DNA of 64,000 bases from Dyella sp. A6 (GTDB lineage Bacteria; Pseudomonadota; Gammaproteobacteria; Xanthomonadales; Rhodanobacteraceae). The stretch is taken from NCBI RefSeq assembly GCF_036320485.1, contig NZ_CP132911.1, positions 3,162,001-3,226,000 of the forward strand, written 5' to 3'. The notes under the pieces were generated by a model, which searched no databases, had not been told where the DNA came from, and was given only the letters and a program-made list of their open reading frames with translations. The position numbers and the translations under genes were made by a program. Below are positions 1 through 64,000 of the stretch, in pieces; the first letter of the stretch is position 1, and the number at the start of each line of letters is the position of its first letter.

Positions 1-1
1 T

Positions 2-1276
2 CTCGCACTGCTGCCCTGGCTCACCCTGCTGCCCTACCTCTACCTCGGGCGCAGCCGCTTCCACGGCTATGTGGACCTGCATCGCCGTCATCGCCGCCAG
101 CTGGACCTGGCCCGCTCCGAGGCGATCCAGCCGCCGCAACACATCCTCGAACGCTACGGTGCGCTGTCCACCATGCTGGACACGCCCTTCCATCCCGGCC
201 AGGCGCTGCGCCTACTGGTGGACGGTGGCGCCACCTTCACCGCCATCCTGGCAGCCATCGCACAGGCCGAGCACAGCGTACTGGTGCAGTTCTTCATCAT
301 CCACGACGACGGCCTGGGGCGCCGCATGCAGCAGGCCCTGCTGAAGCGTGCGGCCGCGGGCGTGAAGGTGTGTGTGCTGTACGACGGCATCGGCAGCTAC
401 GCCCTGCCCCATCGCTACGTGGAAACCCTGCGTGCCGGTGGCGTCGCCATCCACCCCTTCGCCACCCAGCGACGGCACAACCGCTTCCAGGTGAACTTCC
501 GCAACCATCGCAAGATCGTGGTGGTGGACGGCGCCATCGGCTACGTCGGCGGACTCAATGTCGGTGACGAATACCTTGGCCAGAAGCCGCCACTGGCACC
601 CTGGCGCGATACCCATATGGAACTGCGTGGGCCGGCCGTGGGCGAGCTTCAGCGCAGCTTCGCCGAAGACTGGCACTGGGTCACCGGCACCCTGCCGCCC
701 CTGCACACACCGCCGCTGGGCCAGGGCAGCGCGCACACCCTGATCGCCGCCACCGGGCCGGCCGACCGGCAGGAAAGCTGCTCGCTGTTCTTCGTGACCG
801 CGATCCAGGCCGCGCGCCAGCGGGTGTGGCTGACCACGCCCTATTTCGTACCCGACAGCGCCGTGATGGCCGAGCTGCGGCTGGCGGTGTTCCGCGGCGT
901 CGATGTACGGGTACTGATCCCGTCGATCGCCGACCACACCACCGTATTCCTGTCGTCCACCCTGCACGCGCGGGATGCCGTGCGCGCCGGCATCCGCATG
1001 TTCCGCCACCACCCCGGCTTCATGCACCAGAAGGTGTTGCTGGTGGACGACGACACCGCCGCGGTCGGCAGCATGAACATGGACAGCCGCTCATTCCGGC
1101 TGAACTTCGAGGCCAGCGCACTGAATGTGGACCGCGGTTTCGCCGCCGATGTGGACGCCATGCTGCGCAACGACTTCAGCCACGCCGTCGAATTCGACGA
1201 GAGCGAATACGACCATGCGCCATGGCGGCGACGGCTGGCCATGCACCTGGCACGCCTGTGCGACCCGATCCTGTGA
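2..1276 (+). CDS. cls: Cardiolipin synthase, 5' end cut by window edge
   Basis: Phospholipase D superfamily enzyme that makes cardiolipin from phosphatidylglycerol at the inner membrane. The frame is open from the first bases, and the leading residues are a hydrophobic stretch (LALLPWLTLLPYLYL) that fits the second N-terminal membrane segment, so the start lies upstream of the window. Two HKD motifs are present: HRKIVVVD near position 510 and HQKVLLVD near 1025, the latter followed by the usual GSMNMDSRS segment. The C-terminus is complete. There is no operon partner in the window. Confidence 0.93.
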   Translation, partial: LALLPWLTLLPYLYLGRSRFHGYVDLHRRHRRQLDLARSEAIQPPQHILERYGALSTMLDTPFHPGQALRLLVDGGATFTAILAAIAQAEHSVLVQFFIIHDDGLGRRMQQALLKRAAAGVKVCVLYDGIGSYALPHRYVETLRAGGVAIHPFATQRRHNRFQVNFRNHRKIVVVDGAIGYVGGLNVGDEYLGQKPPLAPWRDTHMELRGPAVGELQRSFAEDWHWVTGTLPPLHTPPLGQGSAHTLIAATGPADRQESCSLFFVTAIQAARQRVWLTTPYFVPDSAVMAELRLAVFRGVDVRVLIPSIADHTTVFLSSTLHARDAVRAGIRMFRHHPGFMHQKVLLVDDDTAAVGSMNMDSRSFRLNFEASALNVDRGFAADVDAMLRNDFSHAVEFDESEYDHAPWRRRLAMHLARLCDPIL

Positions 1277-1407
1277 GCGCATGGGCGTGGCTGCCCACAG
1301 CCGCTGGAAGCCGTTGTCACGCGAATGACCCGGGCTGATTGACGACAGCCGCACTACCCCCGAAAAATGCATCGCCCGCAGCAGCAGCGCCACCCCGAGG
1401 ATCGCAC

Positions 1408-2028
1408 GTGAAACTGATCGGCATGCTGGATTCACCCTATGTGCGTCGAACCGCGATCTCGTTGCGGCTGCTCGGCCTTCCCTTCGAGCATCAGCCGCTC
1501 TCGGTATTCCGCACCTTCGCGGCCTTCGAGAAGATCAACCCGGTGGTGAAGGCGCCGACGCTGATCTGTGACAACGGCGAAGTACTGATGGATTCGGGCC
1601 TGATCATCCAGTACGCCGAGGCGCTGACCCGGCCGCGCTCGCTGTTTCCCGACGACCCCGAGATCCTGCAGCACGACCTGCACATCATCGGGCTGGCGCT
1701 GGCCGCCACCGAGAAGAGCGTGCAACTGGTCTACGAACGTGAATTGCGGCCACCGGAGAAGCGGCATCACCCGTGGGTGTCGCGGGTCACCGGCCAGTTG
1801 CTGGCCGCCTGCCGCGAACTGGAACAGGCCTTCGCCCGCAGCAAGCCACCAGTCGAGAGCGCGACGATCCGGCAGGCCGGCCTGACCGCTGCGGTCGGCT
1901 GGCACTTCGCCCAGCAGATGCTCCCCGGCGTGATCCCGCCCGAGCACTACCCCGCGCTTGCCGCCTATTCGGCCGCGGCCGAGGCATTGCCCGAGTTCCG
2001 TGCCCTGCCGCACACCGCGGCAACGTAA
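1408..2028 (+). CDS. Glutathione S-transferase family protein
   Basis: About 206 residues, the usual GST length. The N-terminus (VKLIGMLDSPYVRR) is a thioredoxin-fold start with the serine-containing SPYVRR turn typical of bacterial GSTs related to YfcF/YfcG-type proteins. A 'VVKAPTL' cis-proline segment and 'DSGLIIQYAE' (glutathione gamma-glutamyl contact) follow. I chose the GTG at 1408 because GAGG lies 7 bases upstream. A longer TTG start at 1339 adds a low-complexity Ala/Pro extension with no GST character. Substrate unknown. Confidence 0.85.
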   Translation: MKLIGMLDSPYVRRTAISLRLLGLPFEHQPLSVFRTFAAFEKINPVVKAPTLICDNGEVLMDSGLIIQYAEALTRPRSLFPDDPEILQHDLHIIGLALAATEKSVQLVYERELRPPEKRHHPWVSRVTGQLLAACRELEQAFARSKPPVESATIRQAGLTAAVGWHFAQQMLPGVIPPEHYPALAAYSAAAEALPEFRALPHTAAT

Positions 2029-2064
2029 GGGATCACCCGTCTGCAGCCCCATGCTGGCAATGCC

Positions 2065-2826
2065 TCAACGCGTCTTGTGCACCAGCTTCACCGGACTGTC
2101 GATCGCCGCCACCACGCCATCGGGCAGTGGCGCGGGGCGATGCCCCAGCCTGGCCAGGCCGGTTGCGTCGATCGCCGGTCGCAGCGCCGGAAGATTGGAG
2201 GCCTCCGGATTGCCGAAGCTGTCATAGGCATGCAGCATGAAGGAAATCGGGATCAGTACATGTGAAATCACCGGCGTGCCGGCCACCATGATCGGCCTGG
2301 CCCGCCAGCGCTCCAACGTATGCACCGCCTGATAGACGAACATGCGCGCCGGGCGTCCTTCGGTCGTCAACGCCCGCACCAGCTGCACATGGTCCACCCG
2401 GCCATCCGTTTCGACCGTCGCCTTCAGCAGCAGTCTCGCTTCGCGCCGTTGACTGATCATCTGCCGCGGGAAGCCCGGCGGGTCCCGCCGCGTGAAATAA
2501 GGGCCGGTGCAGATGTACCTCACCGACACGTCGTATTTCCCGTCCGCGGCCGGCGTGCCCAGCAGGCGCACATACAGCCAGGTTGTCGTCGCCACCGTGC
2601 GGCTACCCTCCCGCGCCGGCAGGAACGACAGGTTCGACAAGCTACGCTGGATCAATGCCGTGAACGGCGCCGACAGCTTGACCATCGGCTGGACCGACTG
2701 CAGGTGGCCCTGCGCATCCACGCTTACCTGCACCGCAATCTCGGACGACTGAACATCCCGCACGGCCGCATGGCAGGGCAACAGCACCAGCAGTGCCAGC
2801 CAGACCGACGTCATGATGCTCTTCAT
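2065..2826 (-). CDS. Periplasmic protein with TonB-C-like repeats
   Basis: 253 residues with a clear signal peptide (MKSIMTSVWLALLVLLPCHA). The mature part contains two stretches resembling the C-terminal domain of TonB: about residues 30-90 (IAVQVSVDAQGHLQSV, then a phe-leu-pro-ala segment) and about 120-190 (LLLKATVETDGRVDHVQLVR, then ERWRARPIMVAGTPV). The pattern 'beta strand, D-x-G-x-v, w-x-f/a-P' is the TonB/TolA-C signature. A perfect AGGAGG at 2833-2838 fixes the start at 2826; the open frame upstream of it is not coding. The role is unknown, with energy-transduction or envelope binding as possibilities. Confidence 0.75.
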   Translation of the reverse strand: MKSIMTSVWLALLVLLPCHAAVRDVQSSEIAVQVSVDAQGHLQSVQPMVKLSAPFTALIQRSLSNLSFLPAREGSRTVATTTWLYVRLLGTPAADGKYDVSVRYICTGPYFTRRDPPGFPRQMISQRREARLLLKATVETDGRVDHVQLVRALTTEGRPARMFVYQAVHTLERWRARPIMVAGTPVISHVLIPISFMLHAYDSFGNPEASNLPALRPAIDATGLARLGHRPAPLPDGVVAAIDSPVKLVHKTR

Positions 2827-2873
2827 CAGCGTCCTCCTGTCATCCATTCCAGTCCGCCGGCATCCGGCAAGGC

Positions 2874-3263
2874 CTACTTGCGCCCGGACAGCCGCCGCTT
2901 CCAGTCGCCACTGCACAGTGCCCAGGCAACGTATACACCGATCGCCGCGCCCAGCAACTCGAACAGTACGCGCATACCGATATGGTCCGGGTCGTGCACC
3001 GTCGCCAGCTCGGCCTGCAGCAGCTGCAGCGACTGCAGGCCGGAGGTGTAATTGAAGTAGAACAGGTTCCATACGTCGCCACTGGCCGTCAGCACCAGCG
3101 TCACGAAGTACGACCAGCCGATGCGCTTGGCGTCGTTCCAGTGGTTGTGCCTGCCGATGACGTGAAACAGCAGGTACAGCAGCACGCCCGCCAGCAGACT
3201 GATCGCTCCGGCCTCGAGGCCACCGAGCAGACCGAAGGCCATCCACGACTGGTTGTATTGCAT
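2874..3263 (-). CDS. Small inner-membrane protein, unknown function
   Basis: 129 residues with three likely transmembrane segments: about 8-34 (LGGLEAGAISLLAGVLLYLLF), 49-68 (YFVTLVLTASGDVWNLFYF) and 97-115 (VLFELLGAAIGVYVAWAL). I do not recognise a named domain. It lies 47 bases upstream of the TonB-C-like gene on the same strand and may be cotranscribed with it. Confidence 0.6.
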   Translation of the reverse strand: MQYNQSWMAFGLLGGLEAGAISLLAGVLLYLLFHVIGRHNHWNDAKRIGWSYFVTLVLTASGDVWNLFYFNYTSGLQSLQLLQAELATVHDPDHIGMRVLFELLGAAIGVYVAWALCSGDWKRRLSGRK

Positions 3264-3304
3264 TCCCGCCCCCTGTGCTGCCGATCCGGCGATGACTGCC
3301 CTGC

Positions 3305-3322
3305 GCGCTAGACTAGACTAGC
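3305..3322. promoter_or_regulatory. Near-palindromic CTAG tract between divergent genes
   Basis: The sequence GCGCTAGACTAGACTAGCG contains three CTAG tetramers in 14 bases and two overlapping TAGACT -10-like hexamers on the + strand, with AGTCTA/TAGTCT on the other. It lies 26 bases before pncA and about 42 bases before the divergent membrane-protein gene. It could be a promoter or operator core, but no convincing -35 box accompanies it. Confidence 0.25.
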
Positions 3323-3347
3323 GTCTCCAACCGCTTTCCACACGCCC

Positions 3348-3992
3348 ATGCCACATACCACGCACGAACGCGCCGCACTGATCCTGGTGGACGTGCAGCC
3401 GGACTTCATGCCCGGCGGTACGCTGGCCTGCCACGAAGGCGACGTCATCGTGCCGGGCATCGACCAGTTGCTGCAGCGCCGCCTGTTCCGCCACGTGGTC
3501 GCCACCCAGGACTGGCACCCGGCCGGCCATGTTTCCTTTGCCAGCACGCACGACGGCAGTGCACCGTTCCAGCAGATCGAGCTGTACGGCCAGCCGCAGA
3601 CACTGTGGCCGGACCACTGCGTGCAGGACACGCCCGGTGCTGCGCTGCACCCGGCCATCGACTGGTCGTGCGCCGACCTGATCCTGCGCAAGGGCAGCGA
3701 CCCGCGCGTGGATTCCTACAGCGGCTTCCGCGAGAACCATGGCCCGGCAGGTACGCGTCCCGCCACCGGCCTGGCCGGCTGGCTGCGCGATCGTGGCGTC
3801 GACACCGTCTATGTCGCCGGACTGGCACGCGACGTCTGCGTGCTGTGGACCGCGCAGGACGCCGTGGCTGCAGGCTTCCGCGCCCATCTGCTGTGGGACC
3901 TGAGCCGGCCGGTCGCACCCGGTGGCGACGACGCACTGCGCAACACGCTGCGCGCGGCGGACATCGGCGTGCTGGAATCCGGCGCACTCTAG
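3348..3992 (+). CDS. pncA: Nicotinamidase / pyrazinamidase
   Basis: Cysteine hydrolase that deamidates nicotinamide to nicotinate in NAD salvage. Length is 214 residues, normal for PncA. The catalytic triad is visible as Asp15 (LILVDVQPDFMPGG), Lys115 (LRKGSDPRVDSYSGF) and Cys164 (VAGLARDVCV). The metal-binding Asp and two His are in TQDWHPAGHVSF. The start at 3348 places the conserved first strand at the expected distance. Confidence 0.95.
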   Translation: MPHTTHERAALILVDVQPDFMPGGTLACHEGDVIVPGIDQLLQRRLFRHVVATQDWHPAGHVSFASTHDGSAPFQQIELYGQPQTLWPDHCVQDTPGAALHPAIDWSCADLILRKGSDPRVDSYSGFRENHGPAGTRPATGLAGWLRDRGVDTVYVAGLARDVCVLWTAQDAVAAGFRAHLLWDLSRPVAPGGDDALRNTLRAADIGVLESGAL

Positions 3993-4091
3993 CCCCTCGG
4001 GAAGACGGGCGGCGGCCGTACCGATCAGGTATGGTCGAGAACCGGCGGGTCGCGTACCTGCCGATCACCAGGCCGCGTCACAGGGGACGTT

Positions 4092-5429
4092 ATGTGGGCT
4101 TATTACGTAGCACTCGCGCTGCGGAGCAGCGGGCGCAGCAAGGCACTGACCGCGCTGGTGATCGTGCTGCTGGCCTTCGGGGTATCGGCCTGCATGGTGT
4201 CCTACGCCGTGTTCCGCGCCACCACCAGCGACCCGCTTCCCGCCAAGTCGTCCCGACTGTTCGTGCCGCAGATCGACAACTTCGGTCCGTCCTACACCTG
4301 GCAGAACGAACCGCCGGATACGCTGAGCTACATCGATGCGGTCGCACTCTGGAAAGCGCGAAAAGCACGCCGGCAAACCCTGCTCTATCCCGCGATATGG
4401 CAAGTGGAATCGGTGGATCAGACCACTCCGGTCATGTCGATGCATGGCGATGCGGTGACCGCCGATTTTTTTCCCATGTTCGACGTGCCTTTCCGCTATG
4501 GCAGTGGATGGACACCACATGACGATGCGCAGCACGCCAGTGTGGTCGTGATCAGCAGGCATTTGAACGAGAGGTTATTCCACGATCAGAACAGTATCGG
4601 ACAGGAGATCCAACTGGATGGGAAGCTGTTTCGGATCATCGGCGTGCTGGATCGGTGGAATCCAAGGCCACGCTTCTACGATTTGGGCAGTTTTGGAAGC
4701 AATAGCAACCACGCATTCGACAATGCAGGGGACATCTATATTCCATTCACCCGCGCGACCGACATGAAGAAGGACAGCACATCGACCTCGGGCTGCCCGA
4801 CGAAGTCAGGACAGATGGATACGTCCAACTGGGGCGCCTATTTGAACAGCGAATGCGACCGGATCGATGCCTGGGTGGAGCTTGCGACACCCGGTGGCGT
4901 GCAGCGCTATCGTGAATTCCTTCGCAACTATGCCGAAGAACAACAGCATCTGGGCCGTTTCGCGTGGTCGCCCAACGTACGCCTACGCAACCTGATGCGC
5001 TGGATGACGCACCTGCAGGTCACGCCGAGAGCATCCACATTGTCCATGCTTGTGTCCGCCAGCTTTCTTCTGGTCGTTCTGGTCAATGTCATTGGTCTGA
5101 TGCTGGCTCGATTCATGCGCCGCGCACCGGAAATCGGCATTCGCCGTGCACTTGGGGCGTCACGCGCGGCGATCTACCGGCAGTTCCTGGTTGAAGGTGC
5201 CACCATGGGCTTCGTCGGCGGCATGCTCGGGGTAGCGCTGACAATGCTGGGGCTATGGGGCATCGGAGGGTTGTTCGAGTCGAAGATAGCGCGCCTTGTG
5301 CACGTTGATGCTTCCCTGCTCTCGCTGACAGTCGTAGTGGCGGTGATCGCCACGGTGATATCCGCGCTGTACCCGACATGGCGCGCGGCACAGACCCAGC
5401 CCGCCTGGCAAATCAAGATCAACAACTGA
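4092..5429 (+). CDS. MacB/FtsX-type ABC transporter permease
   Basis: 445 residues. One N-terminal membrane helix (about 18-38) is followed by a large periplasmic MacB-PCD-like domain, then a C-terminal FtsX domain with three helices (about 318-340, 372-395, 410-430). It carries the cytoplasmic signature 'EIGIRRALGASR' near residue 340. AGGGG just upstream supports the ATG. Such permeases export macrolides, lipoproteins or peptides with an ATPase and a membrane-fusion protein, but neither is adjacent here. The substrate cannot be inferred. It is followed after 10 bases by a second permease. Confidence 0.85.
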   Translation: MWAYYVALALRSSGRSKALTALVIVLLAFGVSACMVSYAVFRATTSDPLPAKSSRLFVPQIDNFGPSYTWQNEPPDTLSYIDAVALWKARKARRQTLLYPAIWQVESVDQTTPVMSMHGDAVTADFFPMFDVPFRYGSGWTPHDDAQHASVVVISRHLNERLFHDQNSIGQEIQLDGKLFRIIGVLDRWNPRPRFYDLGSFGSNSNHAFDNAGDIYIPFTRATDMKKDSTSTSGCPTKSGQMDTSNWGAYLNSECDRIDAWVELATPGGVQRYREFLRNYAEEQQHLGRFAWSPNVRLRNLMRWMTHLQVTPRASTLSMLVSASFLLVVLVNVIGLMLARFMRRAPEIGIRRALGASRAAIYRQFLVEGATMGFVGGMLGVALTMLGLWGIGGLFESKIARLVHVDASLLSLTVVVAVIATVISALYPTWRAAQTQPAWQIKINN

Positions 5430-5439
5430 GGGCTCCGCC

Positions 5440-6699
5440 ATGGCGTTTTCCCGGGCCTACATGCAATTGCGTCCGATCATCGTCGCACTGGGCCGGCACA
5501 AAGTCGCCACGATGCTCATCGTGTTGCAGGTGGCATTGACCCTGGCGGTGACCTCCAACGCGCTTTTCATTGTCGCAACCCGCATCGTCCACCAGTCCCG
5601 CGCCACGGGTACCGACGAGGCCCATCTTTTCGTCATCCGCAACAAGTGGACGATCGGCCAGAGCACAACCCTGATCCATGCCGACATTCGTACCGATCTG
5701 CATGCATTGCGCCATGTCGCAGGGGTCCGTGACGCATTTTCGAGCAACGACTTCCCGCTGGCGGGCTATGGTGAGAGCGGCATATCGACACGCTTGAAGG
5801 TCAAACCTGACCAGGCGAAGCGGCCACAGTTCGCCATGGTCTACGCTGCCGACGTACATGCCATCGACACCCTTGGTGTTTCGCTGATTGCGGGGCGCAA
5901 TTTCCGCCCTGACGAAGTCGGTTCGATCGGCCCCGACGGCACGCTGGCCTCGCCGGACATCATCATCACGCGCAGTCTGGCCCGCAAGCTCTTTCCAGAT
6001 GGCCATGCACTAGGTAAAACGGTCTATCTGCCAGGCGGACCGACCACCATCATCGGTATTGTCGACAGGCTACAGGGGCCACTCAGCGTGACACGGTCTT
6101 CCGATGGAGACAGCGTGCTCGTCCCCGCACACTATATCGACCCGGCAGGTGTGGTGTATCTGATCCGTACCGCCCCCAAGGCGGCCATGGGACCCGTCAT
6201 CACTGCAGCACTGAGAGCCCTTCAAAGCCGCAGCGGACTACGGATCATCGACCCGGAAAGGGGCATTGTCACGATGTCCGAAGCACGTGCGCACGCCTAC
6301 GCCACCGACCGCAACGTAAGCCTGCTGATGAGCATCCTCAGCGGAATGCTCCTGCTGGCGACCGCCGGCGGGATTGTCGGATTGAGTAGCTTCTGGGTCA
6401 GCCAGCGACGCCGGCAGATCGGCATCCGCCGCTCTCTCGGTGCCTCAAGTGGCGACATCCTGCGCTACTTCCATGTAGAAAATTTCCTGATCGTCAGTGG
6501 CGGCATCTTTCCCGGCGTAGTGCTTGCGGTGCTGGCAAACCTTGGCCTGATGAAGGCCTTTTACCCGATGAACCGCATGCCGCTCTCCATACCCCTGCTC
6601 GGCGCACTGCTGCTGTGGGTACTCGGCCAGCTGGCCGTATGGGGACCGGCCCGCCATGCGGCCAGAGTGCCGCCCGTGGTGGCGATCCGCGCCGATTGA
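5440..6699 (+). CDS. MacB/FtsX-type ABC transporter permease, second copy
   Basis: 419 residues with the same architecture as the upstream gene: N-terminal helix about 24-46, periplasmic domain, C-terminal three-helix FtsX domain carrying 'QIGIRRSLGASSGDIL' near residue 327. It starts 10 bases after the first permease and is surely cotranscribed with it. The two are divergent in sequence and probably form a heterodimeric permease. The end meets a convergent small gene. No nucleotide-binding subunit is present in the neighbourhood. Confidence 0.85.
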   Translation: MAFSRAYMQLRPIIVALGRHKVATMLIVLQVALTLAVTSNALFIVATRIVHQSRATGTDEAHLFVIRNKWTIGQSTTLIHADIRTDLHALRHVAGVRDAFSSNDFPLAGYGESGISTRLKVKPDQAKRPQFAMVYAADVHAIDTLGVSLIAGRNFRPDEVGSIGPDGTLASPDIIITRSLARKLFPDGHALGKTVYLPGGPTTIIGIVDRLQGPLSVTRSSDGDSVLVPAHYIDPAGVVYLIRTAPKAAMGPVITAALRALQSRSGLRIIDPERGIVTMSEARAHAYATDRNVSLLMSILSGMLLLATAGGIVGLSSFWVSQRRRQIGIRRSLGASSGDILRYFHVENFLIVSGGIFPGVVLAVLANLGLMKAFYPMNRMPLSIPLLGALLLWVLGQLAVWGPARHAARVPPVVAIRAD

Positions 6700-6721
6700 A
6701 CTGCCACGGAATCCGCCCGGC

Positions 6722-6910
6722 TCAGGCATCGTTCTCCGCTGACACACTGGCGTGCGGCTCGCCGTCCACGTCGACCGTCACCTGCACGGTGATCGGCCGG
6801 CAGCACACCTGGCAGTCCTCGATGTAGCACTGCGCGCCTGCGGAGGCGTCGAGCAGCAGCTCGATGCGTTCGCCGCAGTAGGGGCATGCCATTTCGGCTG
6901 GGGTGAGCAT
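6722..6910 (-). CDS. CPXCG-motif cysteine-rich protein
   Basis: 62 residues beginning MLTPAEMACPYCGERIEL, with 'YIEDCQVCCRPI' in the middle. The paired CPYC and CQVC knuckles define the small CPXCG cysteine-rich family, a likely zinc ribbon of unknown role common in gammaproteobacteria. GAGG lies 9 bases upstream of the ATG at 6910, which favours it over a longer start 24 bases earlier. Confidence 0.8.
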   Translation of the reverse strand: MLTPAEMACPYCGERIELLLDASAGAQCYIEDCQVCCRPITVQVTVDVDGEPHASVSAENDA

Positions 6911-6979
6911 GTGCACGAACCTCGCGCCAAACACCAGTGGGCGCGGCTATACTCGCGTTCTCCGCGTGGATGGATTGTC

Positions 6980-7255
6980 ATGGCTGAGCGTATTTTCGAC
7001 CGCTACCGCGTCCATTCCGGCGCGACCCTGGAGGGTTCGCGCTATACCGCATGGCTGGCGGTCACCCCGCTGGAGCGCGGTTTTCCGGTGTACTACGCGA
7101 TCTGCGAGAACCGCAGCTTCCGCCGGCAGGAGACCGCCGAACGTGCGGCCACCTCGGCACTGGACGCCGTGATGGCGCTGGAAGAAGACGGCACCCCGGT
7201 GTTCCCGATCGACTACGCCGGCCCGGACGACGACGCCCCCGTCGCCACGGAGTGA
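6980..7255 (+). CDS. Conserved hypothetical protein, 91 aa
   Basis: A soluble acidic protein starting MAERIFDRYRVHSG, without a signal peptide or a recognisable catalytic motif. The reading frame and codon use match neighbouring genes. It ends one base from the convergent HAD gene. I do not recognise the family. The upstream gap with the divergent CPXCG gene is only 69 bases and must hold both promoters. Confidence 0.6.
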   Translation: MAERIFDRYRVHSGATLEGSRYTAWLAVTPLERGFPVYYAICENRSFRRQETAERAATSALDAVMALEEDGTPVFPIDYAGPDDDAPVATE

Positions 7256-7256
7256 C

Positions 7257-7976
7257 TCAGGCGCTGGCGCGCTTCGCCAGCTCGGCCACCGCCGCCGGAA
7301 TGCCGGCGGCCGCTTCCACCGTCAGCATGCGATGGGCATCGTCCTGGCCTAGCCCGTGGTCCAGCTCGTGCGACCAGGTCACGTGATAGGGCATGTGCAC
7401 GCCCCAGCCTCCCAGGCGCAGCACCGGTTCGATATCCGAGCGCAGCGAGTTGCCGACCATCGCGAACTGCCCGGGTTCGAGTCCGAACTCGCCCAGCACG
7501 CGGCTGTAGGTGGCACTGTCCTTTTCCGAGACGATCTCGATGCGGCCGAACAGCCCGGCCAGGCCCGACTGGCGCACTTTCTTTTCCTGGTGGAACAGGT
7601 CGCCCTTGGTGATCAGTACCACCGCGTACTCGCGTGCCACCTGCTCCACCGCCTCGCGGATGCCGGGCAGCAGGTCCACCGGATGCTGCAGCACCTGCTT
7701 GCCCAGCTCCACCAGCCGGTGGATGTCGGCGACCGAGATGCGCTCGCCGGTGACCGCTATGGCGGTCTCCACCATCGACAGCGTCATGCCCTTGGCGCCA
7801 TAGCCGAACAGGGCCAGGTTGCGCCGCTCGGTGGCCAACATGCTGGCGTGGACCTCGGCATCGGCCAGGTCCACATAGCGCCCCACTATCGCGGCGAAGG
7901 CATCATTTGCCTGACGGTAGTAGTCCTCGCTGTGCCACAGGGTGTCGTCGCCGTCGAAGCCGATCAGTCGGAGCAT
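7257..7976 (-). CDS. HAD-superfamily hydrolase
   Basis: 239 residues. HAD motif I is FDGDDTLWHSED (nucleophile and acid Asp at about 8 and 10). Motif II is VLITKGD and motif III/IV is 'KVRQSG...MVGNSLRSDIEP'. The helical cap between motifs I and II makes it a subfamily IA/IB-type phosphatase acting on a small phosphorylated metabolite. The ATG at 7976 places motif I at the N-terminus. Substrate unknown. Confidence 0.85.
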   Translation of the reverse strand: MLRLIGFDGDDTLWHSEDYYRQANDAFAAIVGRYVDLADAEVHASMLATERRNLALFGYGAKGMTLSMVETAIAVTGERISVADIHRLVELGKQVLQHPVDLLPGIREAVEQVAREYAVVLITKGDLFHQEKKVRQSGLAGLFGRIEIVSEKDSATYSRVLGEFGLEPGQFAMVGNSLRSDIEPVLRLGGWGVHMPYHVTWSHELDHGLGQDDAHRMLTVEAAAGIPAAVAELAKRASA

Positions 7977-8038
7977 GGGTAGGTGCCGTTGTGTCGGGGC
8001 CGGCAGCATAACCCACACGCGGCCGGCCACAGATCGCA

Positions 8039-8066
8039 AGCGACCCCGCCATGAGACGGGGTCGCT
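8039..8066 (-). terminator. Hairpin downstream of the GH3 glucosidase gene
   Basis: A perfect 10-bp stem (AGCGACCCCG / CGGGGTCGCT) with an 8-base loop lies 37 bases after the glucosidase stop codon and before the HAD gene. There is no U-run on either strand, so it is either a weak intrinsic terminator or a 3' stabilising structure. Confidence 0.5.
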
Positions 8067-8102
8067 CGTCGATACGCTTTTGCCGACAACCCGCGGCGGG
8101 TG

Positions 8103-10670
8103 TCACTGCCCGCCGTGGCAGGGCACGCTGTACGGCGCGTTGGTGCCCAGCGCGATGCGGGTGATCGCAAGCGTGTCATGCGCTGCCGTCTGCAGCCGGA
8201 ACGGCACCTCGATGTGCTTCATGTCGGCACCCGCTGCCTGGAAGCACTTCAGCGGCACGCCGACACGCAGCCACTTGCCCTTCGGCAAGGCGGCCAGTCC
8301 CTGCTCCAGCGGCAGGCTGGCTGCACAGTGGGCACCGCAGTCCATGCCCAGGGTGATGCGTCCGGGTGCCAGCGCGTCGATGCGCATATCGGCAATCAGT
8401 TCCACGTCGCCATTGGTCTGGCGTTCCAGGTTCAGCGGCTTGTCGGCATGCAGCGCGAAGCTTGCTTCGCCGTGGCCAGACCAGACCAGGCGACGCGCGT
8501 CTTCCTGCCGGTGGTAGTCGAGCGCGCTGACATGCAGGCTGCCGTCATGGGTCGCCGCAGGCACCGCCAGCAGGGCCTGCGCCTTGCCGTCGGCACCGGC
8601 GATGCGCGTACCGAGCCCCGCCGCAGCCTTGCCGTGCTGCAGATACACGCCGGGTGCGGCCACGTTCGCCGGCAGGCCGGAAACCTCGGACAGATGGCCG
8701 AGATCGCCGTTGTCTTCGTAGGTCAGGCCATAGCCGTAGGGGAACTGCGGATCGTAGTGCTTCTGCCCCACGTTCAGCGGCGTCTGCATCGCCGTGCGCG
8801 GCCACGAATCCGGCAGCTTGCCGTGGAAGTCGTACTGCACCTTGCCGGCAGCGTTGCGCAGCAATACATCGGCCACGCCGGCGCCCTCGGAACCGGGCAG
8901 CCACGCCGCCACGAAGGCGTTCGAGGCATTGATTTCCGGATTCACCCACAGCGGCCGGCCGGACAGGAACACCGACACCACCGGAATGCCCTGCGCGCGC
9001 AGGCGACGGACCAGGTCGAGGTCGGTGGAGTCGCCCGGCGCGAACGCCAGCGTGGGCACGTCGCCCTGGAATTCCGCATACGGATGCTCGCCGTACACCA
9101 CGATCGCCACGTCCGGCTTGTGCGTGTAGTGGCCGTCCACCGACAGTTCGGCCGTACCGCCCGCCGCACTCACCTGGCTGTGGATGCCGTCCCAGATCGA
9201 TTCGCCGTGCGGGAAGTCCGCATTGGTGGTACCGGTACCCTGCCAGGTCAGCGTCCAGCCACCGCACTGCTCGGGAATGTTGTTGGCGCCGTCGCCCGCC
9301 ACCAGGATGTGCTCGTGCGGGTTCAGCGGCAGCAGATGGTGCTCGTTCTTCAACAGCACCAGCGATTCGCGCACCGCCCGACGCGCCAGCGCACGGTGTG
9401 CGGCACTGCCGATCAGGTCGAAATGCCCGCCCAGCGGCTGCCTGGACGGCAAGCCCTCGTGAAACAGGCCCAGCCGCATCTTCACCCGCAGGATGCGCGC
9501 CACCGCGTCGTCGAGCCGGGACATCGGAATCACGCCCGACTTCACCTCGGCCAGGGTGTGCTGGTACAGCCCGCGCCAGCTGTCCGGCGCCATGTACATG
9601 TCCAGTCCGGCATTGATCGCCTGCGGACAATCAACGTCGCTGCAACCGGGGATCTGACCCTGGGCGTTCCAGTCGCCCACCACGAAGCCCTGGAAATCCA
9701 TGCGCTTCTTCAGCACGTCGGTGAGCAGTGCCTTGTTGCCGGTCATCTTCACGCCGTTCCAGCTGGAGAACGAGGCCATGACGGTCTGCACGCCGGCGTT
9801 GATGGCCGGCGGATAACCGGCACCGGCCACGTCACGCAGTTCCTTCTCGCTGATTTCGGCGTCGCCCTGGTCGATGCCGTCCTTGGTGGAACCGTCGCCG
9901 ACGAAATGCTTGGCGGTGGCGATCACATGTGCGCTGTCCAGGAACTGCGGCGTGCCAGCCTTGCCCTGCAGGCCCTCGACCGCGGCCGACGCGTAACGCG
10001 CCACCAGTGCGGGATTCTCGCCGTAACCTTCGTAGGTGCGTCCCCAGCGATCGTCCCTGGGCACGGTGATCGTGGGCGCGAAGGCCCAGTTGATGCCCGC
10101 CGCACGCGCCTCTTCCGCGGTGGCCGCACCGATCGCGCGCACCAGCGCCGGGTCGCGCGTGGCGCCCATCGCGATGTTCTGCGGGAACACGGTGGAACCG
10201 AGCACATCATTGTCGCCATGCACGGCGTCCACGCCGAACAGCACCGGGATGGCGACGCCGCCATCGTGCGTGTCCATCGACGCGCGGTAAAACGCATCCG
10301 AAAGTGCCAGCCATTTCGCCGGCCCGGCCAGCAGGCCGCCGCCCGGCTTGGAATTGCCGCCGGCAAGGATCGCGCCCAGCCGATATTTGCGGACATCCGC
10401 CGGGGTGACGCTGCCGATGTCGGCCTGGATGACCTGGCCGACCTTGTCGCGCAGGGTCATCTTCGCCATCAGCGCATGCACGCGCTGCTCGAGTGCCGCG
10501 TCGGGCGGCAGCGGCCAGTGCCCCTTCGGCCATAGCGACGGATGCACCGTCGTCGATGCCTTGATCTTTCCCGCATCCGCCCGGGCCAGCCCCAGGGTGC
10601 CGGCGGAAAGTCCCGCGAACAATGCCCAGGCGCACCACCAGGCGCCCTTTCCACCAACGACGAACCGCAC
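8103..10670 (-). CDS. Glycoside hydrolase family 3 exo-beta-glucosidase
   Basis: About 855 residues, secreted (signal-like VRFVVGGKGAWWCAWALFAG). It contains the GH3 N-terminal barrel, with nucleophile Asp333 in GFVVGDWNAQ, the GH3 C-terminal alpha/beta domain, and a long C-terminal extension as in ExoP-type exo-1,4-beta-glucosidases. It probably releases glucose from beta-glucan oligomers in the periplasm. I chose the GTG at 10670: GAGGAG lies 6 bases upstream, and the only ATG alternatives lie before or inside the operator at 10752. It is divergent from a TonB-dependent receptor and shares its operator sequence, so the two likely form one regulon. Confidence 0.88.
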   Translation of the reverse strand: MRFVVGGKGAWWCAWALFAGLSAGTLGLARADAGKIKASTTVHPSLWPKGHWPLPPDAALEQRVHALMAKMTLRDKVGQVIQADIGSVTPADVRKYRLGAILAGGNSKPGGGLLAGPAKWLALSDAFYRASMDTHDGGVAIPVLFGVDAVHGDNDVLGSTVFPQNIAMGATRDPALVRAIGAATAEEARAAGINWAFAPTITVPRDDRWGRTYEGYGENPALVARYASAAVEGLQGKAGTPQFLDSAHVIATAKHFVGDGSTKDGIDQGDAEISEKELRDVAGAGYPPAINAGVQTVMASFSSWNGVKMTGNKALLTDVLKKRMDFQGFVVGDWNAQGQIPGCSDVDCPQAINAGLDMYMAPDSWRGLYQHTLAEVKSGVIPMSRLDDAVARILRVKMRLGLFHEGLPSRQPLGGHFDLIGSAAHRALARRAVRESLVLLKNEHHLLPLNPHEHILVAGDGANNIPEQCGGWTLTWQGTGTTNADFPHGESIWDGIHSQVSAAGGTAELSVDGHYTHKPDVAIVVYGEHPYAEFQGDVPTLAFAPGDSTDLDLVRRLRAQGIPVVSVFLSGRPLWVNPEINASNAFVAAWLPGSEGAGVADVLLRNAAGKVQYDFHGKLPDSWPRTAMQTPLNVGQKHYDPQFPYGYGLTYEDNGDLGHLSEVSGLPANVAAPGVYLQHGKAAAGLGTRIAGADGKAQALLAVPAATHDGSLHVSALDYHRQEDARRLVWSGHGEASFALHADKPLNLERQTNGDVELIADMRIDALAPGRITLGMDCGAHCAASLPLEQGLAALPKGKWLRVGVPLKCFQAAGADMKHIEVPFRLQTAAHDTLAITRIALGTNAPYSVPCHGGQ

Positions 10671-10751
10671 GGCCTTCTCCTCGACTTCAATACGGCCGGG
10701 TATGCCAACACCCACCCCGGCCAGGATGTTCCGGCGAGTATCGACAGATGA

Positions 10752-10765
10752 TGACAGCGCTGTCA
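10752..10765. promoter_or_regulatory. LacI-type operator before the glucosidase
   Basis: The perfect palindrome TGACAGCGCTGTCA sits 82 bases upstream of the GH3 start. The central GCGC with symmetric TGACA arms is the usual form of LacI-family operators controlling sugar-utilisation genes. The same 14-mer recurs at 11152. Confidence 0.7.
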
Positions 10766-11128
10766 AATGGTAGGACATTTCCGATTCGATGCGGGTGCAC
10801 CAGGCATTGCCGAACGCTTTCCTTCTCCTCCGTCGCACGCGATCCCGTGATCATTGACCGTGATCGTCCATACCATCTCGGTGACACCAGACGACCGGCC
10901 AGACATGCCCCGTCGATGGCATTCCAGCCGCTTGTCCCATTCATGCATTGCAACATGCGTATTCGTCACATGGCATGCATTCAGCACCGCAAAGGGGCGA
11001 CATCCGCACTCGATGCGAGATCACCCCGAAACGTATCTGCATGAATCTTCCGAGATTCTCCGGAAATGCTGCAGCGCAACGTCGAAAGGCCTTGTGCGGC
11101 AACGTCTCCGGCCATGCTTGCACCAAAA

Positions 11129-11142
11129 TGACAGCGCTATCA
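11129..11142. promoter_or_regulatory. LacI-type operator, distal copy before the receptor
   Basis: TGACAGCGCTATCA has one mismatch to the palindrome at 11152. The spacing to that copy is 23 bases start to start, close to two helical turns, so two dimers could bind on the same face. Confidence 0.65.
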
Positions 11143-11151
11143 ATTTTGAAT

Positions 11152-11165
11152 TGACAGCGCTGTCA
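11152..11165. promoter_or_regulatory. LacI-type operator, proximal copy before the receptor
   Basis: Perfect palindrome TGACAGCGCTGTCA, 88 bases before the receptor start codon and identical to the site in front of the glucosidase gene. Confidence 0.7.
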
Positions 11166-11253
11166 TGATCGATTAAACCAACGCCGTCGGCCATCGAATC
11201 CGACTCGCCTGAGAACCAGGCATAAAAATTCATTCCATGGGGAGAGTCCTGAA

Positions 11254-13680
11254 ATGAAGTATCGCCACTCAGCGCTTTGCGGCGCTATTTTTGCTGTGCT
11301 CGCGTCAGGCAACGCGTTTGCCGCGACACAGGCGGCAGCATCCAGCCAGTCCGCGGCGACGCCTGTCGCCAGCAAGAAGAACGTCAAGAATCTCGACACC
11401 ATCCAGGTCACGGCCACCAAGCGCAGGACACCGCTTGAGAAGACGCCGATCGCGATCACCGCGATCGGTGCCAATACGCTGAGCCAGGACCGCGTGATGA
11501 CCGTGCAGGACATCACCCAGCTGGTGCCCAGCCTGGCCGCCACAACCGAAGGCGACCACGGCGTGATCACCCTGACCATGCGCGGCATCGGCAACGACAG
11601 CGCCAAGACCGAATACGCCGATCCCGAAGTGGCCACCTTCGTCGACGGCGTCTACGCGCCGCGTGCCGAAGCGGCTGCAAGCCTGCTGCTCGACATCGAC
11701 CGCATCGACGTGATGCGCGGCCCGCAGGGCACCCTGTGGGGACGCAACTCCACCGTCGGCGCCATCAACTACGTGACCACCAAGCCGGACATCCAGGGCG
11801 GCTTCTACGGCAACGCGCAGATGAGCTACGGCAAGTACAACGAGGTCGGCACCCGCGCCGCGGTGAACCTGCCGATCAGCAGCACCTTCGCGATGCGCGT
11901 GGCGATCGCGCAGGAACAGCATGACGGCTACGTCGACTACCAGAACCCGGTCGGCCAGATCCCGTCGGTAGCGCAGCAGGAAGCCAACTACATCGCCGCC
12001 GGCGGCACTGCTGCCACGTTCCAGCCGATCGATACCAACCTGTTCGTGACGCGCGGCGCGAAATACAACGCGCAGAACCAGTCCGCCGCCCGAATCAGCG
12101 CACTGTGGCAGCCGAACGCCGACTTCAGCTGGAACTTGTCCTACGAGTATTTCCGCGACCGCGGCACGCCGGACATGAACCTGATGCAGAATCCGCGTCC
12201 CGGTCAGAAGTTCTGGTCGGCGCTGATCCAGACCGCCCCCTACCTGGACCGCACCTCGAACACGGTTCGCAGCAAGGTCGAATGGAACCTCAGCGATTAC
12301 CTCTCGCTGAGCTACATCGCCGGCTTCAGCCGCTACAGCGGCAAGAGCGATTTCGCCCAGGATGACGGCGCGATCCTGCCGACCAGCTTCAGCACCGGCG
12401 GCGTATCCCAGGAGGACCGCACCAACGACTCCAACTACCGCAACAGCAGCCATGAGCTGGACCTGCGGTCGCGCGGCGAACACAGCATCGACTGGATCCT
12501 GGGCCTGTACTACGCGCAGGAAAACAACAACATCCGTTTCGACATCCCGATCATGAACGGCACCCAGCAGGGCAGCGTCAGCTGGCAGGGCTCGTTCATC
12601 CAGCCGAAGGAGACGGTGCATTCGGACGCGATCTTCGGCCAGGCAACCTGGAACATCAGCGACACCTGGCACTTCACCGCCGGCGCCCGCTACAGCAAGG
12701 ACCGCAAGACCAACCAGGGCGGCATCAACTGGGGCTGGGCCTACGACCCGAACGTGCCGCAGCAGCCGATCTCCACCGACGAAACGCCCTCGGCACCCGG
12801 CTGGGCGATCTCCCAGCACAACGACGGCAGGTACAGCAGCAATCACCTGACCTGGCTGGCCCGGATCAATGCCGATGTCGGCCAGCACGGCATGGTCTAC
12901 GCCAGCGTGTCCACCGGCTACAAGTCCGGCGGACTGGAAGACGGCGGCACCCCGTACAAGGCCGAGACATTGACCAACTACGAGGTCGGCTCGAAATTCT
13001 CCTTCCTCGATGGCCAGATGACCTGGAACAGCGCGATCTACTACGAGCGCTTCAAGAACTTCCAGCTCTCCGCGCCGATCGTCTACCCCGACGGCAACCA
13101 CGGTCTGGGCTTCTCCAACGTGCAGGGCGTCACCAAGGTCATCGGCCTGGAGTCCGAACTGGCGGCCCGCATCGGTCGCAACGATCGGTTCAACCTGATT
13201 TTCTCGGCGATCCCGAAGAAGAAGCTCGGTACCCTGCTCTACGCCGGCAGCAACGACTACGCCGGTCTGCCGGCCTGTGCACCGCAGTCGGGCATCAGCA
13301 ACTGCATCAACATCACCGGCAACGATCTGGCCCATGCGCCGGATGTCTCGGTCACCGCGGTGTACGCACACGACTTCCACCTGAGCAATGGCGCGCGCCT
13401 GACCCCGCGCATCACCATCCACCACGAGAGCTCCAGCTGGCTCAGCCCACTGAACCTCGGCTCCGGCGACATGCAGAAGGCGTATACCCGCAGCGATTTC
13501 ACGTTGCGCTATCACGAACCGCAGGATCGCTGGTGGGTCGGCATGTACGTGCAGAACCTGACCAACGACAAGGTCCGCACCAACGCCGGTCGCTTCGTGG
13601 CTCCCAACGGCAGCTTCGTCTATGTGTCGCAGTACCTGCCGCCGCGCACTTACGGCTTGAACCTCGGCATCTGGTTCTGA
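11254..13680 (+). CDS. TonB-dependent outer-membrane receptor
   Basis: 808 residues. The signal peptide ends near AFA (residue 23), followed by a TonB-box-like LDTIQVTATK at about 48-57. Then come the plug domain (LEKTPIAITAIGANTL, MRGPQGTLWGRNSTVGAINY) and a 22-strand barrel ending in YGLNLGIWF, with the required terminal aromatic. GGGAGAG precedes the ATG. It probably imports an oligosaccharide: the gene is divergent from a GH3 glucosidase and carries the same LacI-type operators. The exact substrate is inferred only from this context. Confidence 0.9.
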   Translation: MKYRHSALCGAIFAVLASGNAFAATQAAASSQSAATPVASKKNVKNLDTIQVTATKRRTPLEKTPIAITAIGANTLSQDRVMTVQDITQLVPSLAATTEGDHGVITLTMRGIGNDSAKTEYADPEVATFVDGVYAPRAEAAASLLLDIDRIDVMRGPQGTLWGRNSTVGAINYVTTKPDIQGGFYGNAQMSYGKYNEVGTRAAVNLPISSTFAMRVAIAQEQHDGYVDYQNPVGQIPSVAQQEANYIAAGGTAATFQPIDTNLFVTRGAKYNAQNQSAARISALWQPNADFSWNLSYEYFRDRGTPDMNLMQNPRPGQKFWSALIQTAPYLDRTSNTVRSKVEWNLSDYLSLSYIAGFSRYSGKSDFAQDDGAILPTSFSTGGVSQEDRTNDSNYRNSSHELDLRSRGEHSIDWILGLYYAQENNNIRFDIPIMNGTQQGSVSWQGSFIQPKETVHSDAIFGQATWNISDTWHFTAGARYSKDRKTNQGGINWGWAYDPNVPQQPISTDETPSAPGWAISQHNDGRYSSNHLTWLARINADVGQHGMVYASVSTGYKSGGLEDGGTPYKAETLTNYEVGSKFSFLDGQMTWNSAIYYERFKNFQLSAPIVYPDGNHGLGFSNVQGVTKVIGLESELAARIGRNDRFNLIFSAIPKKKLGTLLYAGSNDYAGLPACAPQSGISNCINITGNDLAHAPDVSVTAVYAHDFHLSNGARLTPRITIHHESSSWLSPLNLGSGDMQKAYTRSDFTLRYHEPQDRWWVGMYVQNLTNDKVRTNAGRFVAPNGSFVYVSQYLPPRTYGLNLGIWF

Positions 13681-13795
13681 TGCTTCGACCCGCGCAGCGG
13701 ATGCGTGCCTGAGCCGTCCACGGGACCGCGGAGATCCCCTCCCCTTCCGGTCCCGGCCTTACTCCCCCGGACACGCACGCTTCCGTCGCACGCTC

Positions 13796-13823
13796 GCCCC
13801 TGCCCATGGCGGGGGCTTTTTTT
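13796..13823 (+). terminator. Intrinsic terminator after the receptor gene
   Basis: A stem of GCCCCTGCC with GGCGGGGGC (one wobble) and a 3-base loop is followed by seven T. It lies 115 bases downstream of the receptor stop. Confidence 0.8.
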
Positions 13824-13891
13824 GTCTGGGCCTGCATGGAACCGGCGGCAGCGTATGCTGTCCGTCGTGGTGACCTTGAGGAGGATGTCCC

Positions 13892-14656
13892 ATGTATCGT
13901 CGCCTGCTCGGACTGCTGCTGGCCGGCATTGCCGCCCACGCCCACGCCACTGATCCAGCCGGAGTGCTCGGCGGCTATCACTGGCAGCTGGACCGTGCCA
14001 CGGCCAGCGACGGCCAGCGCCTGGACGCCCTGTTCGCACACCCGGACAAGCCACTGCAGCTGGATTTCAGCGACGGCCACCTGCGCATCAGCCATACCTG
14101 CAACGTGATCAGTGGCAGCTACCACATCGAGGGTCACACGCTCGACATCGGCCGGCTCATGCACACCATGATGTTCTGCGCCGACAAACCGCTGATGGCG
14201 ATGGAGCAGATGGCCAGTCAGCGCCTGCAAGGCCCGCTGGACTTCGCGCTGCTGGGCAACGACGCCCAGCCGCAGCTGCGGCTGACCACGGTCGAAGGAG
14301 ATACCCTGCTGTTCACCGGCAGACCGACACCGGCCACCCGCTTCGGAAGTACCGGTACCACCGAGTTTCTCGAAGTGGCCGCGCATACGGTGCCGTGCAA
14401 GGCCGCATCGGGGGCCGCCCGGACATGCCTGTGGGTACGCCAGCGCCACTACGGCAGCAACGGCCTGCAGGCCGGACCGCCCGGCACATGGCATGTGCTG
14501 GACCAGCCGATCGAGGGCTATGCCCATCGGCCCGGTATCCGCAATGTGCTGCGGGTAAAGCGCTATGTGGTGCGGCACCCCGTCGAGGGCCAGCCCGGTC
14601 ATGCCTACGTGCTGGACATGGTGGTGGAAACGCACGCACAGGACGCGAAACACTAG
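13892..14656 (+). CDS. META-domain / DUF4377-like secreted protein
   Basis: 254 residues with a signal peptide (MYRRLLGLLLAGIAAHAHA). Residues about 25-130 resemble a META/HslJ domain (YHWQLDRATASDG, LQLDFSDGHLRISHTCNVISG, MMFCADKPLMAMEQM). Residues about 160-250 resemble DUF4377 (EVAAHTVPC..., LWVRQRHYGS). The combination occurs in proteobacterial envelope or stress proteins of unknown function. An AGGAGG-type ribosome site 7 bases upstream supports the ATG. Confidence 0.8.
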   Translation: MYRRLLGLLLAGIAAHAHATDPAGVLGGYHWQLDRATASDGQRLDALFAHPDKPLQLDFSDGHLRISHTCNVISGSYHIEGHTLDIGRLMHTMMFCADKPLMAMEQMASQRLQGPLDFALLGNDAQPQLRLTTVEGDTLLFTGRPTPATRFGSTGTTEFLEVAAHTVPCKAASGAARTCLWVRQRHYGSNGLQAGPPGTWHVLDQPIEGYAHRPGIRNVLRVKRYVVRHPVEGQPGHAYVLDMVVETHAQDAKH

Positions 14657-14718
14657 GCAATGCCCCGCTGCATGCGCGGCCTGCGACAATGGCAGTGTTA
14701 CCGCCCAGCCTGGCCGCC

Positions 14719-15237
14719 ATGTCCGACAGCTTCACCTTCCAGCCGATCGCCCATGCGCGCTCGCCGTACGCGCGCCGCATCGATGCGCCTCACCAGCCGA
14801 CCGTGACTCAGGGCACCGAGAGCGGCAGTGCGGCCGAGGGTTCGATCGTTTTCGTCGACGGCTTTCCCGCCGCCGCATTCCGCGACCTAGAAGGCTTCGA
14901 GCGCATCTGGCTGCTGTTCGCGTTCGACCGCAGCGAGGGCTGGAAAAGCGAAGTGCGGCCACCGCGTGGCGGCGGCAAGCGCAGCGTGCTGGCCACGCGC
15001 TCGCCACATCGACCGAACGCCATCGGCCTGTCCGCGGTGGAGCTGGTCGCAGTCGAAGACCATGCACTGCGGGTGCGCGGCATGGACCTGCTCGACGGCA
15101 CACCGATTCTCGACATCAAGCCCTATGTGCCCTACGCCGATGCGTTCGCGCAGTCGCGTGCGGGCTGGATCGACGCCATCGACGCGGCGCAGGGTCGGCA
15201 CTCCGCACCCGGTCCGCGGCGACCGCGCTCGGGCTGA
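14719..15237 (+). CDS. trmO: tRNA m6t6A37 methyltransferase TrmO (TsaA family)
   Basis: 172 residues forming the single-sheet beta-barrel TsaA/YaeB domain. It opens with FTFQPIAHARSPYARRIDAP and contains PRGGGKRSVLATRSPHRPNAIGLS and LDIKPYVPYADAF, all hallmark segments. TrmO uses SAM to N6-methylate threonylcarbamoyladenosine at position 37 of tRNA-Thr. The protein is shorter than E. coli TrmO (about 235 aa) and ends soon after the core, as many homologues do. The ATG at 14719 was chosen because it is directly followed by conserved sequence. Confidence 0.87.
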   Translation: MSDSFTFQPIAHARSPYARRIDAPHQPTVTQGTESGSAAEGSIVFVDGFPAAAFRDLEGFERIWLLFAFDRSEGWKSEVRPPRGGGKRSVLATRSPHRPNAIGLSAVELVAVEDHALRVRGMDLLDGTPILDIKPYVPYADAFAQSRAGWIDAIDAAQGRHSAPGPRRPRSG

Positions 15238-15269
15238 CGCTGTCGCCGCATCCGATGTGCCGCAGCCGG

Positions 15270-15656
15270 TCAGCGGCCGCCCGCTCCGGTCACGCGACGG
15301 CGCACGCTGTCGATATCGCGCACCGGACGAAGCTCGATGCAGCCGGTCCGTGCCCACGGGAATGCCAATGCCATCTGCACCGCCTCGTCCATGTCGGCCG
15401 CTTCGATCAGGTTGAACCCGGCGAGATACTCCTTGGTTTCGGCGAACGGCCCGTCCACCAGCTGCACCTGTTCGCCGCGCACCCGCACCGAACGGGCCGT
15501 GGCCGGCGCTTCGAGCTGCTGCGCATCGTGCAGGCTGCCCTCGGCACGCAGATCATCAGCATGCGCCAGGCAGCCGCGCATGCGCGTATCGAACTCGCCG
15601 GCGGGCAAGGCTTCCAGCAGCGAGTCGTCGCAATAGATCATCATGAGGAATTTCAT
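15270..15656 (-). CDS. YCII / DGPF-domain protein
   Basis: 128 residues starting MKFLMMIYCDDSLLEAL and containing the diagnostic VDGPFAETKEYLAGF segment of the YCII-related (DGPF) family. These small dimeric proteins often neighbour ECF sigma factors and are of unclear, possibly enzymatic, function. Here the nearest ECF sigma gene is about 4 kb away, so a link is not supported. Confidence 0.85.
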   Translation of the reverse strand: MKFLMMIYCDDSLLEALPAGEFDTRMRGCLAHADDLRAEGSLHDAQQLEAPATARSVRVRGEQVQLVDGPFAETKEYLAGFNLIEAADMDEAVQMALAFPWARTGCIELRPVRDIDSVRRRVTGAGGR

Positions 15657-15833
15657 GCGCGCTCCATCCGTCCGGTATCCGGGAGCCCCGATGTCACCAC
15701 CGACCGGGACCTGGCCCGGCCGAGCATACGTCAGGTATCGGCGGGACTGGCGCCACGCACAAACTTACGCAAGACTTACACCCTGAAATGAGGTAAATAC
15801 TCATCCCAATCGTCGCAAAGCAGTATCCCGATC

Positions 15834-16709
15834 ATGCAGCGAATCTTCATCGTCGGCTGCCCCCGCTCTGGCACCACACTCGTGCAGGCCATGCTGGCCC
15901 GCCATCCGTCCATATTCACGCTGCCCGAGACGGCCTTCTTCGAAGGCCTGTTCACCGACCTCAAATGGCGCTGGGGCGATCCGGGTGCGCGCAACCGTCC
16001 GCCGCGCCCGCATCATCGGCTGGGCATGGCGCGCAGCGGCAGCCGACGCGCGTTCCGCGAACTGCAGAGCCAGCTCCTGGGCACCGCGCCCGAACGGGTC
16101 CGCGTGCCGTGGCGGGTCCGCACCTGCACCCGCCAGTTCGTCGACACCCTGGACCGCATGGCCACCGACGCACAGCGCTCGGCGTGGATCGAAAAGACGC
16201 CCAACCACCTGCTCTACATCCCCGAGATCGAAGCCGCGGTGCCGGATGCGCGCTTCATCCATGTGATCCGTCGTGGCATGGACGTGGTGGCATCGCTGAC
16301 CGACGCCACCCTGCGCTTCAATGCGCTGGAAGCGTTCGACGGCAGCGTGGCGCTGTGGACCCACCGCTGGAACCGCGCCATGCAGATCCATCGCGAACAT
16401 GCCGGTCAGGCACACCACCATTTCGTCTTTCTAGAAGACCTGCAGCACGACAGCGCATCGACCTGGCGTAATCTGTGCCAGTTCCTCGATCTACCCGCCA
16501 ATGCCCAGCTTGCCGACAACTGCCAGCAGTCCATCGCCGACCTGGGCAAGGAGCCCTGGAAGCATGCCGCGCTCGCCGGCGTACCGAAGAAGCCGGAACG
16601 CAAGGTGGACGAGCTGTTCGGCCCGCGCATCAAGCGCTGGCTGCAGAGCAACCTGCTGCCCTACGAGGAACTGCGCACGTCCTGTCTGGTGCGTTCGCCG
16701 CGGTACTGA
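15834..16709 (+). CDS. Sulfotransferase-family protein
   Basis: 291 residues. The 5'-phosphosulfate loop is GCPRSGTT (residues 8-15), and the 3'-phosphate loop is in the FIHVIRRGMDVVAS segment around residue 145. The fold is that of PAPS-dependent sulfotransferases. There is no sulfate-activation or sugar-biosynthesis gene nearby, so the acceptor is unknown. Confidence 0.85.
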   Translation: MQRIFIVGCPRSGTTLVQAMLARHPSIFTLPETAFFEGLFTDLKWRWGDPGARNRPPRPHHRLGMARSGSRRAFRELQSQLLGTAPERVRVPWRVRTCTRQFVDTLDRMATDAQRSAWIEKTPNHLLYIPEIEAAVPDARFIHVIRRGMDVVASLTDATLRFNALEAFDGSVALWTHRWNRAMQIHREHAGQAHHHFVFLEDLQHDSASTWRNLCQFLDLPANAQLADNCQQSIADLGKEPWKHAALAGVPKKPERKVDELFGPRIKRWLQSNLLPYEELRTSCLVRSPRY

Positions 16710-16897
16710 AATACGGCCTTCCACGCCCGCCAGGCTTTACCCGTCCCAGCGCGTGGGTTACCAGTTCTCTTCCGGATACGCGTAACCTGCACGCGCCCAT
16801 TCGAGAAGAGCGCGATGAACGCATGCCCTGAACAACAGACCGCAGCGCGCCCCCGGCGTCCTGCGCGCCCCGCGATGCAGCACGGATACGGCCACGC

Positions 16898-18322
16898 ATG
16901 AGCACCGCGATCGTGCTGTTCCGGCGCGACCTGCGCCTGGCCGACCATGCAGCCCTGACGGCGGCATGCGCGGCGCATGCGCATGTCATGCCACTGTATG
17001 TGCATGCACCCGATGAGGACGCGCCCTGGGCCGCGGGCGGTGCCGGCCGCTGGTGGCTGCACCACAGCCTGCAGGCGCTGGACGCGCAGCTGGCCGACCA
17101 GTCCGGTCGGCTGCACCTGGCATCGGGCGACACGCTGGGCGAAGTCCGCCGGCTGGCGCGTGCAGGCAAGGCCGACGCCGTCTACTGGACCCGCCGCTAC
17201 GAACCGGCCGCGATCGCGCACGACACCCGGCTCAAGGCCGCGCTGCGCGCCGATGGGCTGGCCGTGGAAAGCCATGGCGGCAACCTGTGGTGCGAACCCT
17301 GGCAGATCGCCACCGGGCAGGACTCGCCCTACCGCGTTTTCACGCCCTACTGGCGCAAGTTGCGTACCCGGCTCGAACCGGAAGCACCTCTGCCCGCCGC
17401 CCGGCCTGGCCAGTGGCTCACCCAGCCAGACAGCCTGCCGCTGGCCGCCCTGCAACTACTGCCGCGCATCGCCTGGGCCGACGGCCTGGCGCAGACCTGG
17501 CACCCCGGTGAAGCAGGGGCATGGGAATGCCTGGAGCTGTTCGGCGACGATGCCGTGGCCGACTATGCGCACGGCCGCGACCTGCCCGCGCGCCACGGCA
17601 CCTCGCGGTTGTCACCGCACTTGCACTTCGGCGAAATCACCCCGCGTCAGATCCACCACGCGCTGCACACGCAGCATGCGCGTACCGATGCACGGCGACG
17701 ACCGGATATCGAGCCGTATCTGCGCGAACTGGGCTGGCGCGAGTTCGCGCACCACCTGCTGTATCACTTTCCCGACACGCCCAGCGAGCCGTTCGATCCG
17801 CGCTTCGCCACTTTCCGCTGGGCCGACGACGACGATACCGTGCTGCAGCGCTGGCAACGTGGCCGCACCGGCATTCCGCTGGTGGATGCAGGCATGCGCG
17901 AGCTGTGGCACACCGGCTGGATGCACAACCGCGTGCGCATGGTCGCCGCCAGCCTGCTCACCAAGAACCTGCGCCAGCACTGGCACCATGGCGCCCGCTG
18001 GTTCTGGGACACGCTGGTCGACGCGGACCTCGCCAACAACACGCTGGGCTGGCAATGGGTGGCGGGCTGCGGAGCCGATGCAGCGCCCTATTTCCGGGTG
18101 TTCAATCCGTATGCCCAGGCCGCCCGGTTCGACCCGCAGACCAGCTACCTGAAACGCTGGCTGCCCGAACTGGCCGACCTGTCGCCGCGCCTGCTGCACG
18201 AACCCTGGCGCGATCCGGCCGCGCTCACGGCACGTGGCTACCCTGCGCCATTGATCGACCTACCGGCCTCGCGCGATGCCGCGCTGGCGGCCTGGCGTAC
18301 GCTCGCGCCCAAAACTGGCTGA
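16898..18322 (+). CDS. phrB: Deoxyribodipyrimidine photolyase (CPD class I)
   Basis: 474 residues. The N-terminal alpha/beta photolyase domain begins STAIVLFRRDLRLADH. The C-terminal FAD domain carries LRELGWREFAHHLLYHFP, GRTGIPLVDAGMRELWHTGW, MHNRVRMVAASLLTKNLR and DADLANNTLGWQWVAGCG, all conserved. It repairs cyclobutane pyrimidine dimers using blue light. It is convergent with the chrR-rpoE pair and next to the lipid operon. In Rhodobacter sphaeroides a photolyase gene belongs to the RpoE-ChrR singlet-oxygen regulon, which makes this placement meaningful. I found no copy of the TGCATCC-N16-CGTAT motif directly upstream. Confidence 0.95.
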   Translation: MSTAIVLFRRDLRLADHAALTAACAAHAHVMPLYVHAPDEDAPWAAGGAGRWWLHHSLQALDAQLADQSGRLHLASGDTLGEVRRLARAGKADAVYWTRRYEPAAIAHDTRLKAALRADGLAVESHGGNLWCEPWQIATGQDSPYRVFTPYWRKLRTRLEPEAPLPAARPGQWLTQPDSLPLAALQLLPRIAWADGLAQTWHPGEAGAWECLELFGDDAVADYAHGRDLPARHGTSRLSPHLHFGEITPRQIHHALHTQHARTDARRRPDIEPYLRELGWREFAHHLLYHFPDTPSEPFDPRFATFRWADDDDTVLQRWQRGRTGIPLVDAGMRELWHTGWMHNRVRMVAASLLTKNLRQHWHHGARWFWDTLVDADLANNTLGWQWVAGCGADAAPYFRVFNPYAQAARFDPQTSYLKRWLPELADLSPRLLHEPWRDPAALTARGYPAPLIDLPASRDAALAAWRTLAPKTG

Positions 18323-18344
18323 ACGCAGGGCCGGTTGAACGCCC

Positions 18345-18374
18345 TGCATCCAGTCGCGTCGAATCTGCGTATGC
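18345..18374 (+). promoter_or_regulatory. Putative ECF-sigma promoter between phrB and chrR
   Basis: TGCATCC at 18345-18351, then exactly 16 bases, then CGTATGC at 18368-18374. It is the third copy of the bipartite motif found in front of rpoE and of the lipid operon. It points rightward, away from phrB and against chrR, where no protein gene is plausible. An inferred start site would fall near 18380. Confidence 0.55.
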
Positions 18375-18379
18375 ATTCG

Positions 18380-18464
18380 GTGCGCCGATCGACCGGCGCC
18401 CGTCTGCCGGAACCCGCGCCCCCTCTCAAGCGCGCGTCCATCGGGCGGGCGTCCGGTCGGCGCA
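18380..18464 (+). ncRNA. Candidate ECF-controlled structured small RNA
   Basis: Starting about 8 bases after the -10-like CGTAT, a long imperfect stem can form. TGCGCCG (18381-18387) pairs with CGGCGCA (18458-18464), ACCGG (18392-18396) with CCGGT (18453-18457), and CGCCCG (18397-18402) with CGGGCG (18442-18447). The region lies in the convergent gap after phrB, and a longer transcript would be antisense to the chrR 3' end. There is no poly-T terminator, so the 3' end is undefined. High local GC makes chance pairing possible. Confidence 0.4.
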
Positions 18465-18493
18465 CACTCCAGGGATGGCCTCTGCCGCTGCTG

Positions 18494-19165
18494 CTACAGC
18501 CCCACCAGCGGCTGCAGCTTGCGCGCCAGCCAGCCCGGAAAGCGTAGCGGCGCATCCAGCGCGGCCACGCAGATGCACGGCACGCCCGGCACGGTCACCG
18601 GCTGGTGCAGCACATCGCTGTCCAGGTCGGCCACGTCGCCGGGCGCGAAATGACCCAGCGCGTCGCTGTATGCGCCCTGCAGAATCTGGGTCAGCTCGCT
18701 GCGACCATGACTATGCAAGGGCATGCTCTTGCCGGCCGCAATCTTCAGCATGAACAACGATCCGCCACCGCTGCGGCGGGCGCGGATGCAATACATGCCG
18801 GGGGCCATCCAGCGCCACTTCAAGGCGCTCAGCGAGGGGCCGAAATACGGATGCAGCGGTTTCGGCAGGCGATCGGGATCGGCCGACTCCGCATCGTTCT
18901 GCGGTACGGGCGGCAACGCCGGCACTGCATCGTCGAGACGTTCCAGCATGGCGGCACGCAGGCTTTCCCGGCGCGGTGCGTCGATGGTCGCGGCCTGCTG
19001 CTGTTCCACCAGCAGGCCACCGATGCGTTCGGCGTCGCGCACCTGCCGACGGCAGTGCGCGCACACCGACAGATGCGTCGCCACGACCACGCCCAGCTCC
19101 AGCGACAGGGTACCGGCGGCATAGGCCATGACGGTGGACGGATCAAGGTGATGGCATGGTGTCAT
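18494..19165 (-). CDS. chrR: ChrR-type zinc anti-sigma factor with cupin domain
   Basis: 223 residues. The N-terminal zinc anti-sigma domain has His6, His31, Cys35 and Cys38, the same ligand set known for Rhodobacter ChrR. The C-terminal cupin domain (about 125-210) contains PLHSHGRSELTQILQG with the expected His-x-His-x3-Glu and a later His. It sequesters the ECF sigma factor until singlet oxygen or related oxidants trigger its turnover. It overlaps the sigma gene by four bases (ATGA), so the pair is translationally coupled. Confidence 0.92.
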   Translation of the reverse strand: MTPCHHLDPSTVMAYAAGTLSLELGVVVATHLSVCAHCRRQVRDAERIGGLLVEQQQAATIDAPRRESLRAAMLERLDDAVPALPPVPQNDAESADPDRLPKPLHPYFGPSLSALKWRWMAPGMYCIRARRSGGGSLFMLKIAAGKSMPLHSHGRSELTQILQGAYSDALGHFAPGDVADLDSDVLHQPVTVPGVPCICVAALDAPLRFPGWLARKLQPLVGL

Positions 19166-19791
19166 GGCGTCCCCCTCACATCGCCCTGCAGTTTCAGGAA
19201 GGCGCGCCGCAGGCTGGATTTCACGGTGCCCAGGGGCATGCCCAGCTCGTCGGCGATTTCCTGATGACTCTTCGCCTCGAAGTACGACATGCGGATCAGG
19301 CGGGCCTGGATCGCCGGCAGCTTGTCGATGCGGCTTTTCAGATCGACATGCTCGGCATACGACTCCGCCGAGGTGGCGACACCGCTTTCATCGTCCATGT
19401 CCATGCGCTCGGGCTCGTCCAGCACCTGAATCCAGTTCGGCTCCCTGCGCACGCGGTCGATGTGCAGGTTGCGCGCAATGCGGAACAGCCAGGTCGACAG
19501 GCGGCTACGCGACGGGTCGTACATGTCCGCACGCTGCCATAACCGCAGCAGCGCCTCCTGGGCCAGCTCTTCGGCGATCATCTCGGCCGCGCCCAGCCCG
19601 CGCAGGTACAGGCACAGGCGCGGCATGAAGTAGTCGTAGATGCGCATGAAACACTCGCGGTCGCGTGCACGCGCCACCGACAGCATCTCGCTGGTCCAGT
19701 CGCGCGGATCTCTCGCTTGCGGTGTCGGCGTGGACACGATTCGGGTCGCCTCGAAAGGCGACGTGCTCCCAGTGGCGGCATCGGCAGTCAT
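19162..19791 (-). CDS. rpoE: ECF sigma factor, partner of ChrR
   Basis: 209 residues. Region 2 (ECFMRIYDYFMPRLCLYLRG, LAQEALLRLWQRADMYDPSR, STWLFRIARNLHIDRVRR) and region 4 (LPAIQARLIRMSYFEAKSHQEIADELGMPLGTVKSSLRRA) are intact. With ChrR directly downstream it belongs to the ECF11-type group that answers singlet oxygen in Rhodobacter and Caulobacter relatives. Its own upstream region carries a TGCATCC-N16-CGTAT element, which suggests autoregulation. Confidence 0.92.
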   Translation of the reverse strand: MTADAATGSTSPFEATRIVSTPTPQARDPRDWTSEMLSVARARDRECFMRIYDYFMPRLCLYLRGLGAAEMIAEELAQEALLRLWQRADMYDPSRSRLSTWLFRIARNLHIDRVRREPNWIQVLDEPERMDMDDESGVATSAESYAEHVDLKSRIDKLPAIQARLIRMSYFEAKSHQEIADELGMPLGTVKSSLRRAFLKLQGDVRGTP

Positions 19792-19831
19792 GGTAGGTCA
19801 ATTTCACAGGGCGCGGTTCTGCTTTCACCCC

Positions 19832-19861
19832 GAATACGCAAGAAAACGTGCATTGGATGCA
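19832..19861 (-). promoter_or_regulatory. Putative autoregulated ECF promoter of rpoE-chrR
   Basis: On the minus strand, TGCATCC (19861-19855), then 16 bases, then CGTATTC (19838-19832). It lies about 40 bases before the sigma start codon. It is identical in both core elements and in spacing to the element driving the divergent operon. Confidence 0.65.
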
Positions 19862-19903
19862 GTGCACGTGCTCCAGCATTAGTACGAGCTGTATCCGATG
19901 GCC

Positions 19904-19931
19904 TGCATCCGATTCGTCCTACCAGCCGTAT
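19904..19931 (+). promoter_or_regulatory. Putative ECF promoter of the lipid-modification operon
   Basis: TGCATCC (19904-19910), 16-base spacer, CGTAT (19927-19931), 30 bases before the desaturase ATG. Together with the mirror-image element at 19832-19861 it explains coordinated expression of sigma factor and operon. A further related TGTATCC occurs at 19890. Confidence 0.65.
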
Positions 19932-19961
19932 CGACATGCACAGAGACCAGGAACCGCCGTC

Positions 19962-20924
19962 ATGTCCACGCAAACAGTCAACGATGCCGAACGACCGGCA
20001 CGGCGAGGTCAGCTCCGGCGCAGTCTGCGGCAGTGGTTCGATACCGCGTCGACGCCACTGCCGGAAGGAGCCGCCGCCGATCGCATCGACGGCCTGCGCG
20101 CGCTGCCTTTCGCGGTACTGCACCTGGCTTGCCTGGGCGCCATCTGGACCGGCGTGTCCACGGTCGCCGTACTGACCGCGGTCGCGCTCTACGCCCTGCG
20201 CATGTTCGCGCTCACCGGCTTCTATCATCGCTACTTCTCGCATCGCACCTTCCGCACCTCGCGCACTGTGCAGTTCGTGTTCGCGCTGATCGGTGCCGCC
20301 TGCGTGCAGCGCGGTCCGCTATGGTGGGCCGCGCATCATCGCCATCATCATCGGCATGCGGATACCGCCGCCGACCCGCACTCGCCGCAGGTGCACGGCT
20401 TCCTGTGGAGCCACATGGGCTGGTTCCTCACCCCGCGCGCCTTCCGTACCGAGCTCGAACGGGTGCCCGACCTGGCACGATACCCCGAACTGCGCCTGCT
20501 GGACCGCTACGACACCCTCGTGCCGGTATTGCTGGCCGTCGCGCTATACGCGATCGGCACGTGGATGCAGCACATCGCTCCCGGGCTGCACACCAGCGGC
20601 ATGCAGATGCTGGTGTGGGGTTTCTTCATCTCCACGGTGGTGCTGTTCCACGCCACCGTCACCATCAACTCCCTCGCCCACCGGTTCGGCTCGCGCCGCT
20701 TCGACACACGCGACGACAGCCGCAACAACCCGCTGCTGGCAGTGCTGACCTTCGGCGAAGGCTGGCACAACAACCACCATTTCTTTCCGGGCAGCGCACG
20801 GCAGGGCTTCCGCTGGTGGGAAATCGACCTGACCTGGTACGGCCTGAAGCTGATGTCGGCGCTGGGCCTGGTGCATGACCTGAAACCGGTACCGGCCTGG
20901 GTGCTGGCCCGGGCGGAGCATTGA
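19962..20924 (+). CDS. Membrane fatty-acid (acyl) desaturase
   Basis: 320 residues, integral membrane di-iron desaturase. The three histidine boxes are present: HRYFSH at His89, HRHHHRH after the WWAAHH segment, and HNNHH in GEGWHNNHHFFPGSAR. Hydrophobic pairs flank boxes 1 and 3. It introduces a double bond in acyl chains (delta-9-type by overall similarity). It is the first gene of a seven-gene rightward operon and lies 30 bases after an ECF-type promoter, so it is likely induced on photo-oxidative stress. Confidence 0.88.
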   Translation: MSTQTVNDAERPARRGQLRRSLRQWFDTASTPLPEGAAADRIDGLRALPFAVLHLACLGAIWTGVSTVAVLTAVALYALRMFALTGFYHRYFSHRTFRTSRTVQFVFALIGAACVQRGPLWWAAHHRHHHRHADTAADPHSPQVHGFLWSHMGWFLTPRAFRTELERVPDLARYPELRLLDRYDTLVPVLLAVALYAIGTWMQHIAPGLHTSGMQMLVWGFFISTVVLFHATVTINSLAHRFGSRRFDTRDDSRNNPLLAVLTFGEGWHNNHHFFPGSARQGFRWWEIDLTWYGLKLMSALGLVHDLKPVPAWVLARAEH

Positions 20925-20926
20925 CC

Positions 20927-22216
20927 GTGCGCATCGCCGTCATCGGATCGGGCATCGCGGGACTCGCCTCGGCGTGGCTGCTGTCGCGCCAGCATGAAGT
21001 GACCCTGTTCGAGGCGAACGACTACCTGGGCGGGCATACCCACACGCACGACATCGTGCTGGGCGGCAAGCACCTTGCGGTCGACACCGGCTTCATCGTG
21101 CACAACCCGAGCCACTACCCGCTGCTGACCCGGTTGTTCGACGAGCTCGGGGTGGTGTCGAAGCCCACCACCATGAGCTTTTCGGTGCAGCACGAGGCAA
21201 GCGGTCGCGAATACAACGCGACCTCGCTGAATGCGCTGTTCTGCCAGCGCCGCAACCTGCTGTCGCCGCGCTTCCTGGGCATGGTGCGCGACCTGATGCG
21301 CTTCTATCGCGAGGCACCCGCACTGCTCGAGGGTGACGACAATCCGACCCTGGGCAACTACCTCGCCGCCAACGGTTACGGCGACGCCTTCCGCGACGAG
21401 CATCTGGTGCCGATGGCCTCGGCGCTGTGGTCATCGCCACCCACCCAGATCCTGGCCTTCCCCGCGCGTTACCTGGTGCAGTTCATGGCCAACCACCAGA
21501 TGCTGCAGGTGAGCGGACGCCCCGAATGGCGCGTCGTCCGCGGCGGGTCGGCCAACTACGTCCGCGCACTGCGGCGACACTGGCGCGTGCACGAACGGGT
21601 GTCCTGCCCGGTGCATTCGGTCACCCGCCACGCACGGGGCGTCACCGTGTGGAGCCCGATGGGCAACGAGCGTTTCGACCACGTGGTGATGGCCTGCCAC
21701 AGCGACCAGGCGCTGGCCCTGCTCGTCGACCCCGACGAGCGCGAACGCGACGTGCTCGGCGCGATGACCTACCAAACCAACGACGTGGTGCTGCACACCG
21801 ACCATCGTCTGTTGCCCAGGCATCGCAAGGCATGGGCTGCCTGGAATGCATTCGTGCCGGACGACCCCACGGCCCCCTGCACGGTCAGCTACTGCATGAA
21901 CCTGCTGCAGGGCATCGACGCAAGCGAACCGCTGATCGTCACCCTGAACCGCAGCGAGGCGATCGACCCGGCCCGGGTGCTGCGCCGGATGCGCTACCAG
22001 CACCCCGTGTATACCCACGCCGCGGTAGCGGCACAGCGTCGCAAGAGCGAGATCCAGGGCACCCGGCGCACGTGGTTCGCCGGCGCCTACTGGGGTTGGG
22101 GTTTCCACGAGGACGGCATCCGCAGCGCCGTCGAGATCGCCAGCGCATTTGGCATCGACTGGGACAGCACCCCGCCACGGCGCGCCCTGCACCTGGTCAC
22201 GGATACGCCGACATGA
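20927..22216 (+). CDS. FAD-dependent oxidoreductase / desaturase-like flavoprotein
   Basis: About 429 residues. The N-terminus VRIAVIGSGIAGLASAWLLS is a GxGxxG dinucleotide fold followed by VTLFEANDYLGGHTHT, as in flavin amine-oxidase/phytoene-desaturase relatives. The C-terminus WFAGAYWGWGFHEDGIRSAV is the FAD-binding tail. The GTG at 20927 is used, 2 bases after the desaturase stop. In this cluster type the flavoprotein is a candidate for oxidising membrane-bound methylated acyl chains, as UfaD does in furan-fatty-acid synthesis. That assignment is by context only. Confidence 0.82.
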   Translation: MRIAVIGSGIAGLASAWLLSRQHEVTLFEANDYLGGHTHTHDIVLGGKHLAVDTGFIVHNPSHYPLLTRLFDELGVVSKPTTMSFSVQHEASGREYNATSLNALFCQRRNLLSPRFLGMVRDLMRFYREAPALLEGDDNPTLGNYLAANGYGDAFRDEHLVPMASALWSSPPTQILAFPARYLVQFMANHQMLQVSGRPEWRVVRGGSANYVRALRRHWRVHERVSCPVHSVTRHARGVTVWSPMGNERFDHVVMACHSDQALALLVDPDERERDVLGAMTYQTNDVVLHTDHRLLPRHRKAWAAWNAFVPDDPTAPCTVSYCMNLLQGIDASEPLIVTLNRSEAIDPARVLRRMRYQHPVYTHAAVAAQRRKSEIQGTRRTWFAGAYWGWGFHEDGIRSAVEIASAFGIDWDSTPPRRALHLVTDTPT

Positions 22217-22995
22217 GTGAACGGACGCCCCTGCAAAGTGCCGTCTATGAGGGCGTGGTGCGCCATCGCCGGATGGCTCCGCACGCGCACGTATTCGGCT
22301 ACCGCATGGCCCAGCTCTACCTCGACCTGGACGAGCTGGACCAGGTGTTCGCCGGCCGCTGGCTGTGGTCGAACGACCGCCGCAACCTGGCCGAATTCCG
22401 GCGCAGCGACTTCCTGGCGCCGCACGACGTGCCGCTGGCCGAAGCCGTGCGCCAGCGCGTCGAACAGGCCACCGGGCAACGCCCGCAGGGGCCGGTGCGC
22501 CTGCTCGCCCACCTGCGTTACGGCGGCTATGCGTTCAACCCGGTCAGCTTCTATTACTGCCACGGTGCCGACGGCCGCACCCTGGAATGCATCGTGGCGG
22601 AGATCACCAACACCCCGTGGAAGGAACGCCACGCCTACGTGCTGCCGCTGGACGATGCGCAGCGCCGTGGCCGCATGTACGAGTGGCGCTTTGCGAAAAG
22701 CTTCCACGTATCGCCGTTCATGCCGATGCAGCGCGACTACGCCTGGCGCTTCAATGCCCCCGGTGACGATCTGCGCGTCCACATGGACGTGCTGCGCGAA
22801 GGCAACCGCGAGTTCGACGCCGACCTGTGCCTGCAACGCCAGCCGCTGGACAGCGCCGCACTGGCGCGGGTGCTGTGGCGCTATCCGCTGATGACCGCCC
22901 AGGTGATCGGCGCGATCCACTGGCAGGCACTGCGGCTGTGGTTGAAGCGCAATCCGGTCCACGACCATCCACGACTTTCCCGAGGCACGCCATGA
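22213..22995 (+). CDS. DUF1365 family protein
   Basis: 260 residues beginning MSERTPLQSAVYEGVVRHRR, with the DUF1365 hallmarks HVFGYRMAQLYLDLDEL, GYAFNPVSFYYC and AEITNTPWKERHAYVL. The biochemical role is unproven. The family almost always sits between the flavoprotein and a CFA-like methyltransferase, so it probably serves the same lipid modification. It overlaps both neighbours by four bases (ATGA), which indicates translational coupling. Confidence 0.87.
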   Translation: MSERTPLQSAVYEGVVRHRRMAPHAHVFGYRMAQLYLDLDELDQVFAGRWLWSNDRRNLAEFRRSDFLAPHDVPLAEAVRQRVEQATGQRPQGPVRLLAHLRYGGYAFNPVSFYYCHGADGRTLECIVAEITNTPWKERHAYVLPLDDAQRRGRMYEWRFAKSFHVSPFMPMQRDYAWRFNAPGDDLRVHMDVLREGNREFDADLCLQRQPLDSAALARVLWRYPLMTAQVIGAIHWQALRLWLKRNPVHDHPRLSRGTP

Positions 22996-24296
22996 ACGCC
23001 GTTGTCAGCGAAACCTCCAGCGCCGCCTCCAGCGCCGCCTTCGGCGCCATCGACCGCCTGCTCCGCGGCCGCCTGCTCGAACAACTGGGTGCCCTGCGCC
23101 ACGGCCGGCTGCAGGTATGCGACGCACTGGGCGAAGTGATGCTGGGCGAAGGCGACGAAGGCGCACTGCCCACCGTGCGCATCGACGTGCGCGATCCCGG
23201 CTTCTACCGTGCGGTGGCGCGCAACGGCAGCGTCGGTGCCGGCGAAGCATGGATGGATGGCCTGTGGAACTGCAGCGCGCCAAGCATGAGCCCGACCGAC
23301 GCGCTGGTGGTGCTGGTGCGGCTGCTGGTGCGCAACCGCGATCTGCTCGACGGCATGGAAACCGGCCTGGCCCGCCTCGGCGGCATGGCCATGCGCGGCT
23401 GGCACGCCCTGCGCCGCAACACCCTGGCCGGCAGCCGCCGCAACATCGCCGCCCACTACGACCTGGGCAACGACTTCTTCCGCCTGTTCCTGTCCACCGA
23501 CCTGATGTATTCCTCGGCGCTGTGGGACGGCCCCGACGACACGCTGGAAGCCGCCTCGACACGCAAGCTCGACGCGATCTGCCGCCAGCTCGAACTCAAG
23601 CCCGGCGATCGCGTAGTGGAGATCGGTACCGGCTGGGGCGGCTTCGCCGTGCATGCGGCCAGGCATTACGGCTGCCACGTCACCACCACCACCATCTCGC
23701 GCGAACAGTACGCGCTGGCAGCGACGCGGGTGGCCGAGGCCGGCCTGCAGGAACGCGTCACGCTGCGCCTGGACGACTACCGCGACCTCGACGGCCAGTA
23801 CGACAAGCTGGTGTCGATCGAAATGATCGAAGCGATCGGTGCCGCGTATCTCGACACCTATTTCGCCCAGCTCGGCCGCCTGCTCAAGCCCGGCGGCCTG
23901 GCGCTGGTGCAGGCGATCACCATCGAAGACCATCGCTACGAGCAGGCGCTGGCCTCGGTCGACTTCATCAAGCGCCATGTCTTTCCAGGCAGCTTCATAC
24001 CCTCGATCAACGCGATGCTGGCCGCCAAGACCCGTGCCAGCGATCTTGCGCTGGTCGCCCAGCACGACTTCGGCGAGTCGTACGCGCGCACCCTGCAAGC
24101 CTGGCGCGAACGCTTCCTGGCGCGGCTATCGGACGTGCGCGCACAGGGCTTCGACGAGCGCTTCATTCGCATGTGGACGTTCTACCTGGCGTATTGCGAA
24201 GGCGGCTTCCGCGAACGCTCCATCGGCGTCTCGCACCTGCTGATGGCACGCCCGGACTGGCGCCCGGCCAGCGCACGCGACGAGGCGGCCATATGA
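22992..24296 (+). CDS. cfa: Cyclopropane-fatty-acid-phospholipid synthase family
   Basis: 434 residues, the length of full Cfa-type enzymes with an N-terminal lipid-binding domain. SAM motif I is VVEIGTGWGGFAVHAA near residue 208, preceded by NIAAHYDLGNDFFRLFLSTD and followed by SIEMIEAIG. The latter two are conserved active-site segments of cyclopropane synthases. It transfers a methyl or methylene group to unsaturated acyl chains of membrane phospholipids. It starts inside the stop of DUF1365. Confidence 0.9.
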   Translation: MNAVVSETSSAASSAAFGAIDRLLRGRLLEQLGALRHGRLQVCDALGEVMLGEGDEGALPTVRIDVRDPGFYRAVARNGSVGAGEAWMDGLWNCSAPSMSPTDALVVLVRLLVRNRDLLDGMETGLARLGGMAMRGWHALRRNTLAGSRRNIAAHYDLGNDFFRLFLSTDLMYSSALWDGPDDTLEAASTRKLDAICRQLELKPGDRVVEIGTGWGGFAVHAARHYGCHVTTTTISREQYALAATRVAEAGLQERVTLRLDDYRDLDGQYDKLVSIEMIEAIGAAYLDTYFAQLGRLLKPGGLALVQAITIEDHRYEQALASVDFIKRHVFPGSFIPSINAMLAAKTRASDLALVAQHDFGESYARTLQAWRERFLARLSDVRAQGFDERFIRMWTFYLAYCEGGFRERSIGVSHLLMARPDWRPASARDEAAI

Positions 24297-24826
24297 ATTT
24301 CTGGGTTGCCCTGATCGCCTACGAAGTGGTCTGGTTCGTGGCCGTGATCGGCGCCGGCCACGGCCTCGGCTGGCCGGGCGTGCTGGCCGCGGCGCTGTTC
24401 GTCGGCTGGCGCCTGGCGGTCTCCAGGCAGCGTGCGGTGGAGCTTCGCCTGGGCATCGTCGGGTTGATCGTCGGCCTGCTGCTGGAAGCGGCGTGGACTG
24501 CGGCGGGGCTGGTGCACTACGCGGCGGCATGGCCGGCGCAGGCGGCACCGGCGTGGCTGATCGCGCTGTGGGTGACGTTCGCCTTCACCATCGTGCCGCT
24601 GTTCGGCTACCTGCATGACCGCCCGTGGCTGGCGGCGCTGTTCGGTGGCATCGGCGGCCCGCTGGCCTACCTGGGCGCCGCACGCGGCTGGCATGCGGTG
24701 ACGATGGCGGTACCGGCATGGCACACGCTGGCGGCGCTGGCCGCGGGTTGGGCGATCGCGCTGCCGCTGCTTACCTCGCTCGCGCATCACTGGCTGCAGC
24801 CCACGGCCACGGAGCGTGCCGCATGA
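24293..24826 (+). CDS. DUF2878-like inner-membrane protein
   Basis: 177 residues, highly hydrophobic, about five membrane segments, starting MNFWVALIAYEVVWFVAVIG and containing LLLEAAWTAAGLVHYA and FGYLHDRPWLAALFGGIGGP. It fits the DUF2878 family, which travels with CFA/DUF1365/DUF1295 genes. It overlaps the genes on both sides by four bases. Function unknown, presumably in lipid remodelling. Confidence 0.75.
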   Translation: MNFWVALIAYEVVWFVAVIGAGHGLGWPGVLAAALFVGWRLAVSRQRAVELRLGIVGLIVGLLLEAAWTAAGLVHYAAAWPAQAAPAWLIALWVTFAFTIVPLFGYLHDRPWLAALFGGIGGPLAYLGAARGWHAVTMAVPAWHTLAALAAGWAIALPLLTSLAHHWLQPTATERAA

Positions 24827-25620
24827 ATTCCTGGCTGGCCCTGTTGCTGGTCTGGCTGGTGGTGGCCGTCGCCATGACCGCCGGCTGGCGCTGGCAGCAG
24901 CGCCGTCGCAACGCCGGCATCGTCGACGTGCTGTGGTCGTGCGGGCTCGCCTTCGGCGCCGTGGCACTGGCGGCACTGGGCCGTGGCGCTGCTGCACCGC
25001 GGCTGGTCCTGGCCGTGCTCGGCGGATTGTGGGGACTGCGCCTGGCGCGTCACCTGTGGACACGGGTACGCGGCGAGAACGAAGACGGCCGCTATCGCCA
25101 GTTGCGCGCGCAGTGGGGTGACGGCGGCGCCCGCTGGTTCGCCTTCTTCCAGTTCCAGGCCTTGCTGGTGGCGCTGTTTGCATTGCCGTTCGTGGCCGTG
25201 GCCGGCAACCCGCACACGCAACCGGGCTGGCTGCTGACCGGCGTGCTGATAGGCCTGGTCAGCGTGGTCGGCGAGTCGACGGCCGACGCGCAGCTGGCAC
25301 GCTTCCGCGCGGACCCGGCGCAGCGTGGCTACACCTGCCGCAGCGGTCTGTGGCGCTACTCGCGCCATCCCAACTACTTCTTCGAATGGCTGCACTGGTT
25401 TGCCTACGTAGCCCTGGCGCACGGTGCTCCGCTGGCCCCGCTGGCATGGCTGGGCCCGGTCGTCATGTACATCTTCCTGCGCTGGCTCAGCGGCATTCCC
25501 TGGACCGAGGCGCAGGCCCTGCGCAGCCGCGGCGAGGACTACCGCGAATACCAGCGCACCACGCCGATGCTGATTCCCTGGTTTCCGCGCCGCCCGCAAG
25601 TCACGAGGAGCGAGTCATGA
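24823..25620 (+). CDS. DUF1295 family membrane protein (steroid-reductase-like fold)
   Basis: 265 residues with about seven membrane segments. The C-terminal block GLWRYSRHPNYFFEWLHWFAY and RSRGEDYREYQRTTPMLIPWFPR is diagnostic for DUF1295, related to steroid 5-alpha-reductases and isoprenylcysteine methyltransferases. It could reduce or methylate a lipid intermediate. It overlaps DUF2878 and the following methyltransferase by four bases each. Confidence 0.85.
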   Translation: MNSWLALLLVWLVVAVAMTAGWRWQQRRRNAGIVDVLWSCGLAFGAVALAALGRGAAAPRLVLAVLGGLWGLRLARHLWTRVRGENEDGRYRQLRAQWGDGGARWFAFFQFQALLVALFALPFVAVAGNPHTQPGWLLTGVLIGLVSVVGESTADAQLARFRADPAQRGYTCRSGLWRYSRHPNYFFEWLHWFAYVALAHGAPLAPLAWLGPVVMYIFLRWLSGIPWTEAQALRSRGEDYREYQRTTPMLIPWFPRRPQVTRSES

Positions 25621-26699
25621 GCACTGCCACCCTGGACCGGACCGAACTAATGTCCGACCGCGCCGCCCCCGGCCTGCTTGGCCTGGCCGAACGCGGGCTG
25701 CTGCCCGACGTACTGCTGCGCTGGGGCATCCGCCAGCTGTGTTCGCAGCGCCTGGTGGCCGAACGCGCCAGCGGACCCGAGCGGCAGGCGCTGCGCTTCG
25801 CCCGTCTGATCGACGGCTTGCGCCAGAGCCCGATCGCGATCCACACCGACGCCGCCAACGCGCAGCACTACGAATTGCCGGCCGCCTTTTTCGAGCACTG
25901 CCTGGGCCCGCGCCTGAAGTATTCCTGCTGCTATTACCCGCAAGGCAACGAAACGCTGGAGGAGGCCGAAGAGGCCATGCTGGCGCTGTACGCCGAACGG
26001 GCCGAGCTGGCCGACGGCCAGGACATCCTCGAACTGGGTTGCGGGTGGGGCTCGCTGACCCTGTGGATGGCCGAACACTATCCGCGCGCGCGCATCGTCG
26101 CGGTGTCCAACTCGCACAGCCAGCGTCGCCACATCGAGGCGCAGTGCCGCGCACGCGCGCTGCGCAACGTGATCGTGCTGACCCAGGACGCCAACACGCT
26201 GGACCTGGAAGCGGCACGCTTCGACCGCTGCGTGTCGGTGGAGATGTTCGAACACATGCGCAACTACGAGAGCCTGCTCGGCCGCATCGCGCAGTGGCTG
26301 ACGCCGGGCGGCAAGCTGTTCGTTCACATCTTCGCGCACCGCACCCTGATGTATCCGTTCGAAACCGAGGGCGAGGACAACTGGATGGGCCGGCACTTCT
26401 TCACCGGCGGCCTGATGCCTTCCACCGATACCTTGCTGTGGTTCCAGCGCGACCTGAAGATCGAGCAGCGCTGGCTGGTCGACGGCACCCACTACCAGCG
26501 CAGCGCGGACCAGTGGCTGGCACGGCAGGACGCACAACGCGACGCGGTAATGGCGGTGTTGAAGGAGGCCTACGGTCCGCATGCCAGGCTGTGGTTCCAG
26601 CGCTGGCGCATGTTCTGGATGTCCTGTGCCGAGCTGTTCGGCTACGACCACGGGCACGAGTGGATGGTCGCCCATTACCGCTTCACGCGCGAAGCCTGA
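25617..26699 (+). CDS. Second CFA-like SAM-dependent methyltransferase
   Basis: 360 residues. SAM motif I is DILELGCGWGSLTLWMAEHY near 138. It keeps CFA-family features (EHCLGPRLKYSCCYYP, SVEMFEHMRNYESLL, FVHIFAHR) but lacks the longer N-terminal domain of the upstream cfa product and differs around the active site. It probably methylates a different lipid position or substrate. GAGGAG lies 7 bases before the ATG, inside the end of DUF1295. Confidence 0.85.
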   Translation: MSTATLDRTELMSDRAAPGLLGLAERGLLPDVLLRWGIRQLCSQRLVAERASGPERQALRFARLIDGLRQSPIAIHTDAANAQHYELPAAFFEHCLGPRLKYSCCYYPQGNETLEEAEEAMLALYAERAELADGQDILELGCGWGSLTLWMAEHYPRARIVAVSNSHSQRRHIEAQCRARALRNVIVLTQDANTLDLEAARFDRCVSVEMFEHMRNYESLLGRIAQWLTPGGKLFVHIFAHRTLMYPFETEGEDNWMGRHFFTGGLMPSTDTLLWFQRDLKIEQRWLVDGTHYQRSADQWLARQDAQRDAVMAVLKEAYGPHARLWFQRWRMFWMSCAELFGYDHGHEWMVAHYRFTREA

Positions 26700-26720
26700 G
26701 TTGCCCCCCACGGAGTACCC

Positions 26721-27299
26721 ATGAAACTGTCGCGCCTGTTCGCCACCCCCTGGTTCACCGCCCTGCTGCTGGTCGGCGGCTGTGCCCACGCCAGCCAGCC
26801 GATCCCGCCGGTGGCGCATGTCGATCTGTCCCGCTACATGGGGCGCTGGTACGTCATCGCCTCGATCCCCACGCGCTTCGAGCGCGGCGGTTACAACCCG
26901 GTGGAAACCTACAAGCTGGACCCTGACGGCCGCGTCTGCACCGCCTTCCGCTTCCGCCCCGGCAGCTTCAGCGCACCAGTGAAGAAGATCCACTCGATTG
27001 CCAGCGTGGTGCCGCACACCGGCAACGCCGAATGGAAAGTGCACTTGTTCTGGTTCCTGCGTGCGCAGTACATCGTGGCGTGGCTGGCACCGGACTACAG
27101 CAAGGTGATCGTGGCCCGCGACAAGCGCGACTACGTATGGCTGATGGCACGCACCCCGCATGTCTCCGAAGCCGATTACCAGGCCATGCTGGCGCGGGTG
27201 AAAGCGATGGGCTACGACATGTCGAAGCTGCAGAAGGCACCGCAGCAATGGCCCGAGGCCCAGCCGACGCCCGACTCGTTCATCCCGTCCTGCGACTGA
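26721..27299 (+). CDS. blc: Bacterial lipocalin (Blc-like lipoprotein)
   Basis: 192 residues. The signal peptide ends in the lipobox LVGGC, so this is a lipoprotein. The lipocalin motif GRWYVIASIPTRFERG, the central DGRVCTAFRF segment and the C-terminal ARDKRDYVWLMARTP strand are conserved. It is predicted to bind lysophospholipids or modified fatty acids at the outer membrane. It follows the methyltransferase after 21 bases and is the likely last gene of the stress-lipid operon. Confidence 0.88.
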   Translation: MKLSRLFATPWFTALLLVGGCAHASQPIPPVAHVDLSRYMGRWYVIASIPTRFERGGYNPVETYKLDPDGRVCTAFRFRPGSFSAPVKKIHSIASVVPHTGNAEWKVHLFWFLRAQYIVAWLAPDYSKVIVARDKRDYVWLMARTPHVSEADYQAMLARVKAMGYDMSKLQKAPQQWPEAQPTPDSFIPSCD

Positions 27300-27381
27300 C
27301 GGATACGACTGACCCGAGTGCTTTGCGAAACACCTGCGCGCTGCTAGCGTGACCGCTCCACTGGCTGACCCGCGCGGGCAC

Positions 27382-27882
27382 ATGTCGAACCAGAATGCTT
27401 CGCCCTCGGTACTGTTCGTCTGCACCGGCAATATCTGCCGCTCGCCCACTGCACAGGCCCTAATGGTGCACAAGGCCGCTGCGCGCAAGCTGCGCGTGAC
27501 GGTGGACAGCGCAGCGGTCAGCGGTGAGGAACGCGGCAACCCGCCCGACCGGCGAGCGCTGGCCGAGCTGCGCCGCCGCGGCGTCAGCATGCCGCCGCAC
27601 TGGGCGCGCCTGGTCGAGCCAGCCGACTTCGAGCGTTTTGATCTGGTGCTGGGCATGACCGCCTCGCACGTCGACCGACTGCGACGGCTGGCACCGGCAC
27701 AGGCTGCAAAAGTCGATCTGCTGATGCGCTACGCCGACGGCCACGATGCGATCGACGTACCCGATCCATGGTTGGGCGGCGAACTGGATTTCATCGAGGC
27801 CTTCGACCTGATCGAGGCCGGCGTGGACGGCCTGCTGCGACACTGGTCGATGGCCGAGGCCAGCAGTCTGGCCGGCGGCTAG
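27382..27882 (+). CDS. Low-molecular-weight protein-tyrosine phosphatase
   Basis: 166 residues. The P-loop VLFVCTGNICRSPTAQ (C-x5-R-S) lies near the N-terminus and the general acid is in the DVPDPWLGG loop. It dephosphorylates phosphotyrosine or low-molecular-weight phosphates in the cytoplasm. The ATG at 27382 is preferred; a GTG at 27349 would only add a poorly conserved leader. No partner tyrosine kinase is in the window. Confidence 0.88.
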   Translation: MSNQNASPSVLFVCTGNICRSPTAQALMVHKAAARKLRVTVDSAAVSGEERGNPPDRRALAELRRRGVSMPPHWARLVEPADFERFDLVLGMTASHVDRLRRLAPAQAAKVDLLMRYADGHDAIDVPDPWLGGELDFIEAFDLIEAGVDGLLRHWSMAEASSLAGG

Positions 27883-28580
27883 GCGCAGACGACGTGGCGC
27901 GCATCGGGCAGCGGCTCGGCCGGCCGACATAGGGCACCGGGTCTTTCACGGTCAGGCCCACCTGATCCATCCTGACCCGGATCGCCTGGATCGGGCCCGA
28001 CGCGTCGCGGGTCCGACGCGTCGATCGGCAAGTGCATTGCCCCGTGGTACGGAGCTTCGAGCCGCATCACGGCGCGGCTGCGTGATCGGCCGGAAACCGG
28101 TGAGGTGTGGCCTTGGGCAGGAAAGTCATCGGTGATGCAGGACTCCGTCCTTGCACCACCGATGATGGCGAGCGCGCCCCCTGTTCGCCAAACATTAAAG
28201 CACGCTTCGCGCCAGCTCGCCGCGAGCGGCGCGTGCCAGGCCGCTTGTGTGACGCATCTCCCGGAATCGTGCGGATAGGGCGGCTAGGCGACTGCCATAC
28301 GTGCCGACTAGCAAGCGGCCATGCTGCCGCCACGGGTCACTTGCGGTCGCGGCATGTCCGCCTACGACACTCGCCGGCTGCGCCATGGCCGCAGCGTCAC
28401 GTCACCGGAACTCGTGCGGGTGGCGACCTGGATGGGGGACGGAAAAAGCGGCCTGTGCAGTGGGCGGCCCGACGGAGGCGGCAGCGACGGGCGACTCGGA
28501 CGGGCACGGCGCGATGCGCGCCCCTCGGGATGAGACTGCCGGCCGGCGTGCCGAGGCGACGCCGACCAGCGTGTTCGGGC
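27883..28580. other. 698-base stretch without a supportable gene
   Basis: The minus-strand frames between about 27890 and 28070 show short protein-like pieces split over two frames, which could be a decayed gene. I could not assign it to a family. The rest, to 28580, has no start/ribosome-site combination and no clear hairpin-plus-T terminator. Confidence 0.4.
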
Positions 28581-29186
28581 TTACTTGCCGGACTTGCTCG
28601 GCAGCGGCTCGAGGTTGAACGTGATGGTGCTGGTGCGGCGATCCAGACCCTGGATCACTTCGGCGGTGATGTCGTTGCTGGTGTTGCCACCCAGCACCGA
28701 GTCGCGGTCCAGCAGCAGGCCGCAATGGTGTGCCGTGTAGGCGCTGGCGACGGCCGGCTCGGCGTCCTGGCCGATGCGCTGCATGACCTTGGCGCGGGTC
28801 AGCTGGATGCGCTCGTTCAGTTCACCGGCCTGGGTCTGGAAAGCCTGCATGCGCTGCTGCAGCGCCTCGCCGTCCTGCTTGCGCTGGGCCGGGCTCATCG
28901 ACGCGGCCTTCTTCTGGAACGCCTGCACATCGGCGTCCAGCGGCTGACGCTCGGTTTCGAGCTGGGCGCGCGCCTGCTGCGCCAGCTGGGCCAGCCGCTG
29001 GCTGGCGGCCTTGCCGACCTTGGCTTCCGCGAAGATCGCCTCACGCGAGAGCATGCAGACACCCGGCACCGGGCTGCCACCCAGGGACTTGGTCGCCGCC
29101 GCAGCGTGCACGGGCGCAACAGGAGTGATGGCGAGGCCGGCCACGGTGAGCAGGGCGGCGGTAAGCAGGGGGCGGTGCAAATTCAT
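28581..29186 (-). CDS. OmpH/Skp-like periplasmic protein
   Basis: 201 residues with a signal peptide (MNLHRPLLTAALLTVAGLAI...VHA). The long helical body, about 60-140, is charged and Gln-rich (VGKAASQRLAQLAQQARAQL, ERQPLDADVQAFQKKA), typical of OmpH/Skp coiled tentacles. The opening phrase 'VCMLSREAIFAEAKVG' resembles the oligomerisation segment. It may be a periplasmic chaperone, but it is not next to bamA or lpxD, so it is probably a paralogue. Start chosen at the ATG directly preceding the signal peptide. Confidence 0.75.
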   Translation of the reverse strand: MNLHRPLLTAALLTVAGLAITPVAPVHAAAATKSLGGSPVPGVCMLSREAIFAEAKVGKAASQRLAQLAQQARAQLETERQPLDADVQAFQKKAASMSPAQRKQDGEALQQRMQAFQTQAGELNERIQLTRAKVMQRIGQDAEPAVASAYTAHHCGLLLDRDSVLGGNTSNDITAEVIQGLDRRTSTITFNLEPLPSKSGK

Positions 29187-29445
29187 ATGGGCTGATCCAT
29201 TTTCCAGAGGCACAAGAATGATGTGTGACCACATTTGGCACACACGGTTCCCCAGCATACTCCTCCCGACCGGGGCCTAGAACGGGTAGCGTATCGCGAT
29301 TCAGGCAACCGCCGACCTGGCCGATACGCATTTCCGGCAAGTTCCTAACCAGTCGCTGCATCCTGGCGTTCCGGCCGGTCACCGGCAGCGCTGCGGTGCC
29401 GCTCAGGCGCGTGCCCGCGGATTGGTCGCCGCACGCCAAACCGCC

Positions 29446-29733
29446 TCAACCGTCCTGGCTGCCGGTCGTTTCCAGTTCACGCGAGCGCGCATAGCCGGGG
29501 GTGTCGTTTGACGGGTAGTGATACCAGGCCTCGTGCGGCGACGACTGCTTGCAGGCAAGGCACTGGGTGCGGGTCCAGTAATGACCGCAACCGGGGCAGC
29601 AGCCGGCCGTCCAGAAGGTGTTCCAGCGGGTGCCGCAACCCGCGCCGGGCTCCGACGCCGTGCACAACCAGCGGCTGTCGACCCTGGGCTCCCAGCGGCA
29701 ATGCGGGCAGTAAATGTGGGCTTGCGGTTGCAT
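29446..29733 (-). CDS. Small zinc-ribbon-like protein
   Basis: 95 residues with three CxxC pairs: YCPHC at 9-13, CCPGC in the middle, and CLACK after it. Trp-rich spacers separate them (RWNTFWTAG, HYWTRTQ). Likely binds two zinc ions. I do not recognise a named family. It lies 53 bases downstream of the thiopurine methyltransferase gene on the same strand, so the two may be cotranscribed. Confidence 0.65.
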   Translation of the reverse strand: MQPQAHIYCPHCRWEPRVDSRWLCTASEPGAGCGTRWNTFWTAGCCPGCGHYWTRTQCLACKQSSPHEAWYHYPSNDTPGYARSRELETTGSQDG

Positions 29734-29786
29734 GGAACACTCCTTTGTCCGGAACGACGCTTCGATCCCTGATCCCGTATGCCCGC

Positions 29787-30446
29787 TCAGGCGTTCCGCT
29801 CAAGCCCGTACGCGGCCGTGGCCAGGGCGGTCACACCTTCCTCGATGAAGCCGGGCTGCTGCGCCAGGATGTCGCGATGGGTCAGCTGGCTGATCGTCCA
29901 GCCGGCGCCGAACAGCGTCTGCACCTCGGCCTGCGGCACCGAGAACGGCGGCCCCTGCTTTTCGTGCTGCGGGTATTCCAGGGTGATCATCAAGCCGCGG
30001 CAGCCGGCCGGCAGCCGCGCATACAGCTCGTGCGCATAGCGCTGGCGCAGCGCCGGCGGCAGCGCGATCACCGCGCCACGGTCGTAGACCCCGGCGCAGT
30101 CGGCCAGCGCCGCCGCATCGGTATCGAACACGTCGCCGCAGACCAGCTCGATATCGCCAGCGCGGAAATGCCGGCCATACGGCGACACATGTTCTTCCGG
30201 CGTCAGCCCGTGTTCGGCGAAGAACTGCTGCACCGCCAGCGGCGACAGCTCCACCCCCAGCACGCGGTAACCCTGCGCCGCCAGCCACACCAGGTCCAGC
30301 GACTTGCCGGCCAGCGGCACGAACACGCGACTGCCGCGCGGCAATTGCAGCGCCGGCCACAGCTCCAGCAGCAACGGCGTCACCTGGTCCTGATGAAAAC
30401 CGATGCGCCCTTCGCGCCAACGCTGATGCCAGAACTCGGGGTCCAA
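29787..30446 (-). CDS. tpm: Thiopurine S-methyltransferase, TTG start
   Basis: 219 residues. The TPMT signature LDPEFWHQRWREGRIGFHQ starts at residue 1, followed by RVFVPLAGKSLDLVWLAAQG (SAM site), VLGVELSPLAVQQFF and VYDRGAVIALPP. In bacteria this SAM enzyme methylates selenium and tellurium oxyanions and thiopurines. No ATG or GTG fits; TTG at 30446 has AGGAG 8 bases upstream, so TTG is almost certainly the start. Confidence 0.92.
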   Translation of the reverse strand: MDPEFWHQRWREGRIGFHQDQVTPLLLELWPALQLPRGSRVFVPLAGKSLDLVWLAAQGYRVLGVELSPLAVQQFFAEHGLTPEEHVSPYGRHFRAGDIELVCGDVFDTDAAALADCAGVYDRGAVIALPPALRQRYAHELYARLPAGCRGLMITLEYPQHEKQGPPFSVPQAEVQTLFGAGWTISQLTHRDILAQQPGFIEEGVTALATAAYGLERNA

Positions 30447-30598
30447 GGCGCTTCTCCTGCCGGAACATGGGGAAGCCCATGGTAGCGGGGATGGCGCACC
30501 GGTACATGAGGCCCGGCAGGACCGGTTCACGCGTCACGACCTTGTAACCGCTCAGCGGCACACCCACACCGGGCACAACCCGCGGATGCGCCGGGCGG

Positions 30599-31201
30599 CT
30601 ATCGGCACTCCCGCAGCTGGGCGCCGTATTCGCGAGCAAGGCGGTCGACGTAGTCGGCGGTTTCGAGCAGGTGGCGGTCGTGCCGCCAGTAACCGCTGCG
30701 ATAGCCCTGAATGCCTTCGTGGTACGCAATGTAAAGGTGCCGCGGGTCCCACTTGGAGATGCCCAGCTCGCGGTGGATCAGGTCGGTGTACCAGCCGATG
30801 AAATCGAGCGAGCTGCCCATGTGCTTGCGGCTCTTGAACCAGTGGCCATTGGCCTTGAGGTACGCGCGCCACACCGGGTCCTGCGCCTGCGCGTAGCCAT
30901 AGGCGCTGGAACGGCGCGGCAGCGGAATGAACAGGAAGTGCGGTCGTGCCGGACGGGCCTTGGCATGGAAGTCGGATTCCCGCTGCACGAACGCCATCAG
31001 CACGTTGGCCGGCGTGCCCCAGCGCTTCTGCGCCCGACGGGCATCACGGTACCAGCTCGGGTACTGGTGGAAGATCGAACATAGGTTGTCAGGGTTGCGC
31101 GGCGGGGCGGTGGCACAGCCACCGAGGGCCAACAGACCTATCGCAAGAATCACCAAGCCGACATATCGTGCTGTTCGATGCCCCAGTATTGTTGCCGACA
31201 C
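30599..31201 (-). CDS. Lytic transglycosylase-like SLT lipoprotein
   Basis: 200 residues. The signal sequence ends in the lipobox LALGGC at about residue 29. The mature part has an SLT-fold core: VLMAFVQRESDFHAKARP with the catalytic Glu, SAYGYAQAQDPVWRAY, and LYIAYHEGIQGYRSGYW. It matches the small TraB/EmtA-like transglycosylase group of gammaproteobacteria and would cleave peptidoglycan in the periplasm. Divergent from the DoxX-like gene, 25 bases apart. Confidence 0.82.
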   Translation of the reverse strand: MSATILGHRTARYVGLVILAIGLLALGGCATAPPRNPDNLCSIFHQYPSWYRDARRAQKRWGTPANVLMAFVQRESDFHAKARPARPHFLFIPLPRRSSAYGYAQAQDPVWRAYLKANGHWFKSRKHMGSSLDFIGWYTDLIHRELGISKWDPRHLYIAYHEGIQGYRSGYWRHDRHLLETADYVDRLAREYGAQLRECR

Positions 31202-31226
31202 TCTTTGCTCCAGAGAGGATCAAGCC

Positions 31227-32015
31227 ATGCGTATCGCAAGCATAGGGCATGCCGCGTTCGCGGCAACCCTGATCGCCCTGGGCCTGTTGGGTTTGATCGA
31301 AGGCAGCTTCACCGCGATATGGCAGCCGGTGTTCGATCACGTGCCCGATGCCACGCTTCTGTCGTATCTGTGCGCCGTGGTCGCGCTGGCATGCGGAGTC
31401 GGCCTGTTCGGATCGCGCACGCATTCGCTGGCGGCGCGCGTGCTGTTCATCTACGCGCTGCTGTGGCTGCTGGTGTTCAAGCTGCCGATGATCATCCGCG
31501 CGCCGCTCACCGAAGGCTCGTACCAGTACTGCAGCGAAATGGCGGTGGTCGTGGCCGGCACCTGGGTGCTATACGCGTGGTTCGCCACCGACGCGGACCG
31601 GCGCCGACTCGGCTTCGCCGTCGGCCAGCGTGGCCTGCGCATGGCGCGCGTGCTCTACGGCCTGGCGCTGCTCGGCTTCGGCTTCTCGCACTTCGTCTAT
31701 CTCAACCTCACCGCCCCGCTGATTCCCCACTGGCTGCATGCACCGGTGTTCTGGGCCTACCTGACCGGCAGCGCCTACCTCGCCGCGGGCGCGGCGATCC
31801 TGCTCAACGTGCTGGACCGGCTGGCTGCCACCCTATCGGCCGTGATGATGGGTCTGTTCCTGCTGCTGATCTGGCTACCGATGGTCGCCAGGGGCCATGT
31901 CAGCGCCTTCCACTGGGGCGAGACCTATGCGACCTGGGTACTGACGGCGGCGGCGTGGGTGGTGGCGGATTCGTATTGCGAGATGCGCTGGCTTGGGGCT
32001 GACAAGGGGAAGTGA
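31227..32015 (+). CDS. DoxX-like membrane protein
   Basis: 262 residues with seven or eight membrane helices (for example LIALGLLGLIEGSFTAIW, VLFIYALLWLLVFKLPMII, YGLALLGFGFSHFVYLNL). The GFSHF and repeated helical-pair layout resembles the DoxX/DUF6-like oxidoreductase-associated membrane family. Function unknown. It is the last ordinary gene before the integron cassette array. Confidence 0.65.
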   Translation: MRIASIGHAAFAATLIALGLLGLIEGSFTAIWQPVFDHVPDATLLSYLCAVVALACGVGLFGSRTHSLAARVLFIYALLWLLVFKLPMIIRAPLTEGSYQYCSEMAVVVAGTWVLYAWFATDADRRRLGFAVGQRGLRMARVLYGLALLGFGFSHFVYLNLTAPLIPHWLHAPVFWAYLTGSAYLAAGAAILLNVLDRLAATLSAVMMGLFLLLIWLPMVARGHVSAFHWGETYATWVLTAAAWVVADSYCEMRWLGADKGK

Positions 32016-32029
32016 CACGTCACTGAGCA

Positions 32030-32122
32030 CCTAATTCCCTCCGCCCTCTTTTGCCGCCCTAAAAAGGGGAAAGGAGCAAGGCAGGCTCTACGAGAAAGTG
32101 AACTCTGCCCCCTGTTTTTCCT
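32030..32122. repeat. REP-like repeat fragment at the array end
   Basis: GC-poorer, purine/pyrimidine-skewed sequence including CCTAAAAAGGGGAAAGGAGC and AGTGAACTCTGCCCCCTG. Such 'ggggcagagttcac' tracts are common near REP-associated transposases in Xanthomonadaceae. It directly abuts the broken attC half-site. No transposase gene is present. Identification is by memory of similar tracts only. Confidence 0.3.
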
Positions 32123-32152
32123 GCGCGTCCGCCTTGAACGAGTAGTTAGACA
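32123..32152 (-). other. Half attC site (broken distal end of cassette array)
   Basis: Read on the minus strand it begins TCTAACTACTCGTTCAAGGC and continues GGACGCGC. This matches the first half of the intact attC sites, but the second half (GCTTAACTC...GTTAGGC) is missing and replaced by REP-like sequence. The array has therefore been truncated here. Confidence 0.75.
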
Positions 32153-32430
32153 CGCTGCGATACATGCTCGTGCCACAGTTGCTCGAATGCTGTGCCGGCG
32201 ATGGGGGTGCCGCTGAACTCAGATGATGCGTTGATCTCCGCCAAGGGCGGAACTGGCAACTCACCAAGCTCGGTACCTTCGGACTGCTGACCAGGGCGTG
32301 CGAAGCCGACCGCACCACTACGGAAAAACTCAAGCTTGCGTACTTCATAGCGTTGCGCGTCCAGCTCGGAGACGAGACGGATGGGGTCTTGATTCCTTTC
32401 GTGGTGCCACATGACGTCGATGTATTCCAT
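32146..32430 (-). CDS. Integron cassette protein, DUF6881-like
   Basis: 94 residues starting MEYIDVMWHHERNQDPIRLV, with ELDAQRYEVRKLEFFRSGAVG. This is a small soluble protein family frequently found as an integron gene cassette (DUF6881 from memory). The ATG follows the upstream attC end by four bases, as in cassettes, and the stop lies within the half attC site. Function unknown. Confidence 0.75.
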   Translation of the reverse strand: MEYIDVMWHHERNQDPIRLVSELDAQRYEVRKLEFFRSGAVGFARPGQQSEGTELGELPVPPLAEINASSEFSGTPIAGTAFEQLWHEHVSQRV

Positions 32431-32433
32431 GAT

Positions 32434-32490
32434 GTCTAACGCTGGAGTTAAGCGGTGGCGGAGCCGTCCGCCTTGAACGAAATGTTAGGC
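32434..32490 (-). other. Integron attC site (57 bp)
   Basis: On the minus strand it runs from GCCTAACATTTCGTTCAAGG to AGCGTTAGAC, with internal symmetric boxes GTTCAAGGCGGAC and CGCTTAACTCC. The ends form the R''/R' core (CCTAAC / GTTAGAC). The size and sequence are typical of Xanthomonas-type attC. It encodes the C-terminal residues of the upstream cassette protein. Confidence 0.88.
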
Positions 32491-32753
32491 GCCACGATCA
32501 CGATTGTGTCGCCAGACTGCATGGCAAGCTCGTAAAGCCCCTCGCCTTTGTCGCGAAACTCCAACACCGAGATCGACGAACCCCAAGGGTAGGATGCGGG
32601 AACAACTAGCTTGGTAACGTTGCCGAAGATGACGCTAAACGGCTCAAGGCTCTGTGGCGCACCTGAAAAATTGAAGCTGCACGTGCGCGCCTTCCAGTCG
32701 AAGGCAACGGTGGCCAAGGAAGCGTCATGGAGCTTGTCGATGAATGATGTCAT
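32448..32753 (-). CDS. Integron cassette protein, unknown function (101 aa)
   Basis: Starts MTSFIDKLHDASLATVAFDW eleven bases after an attC end. A beta-rich, soluble protein with no signal peptide (SFNFSGAPQSLEPFSVIFGN). The last residues (NISFKADGSATA) are translated from the attC site, a common feature of cassette genes. No known domain recognised; related small proteins are widespread in cassettes. Confidence 0.7.
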   Translation of the reverse strand: MTSFIDKLHDASLATVAFDWKARTCSFNFSGAPQSLEPFSVIFGNVTKLVVPASYPWGSSISVLEFRDKGEGLYELAMQSGDTIVIVAPNISFKADGSATA

Positions 32754-32763
32754 TTCCCTTGAC

Positions 32764-32824
32764 GCCTAACGCTGGAGTTAAGCGGCGCGCGGTACGCGCG
32801 TCCGCCTTGAACGGGATGTTAGGC
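32764..32824 (-). other. Integron attC site (61 bp)
   Basis: Minus-strand sequence starts GCCTAACATCCCGTTCAAGG and ends AACTCCAGCGTTAGGC. GTTCAAGGCGGACGCGCG and CGCGCGCCGCTTAACTC can pair to the bulged hairpin recognised by integron integrase. Nearly identical in its conserved boxes to the sites at 32434 and 33257. Confidence 0.9.
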
Positions 32825-33247
32825 GCCACGCTCGATTTTTGCGCGGAATACCAACATGACTAGCTTAAGGCCAAGGAGGACGCCGGCGGCCATGGCCAGA
32901 GGCACCAGTGCCTCAACATAGAACGAGGTTTGTGAGAAGACCAGGCGAACTAAAACGACAAGTGCCTGTGCCAAGCAGATGTAGGCGCCCAAATGGAAGA
33001 ACTGAAGAGGCTGCCGAAAGTTGAACGGGTTGAGGTGCCATGAAGGGCGAAGCCACGCCTTTGGCGAGCGTGGGTTGATGACTTGAAGTCCGAGAACGAA
33101 CAGCGGGCCAAGTGAGCAGAATGCGAAGATGGCCAGCAACGCACCCCACCCGATGGGTGGCGATGCCTGAGGACCAAGCGGCACGAAGAATGCGCCAACC
33201 GCTGACGCAGCAATGAGTGCCCATCGCACAATTAGCCAAACACGCAT
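32819..33247 (-). CDS. Integron cassette membrane protein, unknown function
   Basis: 142 residues with four hydrophobic segments: WALIAASAVGAFFVPLG, WGALLAIFAFCSLGPLFVLG, FFHLGAYICLAQALVVLVRL and ALVPLAMAAGVLLGLKLVML. It starts ten bases after an attC end and its stop overlaps the next attC. I do not recognise the family. Base composition is clearly lower in GC than the flanking chromosome. Confidence 0.65.
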   Translation of the reverse strand: MRVWLIVRWALIAASAVGAFFVPLGPQASPPIGWGALLAIFAFCSLGPLFVLGLQVINPRSPKAWLRPSWHLNPFNFRQPLQFFHLGAYICLAQALVVLVRLVFSQTSFYVEALVPLAMAAGVLLGLKLVMLVFRAKIERGA

Positions 33248-33256
33248 GCTTCTAAC

Positions 33257-33316
33257 GCCTAACGCTTGAGTTAAGCGGCGCGCGTCAGCGCGTTCGCCTT
33301 GAACGAGATGTTAGCT
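33257..33316 (-). other. Integron attC site (60 bp)
   Basis: Minus strand: AGCTAACATCTCGTTCAAGG ... CGCTTAACTCAAGCGTTAGGC, with the GC-rich centre CGAACGCGCTGACGCGCGCC. Same architecture as the two sites downstream, with a deviating outer R'' heptamer (AGCTAAC). Confidence 0.88.
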
Positions 33317-33317
33317 G

Positions 33318-33791
33318 CTAGCCTACCAATGGCTTGCTTGCGAGTCGGTAGACCGGCCCTTTTGGAGACAAGCCGGTGTGTTGTTGAATAGCTTCTGGCG
33401 TTACACGGACGAAACCAACCTTTTCGTAGAACGTTGAGGCGCTCTCCGGGCATTCGAGCCACATGCCAGAAGTGGCGCGCGGGTCGCTCAGTTGTAGTGC
33501 GTGCCGAATGAGCTCAGCTCCAACATGTTGGCCTTGCAGTTCGGGCAGCACACCGACAAAGGCAAGGTAAGGCCGCAGTCGTTCCCATAAGTGCTGACCG
33601 TTCGGATTTAGCCCACCGAGCAAGACAGAGATGAAGCCTACGATGGCACCGTCATGAACTGCGACTAGGTTGACCGTGCCCGAGCAAAGGATGTTCCGCG
33701 CGTATTCGTACGGATGATCCCGCGCGATGACGGCGTGTTGGACGGCCAACGCCCCATGGAAATCGTTCGGATTTGCGGCGCGAATTTCCAC
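33318..33791 (-). CDS. Integron cassette GNAT acetyltransferase
   Basis: 157 residues. The GNAT fold is visible: VNLVAVHDGAIVGFISVLLGG (strand pair), then the acetyl-CoA motif LAFVGVLPELQGQHVGAELI (Q-x-x-G-x-G/A type), then SASTFYEKVGFVRV near the C-terminus. GNAT proteins are a frequent cassette cargo. The acceptor is unknown; some give aminoglycoside resistance, but nothing here indicates that. Confidence 0.82.
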   Translation of the reverse strand: MEIRAANPNDFHGALAVQHAVIARDHPYEYARNILCSGTVNLVAVHDGAIVGFISVLLGGLNPNGQHLWERLRPYLAFVGVLPELQGQHVGAELIRHALQLSDPRATSGMWLECPESASTFYEKVGFVRVTPEAIQQHTGLSPKGPVYRLASKPLVG

Positions 33792-33807
33792 GAAGGCTCC
33801 ATTTGAC

Positions 33808-33894
33808 AGCTAACTCATAAGTTAAGTTGCCGCGCTTCGCGCGGATAGGTTTTCGCGACATGACGGCGCGCGGTCAACTTGAACGTGTAGTTCG
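33808..33894 (-). other. Integron attC site, long form (about 87 bp)
   Basis: Minus strand begins CCGAACTACACGTTCAAGTT and ends GCAACTTAACTTATGAGTTAGCTG. The conserved boxes are present but the centre is longer and includes ATGTCGCG and the palindrome CCGCGCGAAGCGCGG. It precedes the GNAT cassette and is the most upstream attC seen. Confidence 0.75.
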
Positions 33895-34290
33895 GGAGGG
33901 AGAGCGTCGAGCAGCGCGCGATTGAATGCCGTCAGTGTTCCGATCGAAGCGCGCTGCAGCAACTGCGGCGCGCCTCTTTGAACAACGAAGTGCCCTGGCA
34001 TCCGGATCAACGCCGTTATCCGGATGCCAGGGCACTTCGTTGAGTATCCGTGGTGGCTCGACTCAGTCAATCAGGTTGCTCCGCTTCCTGACGTACGTGT
34101 TGATCATTGCGACGGCTCGGCGCTTTCACTGCTGAACTCAAAGTAGATTTCAAAATGCAGTCTAATACAGCAGCATAATCCTGAAAATCAGACCTCAAGC
34201 CAAGCTTGAGGCATACATAAATCAATGACTTATTCTTTTCTCCGCAGCCTAACTCGACAACCTAATCCCACTATGCTTTTTGCCAGTCAC
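33895..34290. other. Former attI/intI side of the array, no gene
   Basis: On the minus strand the sequence leading into the long attC reads as a short C-terminal peptide (RASIGTLTAFNRALLDALPP), probably the remnant of a further cassette gene cut by the inverted repeat at 33983. No integron integrase or attI site is recognisable. From 34043 to 34290 the DNA is AT-richer with a small hairpin (CCTCAAGC/GCTTGAGG, 34193-34211) and no gene. Confidence 0.5.
33983..34042. repeat. Perfect 25-bp inverted repeat with 10-base loop
   Basis: Left arm 33983-34007 (CAACGAAGTGCCCTGGCATC...), right arm 34018-34042, fully complementary. The loop contains a further AACG-C-CGTT mini-stem. No T-run follows on either strand. 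It sits at the upstream edge of the cassette array. Confidence 0.9.
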
Positions 34291-34323
34291 AAAAAGCAAA
34301 AGGGCAGCCTCACGGCCGCCCTT
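34291..34323 (-). terminator. Intrinsic terminator after nrdJb
   Basis: On the minus strand, AGGGCGGCC / GGCTGCCCT (one mismatch, 4-base loop) followed by TTTGCTTTTT, 30 bases after the nrdJb stop. Confidence 0.8.
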
Positions 34324-34352
34324 CTTGCTTCACTTCCTACTGCGAGCCTCAC

Positions 34353-35114
34353 TCACCCGCACTTCGAATACCCACAGTTCAAACACGTCTGGCACCCGTC
34401 CATCAGCACCAGCGCCTGGGTATTGCACTTGGCACACAGGGTGGCACCGGGCGGGAAGCCGCTGGCGCTGGATTCGCTGCCGCTGCCGGAAGCTTCGGCG
34501 GCCGGTTCGCTGCTGCTCGACGTGCCGGCGGTCTGCTGTTCGTAGGCGGCGCGCTTTTCGGCGATGAGCTGGCGGGTGGACTCGTCCATTTCCGGATCGT
34601 GGATCAGGCCGATGTTCTTCATGTGCTGCTCGATCACCGCGCCGATCTCGGCGACGATGCTGGGCATGTAGACGCCGCCGGCCTTGAAGTAGCCGCCGCG
34701 CGGGTCGAACACGGCCTTCATCTCTTCGGCCAGGAAGGTGACGTCGCCGCCCTTGCGGAACACGGCGGAGATGATGCGGGTAAGCGCCACGATCCACTGG
34801 AAGTGGTCCATGTTCTTCGAGTTGATGAAGATCTCGAAGGGGCGGCGCTGCTCGTACTTGGTGCCGGGGTTGAGCACGATGTCGTTGATGGTGACGTACA
34901 GCGCGTGCTCGAACAGCGGCGACTTGATCTTGAAGGTGGAGCCGATGAGCTGCTCGGGGCGCTCGACGCTCTCGTGCATCTGGATGACTTCGGCCTGCTT
35001 GGGCTCGGCCGGCTTGGCGGCGGCCTTGAGCTGGTCGGTGACGGCCGGCGCGGCCTTGTCTTCGGGTTTGACGACGTTGTAACCCGTGATCTTCTTTTCG
35101 ATCTTGATCGCCAT
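34353..35114 (-). CDS. nrdJb: Class II ribonucleotide reductase, C-terminal subunit NrdJb
   Basis: 253 residues. Residues about 60-170 form the TSCPD-like domain found at the C-terminus of B12-dependent reductases (LIGSTFKIKSPLFEHALYVT, RRPFEIFINSKNMDHFQWIV, VFRKGGDVTFLAEEMKAVFD). The tail CAKCNTQALVLMDGCQTCLN...CGYSKCG carries the Cys pairs expected to re-reduce the active site. As in Pseudomonas aeruginosa, the enzyme is split into NrdJa and NrdJb. Start chosen at the ATG before AIKIEKKITGYN with AGGA upstream. A strong terminator lies only 43 bases upstream. Confidence 0.88.
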   Translation of the reverse strand: MAIKIEKKITGYNVVKPEDKAAPAVTDQLKAAAKPAEPKQAEVIQMHESVERPEQLIGSTFKIKSPLFEHALYVTINDIVLNPGTKYEQRRPFEIFINSKNMDHFQWIVALTRIISAVFRKGGDVTFLAEEMKAVFDPRGGYFKAGGVYMPSIVAEIGAVIEQHMKNIGLIHDPEMDESTRQLIAEKRAAYEQQTAGTSSSSEPAAEASGSGSESSASGFPPGATLCAKCNTQALVLMDGCQTCLNCGYSKCG

Positions 35115-35156
35115 GATGTTTTTATTCCTGGTTGGGATGGCGGCGCGCGGCACTGG

Positions 35157-35197
35157 AAAAAGCACGCCCGGCCCGGCTCGCGACCGGGCCGGGCGTG
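35157..35197 (-). terminator. Strong intrinsic terminator between the H1-like gene and nrdJb
   Basis: A perfect 14-bp stem, CACGCCCGGCCCGG with its complement, around a 7-base loop, followed on the minus strand by CTTTTT. It is immediately downstream of the H1-like stop codon. Confidence 0.85.
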
Positions 35198-35204
35198 TGG
35201 GTGC

Positions 35205-35747
35205 TTACTTCTTTTTCTTGCCGGCGGCCTTCTTGGCGGGCTTCTTGGCCGCCTTCACGGTCGCCTTCTTGCTGGCAGTGGACCTCTTCACCGCCTTGAC
35301 GGCGGCTTTCTTCACGGCGGCCTTCTTCGGCGCCGCTTTCTTCACGGCGGCTTTTTTGGCCACCTTCTTGGCCGCCTTCTTGGCGACAACCTTCTTGGCG
35401 GCCTTTTTCGGCGCAGCCTTCTTCGCGACGGCCTTCTTCACCGCTTTCTTGGCGGCAGCCTTCTTCGGCGCGGCCTTCTTCGCGGCAGCCTTCTTCACCG
35501 CCTTCTTGGCTGCGGCCTTCTTCGGCGCGGCCTTCTTGGCGGCAGCTTTCTTCACCGCTTTCTTGGCGGCGGCCTTCTTGGCGGCAGCTTTCTTCGGCGC
35601 GGCTTTCTTGGCAGCCGCCTTCTTCACCGCCTTCTTGGCCGGTTTTTTCTTGGCAGGTGCCGCGACAGCAGCGGCAGGAGCGTCCGCCGCCGCGGGGGCG
35701 GCCGGCGCGGCGCTGTCTTGCGCTTCGACTACGGGATCAGTGGACAT
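35205..35747 (-). CDS. Histone H1-like Lys/Ala-repeat DNA-binding protein
   Basis: 180 residues. After an acidic/Ala-Pro N-terminal 30 residues, the rest is a repetitive Ala-Lys tract built from KKAAAKKA, KKAAPKKA and KKAVKKA units, ending PAKKAAGKKKK. This is the composition of bacterial H1/HC2-like and AlgP-like nucleoid proteins. It should bind DNA or polyphosphate through lysines. The repeat DNA is prone to copy-number change. It lies between nrdJa (53 bases upstream) and nrdJb. Confidence 0.85.
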   Translation of the reverse strand: MSTDPVVEAQDSAAPAAPAAADAPAAAVAAPAKKKPAKKAVKKAAAKKAAPKKAAAKKAAAKKAVKKAAAKKAAPKKAAAKKAVKKAAAKKAAPKKAAAKKAVKKAVAKKAAPKKAAKKVVAKKAAKKVAKKAAVKKAAPKKAAVKKAAVKAVKRSTASKKATVKAAKKPAKKAAGKKKK

Positions 35748-35800
35748 GCGGGTCTTCCCCTCGGGCAGTGGTTTGATGTTTCCGTGAAACTTCGATGGAG

Positions 35801-37948
35801 CTAGAACTTGCCGTAATACCCTTCCTTCAGGGCGTCGAAGAGGTTGGCGGCAGTATGCATTTCGCCGTCGTATTCCACTTCCTCGTTGCCGCGAAGTTCG
35901 ATAACGCTACCGTCTTCCAGTTCGAAGTGGTAGAGGGTGTTCGCAAGGTCGGCTTCCTTCACCAGCACACCCTGGAATGCAGCGGGGTTGAAACGGAAGG
36001 TGGTGCATCCCTTCAGGCCCTGCTTGTAGGCGTAGAAATAGATGTCCTTGAAGTCTTCGTAGGGGTAGTCGGTAGGCACATTGGCGGTCTTGGAAATGGA
36101 CGAGTCGATCCATTTCTGCGACGCGGCCTGAATGTCCACGTGCTCTTTGGGGGAGATGTCGTCGGCGGCGACGAAGTAGTCCGGCAGCTTGGCCTTGGGG
36201 TCGTCGGAGAACGGCATCGCGTCGGCGTTGATCAGCGCGCGGTAGGCCAGCAGCTCGTAGCTGTAGACCTCGACCTTTTCCTTGGTCTTGCGACCTTCGC
36301 GGATGACGTTGCGCGAATAGTGATGGGCGAAGCTGGGCTCGATGCCGTTGCTGGCGTTGTTGGCCAGCGACAGGGAAATGGTGCCGGTGGGCGCGATCGA
36401 GCTGTGGTGGGTGAAGCGCGCACCGGTCTCGGCCAGCTGCTTGACCAGGTTGGGCGCCACGCTGGCGATGCGCTGCATGTAGCGGCTGTACTTGGCGTGC
36501 AGCACGCGGCCGGGAATGCTGTCGCCGACTTTCCAGCCGTCGCCGACCATCTCGGGGCGCTTGCGCAGCATGTCGCCGGTGACGGTGTAGTCCTTGGCCA
36601 GCACGGGCGCGGCGCCCTTTTCCTTGGCCAGGTCGAGCGCGACTTCCCAGCCGGCCACGGCCATTTCGCGCGAGACGTCTTCGGTGAAGCTGACTGCCTC
36701 GGCCGTGCCGTAGCGCATCTTGAGCATGGACAGGGTGGAACCCAGGCCCAGGAAGCCCATGCCGTGGCGACGCTTGTTCATGATCTCGTCGCGCTGCTGC
36801 TGCAGCGGCAGGCCGTTGATCTCGACCACGTTGTCGAGCATGCGGGTGAACACCTTCACCACCTCGCGGTACTCGTCCCAGTCGAAACGGGCCTTGGGGC
36901 CGAACGGGTCGCGCACGAACCTAGTCAGGTTGACCGAACCGAGCAGGCACGAGCCGTACGGCGGCAGCGGCTGCTCGCCGCAGGGGTTGGTGGCGCGGAT
37001 GTGCTCGCACCACCAGTTGTTGTTCATCTCGTTGACCATGTCGATCAGGATGAAGCCCGGCTCCGCGTAGTCGTACGTGGAGACCATGATCATGTCCCAC
37101 AGGTGACGCGCGCGGATGTGGCCGTAGATCTTGCAGGCGACCAAGCCGTCCTCGCGCTCCACGTAGTTCTGGTGGGTGGGCCATTCGCGCCACACCACCT
37201 GGGCGGGATCGTCCAGGTCCAGCTCGCCTTTTTCCTTCACGTGCACCGGGAACACCAGCGGCCAGTCCTGGTCGTGCTCGACCGCTTCCATGAAGCCACC
37301 GGTGACCAGCAGCGACAGGTTGAACTGGCGCAGGCGACCGTCTTCGCGCTTGGCGCGGATGAATTCCTTCACGTCCGGATGGCTGACATCGAAGGTGCCC
37401 ATCTGCGCGCCGCGGCGACCGCCGGCCGACGACACGGTGAAGCACATCTTGTCGTAGATATCCATGAAGGACAGCGGGCCGGAGGTGTAGGCACCCGCAC
37501 CCGACACGTACGCGCCGCGCGGACGCAGCGTGGAGAATTCGTAGCCGATGCCGCAGCCGGCCTTCAGCGTGAGGCCCGCCTCGTGCACCTTCTCCAGGAT
37601 GTTGTCCATGGAGTCGTGGATGGTGCCGGACACCGTGCAGTTGATGGTGGACGTAGCCGGCTTGTGCGCCAGCGCGCCGGCGTTGGAGGTGATGCGGCCG
37701 GCGGGAATGGCACCGTGACGCAGCGCCCACAGGAAGCGTTCGTTCCAGTGCTCGCGCAGTTCGGGCGTGGCCTCCACCTCGGCCAGGGCATGGGCGACGC
37801 GCTGCCAGGTGCCGTCGACGTCGGCGTCGACCGGTTCGCCCAGCTTGGTACGCAGACGGTATTTCTTGTCCCAGATGTCCTGCGAAGCCGGCTGCAGTGG
37901 AATTTCTGCAACGTCACGCTGAGCGGCTGGAGCACGCACGGTAGTCAT
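35801..37948 (-). CDS. nrdJa: Class II ribonucleotide reductase, catalytic subunit NrdJa
   Basis: About 715 residues; adenosylcobalamin-dependent reductase large chain. Hallmarks: STINCTVSGTIHDSMDNILE, LKAGCGIGYEFSTLRP, SSAGGRRGAQMGTFDVSHPD, IRATNPCGEQPLPPYGSC with the active-site NPCGE, and HHSSIAPTGTISLSLANNAS. It makes deoxyribonucleotides with or without oxygen. The protein stops before the C-terminal Cys domain, which is supplied by NrdJb. The ATG at 37948 has GGGAG about 11 bases upstream. No cobalamin riboswitch is visible in the leader. Confidence 0.93.
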   Translation of the reverse strand: MTTVRAPAAQRDVAEIPLQPASQDIWDKKYRLRTKLGEPVDADVDGTWQRVAHALAEVEATPELREHWNERFLWALRHGAIPAGRITSNAGALAHKPATSTINCTVSGTIHDSMDNILEKVHEAGLTLKAGCGIGYEFSTLRPRGAYVSGAGAYTSGPLSFMDIYDKMCFTVSSAGGRRGAQMGTFDVSHPDVKEFIRAKREDGRLRQFNLSLLVTGGFMEAVEHDQDWPLVFPVHVKEKGELDLDDPAQVVWREWPTHQNYVEREDGLVACKIYGHIRARHLWDMIMVSTYDYAEPGFILIDMVNEMNNNWWCEHIRATNPCGEQPLPPYGSCLLGSVNLTRFVRDPFGPKARFDWDEYREVVKVFTRMLDNVVEINGLPLQQQRDEIMNKRRHGMGFLGLGSTLSMLKMRYGTAEAVSFTEDVSREMAVAGWEVALDLAKEKGAAPVLAKDYTVTGDMLRKRPEMVGDGWKVGDSIPGRVLHAKYSRYMQRIASVAPNLVKQLAETGARFTHHSSIAPTGTISLSLANNASNGIEPSFAHHYSRNVIREGRKTKEKVEVYSYELLAYRALINADAMPFSDDPKAKLPDYFVAADDISPKEHVDIQAASQKWIDSSISKTANVPTDYPYEDFKDIYFYAYKQGLKGCTTFRFNPAAFQGVLVKEADLANTLYHFELEDGSVIELRGNEEVEYDGEMHTAANLFDALKEGYYGKF

Positions 37949-38055
37949 CGTTTCACGATCTCCCGGGCGGCTGCGCGCCCGCTGGATTCTAAAATTCCCC
38001 CGCCCCGACGACTTGGCGCTTTCCACCTGCATCTGGGCTGGTCATCCTGACGGAC

Positions 38056-38071
38056 ACACAAGATGTTGTGG
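38056..38071. promoter_or_regulatory. Possible NrdR box upstream of nrdJa
   Basis: ACACAAGATGTTGTGG matches the partly palindromic NrdR consensus (acaCwAtATaTwGtgt) at most positions. NrdR boxes usually occur in pairs about 31 bases apart; I found no second copy at the expected spacing, so support is weak. Confidence 0.3.
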
Positions 38072-38205
38072 TCACTGGTGATGCTGCAAGTTAAACCCGG
38101 GACCGGTCGATGTAAAGTGGTTGACACCAAATTTCCGCAAGGAACCGCAGCCGCCGACGCGAGTCGAAACAGCGCCGCTTTTGATCGCGCATGCAGGAGG
38201 AGTCC

Positions 38206-39585
38206 ATGCCCCAACGTCACCGTCCGTCACGCTGGCTTGCCGCCGCGTTCGTCGCCCTGCTCGGCGGCACCCTGTCCGCCGCCGGCCATGCCGGCATGCC
38301 GCCCGAGGTGAACGGGCAACCGCTGCCCTCGCTGGCGCCGATGCTGCAGCACGTGACCCCGGCCGTGGTGAACATTTCCACCCGGACCCGCGTGGCGGTG
38401 CGCAACCCGTATTTCGACGACCCGGTATTCCGCCAGTTCTTCGGCCTGTCCGGCACGCCGCGCGAGAAGGTGAAGCAGAGTCTGGGCTCGGGTGTGATCG
38501 TTAACGCGACCAAGGGTTACATCCTCACCAACAACCATGTGGTCGGCGGCGCCGACGACATCACCGTGACGCTGCAGGACGGCCGCAGCTTCAAGGGGCA
38601 CCTGGTCGGCACCGACCCGGCCACCGACATCGCCGTGGTGAAGATCGACGCCGACCACCTGCAGGCACTGCCGCTGGCCGACTCATCGAAGCTGCGCGTG
38701 GGCGACTTCGTGGTGGCGGTGGGCGAACCGTTCGGACTCAGCGAGACGGTCACCTCCGGCATCGTCTCCGCGCTGGGGCGTTCGGGCCTGGGCGGCTCGG
38801 GCTACCAGAACTTCATCCAGACCGACGCTTCGATCAACCCCGGCAATTCCGGCGGCGCACTGGTGAACCTGCGCGGCCAGTTGGTCGGCATCAACTCGAT
38901 GATCTTCTCGCCGTCGGGCGGCAACGTGGGCATCGGCTTCGCGATTCCCTCCAACCTTGCCGCCGAGGTGATGAAGCAGCTGATCGCGCACGGCAAGGTC
39001 AGCCGCGGCACGCTGGGCATACAGACCCGCGACATCAGCCCGCGCATCGCGCGCATGCTGGGCCTGCTCGATGACGAGGGCGTGGTGGTGACCAATGTCA
39101 CGCGCGGCTCGTCGGGCGACCGGGCCGGGCTGCAGATCGGCGACGTGATCACCGCACTGGACGGCAAGCCGTTGCACGACAGCCAGCAGCTGCACAACAC
39201 CGAAGGCCTGCAGCCGGTCGGCACCGTGCTGCACCTCACCGTGCACGGCAGGCACGGCGACCATCAGGTGGATGCCACGCTGGCGCTGGAGAAACTGGCC
39301 ACGGTGGAAGGCCGCGAGCTGGACCCGCGCCTGGCAGGCGTGACCTTCAGCGAGCTGGACGAGAACCAGCGCAACCAGGGCGTGGCCGGCGTCGCGGTGA
39401 GCGCGGTGCGGGCCGACAGCGCAGCCGCGCAGGCCGGGCTGGGTGTCGGCGACATCGTGGTCGCGGTGGGCAATTACCGCGTCACCAGCATCCGCGATAT
39501 CCGCCGGCTGGCCGGCGTGCGACCGCGACAGCTGGTGCTGGTGGTCGCCGGACGCAACGGCCTGAGCTACGTGCCGATTCCCTGA
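38206..39585 (+). CDS. degQ: DegQ/HtrA-type periplasmic serine protease
   Basis: 459 residues. Signal peptide (RWLAAAFVALLGGTLSAAGHA), then a trypsin-like domain with catalytic His (YILTNNHVVGGAD), Asp (GTDPATDIAVVKID) and Ser (QTDASINPGNSGGALVNLRG). Two PDZ domains follow (about 255-345 and 370-455). It degrades or refolds misfolded envelope proteins. The ATG at 38206 is chosen because AGGAGG lies 6 bases upstream; an ATG 15 bases earlier would overlap that site. Confidence 0.93.
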   Translation: MPQRHRPSRWLAAAFVALLGGTLSAAGHAGMPPEVNGQPLPSLAPMLQHVTPAVVNISTRTRVAVRNPYFDDPVFRQFFGLSGTPREKVKQSLGSGVIVNATKGYILTNNHVVGGADDITVTLQDGRSFKGHLVGTDPATDIAVVKIDADHLQALPLADSSKLRVGDFVVAVGEPFGLSETVTSGIVSALGRSGLGGSGYQNFIQTDASINPGNSGGALVNLRGQLVGINSMIFSPSGGNVGIGFAIPSNLAAEVMKQLIAHGKVSRGTLGIQTRDISPRIARMLGLLDDEGVVVTNVTRGSSGDRAGLQIGDVITALDGKPLHDSQQLHNTEGLQPVGTVLHLTVHGRHGDHQVDATLALEKLATVEGRELDPRLAGVTFSELDENQRNQGVAGVAVSAVRADSAAAQAGLGVGDIVVAVGNYRVTSIRDIRRLAGVRPRQLVLVVAGRNGLSYVPIP

Positions 39586-39814
39586 AGCGGCACTCTGTGG
39601 GCGGCGCGCAACGCGTCGCCCAAGGCACATCGACAAGCACGATTTTCTGAACGCACCAGTTTGCCTTCGCGCGCCGATCCTTAACGCAAGCTCATGACAC
39701 GGCTTGATGTTTTCAGGCGCCACGGCTGAAATACCGCGATTGCATCACTGCATGCATGTCGCAATGACGGCACGCTCCGAACTACTCAATCATTCCGCCA
39801 GGTCACTCATCCTC

Positions 39815-41260
39815 ATGCCCGTCCGTCCCACCCGCCTGCTCTACGTCGCCCTGCTCGGCGCCAGTGTCGCCACTACCGCCTTCGCGGCCACCCAGACCCT
39901 GACCTGGAGCGGCGACATCGTGACCGCCCGCGGCGTGGTCGAGGGCATGGCCAGCGCCTGGCATCGTGCCGGCCACGGCCGGCTGGTGGGCCAGTCGTTC
40001 AACACCGCCGCCGGCATCGACGCAGTGAGCAACGGCAGTGCCGACATCGCTGGCAGCGTGCGCGGCAGCGACGGCAGCGCGGAAGACCGCAGCCTGACCT
40101 TCACCCCGGTGGCATGGGACGGACTGGTGGTGATCACCGGCCGCGGCAACCCGGTCAGCGGCATCACCCTGAAGCAACTGCACGACATCTATTTCCGCAA
40201 GATCACCAACTGGGACCAGGTCGGCGGCCCGAACGCACGCATCCAGGTATATGCGGTGGCCAGTCCCGGTGACGGCGTCGAATACAGCCTGCGCAGCCTG
40301 GTGTTCGGCCGCGGCAGCCAGCCGGTGTTCTCGCCGCGCCTGTACCTCAGCACCACCTCGCTGGAACAGGGCGTGGCGCTGGACCCGCATTCGCTAGGCG
40401 TGACCACCCTGTCCAGCGCGCTGGGCAACCCGCACCTTAAGATGCTGCGCATCGACGGCAGCACGCCCACGCTGGGCAACGTCGCCAGCGGCCGCTACCC
40501 GCTGTTCACGCCGATCTACCTGGTGACGCGTCCGGGCGACCCGCACGCGGCGGCGGTGCAGTCGTTCGTCGACTTCACCCAGAGCGCGCGCGGCAAGGCC
40601 GTGCTGCGCGAGCATCACCTGCTGCCGTACAGCGAAGGCACCCGGCTGGCTTCGCTGGACGGTGCACGTCGTGCCCGCATCCTGGCCGAGACCGGCGGCG
40701 CCTACGGGCCGACCAGGCCGGCCCGTTCGCCGATCGCCGCGCCGGGCGCCACCTATTCCTCGCTGGCGTCGTCCGAACCGACCTCGCCACAGGCTCTGGC
40801 CGCGCGTCGCGCACTGGCCGAGCGCCAGGCACGCCGGCAGGCCGCGCGCACCGCGGCAGCGGCATCGATGGCGGCTGCCACCGAGCGGCGTGCGCATGAG
40901 CGTGAGGAAGCGAAGCTGGCCGACGTGCGCAGCAGCGTGATCGCCAAGCCGGTTCCGCCGGCGCCGACCAGTCTCGATCACGTGCATGCCGATGCGGTCA
41001 CCGTGGCGGATGCGGGCAGCCGTGGCCACGACTTCGCCCATGTGCGCTCGTACAGCTACGTGAGCGCGGATCGCCCGCACACCGAACATCGCCATGTGGC
41101 CGTCACGCGGCGTGGTCCGACGTATACGGTGCGCGCCGGCGAGACGCTGTACTCCATCGCCCGCCGGCATTCGGTGGACGTGGCCGAGCTGCGCCGCTGG
41201 AACCACCTTGGCAACAACACCGTGCGCCCGGGCCAGGTGCTGCGCCTCAGCGCACGCTGA
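39815..41260 (+). CDS. PstS-like phosphate-binding domain fused to LysM
   Basis: 481 residues. Signal peptide (RLLYVALLGASVATTAFA). Residues about 25-285 are a PstS-type periplasmic-binding fold (TLTWSGDIVTARGVVEGMAS, GSADIAGSVRGSDGSAEDRS, LKQLHDIYFRKITNWDQVGG). Residues about 325-385 form an Ala/Arg-rich helical linker. The C-terminus is one LysM module (YTVRAGETLYSIARRHSVDV, NNTVRPGQVLRL). The LysM should anchor it to peptidoglycan. No pst transporter genes are adjacent, so it may sense or buffer a ligand rather than import it. It ends 2 bases before the HAD gene. Confidence 0.82.
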   Translation: MPVRPTRLLYVALLGASVATTAFAATQTLTWSGDIVTARGVVEGMASAWHRAGHGRLVGQSFNTAAGIDAVSNGSADIAGSVRGSDGSAEDRSLTFTPVAWDGLVVITGRGNPVSGITLKQLHDIYFRKITNWDQVGGPNARIQVYAVASPGDGVEYSLRSLVFGRGSQPVFSPRLYLSTTSLEQGVALDPHSLGVTTLSSALGNPHLKMLRIDGSTPTLGNVASGRYPLFTPIYLVTRPGDPHAAAVQSFVDFTQSARGKAVLREHHLLPYSEGTRLASLDGARRARILAETGGAYGPTRPARSPIAAPGATYSSLASSEPTSPQALAARRALAERQARRQAARTAAAASMAAATERRAHEREEAKLADVRSSVIAKPVPPAPTSLDHVHADAVTVADAGSRGHDFAHVRSYSYVSADRPHTEHRHVAVTRRGPTYTVRAGETLYSIARRHSVDVAELRRWNHLGNNTVRPGQVLRLSAR

Positions 41261-41262
41261 CC

Positions 41263-41973
41263 GTGCGCATCCTTGCGCTGACGCTCGACCTGGACGACAC
41301 CCTGTGGCCGGTACGACCGGCGCTGGAACGTGCCGACCGCGAGCTGGACGCGTGGCTGCAGGCGCACCATCCCGAGGTTGCCCGCGCATGGCCGATTCCG
41401 GCCATGCGCGAGCTGCGTGCACAGGTCGCCGTCGAGCGGCCCGACCTGGCCCACGACTTCACCACGCAGCGGCACATCACCATGCGCCGCGCGTTCGCTG
41501 CCTGCGGCATCGATGAAGCGCCGCTGGAAGCGCTGTGGGACGTGTACTTCAACGCGCGCAACAGCGTCGAGCTGTTTCCCGACGTGCCGGCAGCGCTGCC
41601 ACGACTGGCCGCACTGCGCCCGCTGGCCAGCCTGACCAACGGCAATGCCGACCTGGAACTGACCGGCGTGCACGCGCATTTCGTCCACCACGTCTGCGCC
41701 CGCGACACCGGCGTCGCCAAACCCGATCCGCGCATCTTCCGGGCGGCCGCCGAACGGCTGGGCGTGGCACCCGACACGATCCTGCACGTGGGCGACGACC
41801 CCGCGCTGGACATCGCCGGCGCCCGCGATGCCGGCATGCGCACGGCATGGATCAACCGTGCCGGCGAAGCCTGGCCCGACGCCCTGGGCGCGCCGCCCGA
41901 TCTCGACCTGCACGACCTGACCGAACTGGCCGACTGGCTCGACCGGCACGGCGGCTCCGTCGGCAAGGCATAG
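41263..41973 (+). CDS. HAD-superfamily phosphatase (YjjG/FMN phosphatase-like)
   Basis: 236 residues, GTG start two bases after the preceding stop. Motif I is LTLDLDDTLWPV, motif II is PLASLTNGNAD, and motif III/IV is 'VAKPDPRIF...ILHVGDDPALDIAGARDAGM'. The all-helical cap marks subfamily IA. Likely substrates are nucleotides or FMN. Probably cotranscribed with the LysM fusion gene. Confidence 0.87.
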   Translation: MRILALTLDLDDTLWPVRPALERADRELDAWLQAHHPEVARAWPIPAMRELRAQVAVERPDLAHDFTTQRHITMRRAFAACGIDEAPLEALWDVYFNARNSVELFPDVPAALPRLAALRPLASLTNGNADLELTGVHAHFVHHVCARDTGVAKPDPRIFRAAAERLGVAPDTILHVGDDPALDIAGARDAGMRTAWINRAGEAWPDALGAPPDLDLHDLTELADWLDRHGGSVGKA

Positions 41974-42056
41974 GCAGGCCTGCCGAAAGCGCGCATCATG
42001 TGCGGTCGAATCAACCGCCTGGCGATCCCCGCCGCCTGGTGTCATGAGGAGCCCGC

Positions 42057-43439
42057 ATGTCCGCACTGATCGACCGCTCGTCCGCCCCCCGCCAACGCAT
42101 CGCCATCGAAGCGATCGACCCGTCCGGCCTCGCCGCCGCGCGCACGCGCCTCGATGTCGCGCAGGCGCGCTGGCTCGATCTCAACGGATTCGACGCGAAG
42201 CCCGGCAGCGTCGCGCTGCTGCCCGATGCAAACGGTCGCCTGGCACGTGTACTGGCAGGCGTGGACGCCCACGCGCCACTGGCCGCGCTGGCCGCCCTGC
42301 CGGCCACCCTGCCCAAGGGCGTCTACCAGCTCGCCACCGACGGCATGTCGCTGGACCCGGTGCAGACGGCACTCGGCTGGGCACTCGGCGCCTACGCTTT
42401 CACCCGCTATCGCAAGGCCGGGCGCGAACCCGCCACGCTGGCCGTCGACAAGGCCGTGCTCGCCACCGTGCAGCCGCTGGCCGAAGCCACCGCGCTGGTG
42501 CGCGACCTGGTCAACACGCCGACCGAGGACATGGGCCCCGAGCAGCTGGGCGATGCCATCAAGATGCTGGGCAAGGCACACAAGGCGAAGGTGCGCGACT
42601 GGGTCGGCGACGAACTGCTGAAGGCGAACTTCCCCACCATCCACGCGGTAGGCCGCGCCAGCCACCGCGCACCGCGACTGATCGAACTGAGCTGGGGCAA
42701 GGCCGATCATCCGAAACTGGTGCTGGTCGGCAAAGGCGTGTGCTTCGACACCGGTGGCCTGGACCTGAAACCGGCCGACGGCATGCGCTGGATGAAGAAA
42801 GACATGGGCGGTGCCGCCCATGCGATCGCCCTGGCCGGCCTGGTGATGCAGGCGAAGCTGCCGGTACGGCTGACCCTGCTGGTGCCCGCGGTCGAGAATG
42901 CCGTGGCCGGCAATGCCTTCCGCCCCGGCGAGGTGATCGTGACCCGCGCCGGCCACAGCGTGGAGATCGACAACACCGACGCCGAGGGCCGCCTGATTTT
43001 GTGCGACGCACTGGCCTACGGTGCCGAGCAGAAGCCCGACCTGATGGTGGACTTCGCCACCCTGACCGGTGCCGCCCGCGTGGCGCTGGGCCCGGACCTG
43101 CCGGCCCTGTTCGCCAACGACGACCGCCTCGCCGACGCCGTGCTGGCCGCCGGTCAGGCAGTGGAAGATCCGCTGTGGCGCCTGCCGCTGTGGCGTCCCT
43201 ACCGCAAGATGCTCGACTCCTACCTGGCCGACTTCGCCAACAGCGGCCCGTCGCGCCATGGCGGCGCGATCACCGCTGCGCTGTACCTCGAACGCTTCGT
43301 GCCCGACGGCCTGCCCTGGCTGCATCTGGACACCTACGCCTGGAACGACGCCAATCGTCCGGGCCGACCGCGCGGCGGCGAGGCGATGGGGTTGCGGGCG
43401 CTGTTCGCGTTGCTGCAGCAGCGCTACGGGAAGGGTTGA
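42057..43439 (+). CDS. M17-family leucyl aminopeptidase
   Basis: 460 residues. The C-terminal catalytic domain is intact: LVGKGVCFDTGGLDLKPADG (metal Lys/Asp), MKKDMGGAAHAIALAG, VIVTRAGHSVEIDNTDAEGR (metal Asp/Glu) and DFATLTGAARVALGP. It resembles the PepB-like branch rather than PepA. It removes N-terminal residues from peptides in the cytoplasm. GAGGAG lies just upstream of the ATG. Confidence 0.92.
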   Translation: MSALIDRSSAPRQRIAIEAIDPSGLAAARTRLDVAQARWLDLNGFDAKPGSVALLPDANGRLARVLAGVDAHAPLAALAALPATLPKGVYQLATDGMSLDPVQTALGWALGAYAFTRYRKAGREPATLAVDKAVLATVQPLAEATALVRDLVNTPTEDMGPEQLGDAIKMLGKAHKAKVRDWVGDELLKANFPTIHAVGRASHRAPRLIELSWGKADHPKLVLVGKGVCFDTGGLDLKPADGMRWMKKDMGGAAHAIALAGLVMQAKLPVRLTLLVPAVENAVAGNAFRPGEVIVTRAGHSVEIDNTDAEGRLILCDALAYGAEQKPDLMVDFATLTGAARVALGPDLPALFANDDRLADAVLAAGQAVEDPLWRLPLWRPYRKMLDSYLADFANSGPSRHGGAITAALYLERFVPDGLPWLHLDTYAWNDANRPGRPRGGEAMGLRALFALLQQRYGKG

Positions 43440-44003
43440 GGTTTCGCTTTTGTCCGTGTGGGACGTGGGCGAGTTCGAATCGCTGCCGCAAAGAACAAAG
43501 CGGTTTCGTGCTGCTGCCGCAGCCCGAGTTCCTTTCTCTTTGTGTGCCCAAAGAGAAAGGGCACCCCGGTGCGGCGCTCTCCGGGCATCCTGCCCTACGA
43601 GTCCGTGAGGCGTAGCCGGGCTTTTCGGCCAGGCTTCCTGCCCGGTCGAAAAGGCACCGCCATCCATGGCGGCGCCCGCTGTGCGGCCTGATCGTCCCCA
43701 CCTCACCACCCGACGAGCAGCGCGCATCCTGCGCACAGAAGCAACAGCAGAGCGCAGGGCGTTATGCACGGTGGCTCTTGCTTCGGCTCTTCTGAAAAGT
43801 GCGCGCTGGGAGCGCGCTGCTCTACCCGGGGCCCCTATGGCGCGGCGGGTGGGTGGAGGAAAGTCCGCAGGATGGCCGGCAGGGAAGCCGGCCAGTTTTT
43901 CGCCGGGACAGGAGTCCCGTCGAAAAACCCCGCAACCCGCCCGCGTACCCGCAGAGCAGGATGGCCGGAGGGCGCGCCATCGTGGTGGCTTCTCTTTTGG
44001 TTA
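43440..44003. other. Non-coding repeat-rich tract left of the IS element
   Basis: 564 bases without a gene. It holds several hairpins: CCTTTCTCTTTG/CAAAGAGAAAGG (43531-43560), TGGCCGGC/GCCGGCCA followed by GTTTTT (43873-43900), and TTTTTCG...CGAAAAA flanking CGGGAC/GTCCCG (43896-43927). Reading frames here are GC-driven and lack conservation. This looks like interspersed repeats of the kind scattered in Xanthomonadaceae genomes. Confidence 0.6.
43531..43560. repeat. 12-bp inverted repeat, CTTTCTCTTTG family
   Basis: Perfect arms CCTTTCTCTTTG and CAAAGAGAAAGG with a 6-base loop TGTGCC. Similar in layout to the hairpin at 45123-45150 on the other side of the IS element. Confidence 0.75.
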
Positions 44004-45120
44004 GGCGGTGTCAATCTAGAAGTGCACCATCGATGGCATCGGCCAGATCATCTCTGCCCATGGCACGGATGAACATTTCTGCAGGGCAGTGGTAATCGAG
44101 AGTGGCACGTGGCCGGAGGTTCATGCGTCGGGCGATCGCGTCGAGCTGCTTCTGGCTGTAGACCGACAAGTCCGTACCTTTAGGCAGGTATTGGCGCAGC
44201 AGGCCATTGGTGTTCTCGCAGATGCCGCGTTGCCAAGGGCTACGTGGGTCGGCGAAGTAGATCGCTAATCCAGTGCGCTCCGATAGCGTCCGGTAGAGCG
44301 CCATTTCCTTGCCCTGATCGTAAGTCAGCGTCTGGCGCAGTTCCGGTGGCAGCGGCCGGAATGCGCGGCTGAAGCCTTTCAGCGCATCCTCCGCCAAACA
44401 CCCCTCCATCCTCACCAGCTTCAGGAAACGTGTCCGACGATCCACCAGTACGCCCACCGAGGATCGGTTACGGGCGCCTTTGATGAAGTCGCCTTCCCAG
44501 TGGCCGGGCAACAGCCGTTCATTGGCTTCGAGTGGACGATCATGAATGCTCGGCAAGTCGTGCATCCGGCCGCGCCGGTTCGCACCCTGACCACGCGGCC
44601 GACGCGCACATTTGTGCTGCCGCAGAAGTGCGACCAGGCCCCGCCGCAGTTCGCCGCGTGGCGCGGCATAGATCGCGGTGTAGATCGTCTCGTGCGACAC
44701 GTGCTTGGCTCGCTCATCCGGGTGATGACGCCGCAGTGTGCGACTCACCTGTTGAGGTGACCAGCCCTTGCCCAGCAAGCGGCGCACGAGGCACCACAGC
44801 TGACCGTCCCGCCGCAATTTGCGCTCGCGCCGCGGCTTACGTGCCAGGCGCCGGGCGCGTTGGCCGGCTCGACTGGCGTCGTAGCTCAACCTTGGCCGAC
44901 CCATCCGAGGCAGGACGGACGGTTCCTGGTGACCATTGCGAGCCAGCTCCCGCGAAATCGTGCTGGGTGAGCGACCCAGCATCAGGGCGAGCTGCCGGGC
45001 ACTCTCCCCCCGAGCCTTGCCGACCATGATCGCGCCCCGTTCTTCGGCGCTCAGATGTCCATAGTGCTGACCCATGCATCACCTTGTCGTGGGGTGGTGC
45101 ACTTGATCATAGAAACCGCC
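44004..45120 (-). mobile_element. IS30-family insertion sequence, complete (1117 bp)
   Basis: The ends are imperfect 26-bp inverted repeats, GGCGGTGTCAATCTAGAAGT and (complement of the right end) GGCGGTTTCTATGATCAAGT, both continuing GCACCA, with 21 of 26 positions matching. The element is flanked by a direct TTA duplication (44001-44003 and 45121-45123), as expected for IS30. The single transposase gene is intact, so it may be mobile. Confidence 0.92.
44011..45075 (-). CDS. IS30-family transposase
   Basis: 354 residues. The N-terminal helix-turn-helix is YGHLSAEERGAIMVG...LMLGRSPSTISRELARNG. The DDE catalytic core has GHWEGDFIKGARNRSSVGVL (first Asp), RQTLTYDQGKEMALYRTLSE (second Asp) and PWQRGICENTNGLLRQYLPK (Glu), the classic IS30 pattern. 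The stop codon overlaps the terminal inverted repeat. No frameshift is seen. Confidence 0.95.
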   Translation of the reverse strand: MGQHYGHLSAEERGAIMVGKARGESARQLALMLGRSPSTISRELARNGHQEPSVLPRMGRPRLSYDASRAGQRARRLARKPRRERKLRRDGQLWCLVRRLLGKGWSPQQVSRTLRRHHPDERAKHVSHETIYTAIYAAPRGELRRGLVALLRQHKCARRPRGQGANRRGRMHDLPSIHDRPLEANERLLPGHWEGDFIKGARNRSSVGVLVDRRTRFLKLVRMEGCLAEDALKGFSRAFRPLPPELRQTLTYDQGKEMALYRTLSERTGLAIYFADPRSPWQRGICENTNGLLRQYLPKGTDLSVYSQKQLDAIARRMNLRPRATLDYHCPAEMFIRAMGRDDLADAIDGALLD

Positions 45121-45122
45121 TT

Positions 45123-45150
45123 ACTTTTCTCTGGCCATGCAGAGAAAAGT
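45123..45150. repeat. 11-bp inverted repeat, right of the IS element
   Basis: Perfect arms ACTTTTCTCTG and CAGAGAAAAGT with loop GCCATG. Removing the IS and one TTA restores a continuous CTTTTGGTTACTTTTCTC tract, so the element landed at the edge of this repeat. Confidence 0.75.
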
Positions 45151-45312
45151 GACTCGGGCGCCGAAAGGCGCTCGAAAACACCCCGTCAACACGGCAGCAC
45201 GCCCCCTGTGACCTGCCCAGGCAGAAACCACCCCAAGTCATGACTTCCGGCGATACCGCCCCAACAGCCGCCGTGGCATGGTGCAGGGTTCGTACCCGTG
45301 GAGAAACACACC

Positions 45313-47064
45313 ATGCGCCCTCACCTGCTCGCGCTGAGTCTGGCCCTCGGACTGGGCAGCACCACACTCGCCCATGCCGCGACGTCGCAGACCGTCCAGC
45401 AGCCGCCACTGACTGCACTCACCCGCGACTCCGGCACACCGGAACCAGCCGCGCAGAGGCTCGTGCATTTCGACCATGCCGTGCTGCGCATCGCGGTACA
45501 CCCGCGCACGCAGAGCATCGACGGCAAGGCCACGCTCACCTTCAGCGCACTACAGAGCACCGACGTGCTGCTGGTGGACCTGGATCGCAACCTGCCGGTG
45601 CGCGCGATCAGCGTGGACGGCAAGGCCCTGCCTGCCGGCGCATGGAGCAATCCGGAAGGTCGTCTGCGCATCCAGTTGCCGCACAGCGTGGTCCGCGGCG
45701 GCAAGGTCAGCGCCACCATCGTGTATGGCGGCAAGCCGCACGTCGCCAGGCACGCGCCATGGGACGGCGGTTTCGTATGGAGCCACACGAAAGACGGCCA
45801 GCCCTGGGTCGGCAGCGCAGTGGAAGGCGAAGGCTGCGACCTGTTCTGGCCCTGCATCGACCAGCCTGACGGCAAGCCCGACCTGGTGGATTTGTACGTG
45901 ACCGTACCCAAGCCGCTGGTGGCACCAGGCAATGGCGTGCTGGTGGACGTGACCGAACAGGGCGACACGCGCACCTACCACTGGCGCGCGAAGCACCCCA
46001 CCACCTATGCCGTCTCGATCAATGTCGGCCCGTACCACGAGCTGAAAGGCAGCTACCACAGCCGCTTCGGCAACACGATTCCGCTGTATTACTGGTACCT
46101 GCCGGGCGAGAAGGCCAAGGCCGAACAACTGTTCGCCCAGTTCCCGAAGATGCTGCGCTTCTTCGAGGCCAGAATTGGACCGTATCCGTGGGGCGACGAG
46201 AAGATGGGCGTGGTGGAAACGCCGTACCTGGGCATGGAGCACCAGACCATCAACGCCTATGGCAACCACTACGCACTGGACGGCAGCGGCTTCGACTCGC
46301 TGCTGCAGCACGAGTTCTCGCACGAGTGGTTCGGCAACCAGATGACCAATGCCAACTGGGACGACATGTGGCTGCACGAGGGTTTCGCCACCTACATGCA
46401 GCCGCTGTACGCGCAATACCTGGACGGCGACGCCGAGTACTACAGCTGGATGCACCGGCTGCGCCTGCTGATCCGCAACCATCACCCGATGGTCTCGGGC
46501 ACCAGCCGCACCGAGGAGCAGGTCTACGACGACGCGCGCGGCGGCCCCGGCCAGGACATCTACAACAAGGGCGCGCTGATGCTGCAGACGCTGCGCCACC
46601 TGATCGGCGATCAGGCGTTCTGCGACAGCATCCGCCTGCTGGTGTACGGGCGTCCCGATCCGAAACCCGGCAACTTCATGCCGCAGTACGCCACGACCCA
46701 CGACTTCATGCGCATCGTCGACAAGGTCACCGGCCGGAAGCTCGACTGGTTCTTCAACGTCTACCTGTACCAGGCGGCACTGCCGAAGCTGGAGACGCAG
46801 CGCCATGGCAACACGCTGGACCTGCGCTGGGTAGTACCGCACGACCTGCCGTTCCCGATGCCGGTGGACGTGCAGGTGAACGGCCGCGTGCATACGGTGG
46901 CGATGACCGATGGTCACGGCAGCCTGTCCGTGCCGGCAGACGCCTTGGTGACCATCGACCCACACTCGATGCTGCTGCGCGACGAGCCGCGGATCACCGC
47001 CTTCCAGCACTGGGAAGCGGAGCAGCGTGCCAGGCGCAAGGCTGCTTCACACCACCGTTCCTGA
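45313..47064 (+). CDS. M1-family zinc metallopeptidase (aminopeptidase N-like)
   Basis: 583 residues. Signal peptide (LLALSLALGLGSTTLAHA), so periplasmic or exported. The zinc site is LLQHEFSHEWFGNQMTNANW followed by a Glu in WLHEGFATYMQ (HExxH-x18-E). The exopeptidase motif is VVETPYLGMEHQTINAYG, a GMEH variant of GAMEN common in bacterial secreted M1 enzymes. The C-terminal ERAP-like domain is short. The ATG at 45313 directly precedes the signal peptide; a GTG 15 bases upstream is the alternative. Confidence 0.9.
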   Translation: MRPHLLALSLALGLGSTTLAHAATSQTVQQPPLTALTRDSGTPEPAAQRLVHFDHAVLRIAVHPRTQSIDGKATLTFSALQSTDVLLVDLDRNLPVRAISVDGKALPAGAWSNPEGRLRIQLPHSVVRGGKVSATIVYGGKPHVARHAPWDGGFVWSHTKDGQPWVGSAVEGEGCDLFWPCIDQPDGKPDLVDLYVTVPKPLVAPGNGVLVDVTEQGDTRTYHWRAKHPTTYAVSINVGPYHELKGSYHSRFGNTIPLYYWYLPGEKAKAEQLFAQFPKMLRFFEARIGPYPWGDEKMGVVETPYLGMEHQTINAYGNHYALDGSGFDSLLQHEFSHEWFGNQMTNANWDDMWLHEGFATYMQPLYAQYLDGDAEYYSWMHRLRLLIRNHHPMVSGTSRTEEQVYDDARGGPGQDIYNKGALMLQTLRHLIGDQAFCDSIRLLVYGRPDPKPGNFMPQYATTHDFMRIVDKVTGRKLDWFFNVYLYQAALPKLETQRHGNTLDLRWVVPHDLPFPMPVDVQVNGRVHTVAMTDGHGSLSVPADALVTIDPHSMLLRDEPRITAFQHWEAEQRARRKAASHHRS

Positions 47065-47092
47065 GTTCGGCGGACCCGACGGAGGGGACCCA

Positions 47093-47125
47093 CAAAAAAG
47101 GCGGCGCTGAGCGCCGCCTTTTTTG
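47093..47125. terminator. Bidirectional intrinsic terminator between convergent genes
   Basis: AAAAAA, then the 8-bp stem GGCGGCGC / GCGCCGCC around a TGA loop, then TTTTTT. It serves both the M1 peptidase and, from the other side, the prc gene that ends the long leftward operon. Confidence 0.93.
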
Positions 47126-47143
47126 TTGCCGGACCCGGGCGGG

Positions 47144-49399
47144 TCAGTGCGTGGTCGATGCCGCCGCGGCCGGTGCCTTGGCCGCCAGCGTAGCGACGGC
47201 GACATGGTCGAACTTGCCGCCGTAGGGTTCCACCTCGGCCGCCAGCTTCGGGTCGTGCTGGATCAGGCCGATCGCGTCGAACAGAATGTGCGCGGTCTCG
47301 TGCAGGACCGGATCGGGCGCCTTCTTGGCGTCCTGCTCGTCCTTCAGCTCCTGCTTCAGGCTGCGCTCGCCCGGATTCAAGCCGTCGTCGAGGTTGGTGT
47401 CCGCGTCACTGAGGGCCGCGTCGTTGCCACTGATCGCCTTCTGGCGAGCACGGAAGCTGGCCTGGATGGCATCGAGCTGCTTGCGCTCGGCCTCGCGCTT
47501 GGCGAAGTTCAGCGACACCGTGGTGCGCGCCGCCATCTTCCTGTACTGCGCCAACTCGTCGAGCATCAACTGCCACGCCGGCGATTTGGCCACGCGCGCC
47601 TGGTGCATCTGCCGCAGCTGCGGCAGCCATGCCTGCATGTCGGCCACCGGCTTGTAATTGGCCGGCGCGATATGCGTCCACGGCAGGGCATTGTCGTAGG
47701 TCGACTCGCCGAATTCCTTGTCGTCGCCGCTCTTCGGATACTCGATGTCAGGCGTCACGCCCTTCAGCTGGGTGGAGCCGCCGTTGATACGGAAGAACTC
47801 GGCAATGGTCATCTTCAGCTCGCCATACTGCGGCTTGCCGGTGGTGTTCGGCGCGAAGCGGTCAAGATCGACCAGGTTCTGCACCGTGCCCTTGCCGAAG
47901 GTCGGCGTACCGATGATCAGGCCACGACCGTAGTCCTGGATCGCCGCGGAGAAGATCTCCGACGCCGACGCCGTGCCACGGTTCACCAGCACCGCCAGCG
48001 GACCGCTCCAGGCCATGCCCGGGTGATCGTCACCCTGCACGTCGACCTGGCCGCGGGCATCGCGCACCTGCACCACCGGACCCTTGTCGATGAATAGGCC
48101 GGTGAGCTCGTTCGCCTCGTACAGCGAACCGCCGCCGTTGTTGCGCAGGTCCATGACGATGCCCTGCACACCCTCGGCCTTCAGTTCGCCGATCAACTTG
48201 GCCACGTCGCGGGTGGCGCTCTTGAAGTTCTTGTCGCCACGCATGCGTGCGGCGAAGTCCGAATAGAAGGCAGGCAGCACGATCACGCCGATCTTGCGGG
48301 TCACGCCGCCGTCGGTGATCGTGATGACCTTCTTCTTGGCCGCCTGCTCGGCGATGGTGACCTTCTTGCGCACCATGGTCACCAGCACATGCTTGCCGTC
48401 CAGGCCGGTGCTGGCGGGAATGATCTCGAGCCGCACCACGGTGTTCTTCTTGCCGCGGATCAGGTTCACCACGTCGTCCAGGCGCCAGCCGATGACATCC
48501 ACCATCGGTCCGCTTTCACCCTGGCCCACCGCCACGATGCGGTCGCCCACGTGGATCTTGCCCGACTTGATCGCCGGGCCGCCCGGCACCAGCTCGCGGA
48601 TCTGGGTGTAGTCGTCGCGCGCCTGCAGCACCGCACCGATGCCTTCCAGCGACAGCTTCATCGAGATGTCGAAGTTCTGCGCCTCGCGCGGGCCGAGGTA
48701 GTCGGTATGCGGATCGGTCGACTCCGCATAGGCGGTCATGAAGGTCTGGAACGCGTCTTCGCCATCGAGCTGCTTCACGCGGTCGATGTAGTTGCTGTAG
48801 CGCTTGTCGAGGATCTTGCGGATCTGGTCGTCGGTCTTGCCGGCGAGCTTCAGGCGCAGCCAGTCGTTCATGGTGCGCTTGCGCCACAACGCGTCCAGCG
48901 CGGCCTGGTCCTTCGGCCACTGGGCGTGCTTGCGGTCGTAGTTGTAGGTCTCGTCGGTGTTGAAGTCGAAACCCTTCTTCAACAGGCTGCGCGCGTACTC
49001 CATGCGGTTGACCGCACTGAGGATGTACTGGTTGAAGATGTCGAACGGAGCCGACAGGTCCTCGTTCCAGATCGCGTCGTCGAGCTTGTCCTTGTACTGC
49101 GCGAACTTCGCCATGTCCTGCTGGGTGAAGAAGACCTTCTCACCGTCCAGCATCTTGAAGTAGGCCTTGTAGATCTTCTCCGACATCGCGTCGTCGAGCG
49201 GCTGCGCGTCGTAGTGGAAGCGGGTGAGGAAGCGCGCGGAAAGCTGCGCCGCCTGTGCTTCGGTGGCCGTGGGCTTGAGCGGCAGCGTGGACGCCTGGCG
49301 GGGCTTGCTGGCCCCCAGGTCGGCCGCGGACTGGGCGGCACAGACGGGAGCGGCAACGACAAAGGCAATCAGGAGGGCGAGCGCGGGGCGGAAGGTCAT
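47144..49399 (-). CDS. prc: Carboxy-terminal processing protease (Tsp/Prc)
   Basis: 751 residues. Signal peptide (ALALLIAFVVAAPVCA), Prc N-terminal domain (FHYDAQPLDDAMSEKIYKAY), PDZ domain (about 235-320, SLEGIGAVLQARDDYTQIRE) and the S41 catalytic core. The nucleophile Ser is in VNRGTASASEIFSAAIQDYG and the Lys in TPTFGKGTVQ. It trims C-termini and degrades ssrA-tagged and lipoprotein substrates in the periplasm, including cell-wall hydrolases. It begins 11 bases after lipA and probably ends the operon. Confidence 0.94.
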   Translation of the reverse strand: MTFRPALALLIAFVVAAPVCAAQSAADLGASKPRQASTLPLKPTATEAQAAQLSARFLTRFHYDAQPLDDAMSEKIYKAYFKMLDGEKVFFTQQDMAKFAQYKDKLDDAIWNEDLSAPFDIFNQYILSAVNRMEYARSLLKKGFDFNTDETYNYDRKHAQWPKDQAALDALWRKRTMNDWLRLKLAGKTDDQIRKILDKRYSNYIDRVKQLDGEDAFQTFMTAYAESTDPHTDYLGPREAQNFDISMKLSLEGIGAVLQARDDYTQIRELVPGGPAIKSGKIHVGDRIVAVGQGESGPMVDVIGWRLDDVVNLIRGKKNTVVRLEIIPASTGLDGKHVLVTMVRKKVTIAEQAAKKKVITITDGGVTRKIGVIVLPAFYSDFAARMRGDKNFKSATRDVAKLIGELKAEGVQGIVMDLRNNGGGSLYEANELTGLFIDKGPVVQVRDARGQVDVQGDDHPGMAWSGPLAVLVNRGTASASEIFSAAIQDYGRGLIIGTPTFGKGTVQNLVDLDRFAPNTTGKPQYGELKMTIAEFFRINGGSTQLKGVTPDIEYPKSGDDKEFGESTYDNALPWTHIAPANYKPVADMQAWLPQLRQMHQARVAKSPAWQLMLDELAQYRKMAARTTVSLNFAKREAERKQLDAIQASFRARQKAISGNDAALSDADTNLDDGLNPGERSLKQELKDEQDAKKAPDPVLHETAHILFDAIGLIQHDPKLAAEVEPYGGKFDHVAVATLAAKAPAAAASTTH

Positions 49400-49410
49400 G
49401 GAGGTCTCGT

Positions 49411-50421
49411 TCAGGCGTGCTCGGTAACGCCGGCCGCATGGGCCTGCAGGTCGGCGTGGTAGGACGAACGTACCAGCGGGCCGGAGGCGACGTGATGGAA
49501 ACCCATCGCCTCGCCTTCCTTGCGCAGATCGTCGAATTCTTCGGGGGTCCAGTAGCGCACCACCGGGTGATGATGCGGCGTGGGCTGCAGGTACTGGCCG
49601 ATGGTGATCATCTCGACGTCATGCGCGCGCAGGTCGCGCATGGTCTCCAGCACCTGGTCGCGGGTCTCGCCCAGGCCCAGCATGATGCCGGACTTGGTCG
49701 GCACGTCCGGATGCTGCGCCTTGAAGCGCTTCAGCAGGTCCAGCGACCACTGGTAATCGGCACCAGGGCGCACCTCGCGATACAGGTGCGGCACGGTTTC
49801 CAGGTTGTGGTTGAACACGTCCGGCGGGAAATCCTTGAGCACTTCCAGCGCGCGCTCCATGCGCCCCTTGCCGCGGAAATCGGGGGTGAGGATCTCGATC
49901 TTGATGTCCGGGCTGGCATGACGCACGGCGCGGATGCAGCTGGCGAAGTGCTCGGCACCGCCGTCGCGCAGGTCGTCGCGATCCACCGAAGTGATCACCA
50001 CGTAGCGCAGGCGCATGTCGTGGATGGTTTCGGCCAGGCGTGCCGGTTCCAACGGATCGGGTGCGGCCGGGCGGCCGTGGGCCACGTCGCAGAACGAGCA
50101 GCGGCGGGTGCACACCTCGCCGAGGATCATGAAGGTGGCGGTGCCCTTGCTGAAGCATTCGTGGATGTTCGGGCAGGACGCCTCCTCGCAGACGGTCACC
50201 AGCGAGCTGTCGCGCAGGCGCGATTTGAGCTGCTGCACGGCATTGCCCTGCGGCAGCCGCACGCGGATCCACGAAGGCTTGCGCAGGGTCGGCACGGCCG
50301 TGTCGAAACCGGCGCGGTTGAGCGCGATCTTGTCGTTGCCGAGCTGCTTGTCCGCCGCCGGGGTACCGGCGACGACACTGATCGGGATGGTCTTGTTCGG
50401 GGAGAGGGGCGCTTCGCTCAT
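49411..50421 (-). CDS. lipA: Lipoyl synthase
   Basis: 336 residues. The auxiliary cluster motif is [12 protein letters not shown]. The radical-SAM motif is CTRRCSFCD, followed by [18 protein letters not shown] and [20 protein letters not shown]. The C-terminal SSYHADLQA completes the auxiliary cluster ligand region. It inserts sulfur atoms into octanoyl groups bound to E2 and GcvH proteins. It starts 11 bases after lipB. Position 50421 is the first ATG upstream of conserved sequence, although the frame stays open further upstream. Confidence 0.96.
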
Positions 50422-50432
50422 TAATAGCTTGC

Positions 50433-51101
50433 TCAAACCGCTACGCGAGCGGGGAGTTCGGGGATGACGGGGGCAGCCGGCTCGGCATGGAAACCGAACT
50501 GGCGGCAGAACTCCTCCACCAGCACGTCCTCCACGTCGACCAACCGCGACGGGCCGCCCAAGTCTAGCACCTGCGTGACCTCCAAACCCTTGTAGCCGCA
50601 CGGATTGATGCGGTGGTAAGGCTCCAGGTCCATATTCACGTTGAAGGCCAGACCATGGAAGCTGCAGCCACGGCGCACGCGCAGCCCCAGGGCGGCCACC
50701 TTGGCGTCGTCCACGTACACGCCCGGCGCTCCTTCGCGGCGCACCGCATCGATGTTCCAGTGCGCCAGCGTATCGATCAGCGACTGCTCGATCCGGTTGA
50801 CCAGCTCGCGCACGCCCACCCCGACCCGGCGCAGGTCGATCAGCGGATAGCCCACGATCTGCCCGGGCCCGTGATAGGTCACCTGGCCGCCCCGGTCGAC
50901 CGGAACCACCGGGATGTTCCCCGGCGCCAGCACGTGTTCCATCTTGCCGGCCTGGCCCAGGGTGAACACGGGGTCGTGTTCCAGCAGCCAGAATTCGTCC
51001 ACCGTGTCCGCGGTGCGGTTGTCGGTGAACGCGCTCATCGCCTTCCAGGTCGCTTCGTAGGGCTGGCGGCCGAGGCGGCGGATCTTGAGCGGAAGGGACA
51101 T
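50433..51101 (-). CDS. lipB: Octanoyltransferase
   Basis: 222 residues. Conserved segments: [59 protein letters not shown] and the catalytic region [26 protein letters not shown] (Cys/Lys dyad with the preceding Lys). It moves octanoate from ACP to lipoyl domains, the step before LipA. The ATG at 51101 is preceded by a typical spacer. Earlier starts would add a non-conserved Pro/Arg leader. Confidence 0.95.
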
Positions 51102-51183
51102 GGCAAAACCTGGTGTTGACGACGGACCGGGGAAAGATGCGGCCACCGATACGCCCGCACAAGGCGATCGGCGGCCCCGGCCG

Positions 51184-51477
51184 TCAGAGCGTGTAGCGGA
51201 TACCCGGATCGGCCCGCAAGGCGGCATGCGCGGCGTCGTACTGCTCGCGCGTGTCGCAGCGGAAGCTCACCGTAACGGAGAGAAAATTGCCTTCACGTGA
51301 ATGGCGGTGCCGCACGGTCTCGTGCAGCACATGGAGACCCAGGCCCTCGAGGATCTGCGGTACCCGCGTCTTAAGGTCGGCATCGGCCGCGCCCATCGCG
51401 GTGATCTCGAACTCGCCCGGAAAGACGAAGCCCTTGCCGTCACGCTTGGCCTGGGTGAAATCGATTTCCTGCATCAT
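51184..51477 (-). CDS. ybeD: YbeD / DUF493 family protein
   Basis: 97 residues, ACT-like small regulator-type fold. It contains [40 protein letters not shown] and the terminal ADPGIRYTL, all typical of the UPF0250/YbeD family. It overlaps the dacA stop by four bases and precedes lipB, the same order as in E. coli (dacA-ybeD-lipB-lipA). Biochemical function unknown. Confidence 0.92.
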
Positions 51478-52736
51478 TTTCCGCCTGCCGGCTTCGCGCC
51501 GGACTTGTCGCTGTCATGATGGAACCACAGCAGGATAGCGTCCCACAGGCGCTTGAAGAAACCGCCCTGCGGTGCGTCCTCGAGCGCGACCAGCGGCACG
51601 GTCTCCAGCGGCTTGCCGTTCATGCTGATGTCGAGCGTGCCGATCTTCTGCCCTTTCTTGAAGGGTGCGATCAGGGTCGAGGGGATGTCCATGTCGGCCT
51701 TGAGCTTGTCGTACTGGCCGGTCTTGACCGTCACCATCACGTCCTGGGTCACGCCGATCGGCAGCTGGTTGGCTTCGCCCTTCCACAGACGCGGCGAGGC
51801 CAGCGGCTTGCCCGCTGCGTACAGTTTGTGGGTCTTGTAGTAGCGGAACCCGTAGTTGAGCAGGGCCATGGCCGAATCGGCGCGCGCGTGCTCGCTGCTG
51901 GCGCCCATCACCACCGCGATCATGCGTTCGTCGCCGCGCTTGGCCGAGGCGTCCATGCAGTAGCCGGCAGCCGCGGTGTAGCCCGTCTTCACGCCGTCCA
52001 CGCTGGGGTCGCGCCACAGCAGGATGTTGCGGTTGGGCTGGGTGATGCCGTTGAGGGTGACTTTCTTGATCTTGGAGACCGCATAGTCGGTCGGGTAGTT
52101 GTGGATCAGCGCCCGGGTCAGGATGGCGATGTCGCGTGCCGACGAGTAGTGATCCGCGATCGGGTAGCCGTTGACGTCGGAGTAATGCGTGTCGGTCATG
52201 CCAAGCTGCTTGGCATAGGTGTTCATCAGCCCCACGAAGGCCTGCTGGGAACCCGCGGTGTGCTGCGCCAGCGCGATCGCGGCGTCATTGCCGGACTGCA
52301 CGATCATGCCCTTGAGCAGATCCTCCACCGAGACCTGGCTGCCTTCCTTGAGGAAGCTGGTGGAACCGTCGGTGGCCGCGCCGCCCTCTTCCCAGGCCTG
52401 CTTGCTGATGGTCACCATGTCGGTGGCGTGGATGTAGCCGGCGGCGATCTCGGACGAAACCACGTAGTCGGTCATCACCTTGGTCAGCGAAGCCGGCGCG
52501 CGGTGCTCGTCCGGATTCTTCGAGGCGATGATCTGGCCGGTCGTGTAGTCCATCAGCACCCAGCTCTGGCCGTCCACGTCCGGCGGCGGCGGCACCGGCA
52601 TCTGCGGCACCGTCGGATGCGGCACCGGCATCGGCTTCGGCATGGGCTGCGGCGGCGTCTGCTGGGCGGCGGCGGCACTGACGGTCAGCGCGACCGCGGC
52701 GAATGCGACAAGTGGGCGGCGGAACAGGTTCTTCAC
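51474..52736 (-). CDS. dacA: D-alanyl-D-alanine carboxypeptidase (PBP5/6 type)
   Basis: 420 residues. Signal peptide (VAFAAVALTVSAAAA), a Pro-rich linker, then the penicillin-binding fold with SLTK (HRAPASLTKVMTDY), SGN (IVQSGNDAAIALAQ) and KTG (VDGVKTGYTAAAGYC). A PBP5-type C-terminal domain and an amphipathic tail (GFFKRLWDAILLWFHH) anchor it to the membrane. It trims the terminal D-Ala from peptidoglycan pentapeptides. Confidence 0.95.
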   Translation of the reverse strand: MKNLFRRPLVAFAAVALTVSAAAAQQTPPQPMPKPMPVPHPTVPQMPVPPPPDVDGQSWVLMDYTTGQIIASKNPDEHRAPASLTKVMTDYVVSSEIAAGYIHATDMVTISKQAWEEGGAATDGSTSFLKEGSQVSVEDLLKGMIVQSGNDAAIALAQHTAGSQQAFVGLMNTYAKQLGMTDTHYSDVNGYPIADHYSSARDIAILTRALIHNYPTDYAVSKIKKVTLNGITQPNRNILLWRDPSVDGVKTGYTAAAGYCMDASAKRGDERMIAVVMGASSEHARADSAMALLNYGFRYYKTHKLYAAGKPLASPRLWKGEANQLPIGVTQDVMVTVKTGQYDKLKADMDIPSTLIAPFKKGQKIGTLDISMNGKPLETVPLVALEDAPQGGFFKRLWDAILLWFHHDSDKSGAKPAGGK

Positions 52737-52795
52737 GATGATCTATCCGGTCTTTAGAGATGAATCGTCGGCTCGCGCCGCGATCAGTTAATGCA

Positions 52796-53719
52796 TCAGT
52801 CTACCGCGACCTCGGGATGCGGCAGCCCCATCCGCTCGACCCGGCTTGCGACCCGGTCGGCCGTGTCCACGTCGGGCAATGGCCCCAGCCGGACGCGCTG
52901 TACACGCCGGCCACCGACCACGGCCTGGACCACATGTACCGGCGCCAGACCGGCTCGGCGCAGCCGGCTGGCCACGCGTTCGGCGTTGGCCGGATCGGCG
53001 AAAGCACCCACCTGCAGATAAAGGCCCGGAGGCGCGGACCCGCGTGAGACCACGGGCGGCGGCGGCAGTTCCCGGGTATTGCCGGACGTGTCGATACCCT
53101 GCACCTCCACCAGACCGGTACCCCGCGGCCAGATGCCGATACGCACCGCGGCGGCATAGGAAAGGTCGATGATGCGGTTCTCGTGGAACGGCCCGCGGTC
53201 GTTGACCCTTACGATCACGCTCTTGCCGTTGGCCAGGTTGGTCACGCGCGCATAGCTGGGCAGCGGCAACACCTTGCTGGCGGCGGAGAACTTGTACATG
53301 TCGTAATCCTCCAGATCGGAGGTCTTGTACCCGTTGAACTTGCTGCCGTAATACGAGGCGATGCCGCGCTGGTCGTAACCGGCCGCCGTGCGCAGCACGT
53401 GATAGGTGCGGCCACGCACGCTGTAGGTCGACTTGTTGCCGTAGGGCGAACGCGGCTCCGCCTTCGGTACCGGCTCGGGCAAGGTGGCGATGAAGGCTGG
53501 TGGCGGTCCGCCTGGGGTGCTGTCGCTGCGCTCGCTGTAGCGTTCATCCTGCGGCAGGCTGGTGTCATCGTGGAACAGGTGCCGGTGGAGCCAGCCATGC
53601 TGCTGGCTGGCCGGTACGGACGCCGGTTCGGCCACCGGGCGGGTGGCCTTCTGTCCGGCACACCCGGCCAGCAGCGCCAGGCCTGCCAGCACCGCCAGGC
53701 GTGCGATGGCCTGCCTCAC
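52796..53719 (-). CDS. rlpA: Septal ring lytic transglycosylase RlpA
   Basis: 307 residues. Lipoprotein signal ending LLAGC. The double-psi-beta-barrel domain (about 95-185) contains QRGIASYYGSKFNGYKTSDL, VTNLANGKSVIVRVNDRGPF and RIIDLSYAAA, with the catalytic Asp. The C-terminal SPOR domain (about 235-300) starts GLYLQVGAFADPANAERVAS and binds denuded glycan at the septum. The GTG at 53719 overlaps the mltB stop (GTGA), so it is translationally coupled. Confidence 0.93.
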   Translation of the reverse strand: MRQAIARLAVLAGLALLAGCAGQKATRPVAEPASVPASQQHGWLHRHLFHDDTSLPQDERYSERSDSTPGGPPPAFIATLPEPVPKAEPRSPYGNKSTYSVRGRTYHVLRTAAGYDQRGIASYYGSKFNGYKTSDLEDYDMYKFSAASKVLPLPSYARVTNLANGKSVIVRVNDRGPFHENRIIDLSYAAAVRIGIWPRGTGLVEVQGIDTSGNTRELPPPPVVSRGSAPPGLYLQVGAFADPANAERVASRLRRAGLAPVHVVQAVVGGRRVQRVRLGPLPDVDTADRVASRVERMGLPHPEVAVD

Positions 53720-54729
53720 CGACGCTGATCCGTGCCGGCCATGTCGTCGCCGACGCCTGCGGCAATCGCCTGCGCCAGCTGGTAGACCGCCATGGCGTAC
53801 AAGGGACTGCGGTTGTAGCGGGTGATCACCTGGAAATTGTGGAAGGTGAACCAGTATTCGGGCCCGTGGCCGCCCTGCAGGGTCAGCAGGCTGGTCGGCT
53901 CGCCCGGATTGATCATGCGCAGCGGCGCATAGCCCCAGGCCTCCAGTTGCTCCAGCGGCCACTGCGGTGCCGGCGTCCACGTCAACGATCGGGCCGCCAC
54001 ATCAGGCTGCGCCTGCGCGGCCACCGCCCCGCCGTCCACCCAGCCGTGCTTCGCGAAATAGTTGGCCACGCTGGCCAGGATGTCCGGCAGCGACGATTGC
54101 AGGTCGATGCGGCCATCGCCGTCGCCATCCACCGCATAGTCGCGGATGCTGTCGGGCATGAACTGGCCCCAGCCCTGCGCACCCGCGTAGGAGCCCGTCA
54201 GCGTGTCCAGCGGACCACCCAGCTTGTCGGCCGGCAGCTCCAGCAGGGTCTTCAGCTCGGCACGGAAGAACTTCGCCCGCGGCGGGTAGTGGAAGCCCAG
54301 CGTGACCAGCGCATCGAGCACCTTGTAGTGCCCGGTATTGCGTCCGTAATAGGTTTCCACGCCCAGGATCGCCACGATGATCTCCGGCGATACCCCGTAC
54401 TGGCGGGCGATGCGCTCGATCAGCCCGCGATGGGCCTGGTAGAAGGCGATGCCTGCGTCGATACGCGCCTGGGTCAGGAAGATCGGCCGGTAGGCGCTCC
54501 ATGGCTTGCTTTCGGCCGGGCGGCTGATCGCATCGAGAATGCTCTGCTGCACTTTCGCGCCATCCAGCAGTGCATTGAGCGCGGCCGGGCTGCGACCGGT
54601 ATCACGCGCCACCTCGCGCACCAGCGCGGCCTGGCCGGGGTGCGTATCCGCCCAGGCCGGCAATGCGACGGACAACGAGAGGGCAAGCAGGATGAACAGG
54701 CAACGGCGCGACGCGGATCTCGATGGCAT
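53716..54729 (-). CDS. mltB: Lytic murein transglycosylase B
   Basis: 337 residues. Signal peptide (RRCLFILLALSLSVALPAWA). The family-3 transglycosylase core has the catalytic Glu in EIIVAILGVETYYGRNTGHY, LGFHYPPRAKFFRAELKTL, and GAQGWGQFMPDSIRDYAVDG with the DGDGDGRIDL calcium loop. It cleaves glycan strands to 1,6-anhydro products. The ATG at 54729 is chosen directly before the signal peptide; an ATG at 54828 overlapping rodA is an alternative and would add 33 residues. Confidence 0.93.
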   Translation of the reverse strand: MPSRSASRRCLFILLALSLSVALPAWADTHPGQAALVREVARDTGRSPAALNALLDGAKVQQSILDAISRPAESKPWSAYRPIFLTQARIDAGIAFYQAHRGLIERIARQYGVSPEIIVAILGVETYYGRNTGHYKVLDALVTLGFHYPPRAKFFRAELKTLLELPADKLGGPLDTLTGSYAGAQGWGQFMPDSIRDYAVDGDGDGRIDLQSSLPDILASVANYFAKHGWVDGGAVAAQAQPDVAARSLTWTPAPQWPLEQLEAWGYAPLRMINPGEPTSLLTLQGGHGPEYWFTFHNFQVITRYNRSPLYAMAVYQLAQAIAAGVGDDMAGTDQRR

Positions 54730-54820
54730 GAACGGCAGGGCTGTCGTGGACGGCAACGGGCCAAGCCTAGCATGCGTGCCGGCGTGTTCTGCGGCCCCGG
54801 CATGGCCGTCGTGTGGCAGC

Positions 54821-55936
54821 TCAGTCATGCATCTTGCGATGCGCGTGGATCGACATCAGCACACCGAAGCCGACCAGCAGGGTCACCGCCGAGGTGCCGC
54901 CGTAACTGACCATCGGCATCGGCACGCCCACCACCGGCAGCATGCCGGCCACCATGCCGCCGTTGACGAAGACGTAAACGAAGAAGCTCATGCCGATCGC
55001 CCCCGCCAGCAGGCGCGAATAGCTGTCGCGTGCCTGCATCGCGATCCACAGGCAACGGCCGATGATGAAGGCGTACAGCACCAGCAGCAGGCACACGCCA
55101 ACCAGACCGAATTCCTCGGAGTACACCGCGAAGATGAAGTCGGTGGTGTGCTCGGGCAGGAAGTCCAGTTTCGACTGCGTGCTGTGCCCGAAACCCTTGC
55201 CGAAGATACCGCCCGAACCTACCGCGATCTGCGACTGGATGATGTGCCAGCCATTGCCCAGCGGGTCGGACTCGGGATTCAGCATGGTCAGCACGCGGTC
55301 GCGCTGGTACTGGTGCATGAAGTGCCAGCCGACCGGCGCCAGCGCCACCATCACCAGCAGCAGGGCAGCGATGCGCCACCAGCTCATGCCGGACAGGAAC
55401 AGCGCGAAGGTGCCCGCGGCCGCCACCAGCACGGCGGTGCCCAGATCCGGCTGCTTGTAGATCAGGGCGACCGGCATAGCGATCAGCAGGCCGACCACCG
55501 CCGTGTCTTTCCAGCTGGGCGGCAGGGGCCGCGTGTGCAGATACCAGGCAACCATCATCGGCATCGACAGCTTGAGCAGCTCCGAGGGCTGGAAGCGCAT
55601 CACCCCCAGGTTGAGCCAGCGGTCGGCGCCGCGTCCCTCGCCAAGCACCGCGACCACCAGCAGCAAAGCCGTGCTGCCGGCGTAGAACCAGGGCGTCCAG
55701 GTGCGCAGCGTGGCCGGCGGAATGCGCGAGACCAGCAGCAGCAGAACGCCGCCGAGCACGAAGCGGATGGCCTGGCCGACCACCATCGACAGCACGCCAC
55801 CATCGGCGCTGTACAGCGTCGCCAGACCGATGCAGCCGAGCAGGAACAGGCCGGCCGCCAGCGGCAGGTCGATCCGCGGGCGGGTCAGCACGCGGGCCAC
55901 GAAGCGACGCAAGCGCACGTTCAGGATGTCGATCAT
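54821..55936 (-). CDS. rodA: Rod-shape SEDS glycosyltransferase RodA
   Basis: 371 residues with ten membrane helices. SEDS signatures: WLNLGVMRFQPSELLKLSMP, KQPDLGTAVLVAAAGTFALF (putative catalytic Asp) and GHSTQSKLDFLPEHTTDFIF. It polymerises lipid II during elongation together with PBP2, whose gene overlaps it by four bases upstream. Confidence 0.96.
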   Translation of the reverse strand: MIDILNVRLRRFVARVLTRPRIDLPLAAGLFLLGCIGLATLYSADGGVLSMVVGQAIRFVLGGVLLLLVSRIPPATLRTWTPWFYAGSTALLLVVAVLGEGRGADRWLNLGVMRFQPSELLKLSMPMMVAWYLHTRPLPPSWKDTAVVGLLIAMPVALIYKQPDLGTAVLVAAAGTFALFLSGMSWWRIAALLLVMVALAPVGWHFMHQYQRDRVLTMLNPESDPLGNGWHIIQSQIAVGSGGIFGKGFGHSTQSKLDFLPEHTTDFIFAVYSEEFGLVGVCLLLVLYAFIIGRCLWIAMQARDSYSRLLAGAIGMSFFVYVFVNGGMVAGMLPVVGVPMPMVSYGGTSAVTLLVGFGVLMSIHAHRKMHD

Positions 55937-57858
55937 GGCTTTGCCCCCGAGGCCGCAGGTGGCGCTGGCGGCGCCTTGGTCATCGCGTCGGGCAGCAGCG
56001 TATCGGGCAGCGGATGCTTACGGGTGGCTTCCCACGCGTCCAGTATCCGGCGCGCGATCGGACCCGACGACGAGGCACCCCAGGCGCCCGCTTCCAGCAC
56101 CACCGCCACCGCGATCTTCGGGTCGTCGGCCGGCGCGAACATCTCGAACCAGGCGCGGTGGCGGCTGGCCAGATAGGCAGTGTTCTTGTCATTGTTATAG
56201 GCGTTGGTGGTCCGCGAATAGCGCTCGGCGGTACCGCTCTTGCCGGCGATGGTGTACGGGAACCCCTTGCCCAGGCCGTAGCCGGTTCCGCGCGGATCGT
56301 TCACCACCATCTGCATGCCCTGCTCGACTGCCTCCCAGTCCGACAGGTTGGTCACCAGCGAAGGCCCGCTGGGCGGGTTCGGCAGCATGGTCTCCGGCCC
56401 CTTGCCCTGCTGCTCGGCCATCACCAGCCTCGGCTTGTGCGGCAGGCCGCGATCGGCCAGCGTCGCCAGCGCATGCGCCAGTTGCAGCGGCGTCACCGCC
56501 CAGTAGCCCTGCCCGATGCCGGCAATCACCGTCTCGCCGGGATACCACGGCTGGCGGAAGTGTCTCGCTTTCCAGGCACGCGAGGGCAGCACGCCGGACG
56601 CCTCGTTGTCCAGGTCGATGCCGGTGGGCTTGCCGAAGCCGAACCGGCTCATCCAGCCGCTGAAGCGGTCGATACCCATGTCCAGCGCCAGCTTGTAGAA
56701 GTAGGTGTTCACCGACCACATGATGGCCTTGCGCAGGTCCACCGTGCCGAAACCGCCGCGGCGGTCGTCGCGATAGCCGCGTTTCTGTCCCGGAATATAG
56801 AACGTGCCGGTGGACAGCACCGTGTCCTGCGGGGTGCGCAGACCCAGCTCCAGGCCGCCCAGCGCAATGAACGGCTTCACCGTGGAGCCGGGCGGGTAGA
56901 CGCCACTGATCGCGCGATTGAACAGCGGCTTGCTGGGTGCGTAGAGCAGGCTGTGGTAGTCGATGGCACTGATGCCGTCGACAAACAGGTTGGGATTGAA
57001 GCTGGGCACGCTGACCATCGCCAGCACCTGGCCATTGCGCGGATCGATCGCCACCGCCGCACCGGGACGACCGTCGAAGGCCTTCATGGCCGCCATCTGG
57101 ATGCGCGCGTCGATGCTCAGGTACAGGTTCTTGCCCGGAATCGGCGGATGGGTCTCCAGCACGCGCTGCACGCGGCCGTCGGCATTGACCTCGTCCAGCT
57201 CGTAGCCCGGCGTGCCGTGCAGCACCGACTCGTAGGCACGCTCCAGCCCGGTGCGCCCCACATGGGTGGTGCCCTTGTAACTGGCCTCGTTGAGCTTGCT
57301 CAGGTCCCTGGCGTCGATCCGGCCCACATAGCCCACCACATGCGCGAACAGCGGACCCAGCGGGTAGTTGCGGGTCAGGTAGGGCACCACGTCCACGCCG
57401 GGGAAGCGCCAGCGGTTCACCGCGAAACGGTCGATCTCGTCCTCGGTCAGGTGCAGCTTCAGCGGGATGCTGTCGAAGCGACGGCTGATCTTGACCTGCT
57501 TCAGGAAGGTGTCGATGTCCTCGTGGCTCAGCGGCACGACCCGGTCGAGCCGGGCCAGCATCGCCTTCATGTCCGTCACCTGCTCGGGTACCACCTCGAG
57601 CCTGAAGGCCGGCACATTGTCGGCCAGCAGCACGCCATTGCGGTCGTAGATCAGGCCGCGCGGCGGCGGCAGCACGCGCGGCTTCACGCGGTTGTTCACC
57701 GAACGGGTGACGAACTCGCTGTGGCGCACCACCTGCAGGTAGACATAGCGACCGACCAGCGTGCTCAGGCTGAGCAGGATCAACGCGAAGCCGGTCAGCG
57801 CGCGCCGCCGGAACAGCGCACTTTCCCTGCGGTTGTCCTTGATCGACTGCCGCCGCAT
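55933..57858 (-). CDS. mrdA: Penicillin-binding protein 2
   Basis: About 641 residues. One N-terminal membrane helix (ALTGFALILLSLSTLVGRYV), the pedestal domain (LPPPRGLIYDRNGVLLADNV) and the transpeptidase domain. The nucleophile is in the STVK motif (YPPGSTVKPFIALGG), with a later SVNTYFYKLAL segment and KSGTAERYSR. It crosslinks peptidoglycan in the elongasome. ATG at 57858 chosen; a TTG lies just before it. Confidence 0.96.
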   Translation of the reverse strand: MRRQSIKDNRRESALFRRRALTGFALILLSLSTLVGRYVYLQVVRHSEFVTRSVNNRVKPRVLPPPRGLIYDRNGVLLADNVPAFRLEVVPEQVTDMKAMLARLDRVVPLSHEDIDTFLKQVKISRRFDSIPLKLHLTEDEIDRFAVNRWRFPGVDVVPYLTRNYPLGPLFAHVVGYVGRIDARDLSKLNEASYKGTTHVGRTGLERAYESVLHGTPGYELDEVNADGRVQRVLETHPPIPGKNLYLSIDARIQMAAMKAFDGRPGAAVAIDPRNGQVLAMVSVPSFNPNLFVDGISAIDYHSLLYAPSKPLFNRAISGVYPPGSTVKPFIALGGLELGLRTPQDTVLSTGTFYIPGQKRGYRDDRRGGFGTVDLRKAIMWSVNTYFYKLALDMGIDRFSGWMSRFGFGKPTGIDLDNEASGVLPSRAWKARHFRQPWYPGETVIAGIGQGYWAVTPLQLAHALATLADRGLPHKPRLVMAEQQGKGPETMLPNPPSGPSLVTNLSDWEAVEQGMQMVVNDPRGTGYGLGKGFPYTIAGKSGTAERYSRTTNAYNNDKNTAYLASRHRAWFEMFAPADDPKIAVAVVLEAGAWGASSSGPIARRILDAWEATRKHPLPDTLLPDAMTKAPPAPPAASGAKP

Positions 57859-57904
57859 CAACGGTCCCCGATTGTGCCGGTGGTTGCCATGCCCGTCGGT
57901 CGCC

Positions 57905-58390
57905 TCACTGGATGCGCAAGCGCATGCGCAGGTCGTCCATCAGCAGGAACAGGAACGGCCACAGCGCGGCGCCCACGAAAGGTGCGATCCACCACGTGGC
58001 CGGCGGCAGCGCCTCGCCCGCAAACGCACGCACGATCAGCAGCAGCACGCGGTCGTTAAGCAGCAGCGCCAGCACCGCGAGGGTCTGCTGCCACATCGGG
58101 AAGAAGCGCAGGCGCGAACGGAAGCGCAGCGCAATGAACGCCAGCGCGGTCAGGCGCAGCGCCTGTTCGCCCAGCAGCACGCCGTCGAGCAGGTCGGCGC
58201 CCAGGCCCAGCGTGAATGCCAGCCCCAGCGTCACCCGGTCGGCGGACTCCAGCGTCCAGTACAGCAGCACCAGGGCCGGCCAGTACGGCTTGAGCGGTTC
58301 CAGCGCCACCGGCAGCGGCACCAGCATCAGCAGCAGCGACACCAGCAGCGTGCCGACGAACCACCAGCGGGCGAATCGTGAATGGTTCAT
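57905..58390 (-). CDS. mreD: Rod-shape-determining protein MreD
   Basis: 161 residues, five membrane helices, with the MreD segments VPLPVALEPLKPYWPALVLL and GLGADLLDGVLLGEQALRL. Membrane partner of MreC in the elongasome. Its ATG overlaps the mreC stop by four bases. Confidence 0.93.
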   Translation of the reverse strand: MNHSRFARWWFVGTLLVSLLLMLVPLPVALEPLKPYWPALVLLYWTLESADRVTLGLAFTLGLGADLLDGVLLGEQALRLTALAFIALRFRSRLRFFPMWQQTLAVLALLLNDRVLLLIVRAFAGEALPPATWWIAPFVGAALWPFLFLLMDDLRMRLRIQ

Positions 58391-59340
58391 CGCTGCGCTC
58401 CACTGGCAGGCACAGCCGCTTGGGCCGGGGATGCGGCAGAGGATGCGGGCGCCAGCGAGGCCGGTGGCCCCACCGGTGCGGCGGGGGCGGGCGGACCGGC
58501 CGGCGCGGCCAGGTCATGCAGGATCAGCACGTCCTGGCTGCGGTTGATGTCGGCGCTGGGTTGCGCATGCGCCTCGAGGAACATGCCGGTCGGTGCCGGC
58601 GCCACCGCCTGCACGTCGCCCACCGGAAAGCCTGGCGGAAAGCGTCCGCCGATGCCCGAGGTGAGTAGATGGTCGCCCACCCTCACGTCGGCCGCGCGGG
58701 GAATCGTCGGCAGCACCAGCTGCCCGCCAGCATGCGAGCCATAGGCCACGGTACGCAGGCCGGTGCGTTCCACCACGACCGGAATCGCGCTGTCCGGGTC
58801 GGTAACCAGCATGACCACCGAGGTGGACGGCAGCACATGCACCACCTGGCCCATCACCCCATGCGCATCGATCACCGGCTGCCCGGCCTTGACGCCCTGA
58901 TGCGCACCCACGTCCAGCATCAGGCGATGCCGGTAGGCTCCCAGGTCGACACCGACCACGTGGGCCAACTGGACCTTCAGGTTGAGGTAGCGACGCGTAT
59001 CGAGCAGCTCCTTCAGGCGCTGGTTCTGCTCGGCCACCGCCGCCATGCGGTTGAGCTTGGCGTTCGCCAGCAGCAGGTCCTCGCGCAGCTGCCGGTTCTG
59101 TTCGGTGAGCTGCTTGCGGTCGGCGAAGGCCACGCCCAGCGAGTGCAGGCCCTCGGACGGCAGCCCGGCCAGCCGGTAGACCGGTTCCACCACCACAGCC
59201 GCGCCGTAGCGCACCCGCCACAGCCAGCCATCGCGGTGATCGAGCACCATCAGCACCATCGACAGCGCGAGATAGAAGATCAGCCGCAGGGTGCCTGCGA
59301 CCGACGTGCTGAACAGGGGCGAAGACTCCTGGCCCATCAC
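58387..59340 (-). CDS. mreC: Rod-shape-determining protein MreC
   Basis: 317 residues. An N-terminal membrane helix (LRLIFYLALSMVLMVLD), a coiled coil (about 75-115, RKQLTEQNRQLREDLLLANA) and the MreC beta-barrel core (AHVVGVDLGAYRHRLMLDVG, VIDAHGVMGQVVHVLPSTSV). The C-terminal 45 residues are an Ala/Pro-rich tail. It scaffolds PBP2 and RodA in the periplasm. Confidence 0.94.
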   Translation of the reverse strand: MMGQESSPLFSTSVAGTLRLIFYLALSMVLMVLDHRDGWLWRVRYGAAVVVEPVYRLAGLPSEGLHSLGVAFADRKQLTEQNRQLREDLLLANAKLNRMAAVAEQNQRLKELLDTRRYLNLKVQLAHVVGVDLGAYRHRLMLDVGAHQGVKAGQPVIDAHGVMGQVVHVLPSTSVVMLVTDPDSAIPVVVERTGLRTVAYGSHAGGQLVLPTIPRAADVRVGDHLLTSGIGGRFPPGFPVGDVQAVAPAPTGMFLEAHAQPSADINRSQDVLILHDLAAPAGPPAPAAPVGPPASLAPASSAASPAQAAVPASGAQR

Positions 59341-59461
59341 ATCAACCCTGAAAGATGGCGGTAGCGCCCGAGATCAACCGGGCGCGTGCCCGTGCCAGCC
59401 ATCAAGGCCTCCGGCGCGACGCGGCGGAGGCCCGGACATGCCCCTGCCACGGGGCGCGCGC

Positions 59462-60581
<1,120 letters not shown>

Positions 60582-60790
60582 GGATAGGAACGTTAAGAAA
60601 TCCTTGTGCAACGGGACGATATGCTCATTTTCTGCCATCCATGGCGAACTTGTGGCCATGGCAGGAAGTCGCCATGGCAGGACGATGGCGTTACGATGGA
60701 ACCTTTGGACGGCCCCCGGCATGCCGCGCTCGGGCCCTTCGGCCGTGTGCCACACGGCAATTTCCACCCCATCAAGGCCACGACACGACC

Positions 60791-61726
60791 ATGCCTGCCG
60801 TTATCTGCGGATCGCTCGCCTACGACACCATCATGGTGTTCCAGGACCAGTTCAAGAACCACATCCTGCCGGACCAGATGCACATCTTGAACGTGTCGTT
60901 CCTGGTTCCGCGGATGCGTCGCGAGTTCGGCGGCTGCGCGGGCAACATCGCCTACAACCTGAAACTGCTCGGCGGCGACCCGCAGCCGGTAGCCGCGGTG
61001 GGCCAGGATTTTGCGCCGTATCGCGCACACCTGGAACAGTGCGGCATCCGCCTGGACAGCGTGCGCGTGTTCGAAGACCAGTTCACTCCGCAGTGCTTCA
61101 TCACCACCGACCTGGACAACAACCAGATCACCGCCTTCCACCCCGGCGCCATGTCCAGCGCGCACGACAATCACGTGCGTGACATTCCCGGAATCGACTT
61201 CGCGATCGTGGCGCCCGACGGCCGCGAGGCGATGCTGCAGCACGTGGATGAATTCGCCGCACGCGGCGTGCCCTTCATTTTCGACCCGGGCCAGGCCATG
61301 CCGCTGTTCAACGGCGACGAATTCCGCTCGATGATCGAGAAGGCCACCTACGTCATCGTCAATGACTACGAGTCGCAGCTGCTGCAGGCCCGCACCGGCT
61401 GGAGCGCCGAGGAAATCGCGTCCAGGGTAAAGGCCTACGTGGTGACGCTGGGCCCACGCGGCTCGGTGATCCATGCCGACGGCACCTCGCACGAGATCCC
61501 GCCGGCACGCGAGCGGCGCATCGTCGACCCGACCGGCTGCGGCGACGCGTACCGCGCAGGCCTGATCTTCGGCATCATGAAGGGCTACGACTGGCCCACC
61601 GTGGGCCGCATGGCCTCGCTGATGGGCGCGCTGAAGGTGGAGCACCCGGGCACCCAGAACCAGCATTTCGATTACGCCCAGTTCGCCGCGGAATTCCTCG
61701 ACCAGTTCGGCTACGCGCTGGCCTGA
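60791..61726 (+). CDS. PfkB-family carbohydrate/nucleoside kinase
   Basis: 311 residues. PfkB signature 1 is near REFGGCAGNIAYNLKLLGGD and signature 2 is VDPTGCGDAYRAGLIFGIM, where the catalytic Asp of the DTxGAGD motif is retained in a GCGD variant. The N-terminal segment VICGSLAYDTIMVFQDQFKN resembles bacterial adenosine or sugar kinases of Xanthomonadales. Phosphorylates adenosine or a ribose-like sugar; substrate not decidable from sequence. Confidence 0.87.
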   Translation: MPAVICGSLAYDTIMVFQDQFKNHILPDQMHILNVSFLVPRMRREFGGCAGNIAYNLKLLGGDPQPVAAVGQDFAPYRAHLEQCGIRLDSVRVFEDQFTPQCFITTDLDNNQITAFHPGAMSSAHDNHVRDIPGIDFAIVAPDGREAMLQHVDEFAARGVPFIFDPGQAMPLFNGDEFRSMIEKATYVIVNDYESQLLQARTGWSAEEIASRVKAYVVTLGPRGSVIHADGTSHEIPPARERRIVDPTGCGDAYRAGLIFGIMKGYDWPTVGRMASLMGALKVEHPGTQNQHFDYAQFAAEFLDQFGYALA

Positions 61727-61744
61727 CGCCGCCCGGAGAACCGC

Positions 61745-62098
61745 ATGTCGCTCGCCGCGGATGTCGTGATCGCCATCGTCGCCCTGCTGCACCTGTGGTT
61801 CCTGGTGCTGGAAATGCTCCTGTGGAACCGGCCGACCGGACTGCGCGCTTTCGGCACTGACGCCGACTTCGCGGAACGCTCGAAAGCGCTGGCGGCCAAC
61901 ATGGGCCTGTACAACGGCTTCCTCGCCGCCGGCCTGGTCTGGGGCCTGCTGCTGGGCGCCGACGGTCGGCCGGAGAAACTGTTCTTCCTCGGTTGCGTGC
62001 TGGTCGCCGGCCTGTACGGCGGCCTCACCACCTCGCGCCGGGTGCTATGGATACAGGCCCTGCCGGCGGCCATCGCGCTGGCACTGCTGCTGGCATGA
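61745..62098 (+). CDS. DUF1304 membrane protein
   Basis: 117 residues, four membrane helices. Contains VALLHLWFLVLEMLLWNRPT and AANMGLYNGFLAAGLVWGLL, the two conserved blocks of DUF1304 (EMFLW and NQGLYNGFLA in other members). Function unknown. Lies 18 bases after the kinase gene and overlaps the next gene by four bases. Confidence 0.87.
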   Translation: MSLAADVVIAIVALLHLWFLVLEMLLWNRPTGLRAFGTDADFAERSKALAANMGLYNGFLAAGLVWGLLLGADGRPEKLFFLGCVLVAGLYGGLTTSRRVLWIQALPAAIALALLLA

Positions 62099-62805
62099 AC
62101 CGGACCGAAGCCAGCATGCGCCAGCCCACCCGTGAGGCCGTCGGCAAGCGCTTCGACCCGGCCCTGATGCAGCAGGCCCGCGCCAAGAGCTGGGCCGCAC
62201 TGCACGCCATCAGTGCGCGGATGCATCCGGGCATCAGCGAACCCGAGGCGCACGCCGAGGCCGACGCGGTGTTCCGCGCGCTAGGCGTCGAACGCCTGTG
62301 GCACCCGGTAATCATCCGGATCGGCGAAAACACCACCCGGACCTTCCGCCAGCGCTCGAAGCCGGATGTCCGCCTGGGTGAAAACGACAGTTACTTCATC
62401 GATCTCGGCCTGGTCTTCGACGGCCACGAGGGCGATGTCGGCGACACCTTCGTGACTGGCCGGGCGCCCGAACGCAAGGCCTGCGCCGAAGCCGCGCGCA
62501 CGCTGTTCCACGAGGTCGCCGCCGCCTGGCGCGAGCGCGACCTGAGCGGACAGGCGCTGTACGCCTTTGCCGCCGAATGCGCCGAGGCCATGGGCTGGCG
62601 CCTCAACCATGCGATCAAGGGGCACCGCGTCGGCGATTTCCCGCACTCGATCCACAAGGCCGGCGACCTTGGCGACCTGGACAACCCGCCAGCGGACGGC
62701 CTGTGGATCCTGGAAATCCAGCTAGCCCACCCGAGCGAGCCGTTCGGCGCGTTCTTCGAGGACCTGCTGACGCGGCAGCCCCTGACTGACCCGCCTGCAA
62801 CCTGA
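62095..62805 (+). CDS. M24-fold metallopeptidase-like protein
   Basis: 236 residues with the pita-bread fold of the M24 family but without the extra N-terminal domain of prolidases. Likely metal ligands are retained: Asp pair in YFIDLGLVFDGHEGDVGDTF, His in IKGHRVGDFPHS, Glu in WILEIQLAHP and Glu in FGAFFEDLLT. It could be a creatinase/aminopeptidase-type enzyme or a non-peptidase. ATG overlaps the DUF1304 stop. Confidence 0.8.
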   Translation: MNRTEASMRQPTREAVGKRFDPALMQQARAKSWAALHAISARMHPGISEPEAHAEADAVFRALGVERLWHPVIIRIGENTTRTFRQRSKPDVRLGENDSYFIDLGLVFDGHEGDVGDTFVTGRAPERKACAEAARTLFHEVAAAWRERDLSGQALYAFAAECAEAMGWRLNHAIKGHRVGDFPHSIHKAGDLGDLDNPPADGLWILEIQLAHPSEPFGAFFEDLLTRQPLTDPPAT

Positions 62806-63173
62806 ACGTCCTCGAAAAAGCCGCCCAGCCGAGTCCTGGCCGGCCTGCCGCGAACGCCCGAGTGCCCTGAAGCCCCACCACGACAGCACCTGCAGAGCCC
62901 ACCGGCGCCCGGTCCGCCCTCTCGGCCCGGACCGTACCGGGCACCCGATCTGCCCGCGTGGAACACCCTCGCCTCAAGCGCTGCTACACTTATGGATCAG
63001 CTAAGCGAGGCAACCGGGCGAAACGACGCCTATTTCGCGCAGCTCGGCTGATTCGCCCTTTACCCGTTGGTTTCGCGCACGCGCCCGCCCCATTGAAAAA
63101 TGTCGCGGCGGCCGGCACGTGAGCGGTCCGACTCGCGCCTGTGTCCGCGCAGGCATTCACGGAACTCCACATC
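62806..63173. promoter_or_regulatory. Leader region of the EF-G gene, no gene
   Basis: 368 bases. A possible extended -10 (TGCTACACT, 62982-62990) is the best promoter candidate; no clear -35 was found. This would give a 5' leader of about 175 bases, long for a housekeeping gene. Nothing else recognisable. Confidence 0.35.
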
Positions 63174-64000
63174 ATGGCCCGCCAGAAACCGCTGAACCTG
63201 TACCGCAACATCGGCATCATCGCCCATATCGACGCCGGCAAGACCACCACCACCGAGCGCGTGCTCTATTACACCGGCAAGAAGCACCAGATCGTCGACG
63301 TGCACGACACCAAGGACGGCAAGGGCTCGACCACCACCGACTATCTGGAGCAGGAGCGCAAGCGCGGCATCACCATCCAGTCGGCCGCCGTGTCGACCGA
63401 GTGGAAGGGCCACCAGATCAACGTGATCGACACCCCCGGGCACGTGGACTTCACCATCGAGGTGAACCGTTCGCTGCGCGTGCTGGACGGCGCCGTGGTG
63501 GTGTTCGACGGCGTGGCCGGCGTGGAACCGCAGACCGAGACCAACTGGCGCCTGGCCGACCAGTACAACGTGCCGCGCATGTGCTACATCAACAAGATGG
63601 ACCGCATCGGCGCCAGCTTCGCGCATTGCGTGAAGGGCATCCGCGAGCGCCTGGGCGCCAACGCGCTGCTGTGCCAAGTGCCGCTGGGCAGCCATGACGA
63701 CTTCATGGGCATGGTCGACCTGATCGCGGGCGTCGGTTACATCTGGCTGGGCGACGACAAGGACAGCAAGTGGGAAACCATTCCGCTGGACGAAGTCGCC
63801 GCGCACCCGCGCGTGCAGGCCCTGAGCAACGCCGCCGACAAGCAGTGGGTGGCCGACCTGGCCAAGCTGCGCGAGCAGAGCATCGAGAGCGCGGTCGAAG
63901 CCGACGACGAAGTGATGGACGCCTACCTGTCCACCGGCGAGACCCCCTCGCTGGAAACGCTGAAGAAGTGCATCCGCAAGGGCTGCGTGGCCGGCAATAT
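63174..64000 (+). CDS. Translation elongation factor G paralogue, 3' end outside window
   Basis: First 275 residues of an EF-G. G1 [20 protein letters not shown], switch [15 protein letters not shown]3 [20 protein letters not shown] and G4 INKMDR are intact, so it should be an active GTPase. The switch region has a [17 protein letters not shown] insert and RGITIQSAA wording, closer to mitochondrial EF-G1/spdEFG1 than to canonical bacterial FusA. It is not inside a str operon. Probable role is ribosome translocation or a specialised variant of it. Confidence 0.88.

Follow-up and report, generated by a model that had tools for sequence, protein, structure and literature searches.

In Dyella sp. 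A6, the third copy of a sigma-E/ChrR-type promoter motif, located between phrB and chrR, is probably a still working-looking sigma-E (ECF11/ChrR-type) promoter left behind by a departed operon, and not part of a dedicated small-RNA gene. The basis for this reading is the motif itself, its position, the order of genes in relatives and a set of genes at 2.88 Mb of the same genome. The locus was analysed within a window of 64,000 nt (the whole stretch of DNA studied; contig NZ_CP132911.1, positions 3,162,001–3,226,000), for which a sequence-only reading had proposed a small RNA induced by singlet oxygen; the promoter, the stem and a predicted sigma-E start near 18380 survived our analysis, whilst a dedicated small RNA with antisense feedback on chrR gained no support. 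The features concerned are listed in Table 1.

Table 1. Features of the phrB–chrR–sigma neighbourhood, in window coordinates
Feature	Position	Strand	Basis
phrB, photolyase/cryptochrome-family protein, 474 aa	16898..18322	+	Pfam FAD_binding_7, DNA_photolyase; ORF
Short hairpin GCAGGGC-N9-GCCCTGC	18325..18347	+	Read from sequence; 2 nt 3' of phrB stop
Orphan sigma-E/ChrR-type promoter TGCATCC-N16-CGTAT	18345..18372	+	Exact motif; faces chrR 3' end
Stem formed by a long, imperfect, GC-rich inverted repeat; neither side has a U-run	18381..18464		Folding
chrR, ChrR-family anti-sigma factor	18494..19165	-	TIGR02451 and Cupin_7 above cut-off
ECF sigma factor, ChrR partner	19162..19791	-	Sigma70_r2, Sigma70_r4_2, TIGR02937
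Sigma-chrR operon promoter	19834..19861	-	Exact motif
Promoter of desaturase/oxidoreductase/Cfa/lipocalin operon	19904..19931	+	Exact motif
Lipocalin ending the desaturase operon	26721..27299	+	Lipocalin_2; ORF

Scanning the window for the exact motif TGCATCC-N16-CGTAT gave three copies, which are the three promoters of Table 1, and none in 100 shuffles. Across the 3.72-Mb genome four exact copies were present, as opposed to none for a reversed-pattern control, with the fourth found at about 2.88 Mb (G000:C1:2883345–2883372, minus strand). When two mismatches were allowed the window held five matches against 5.0 expected, which is chance level, and so only the exact copies carry weight. The orphan copy has both hexamers at a fixed spacing in common with the sigma-chrR operon promoter, and the cognate ECF sigma factor and ChrR-family anti-sigma factor are encoded in the same genome. 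Additionally, its core ATCC-N16-CGTA is identical to that of the RpoE promoter of the Rhodobacter sphaeroides small RNA Pos19, TGATCC(N15)GCGTA in the accessible text of PMC5036791. A sigma-70 promoter in this region was considered and rejected, as a program scan gave no support. The motif ends 121 nt from the chrR stop codon, and no ORF with both a start and a stop faces chrR within this gap, bearing out the sequence-only claim that the third copy has no protein gene ahead of it. A sigma-E-dependent transcript beginning near 18380 is a fair prediction, and transcription from the orphan promoter is likely. With regard to its upstream neighbour, the matches of phrB to the NCBIfam photolyase models fell below their cut-offs.

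The gene order of congeners indicates what such a promoter would once have served. In a genus set of 15 genomes, that of the window and eight others hold both chrR and phrB, and in seven of these eight (G004, G007, G008, G009, G010, G011 and G013) the motif lies 3' of phrB with a lipocalin gene directly ahead of it, in the same place and direction as the orphan copy. The gap from the phrB stop codon to the motif is 16–17 nt in the seven, versus 22 nt in the window. Behind the lipocalin gene, a membrane-protein gene follows in five of the seven, a photolyase-related protein (Pfam DPRP) also in four and folE (GTP cyclohydrolase I) also in two, all directed towards chrR. In detail, G010 and G011 carry lipocalin, membrane protein, DPRP and folE; G004 and G007 have the first three; G013 has lipocalin and membrane protein only; G008 retains a lipocalin, with 56 residues left of the membrane protein; and G009 has the lipocalin alone. 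The operon behind phrB shrinks stepwise across the congeners, down to none in the window, which has the same type of promoter as the others, pointing the same way and at a similar distance from the phrB stop, but unlike them holds none of the operon's protein genes at this place. In the eighth congener, G002, phrB lies ∼13 kb from chrR and no motif was found in the 1.5 kb 3' of phrB. The membrane protein had no Pfam or NCBIfam match; 'TspO-like' is a tentative label for it.

The missing genes are in part found elsewhere. The fourth motif of the genome (2.88 Mb; loci L002, L112 and L118) precedes a membrane protein, DPRP and folE in the same order as in congeners, this set being situated 0.3 Mb from phrB–chrR, and the photolyase and folate genes there are predicted to belong to one ChrR-type regulon. 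The lipocalin is less straightforward, the nearest one to the orphan promoter being that which closes the adjacent desaturase operon. A second lipocalin exists in seven of the eight congeners, and in G013 it is located 6.7 kb behind the desaturase, as is the lipocalin of the window; judged by this position, the phrB-linked copy would have been lost. A tree gave the window lipocalin an intermediate place, with the phrB/folE-linked group on one side and the remaining copies on the other. The phrB-linked lipocalin may thus have been either lost or moved, with position favouring loss and the tree placement being intermediate. Several of the second lipocalin copies of congeners (L127, L129, L130, L131, L133 and L136) are interrupted within the match by a stop codon.

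From these observations, the likely ancestral layout would have placed the promoter behind phrB and before lipocalin, membrane protein, photolyase-related protein and GTP cyclohydrolase I, reading towards chrR. In this lineage the operon would then have been lost or relocated, its last three genes presumably being those now found with a motif of their own. Upon release of the sigma factor by ChrR, polymerase would start at about 18379–18380, yielding a short, strongly structured, non-coding RNA that is probably unselected. The stem, if of any use, would most likely act as a hairpin in which the phrB and sigma-chrR transcripts, converging on each other, both end. We also searched the 121-bp stump for remnants of the lost genes and found none at protein (p 0.05–0.97, eight tests) or DNA level (p 0.16–0.75, six tests), the stretch being short. 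A leader common to the congeners looked promising when aligned by hand and was dropped, as shuffles were unsupportive (global p 0.07–0.93; best of seven ungapped p 0.013). With neither remnant nor leader, descent is argued from position and gene order alone.

In order to place this arrangement in a wider setting, we compared 59 chrR loci including that of the window, some of them near-duplicates (L039, L040 and L041); 54 of the 59 had at least 1.5 kb 3' of chrR; the other five were too short and were omitted. The motif, in a looser pattern, faces chrR within 6.5 kb in 25 of the 54. A lipocalin gene lies between motif and chrR in 15 of these 25, namely the seven congeners and eight loci outside the genus (Thermomonas, Stenotrophomonas and unplaced MAGs), three of which have all four genes. 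Eight other loci also have a motif facing chrR (L017, L027, L029, L032, L044, L045, L054 and L057). The window was the sole locus without a facing ORF, yet it also has by far the shortest gap, and the count required a stop codon inside the gap, thereby missing genes that overlap chrR, as seen in L029. In that locus the motif is followed by an ORF of 613 residues, and the ends of this ORF and of chrR overlap. In the Stenotrophomonas loci L027, L029, L032, L044, L045 and L057 the motif faces chrR from about 1.8–2.1 kb downstream.

Beyond the genus, four of 30 phrB loci (L072–L101), namely (L075, L086, L087 and L092), carry the motif 60–130 nt 3' of phrB, followed in L092 by a desaturase gene. 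A counter-layout was seen in G110 (L111), where chrR and phrB are convergent and ∼45 bp apart, and the interval is empty of both motif and genes; a weaker motif match is found there before phrB itself. The nearest relative by anti-sigma factor (86 % identical), L015, has neither phrB nor motif within 4 kb 3' of chrR and is therefore uninformative on the stem. In this locus, from MAG REEB105, sigma and anti-sigma factor are 86–88 % identical to those of the window, whilst two phrB copies elsewhere in its genome are 74 % and 71 % identical, a mismatch that may be due to transfer or to a mixed bin.

The long stem that had been described about 8 bases after the -10 element was found as stated, starting 8 nt after the -10 element of the orphan motif. 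From the three blocks of pairing proposed for it, the outer TGCGCCG/CGGCGCA arm was recovered, whilst the remaining predicted pairing differs in detail. Compared with shuffled sequence, as had been suggested, the stem holds up, with a minimum free energy of -55.7 kcal/mol, a z-score of -4.53 and none of 200 shuffles equally good. For the longer 128-nt stretch 18373–18500 the z-score was -2.67 (1 of 200 shuffles equally good), and for 18375–18496 on the opposite strand it was -2.36. In a plus-strand scan of 2132 segments of 85 nt, the stem had the lowest energy but only the 13th best z-score (-4.29), and 17 segments reached -4 or below. No Rfam match at gathering score was found in the window. 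The short hairpin next to phrB covers the first three bases of the orphan promoter's -35 element, and falls inside 18319–18403, the stretch with the lowest z-score 3' of chrR, which takes in the end of phrB and the motif but reaches no further than the first part of the stem. The candidacy of the stem as a repeat element was rejected: the 141-bp stretch has one genome match (E 0.001), and 14 further copies of an 18-nt stem arm, all with three mismatches, compare with 42 for the reversed control. The strongest fold in the whole scan, with a z-score of about -9, is located at ∼33961–34045.

What, then, of a stress-induced small RNA that has been selected as such? This would be a hairpin RNA of ∼85–130 nt, acting on targets in trans, or on chrR in cis if transcription reads on. 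The exact promoter, the low energy and the start of the stem at the predicted +1 speak for it, as does the precedent of Pos19, which, in the portions of PMC5036791 available, combines the same ATCC-N16-CGTA spacing with the lack of a poly-U run and a one-species range. We nevertheless regard such a selected RNA as unlikely, as a search of 233 family and 398 order genomes for homologues of the stretch gave, besides its own genome, nothing better than short matches with E-values of 2.7e-4 or weaker (in five family and seven order genomes; two to three candidates were scored per genome). Furthermore, the stem is absent from the seven congener leaders, where 85-nt folds from the same point gave z-scores of 0.04 to 1.4, so that neither sequence nor structure appears to be kept by selection in the family, the order or the congener leaders; the promoter at the same position in relatives precedes protein genes; and the scan shows no terminator-like site. 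Conservation of motif and stem, on which the earlier proposal had staked itself, was hence divided: the motif is kept, with a protein gene behind it, whilst the stem is not, in a set that has no close relative at DNA level. No homologous stem was found for a covariation analysis. The proposed antisense feedback on chrR gained no support, given that congener promoters precede lipocalin genes, their leaders lack the stem, and 29 nt separate the end of the stem from the chrR stop codon, which makes antisense contact dependent on read-through of the hairpin. The conservation tests went against a small RNA, but Pos19 is itself narrow in range and devoid of a U-run; this reading consequently becomes less likely but stays a candidate. 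A related idea is that of a small-RNA gene being born, in which the retained sigma-E promoter would have captured a hairpin after the operon left, and the resulting RNA, made under stress at the 3' end of sigma-chrR, would adjust the anti-sigma factor either through collision or through antisense pairing; this we hold to be improbable.

The stem might alternatively have no link to the promoter and be a hairpin shared by the 3' ends of the convergent phrB and chrR, marking the transcript end or blocking exonucleases, which we consider possible, if somewhat doubtful. The stem is flanked by the stop codons of the two convergent genes and can fold on either strand, and strong folds (lowest z-score -4.3 or below) within 229 nt 3' of chrR occur in 9 of the 59 loci, the window counted, the other eight being Thermomonas or MAG loci that are in some cases closely related to one another. 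On the other hand, 50 of the 59 loci lack so strong a fold, the lowest z-score of the window covers only the first part of the stem, and the U-run is missing on both sides; with a GC stem but no U-run, and an empty terminator scan at this site, the structure does not qualify as an intrinsic terminator. Such a hairpin can be compatible with a promoter stranded by the departure of its operon. Very improbable, by comparison, is a short peptide, for example from a leaderless frame that would start with GTG at 18380 and extend into the antisense strand of chrR: an open frame is present there and Pos19 is a coding small RNA (PMC5036791, in the text accessible), but no homologue of the stretch was found in the genomes searched, chance often keeps GC-rich antisense frames open, and no ribosome site was seen. 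The preferred explanation, a promoter left behind by its operon, accounts for where the promoter lies, which way it points, the gene order and the absence of the genes, and does not require a role for the stem. Against a relic is the point that the match to the motif has stayed perfect; a dead relic need not have kept it so.

Amongst known systems, the R. sphaeroides sigma-E and Stenotrophomonas maltophilia sigma-Ec (ECF11) systems, like that of the window, pair an ECF sigma factor with a ChrR-family anti-sigma factor, and the promoter core is shared with Pos19; the orphan copy differs from the promoters of both in having no gene behind it. As described in the part of PMC5036791 available, Pos19 (RSs0019) is an RpoE-dependent RNA of 219 nt, confined to its species, with mapped ends; its terminator has no poly-U run, its small ORF is translated, it binds Hfq and its targets are known. 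The two resemble each other in that an RpoE-type promoter precedes a transcript which is structured, limited to one species and free of a poly-U run, and which in the window is a predicted one; they differ in that Pos19 has its mapped ends, small ORF, Hfq binding and targets, whilst the window element is known from sequence and was compared by promoter core and Rfam. Among the matches listed for the open-access literature, in titles and the beginnings of abstracts, no ChrR-linked small RNA appeared for this bacterial group. Moreover, the S. maltophilia pair, according to the accessible text of PMC11832516, barely contributes to singlet-oxygen tolerance and matters for superoxide, and the inducer at the present locus is therefore not to be taken for granted.

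The locus represents a case of a stress regulon that was apparently rearranged whilst a promoter stayed in place. Here it could be tested cleanly whether a promoter for an alternative sigma factor, once orphaned, gives rise to a regulatory RNA or just fires to no purpose. A further lesson is one of caution, since finding a motif together with a hairpin in the gap of two convergent genes is insufficient for calling a small RNA. For annotators, a photolyase–folate–lipocalin operon with predicted ChrR-type control can be noted in this group.

As to the neighbouring operon, the desaturase/cfa operon of S. maltophilia, with a lipocalin last, was up 165- to 697-fold in a chrR mutant (165-fold for that lipocalin), and its induction fell back in a chrR rpoEc double mutant (RNA-seq performed once; PMC11832516, in the sections available). 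It adjoins the sigma gene with a desaturase–oxidoreductase–Cfa–lipocalin content, as in the window. The Stenotrophomonas loci of our set carry the motif before the sigma gene. In the window, 19962–27299, 3' of a sigma-E motif, contains a desaturase, an FAD oxidoreductase, small membrane-lipid genes, two Cfa-type methyltransferases and the lipocalin, names which apart from the last are a reading of the ORFs, and this row resembles smlt2375–2367 of S. maltophilia.
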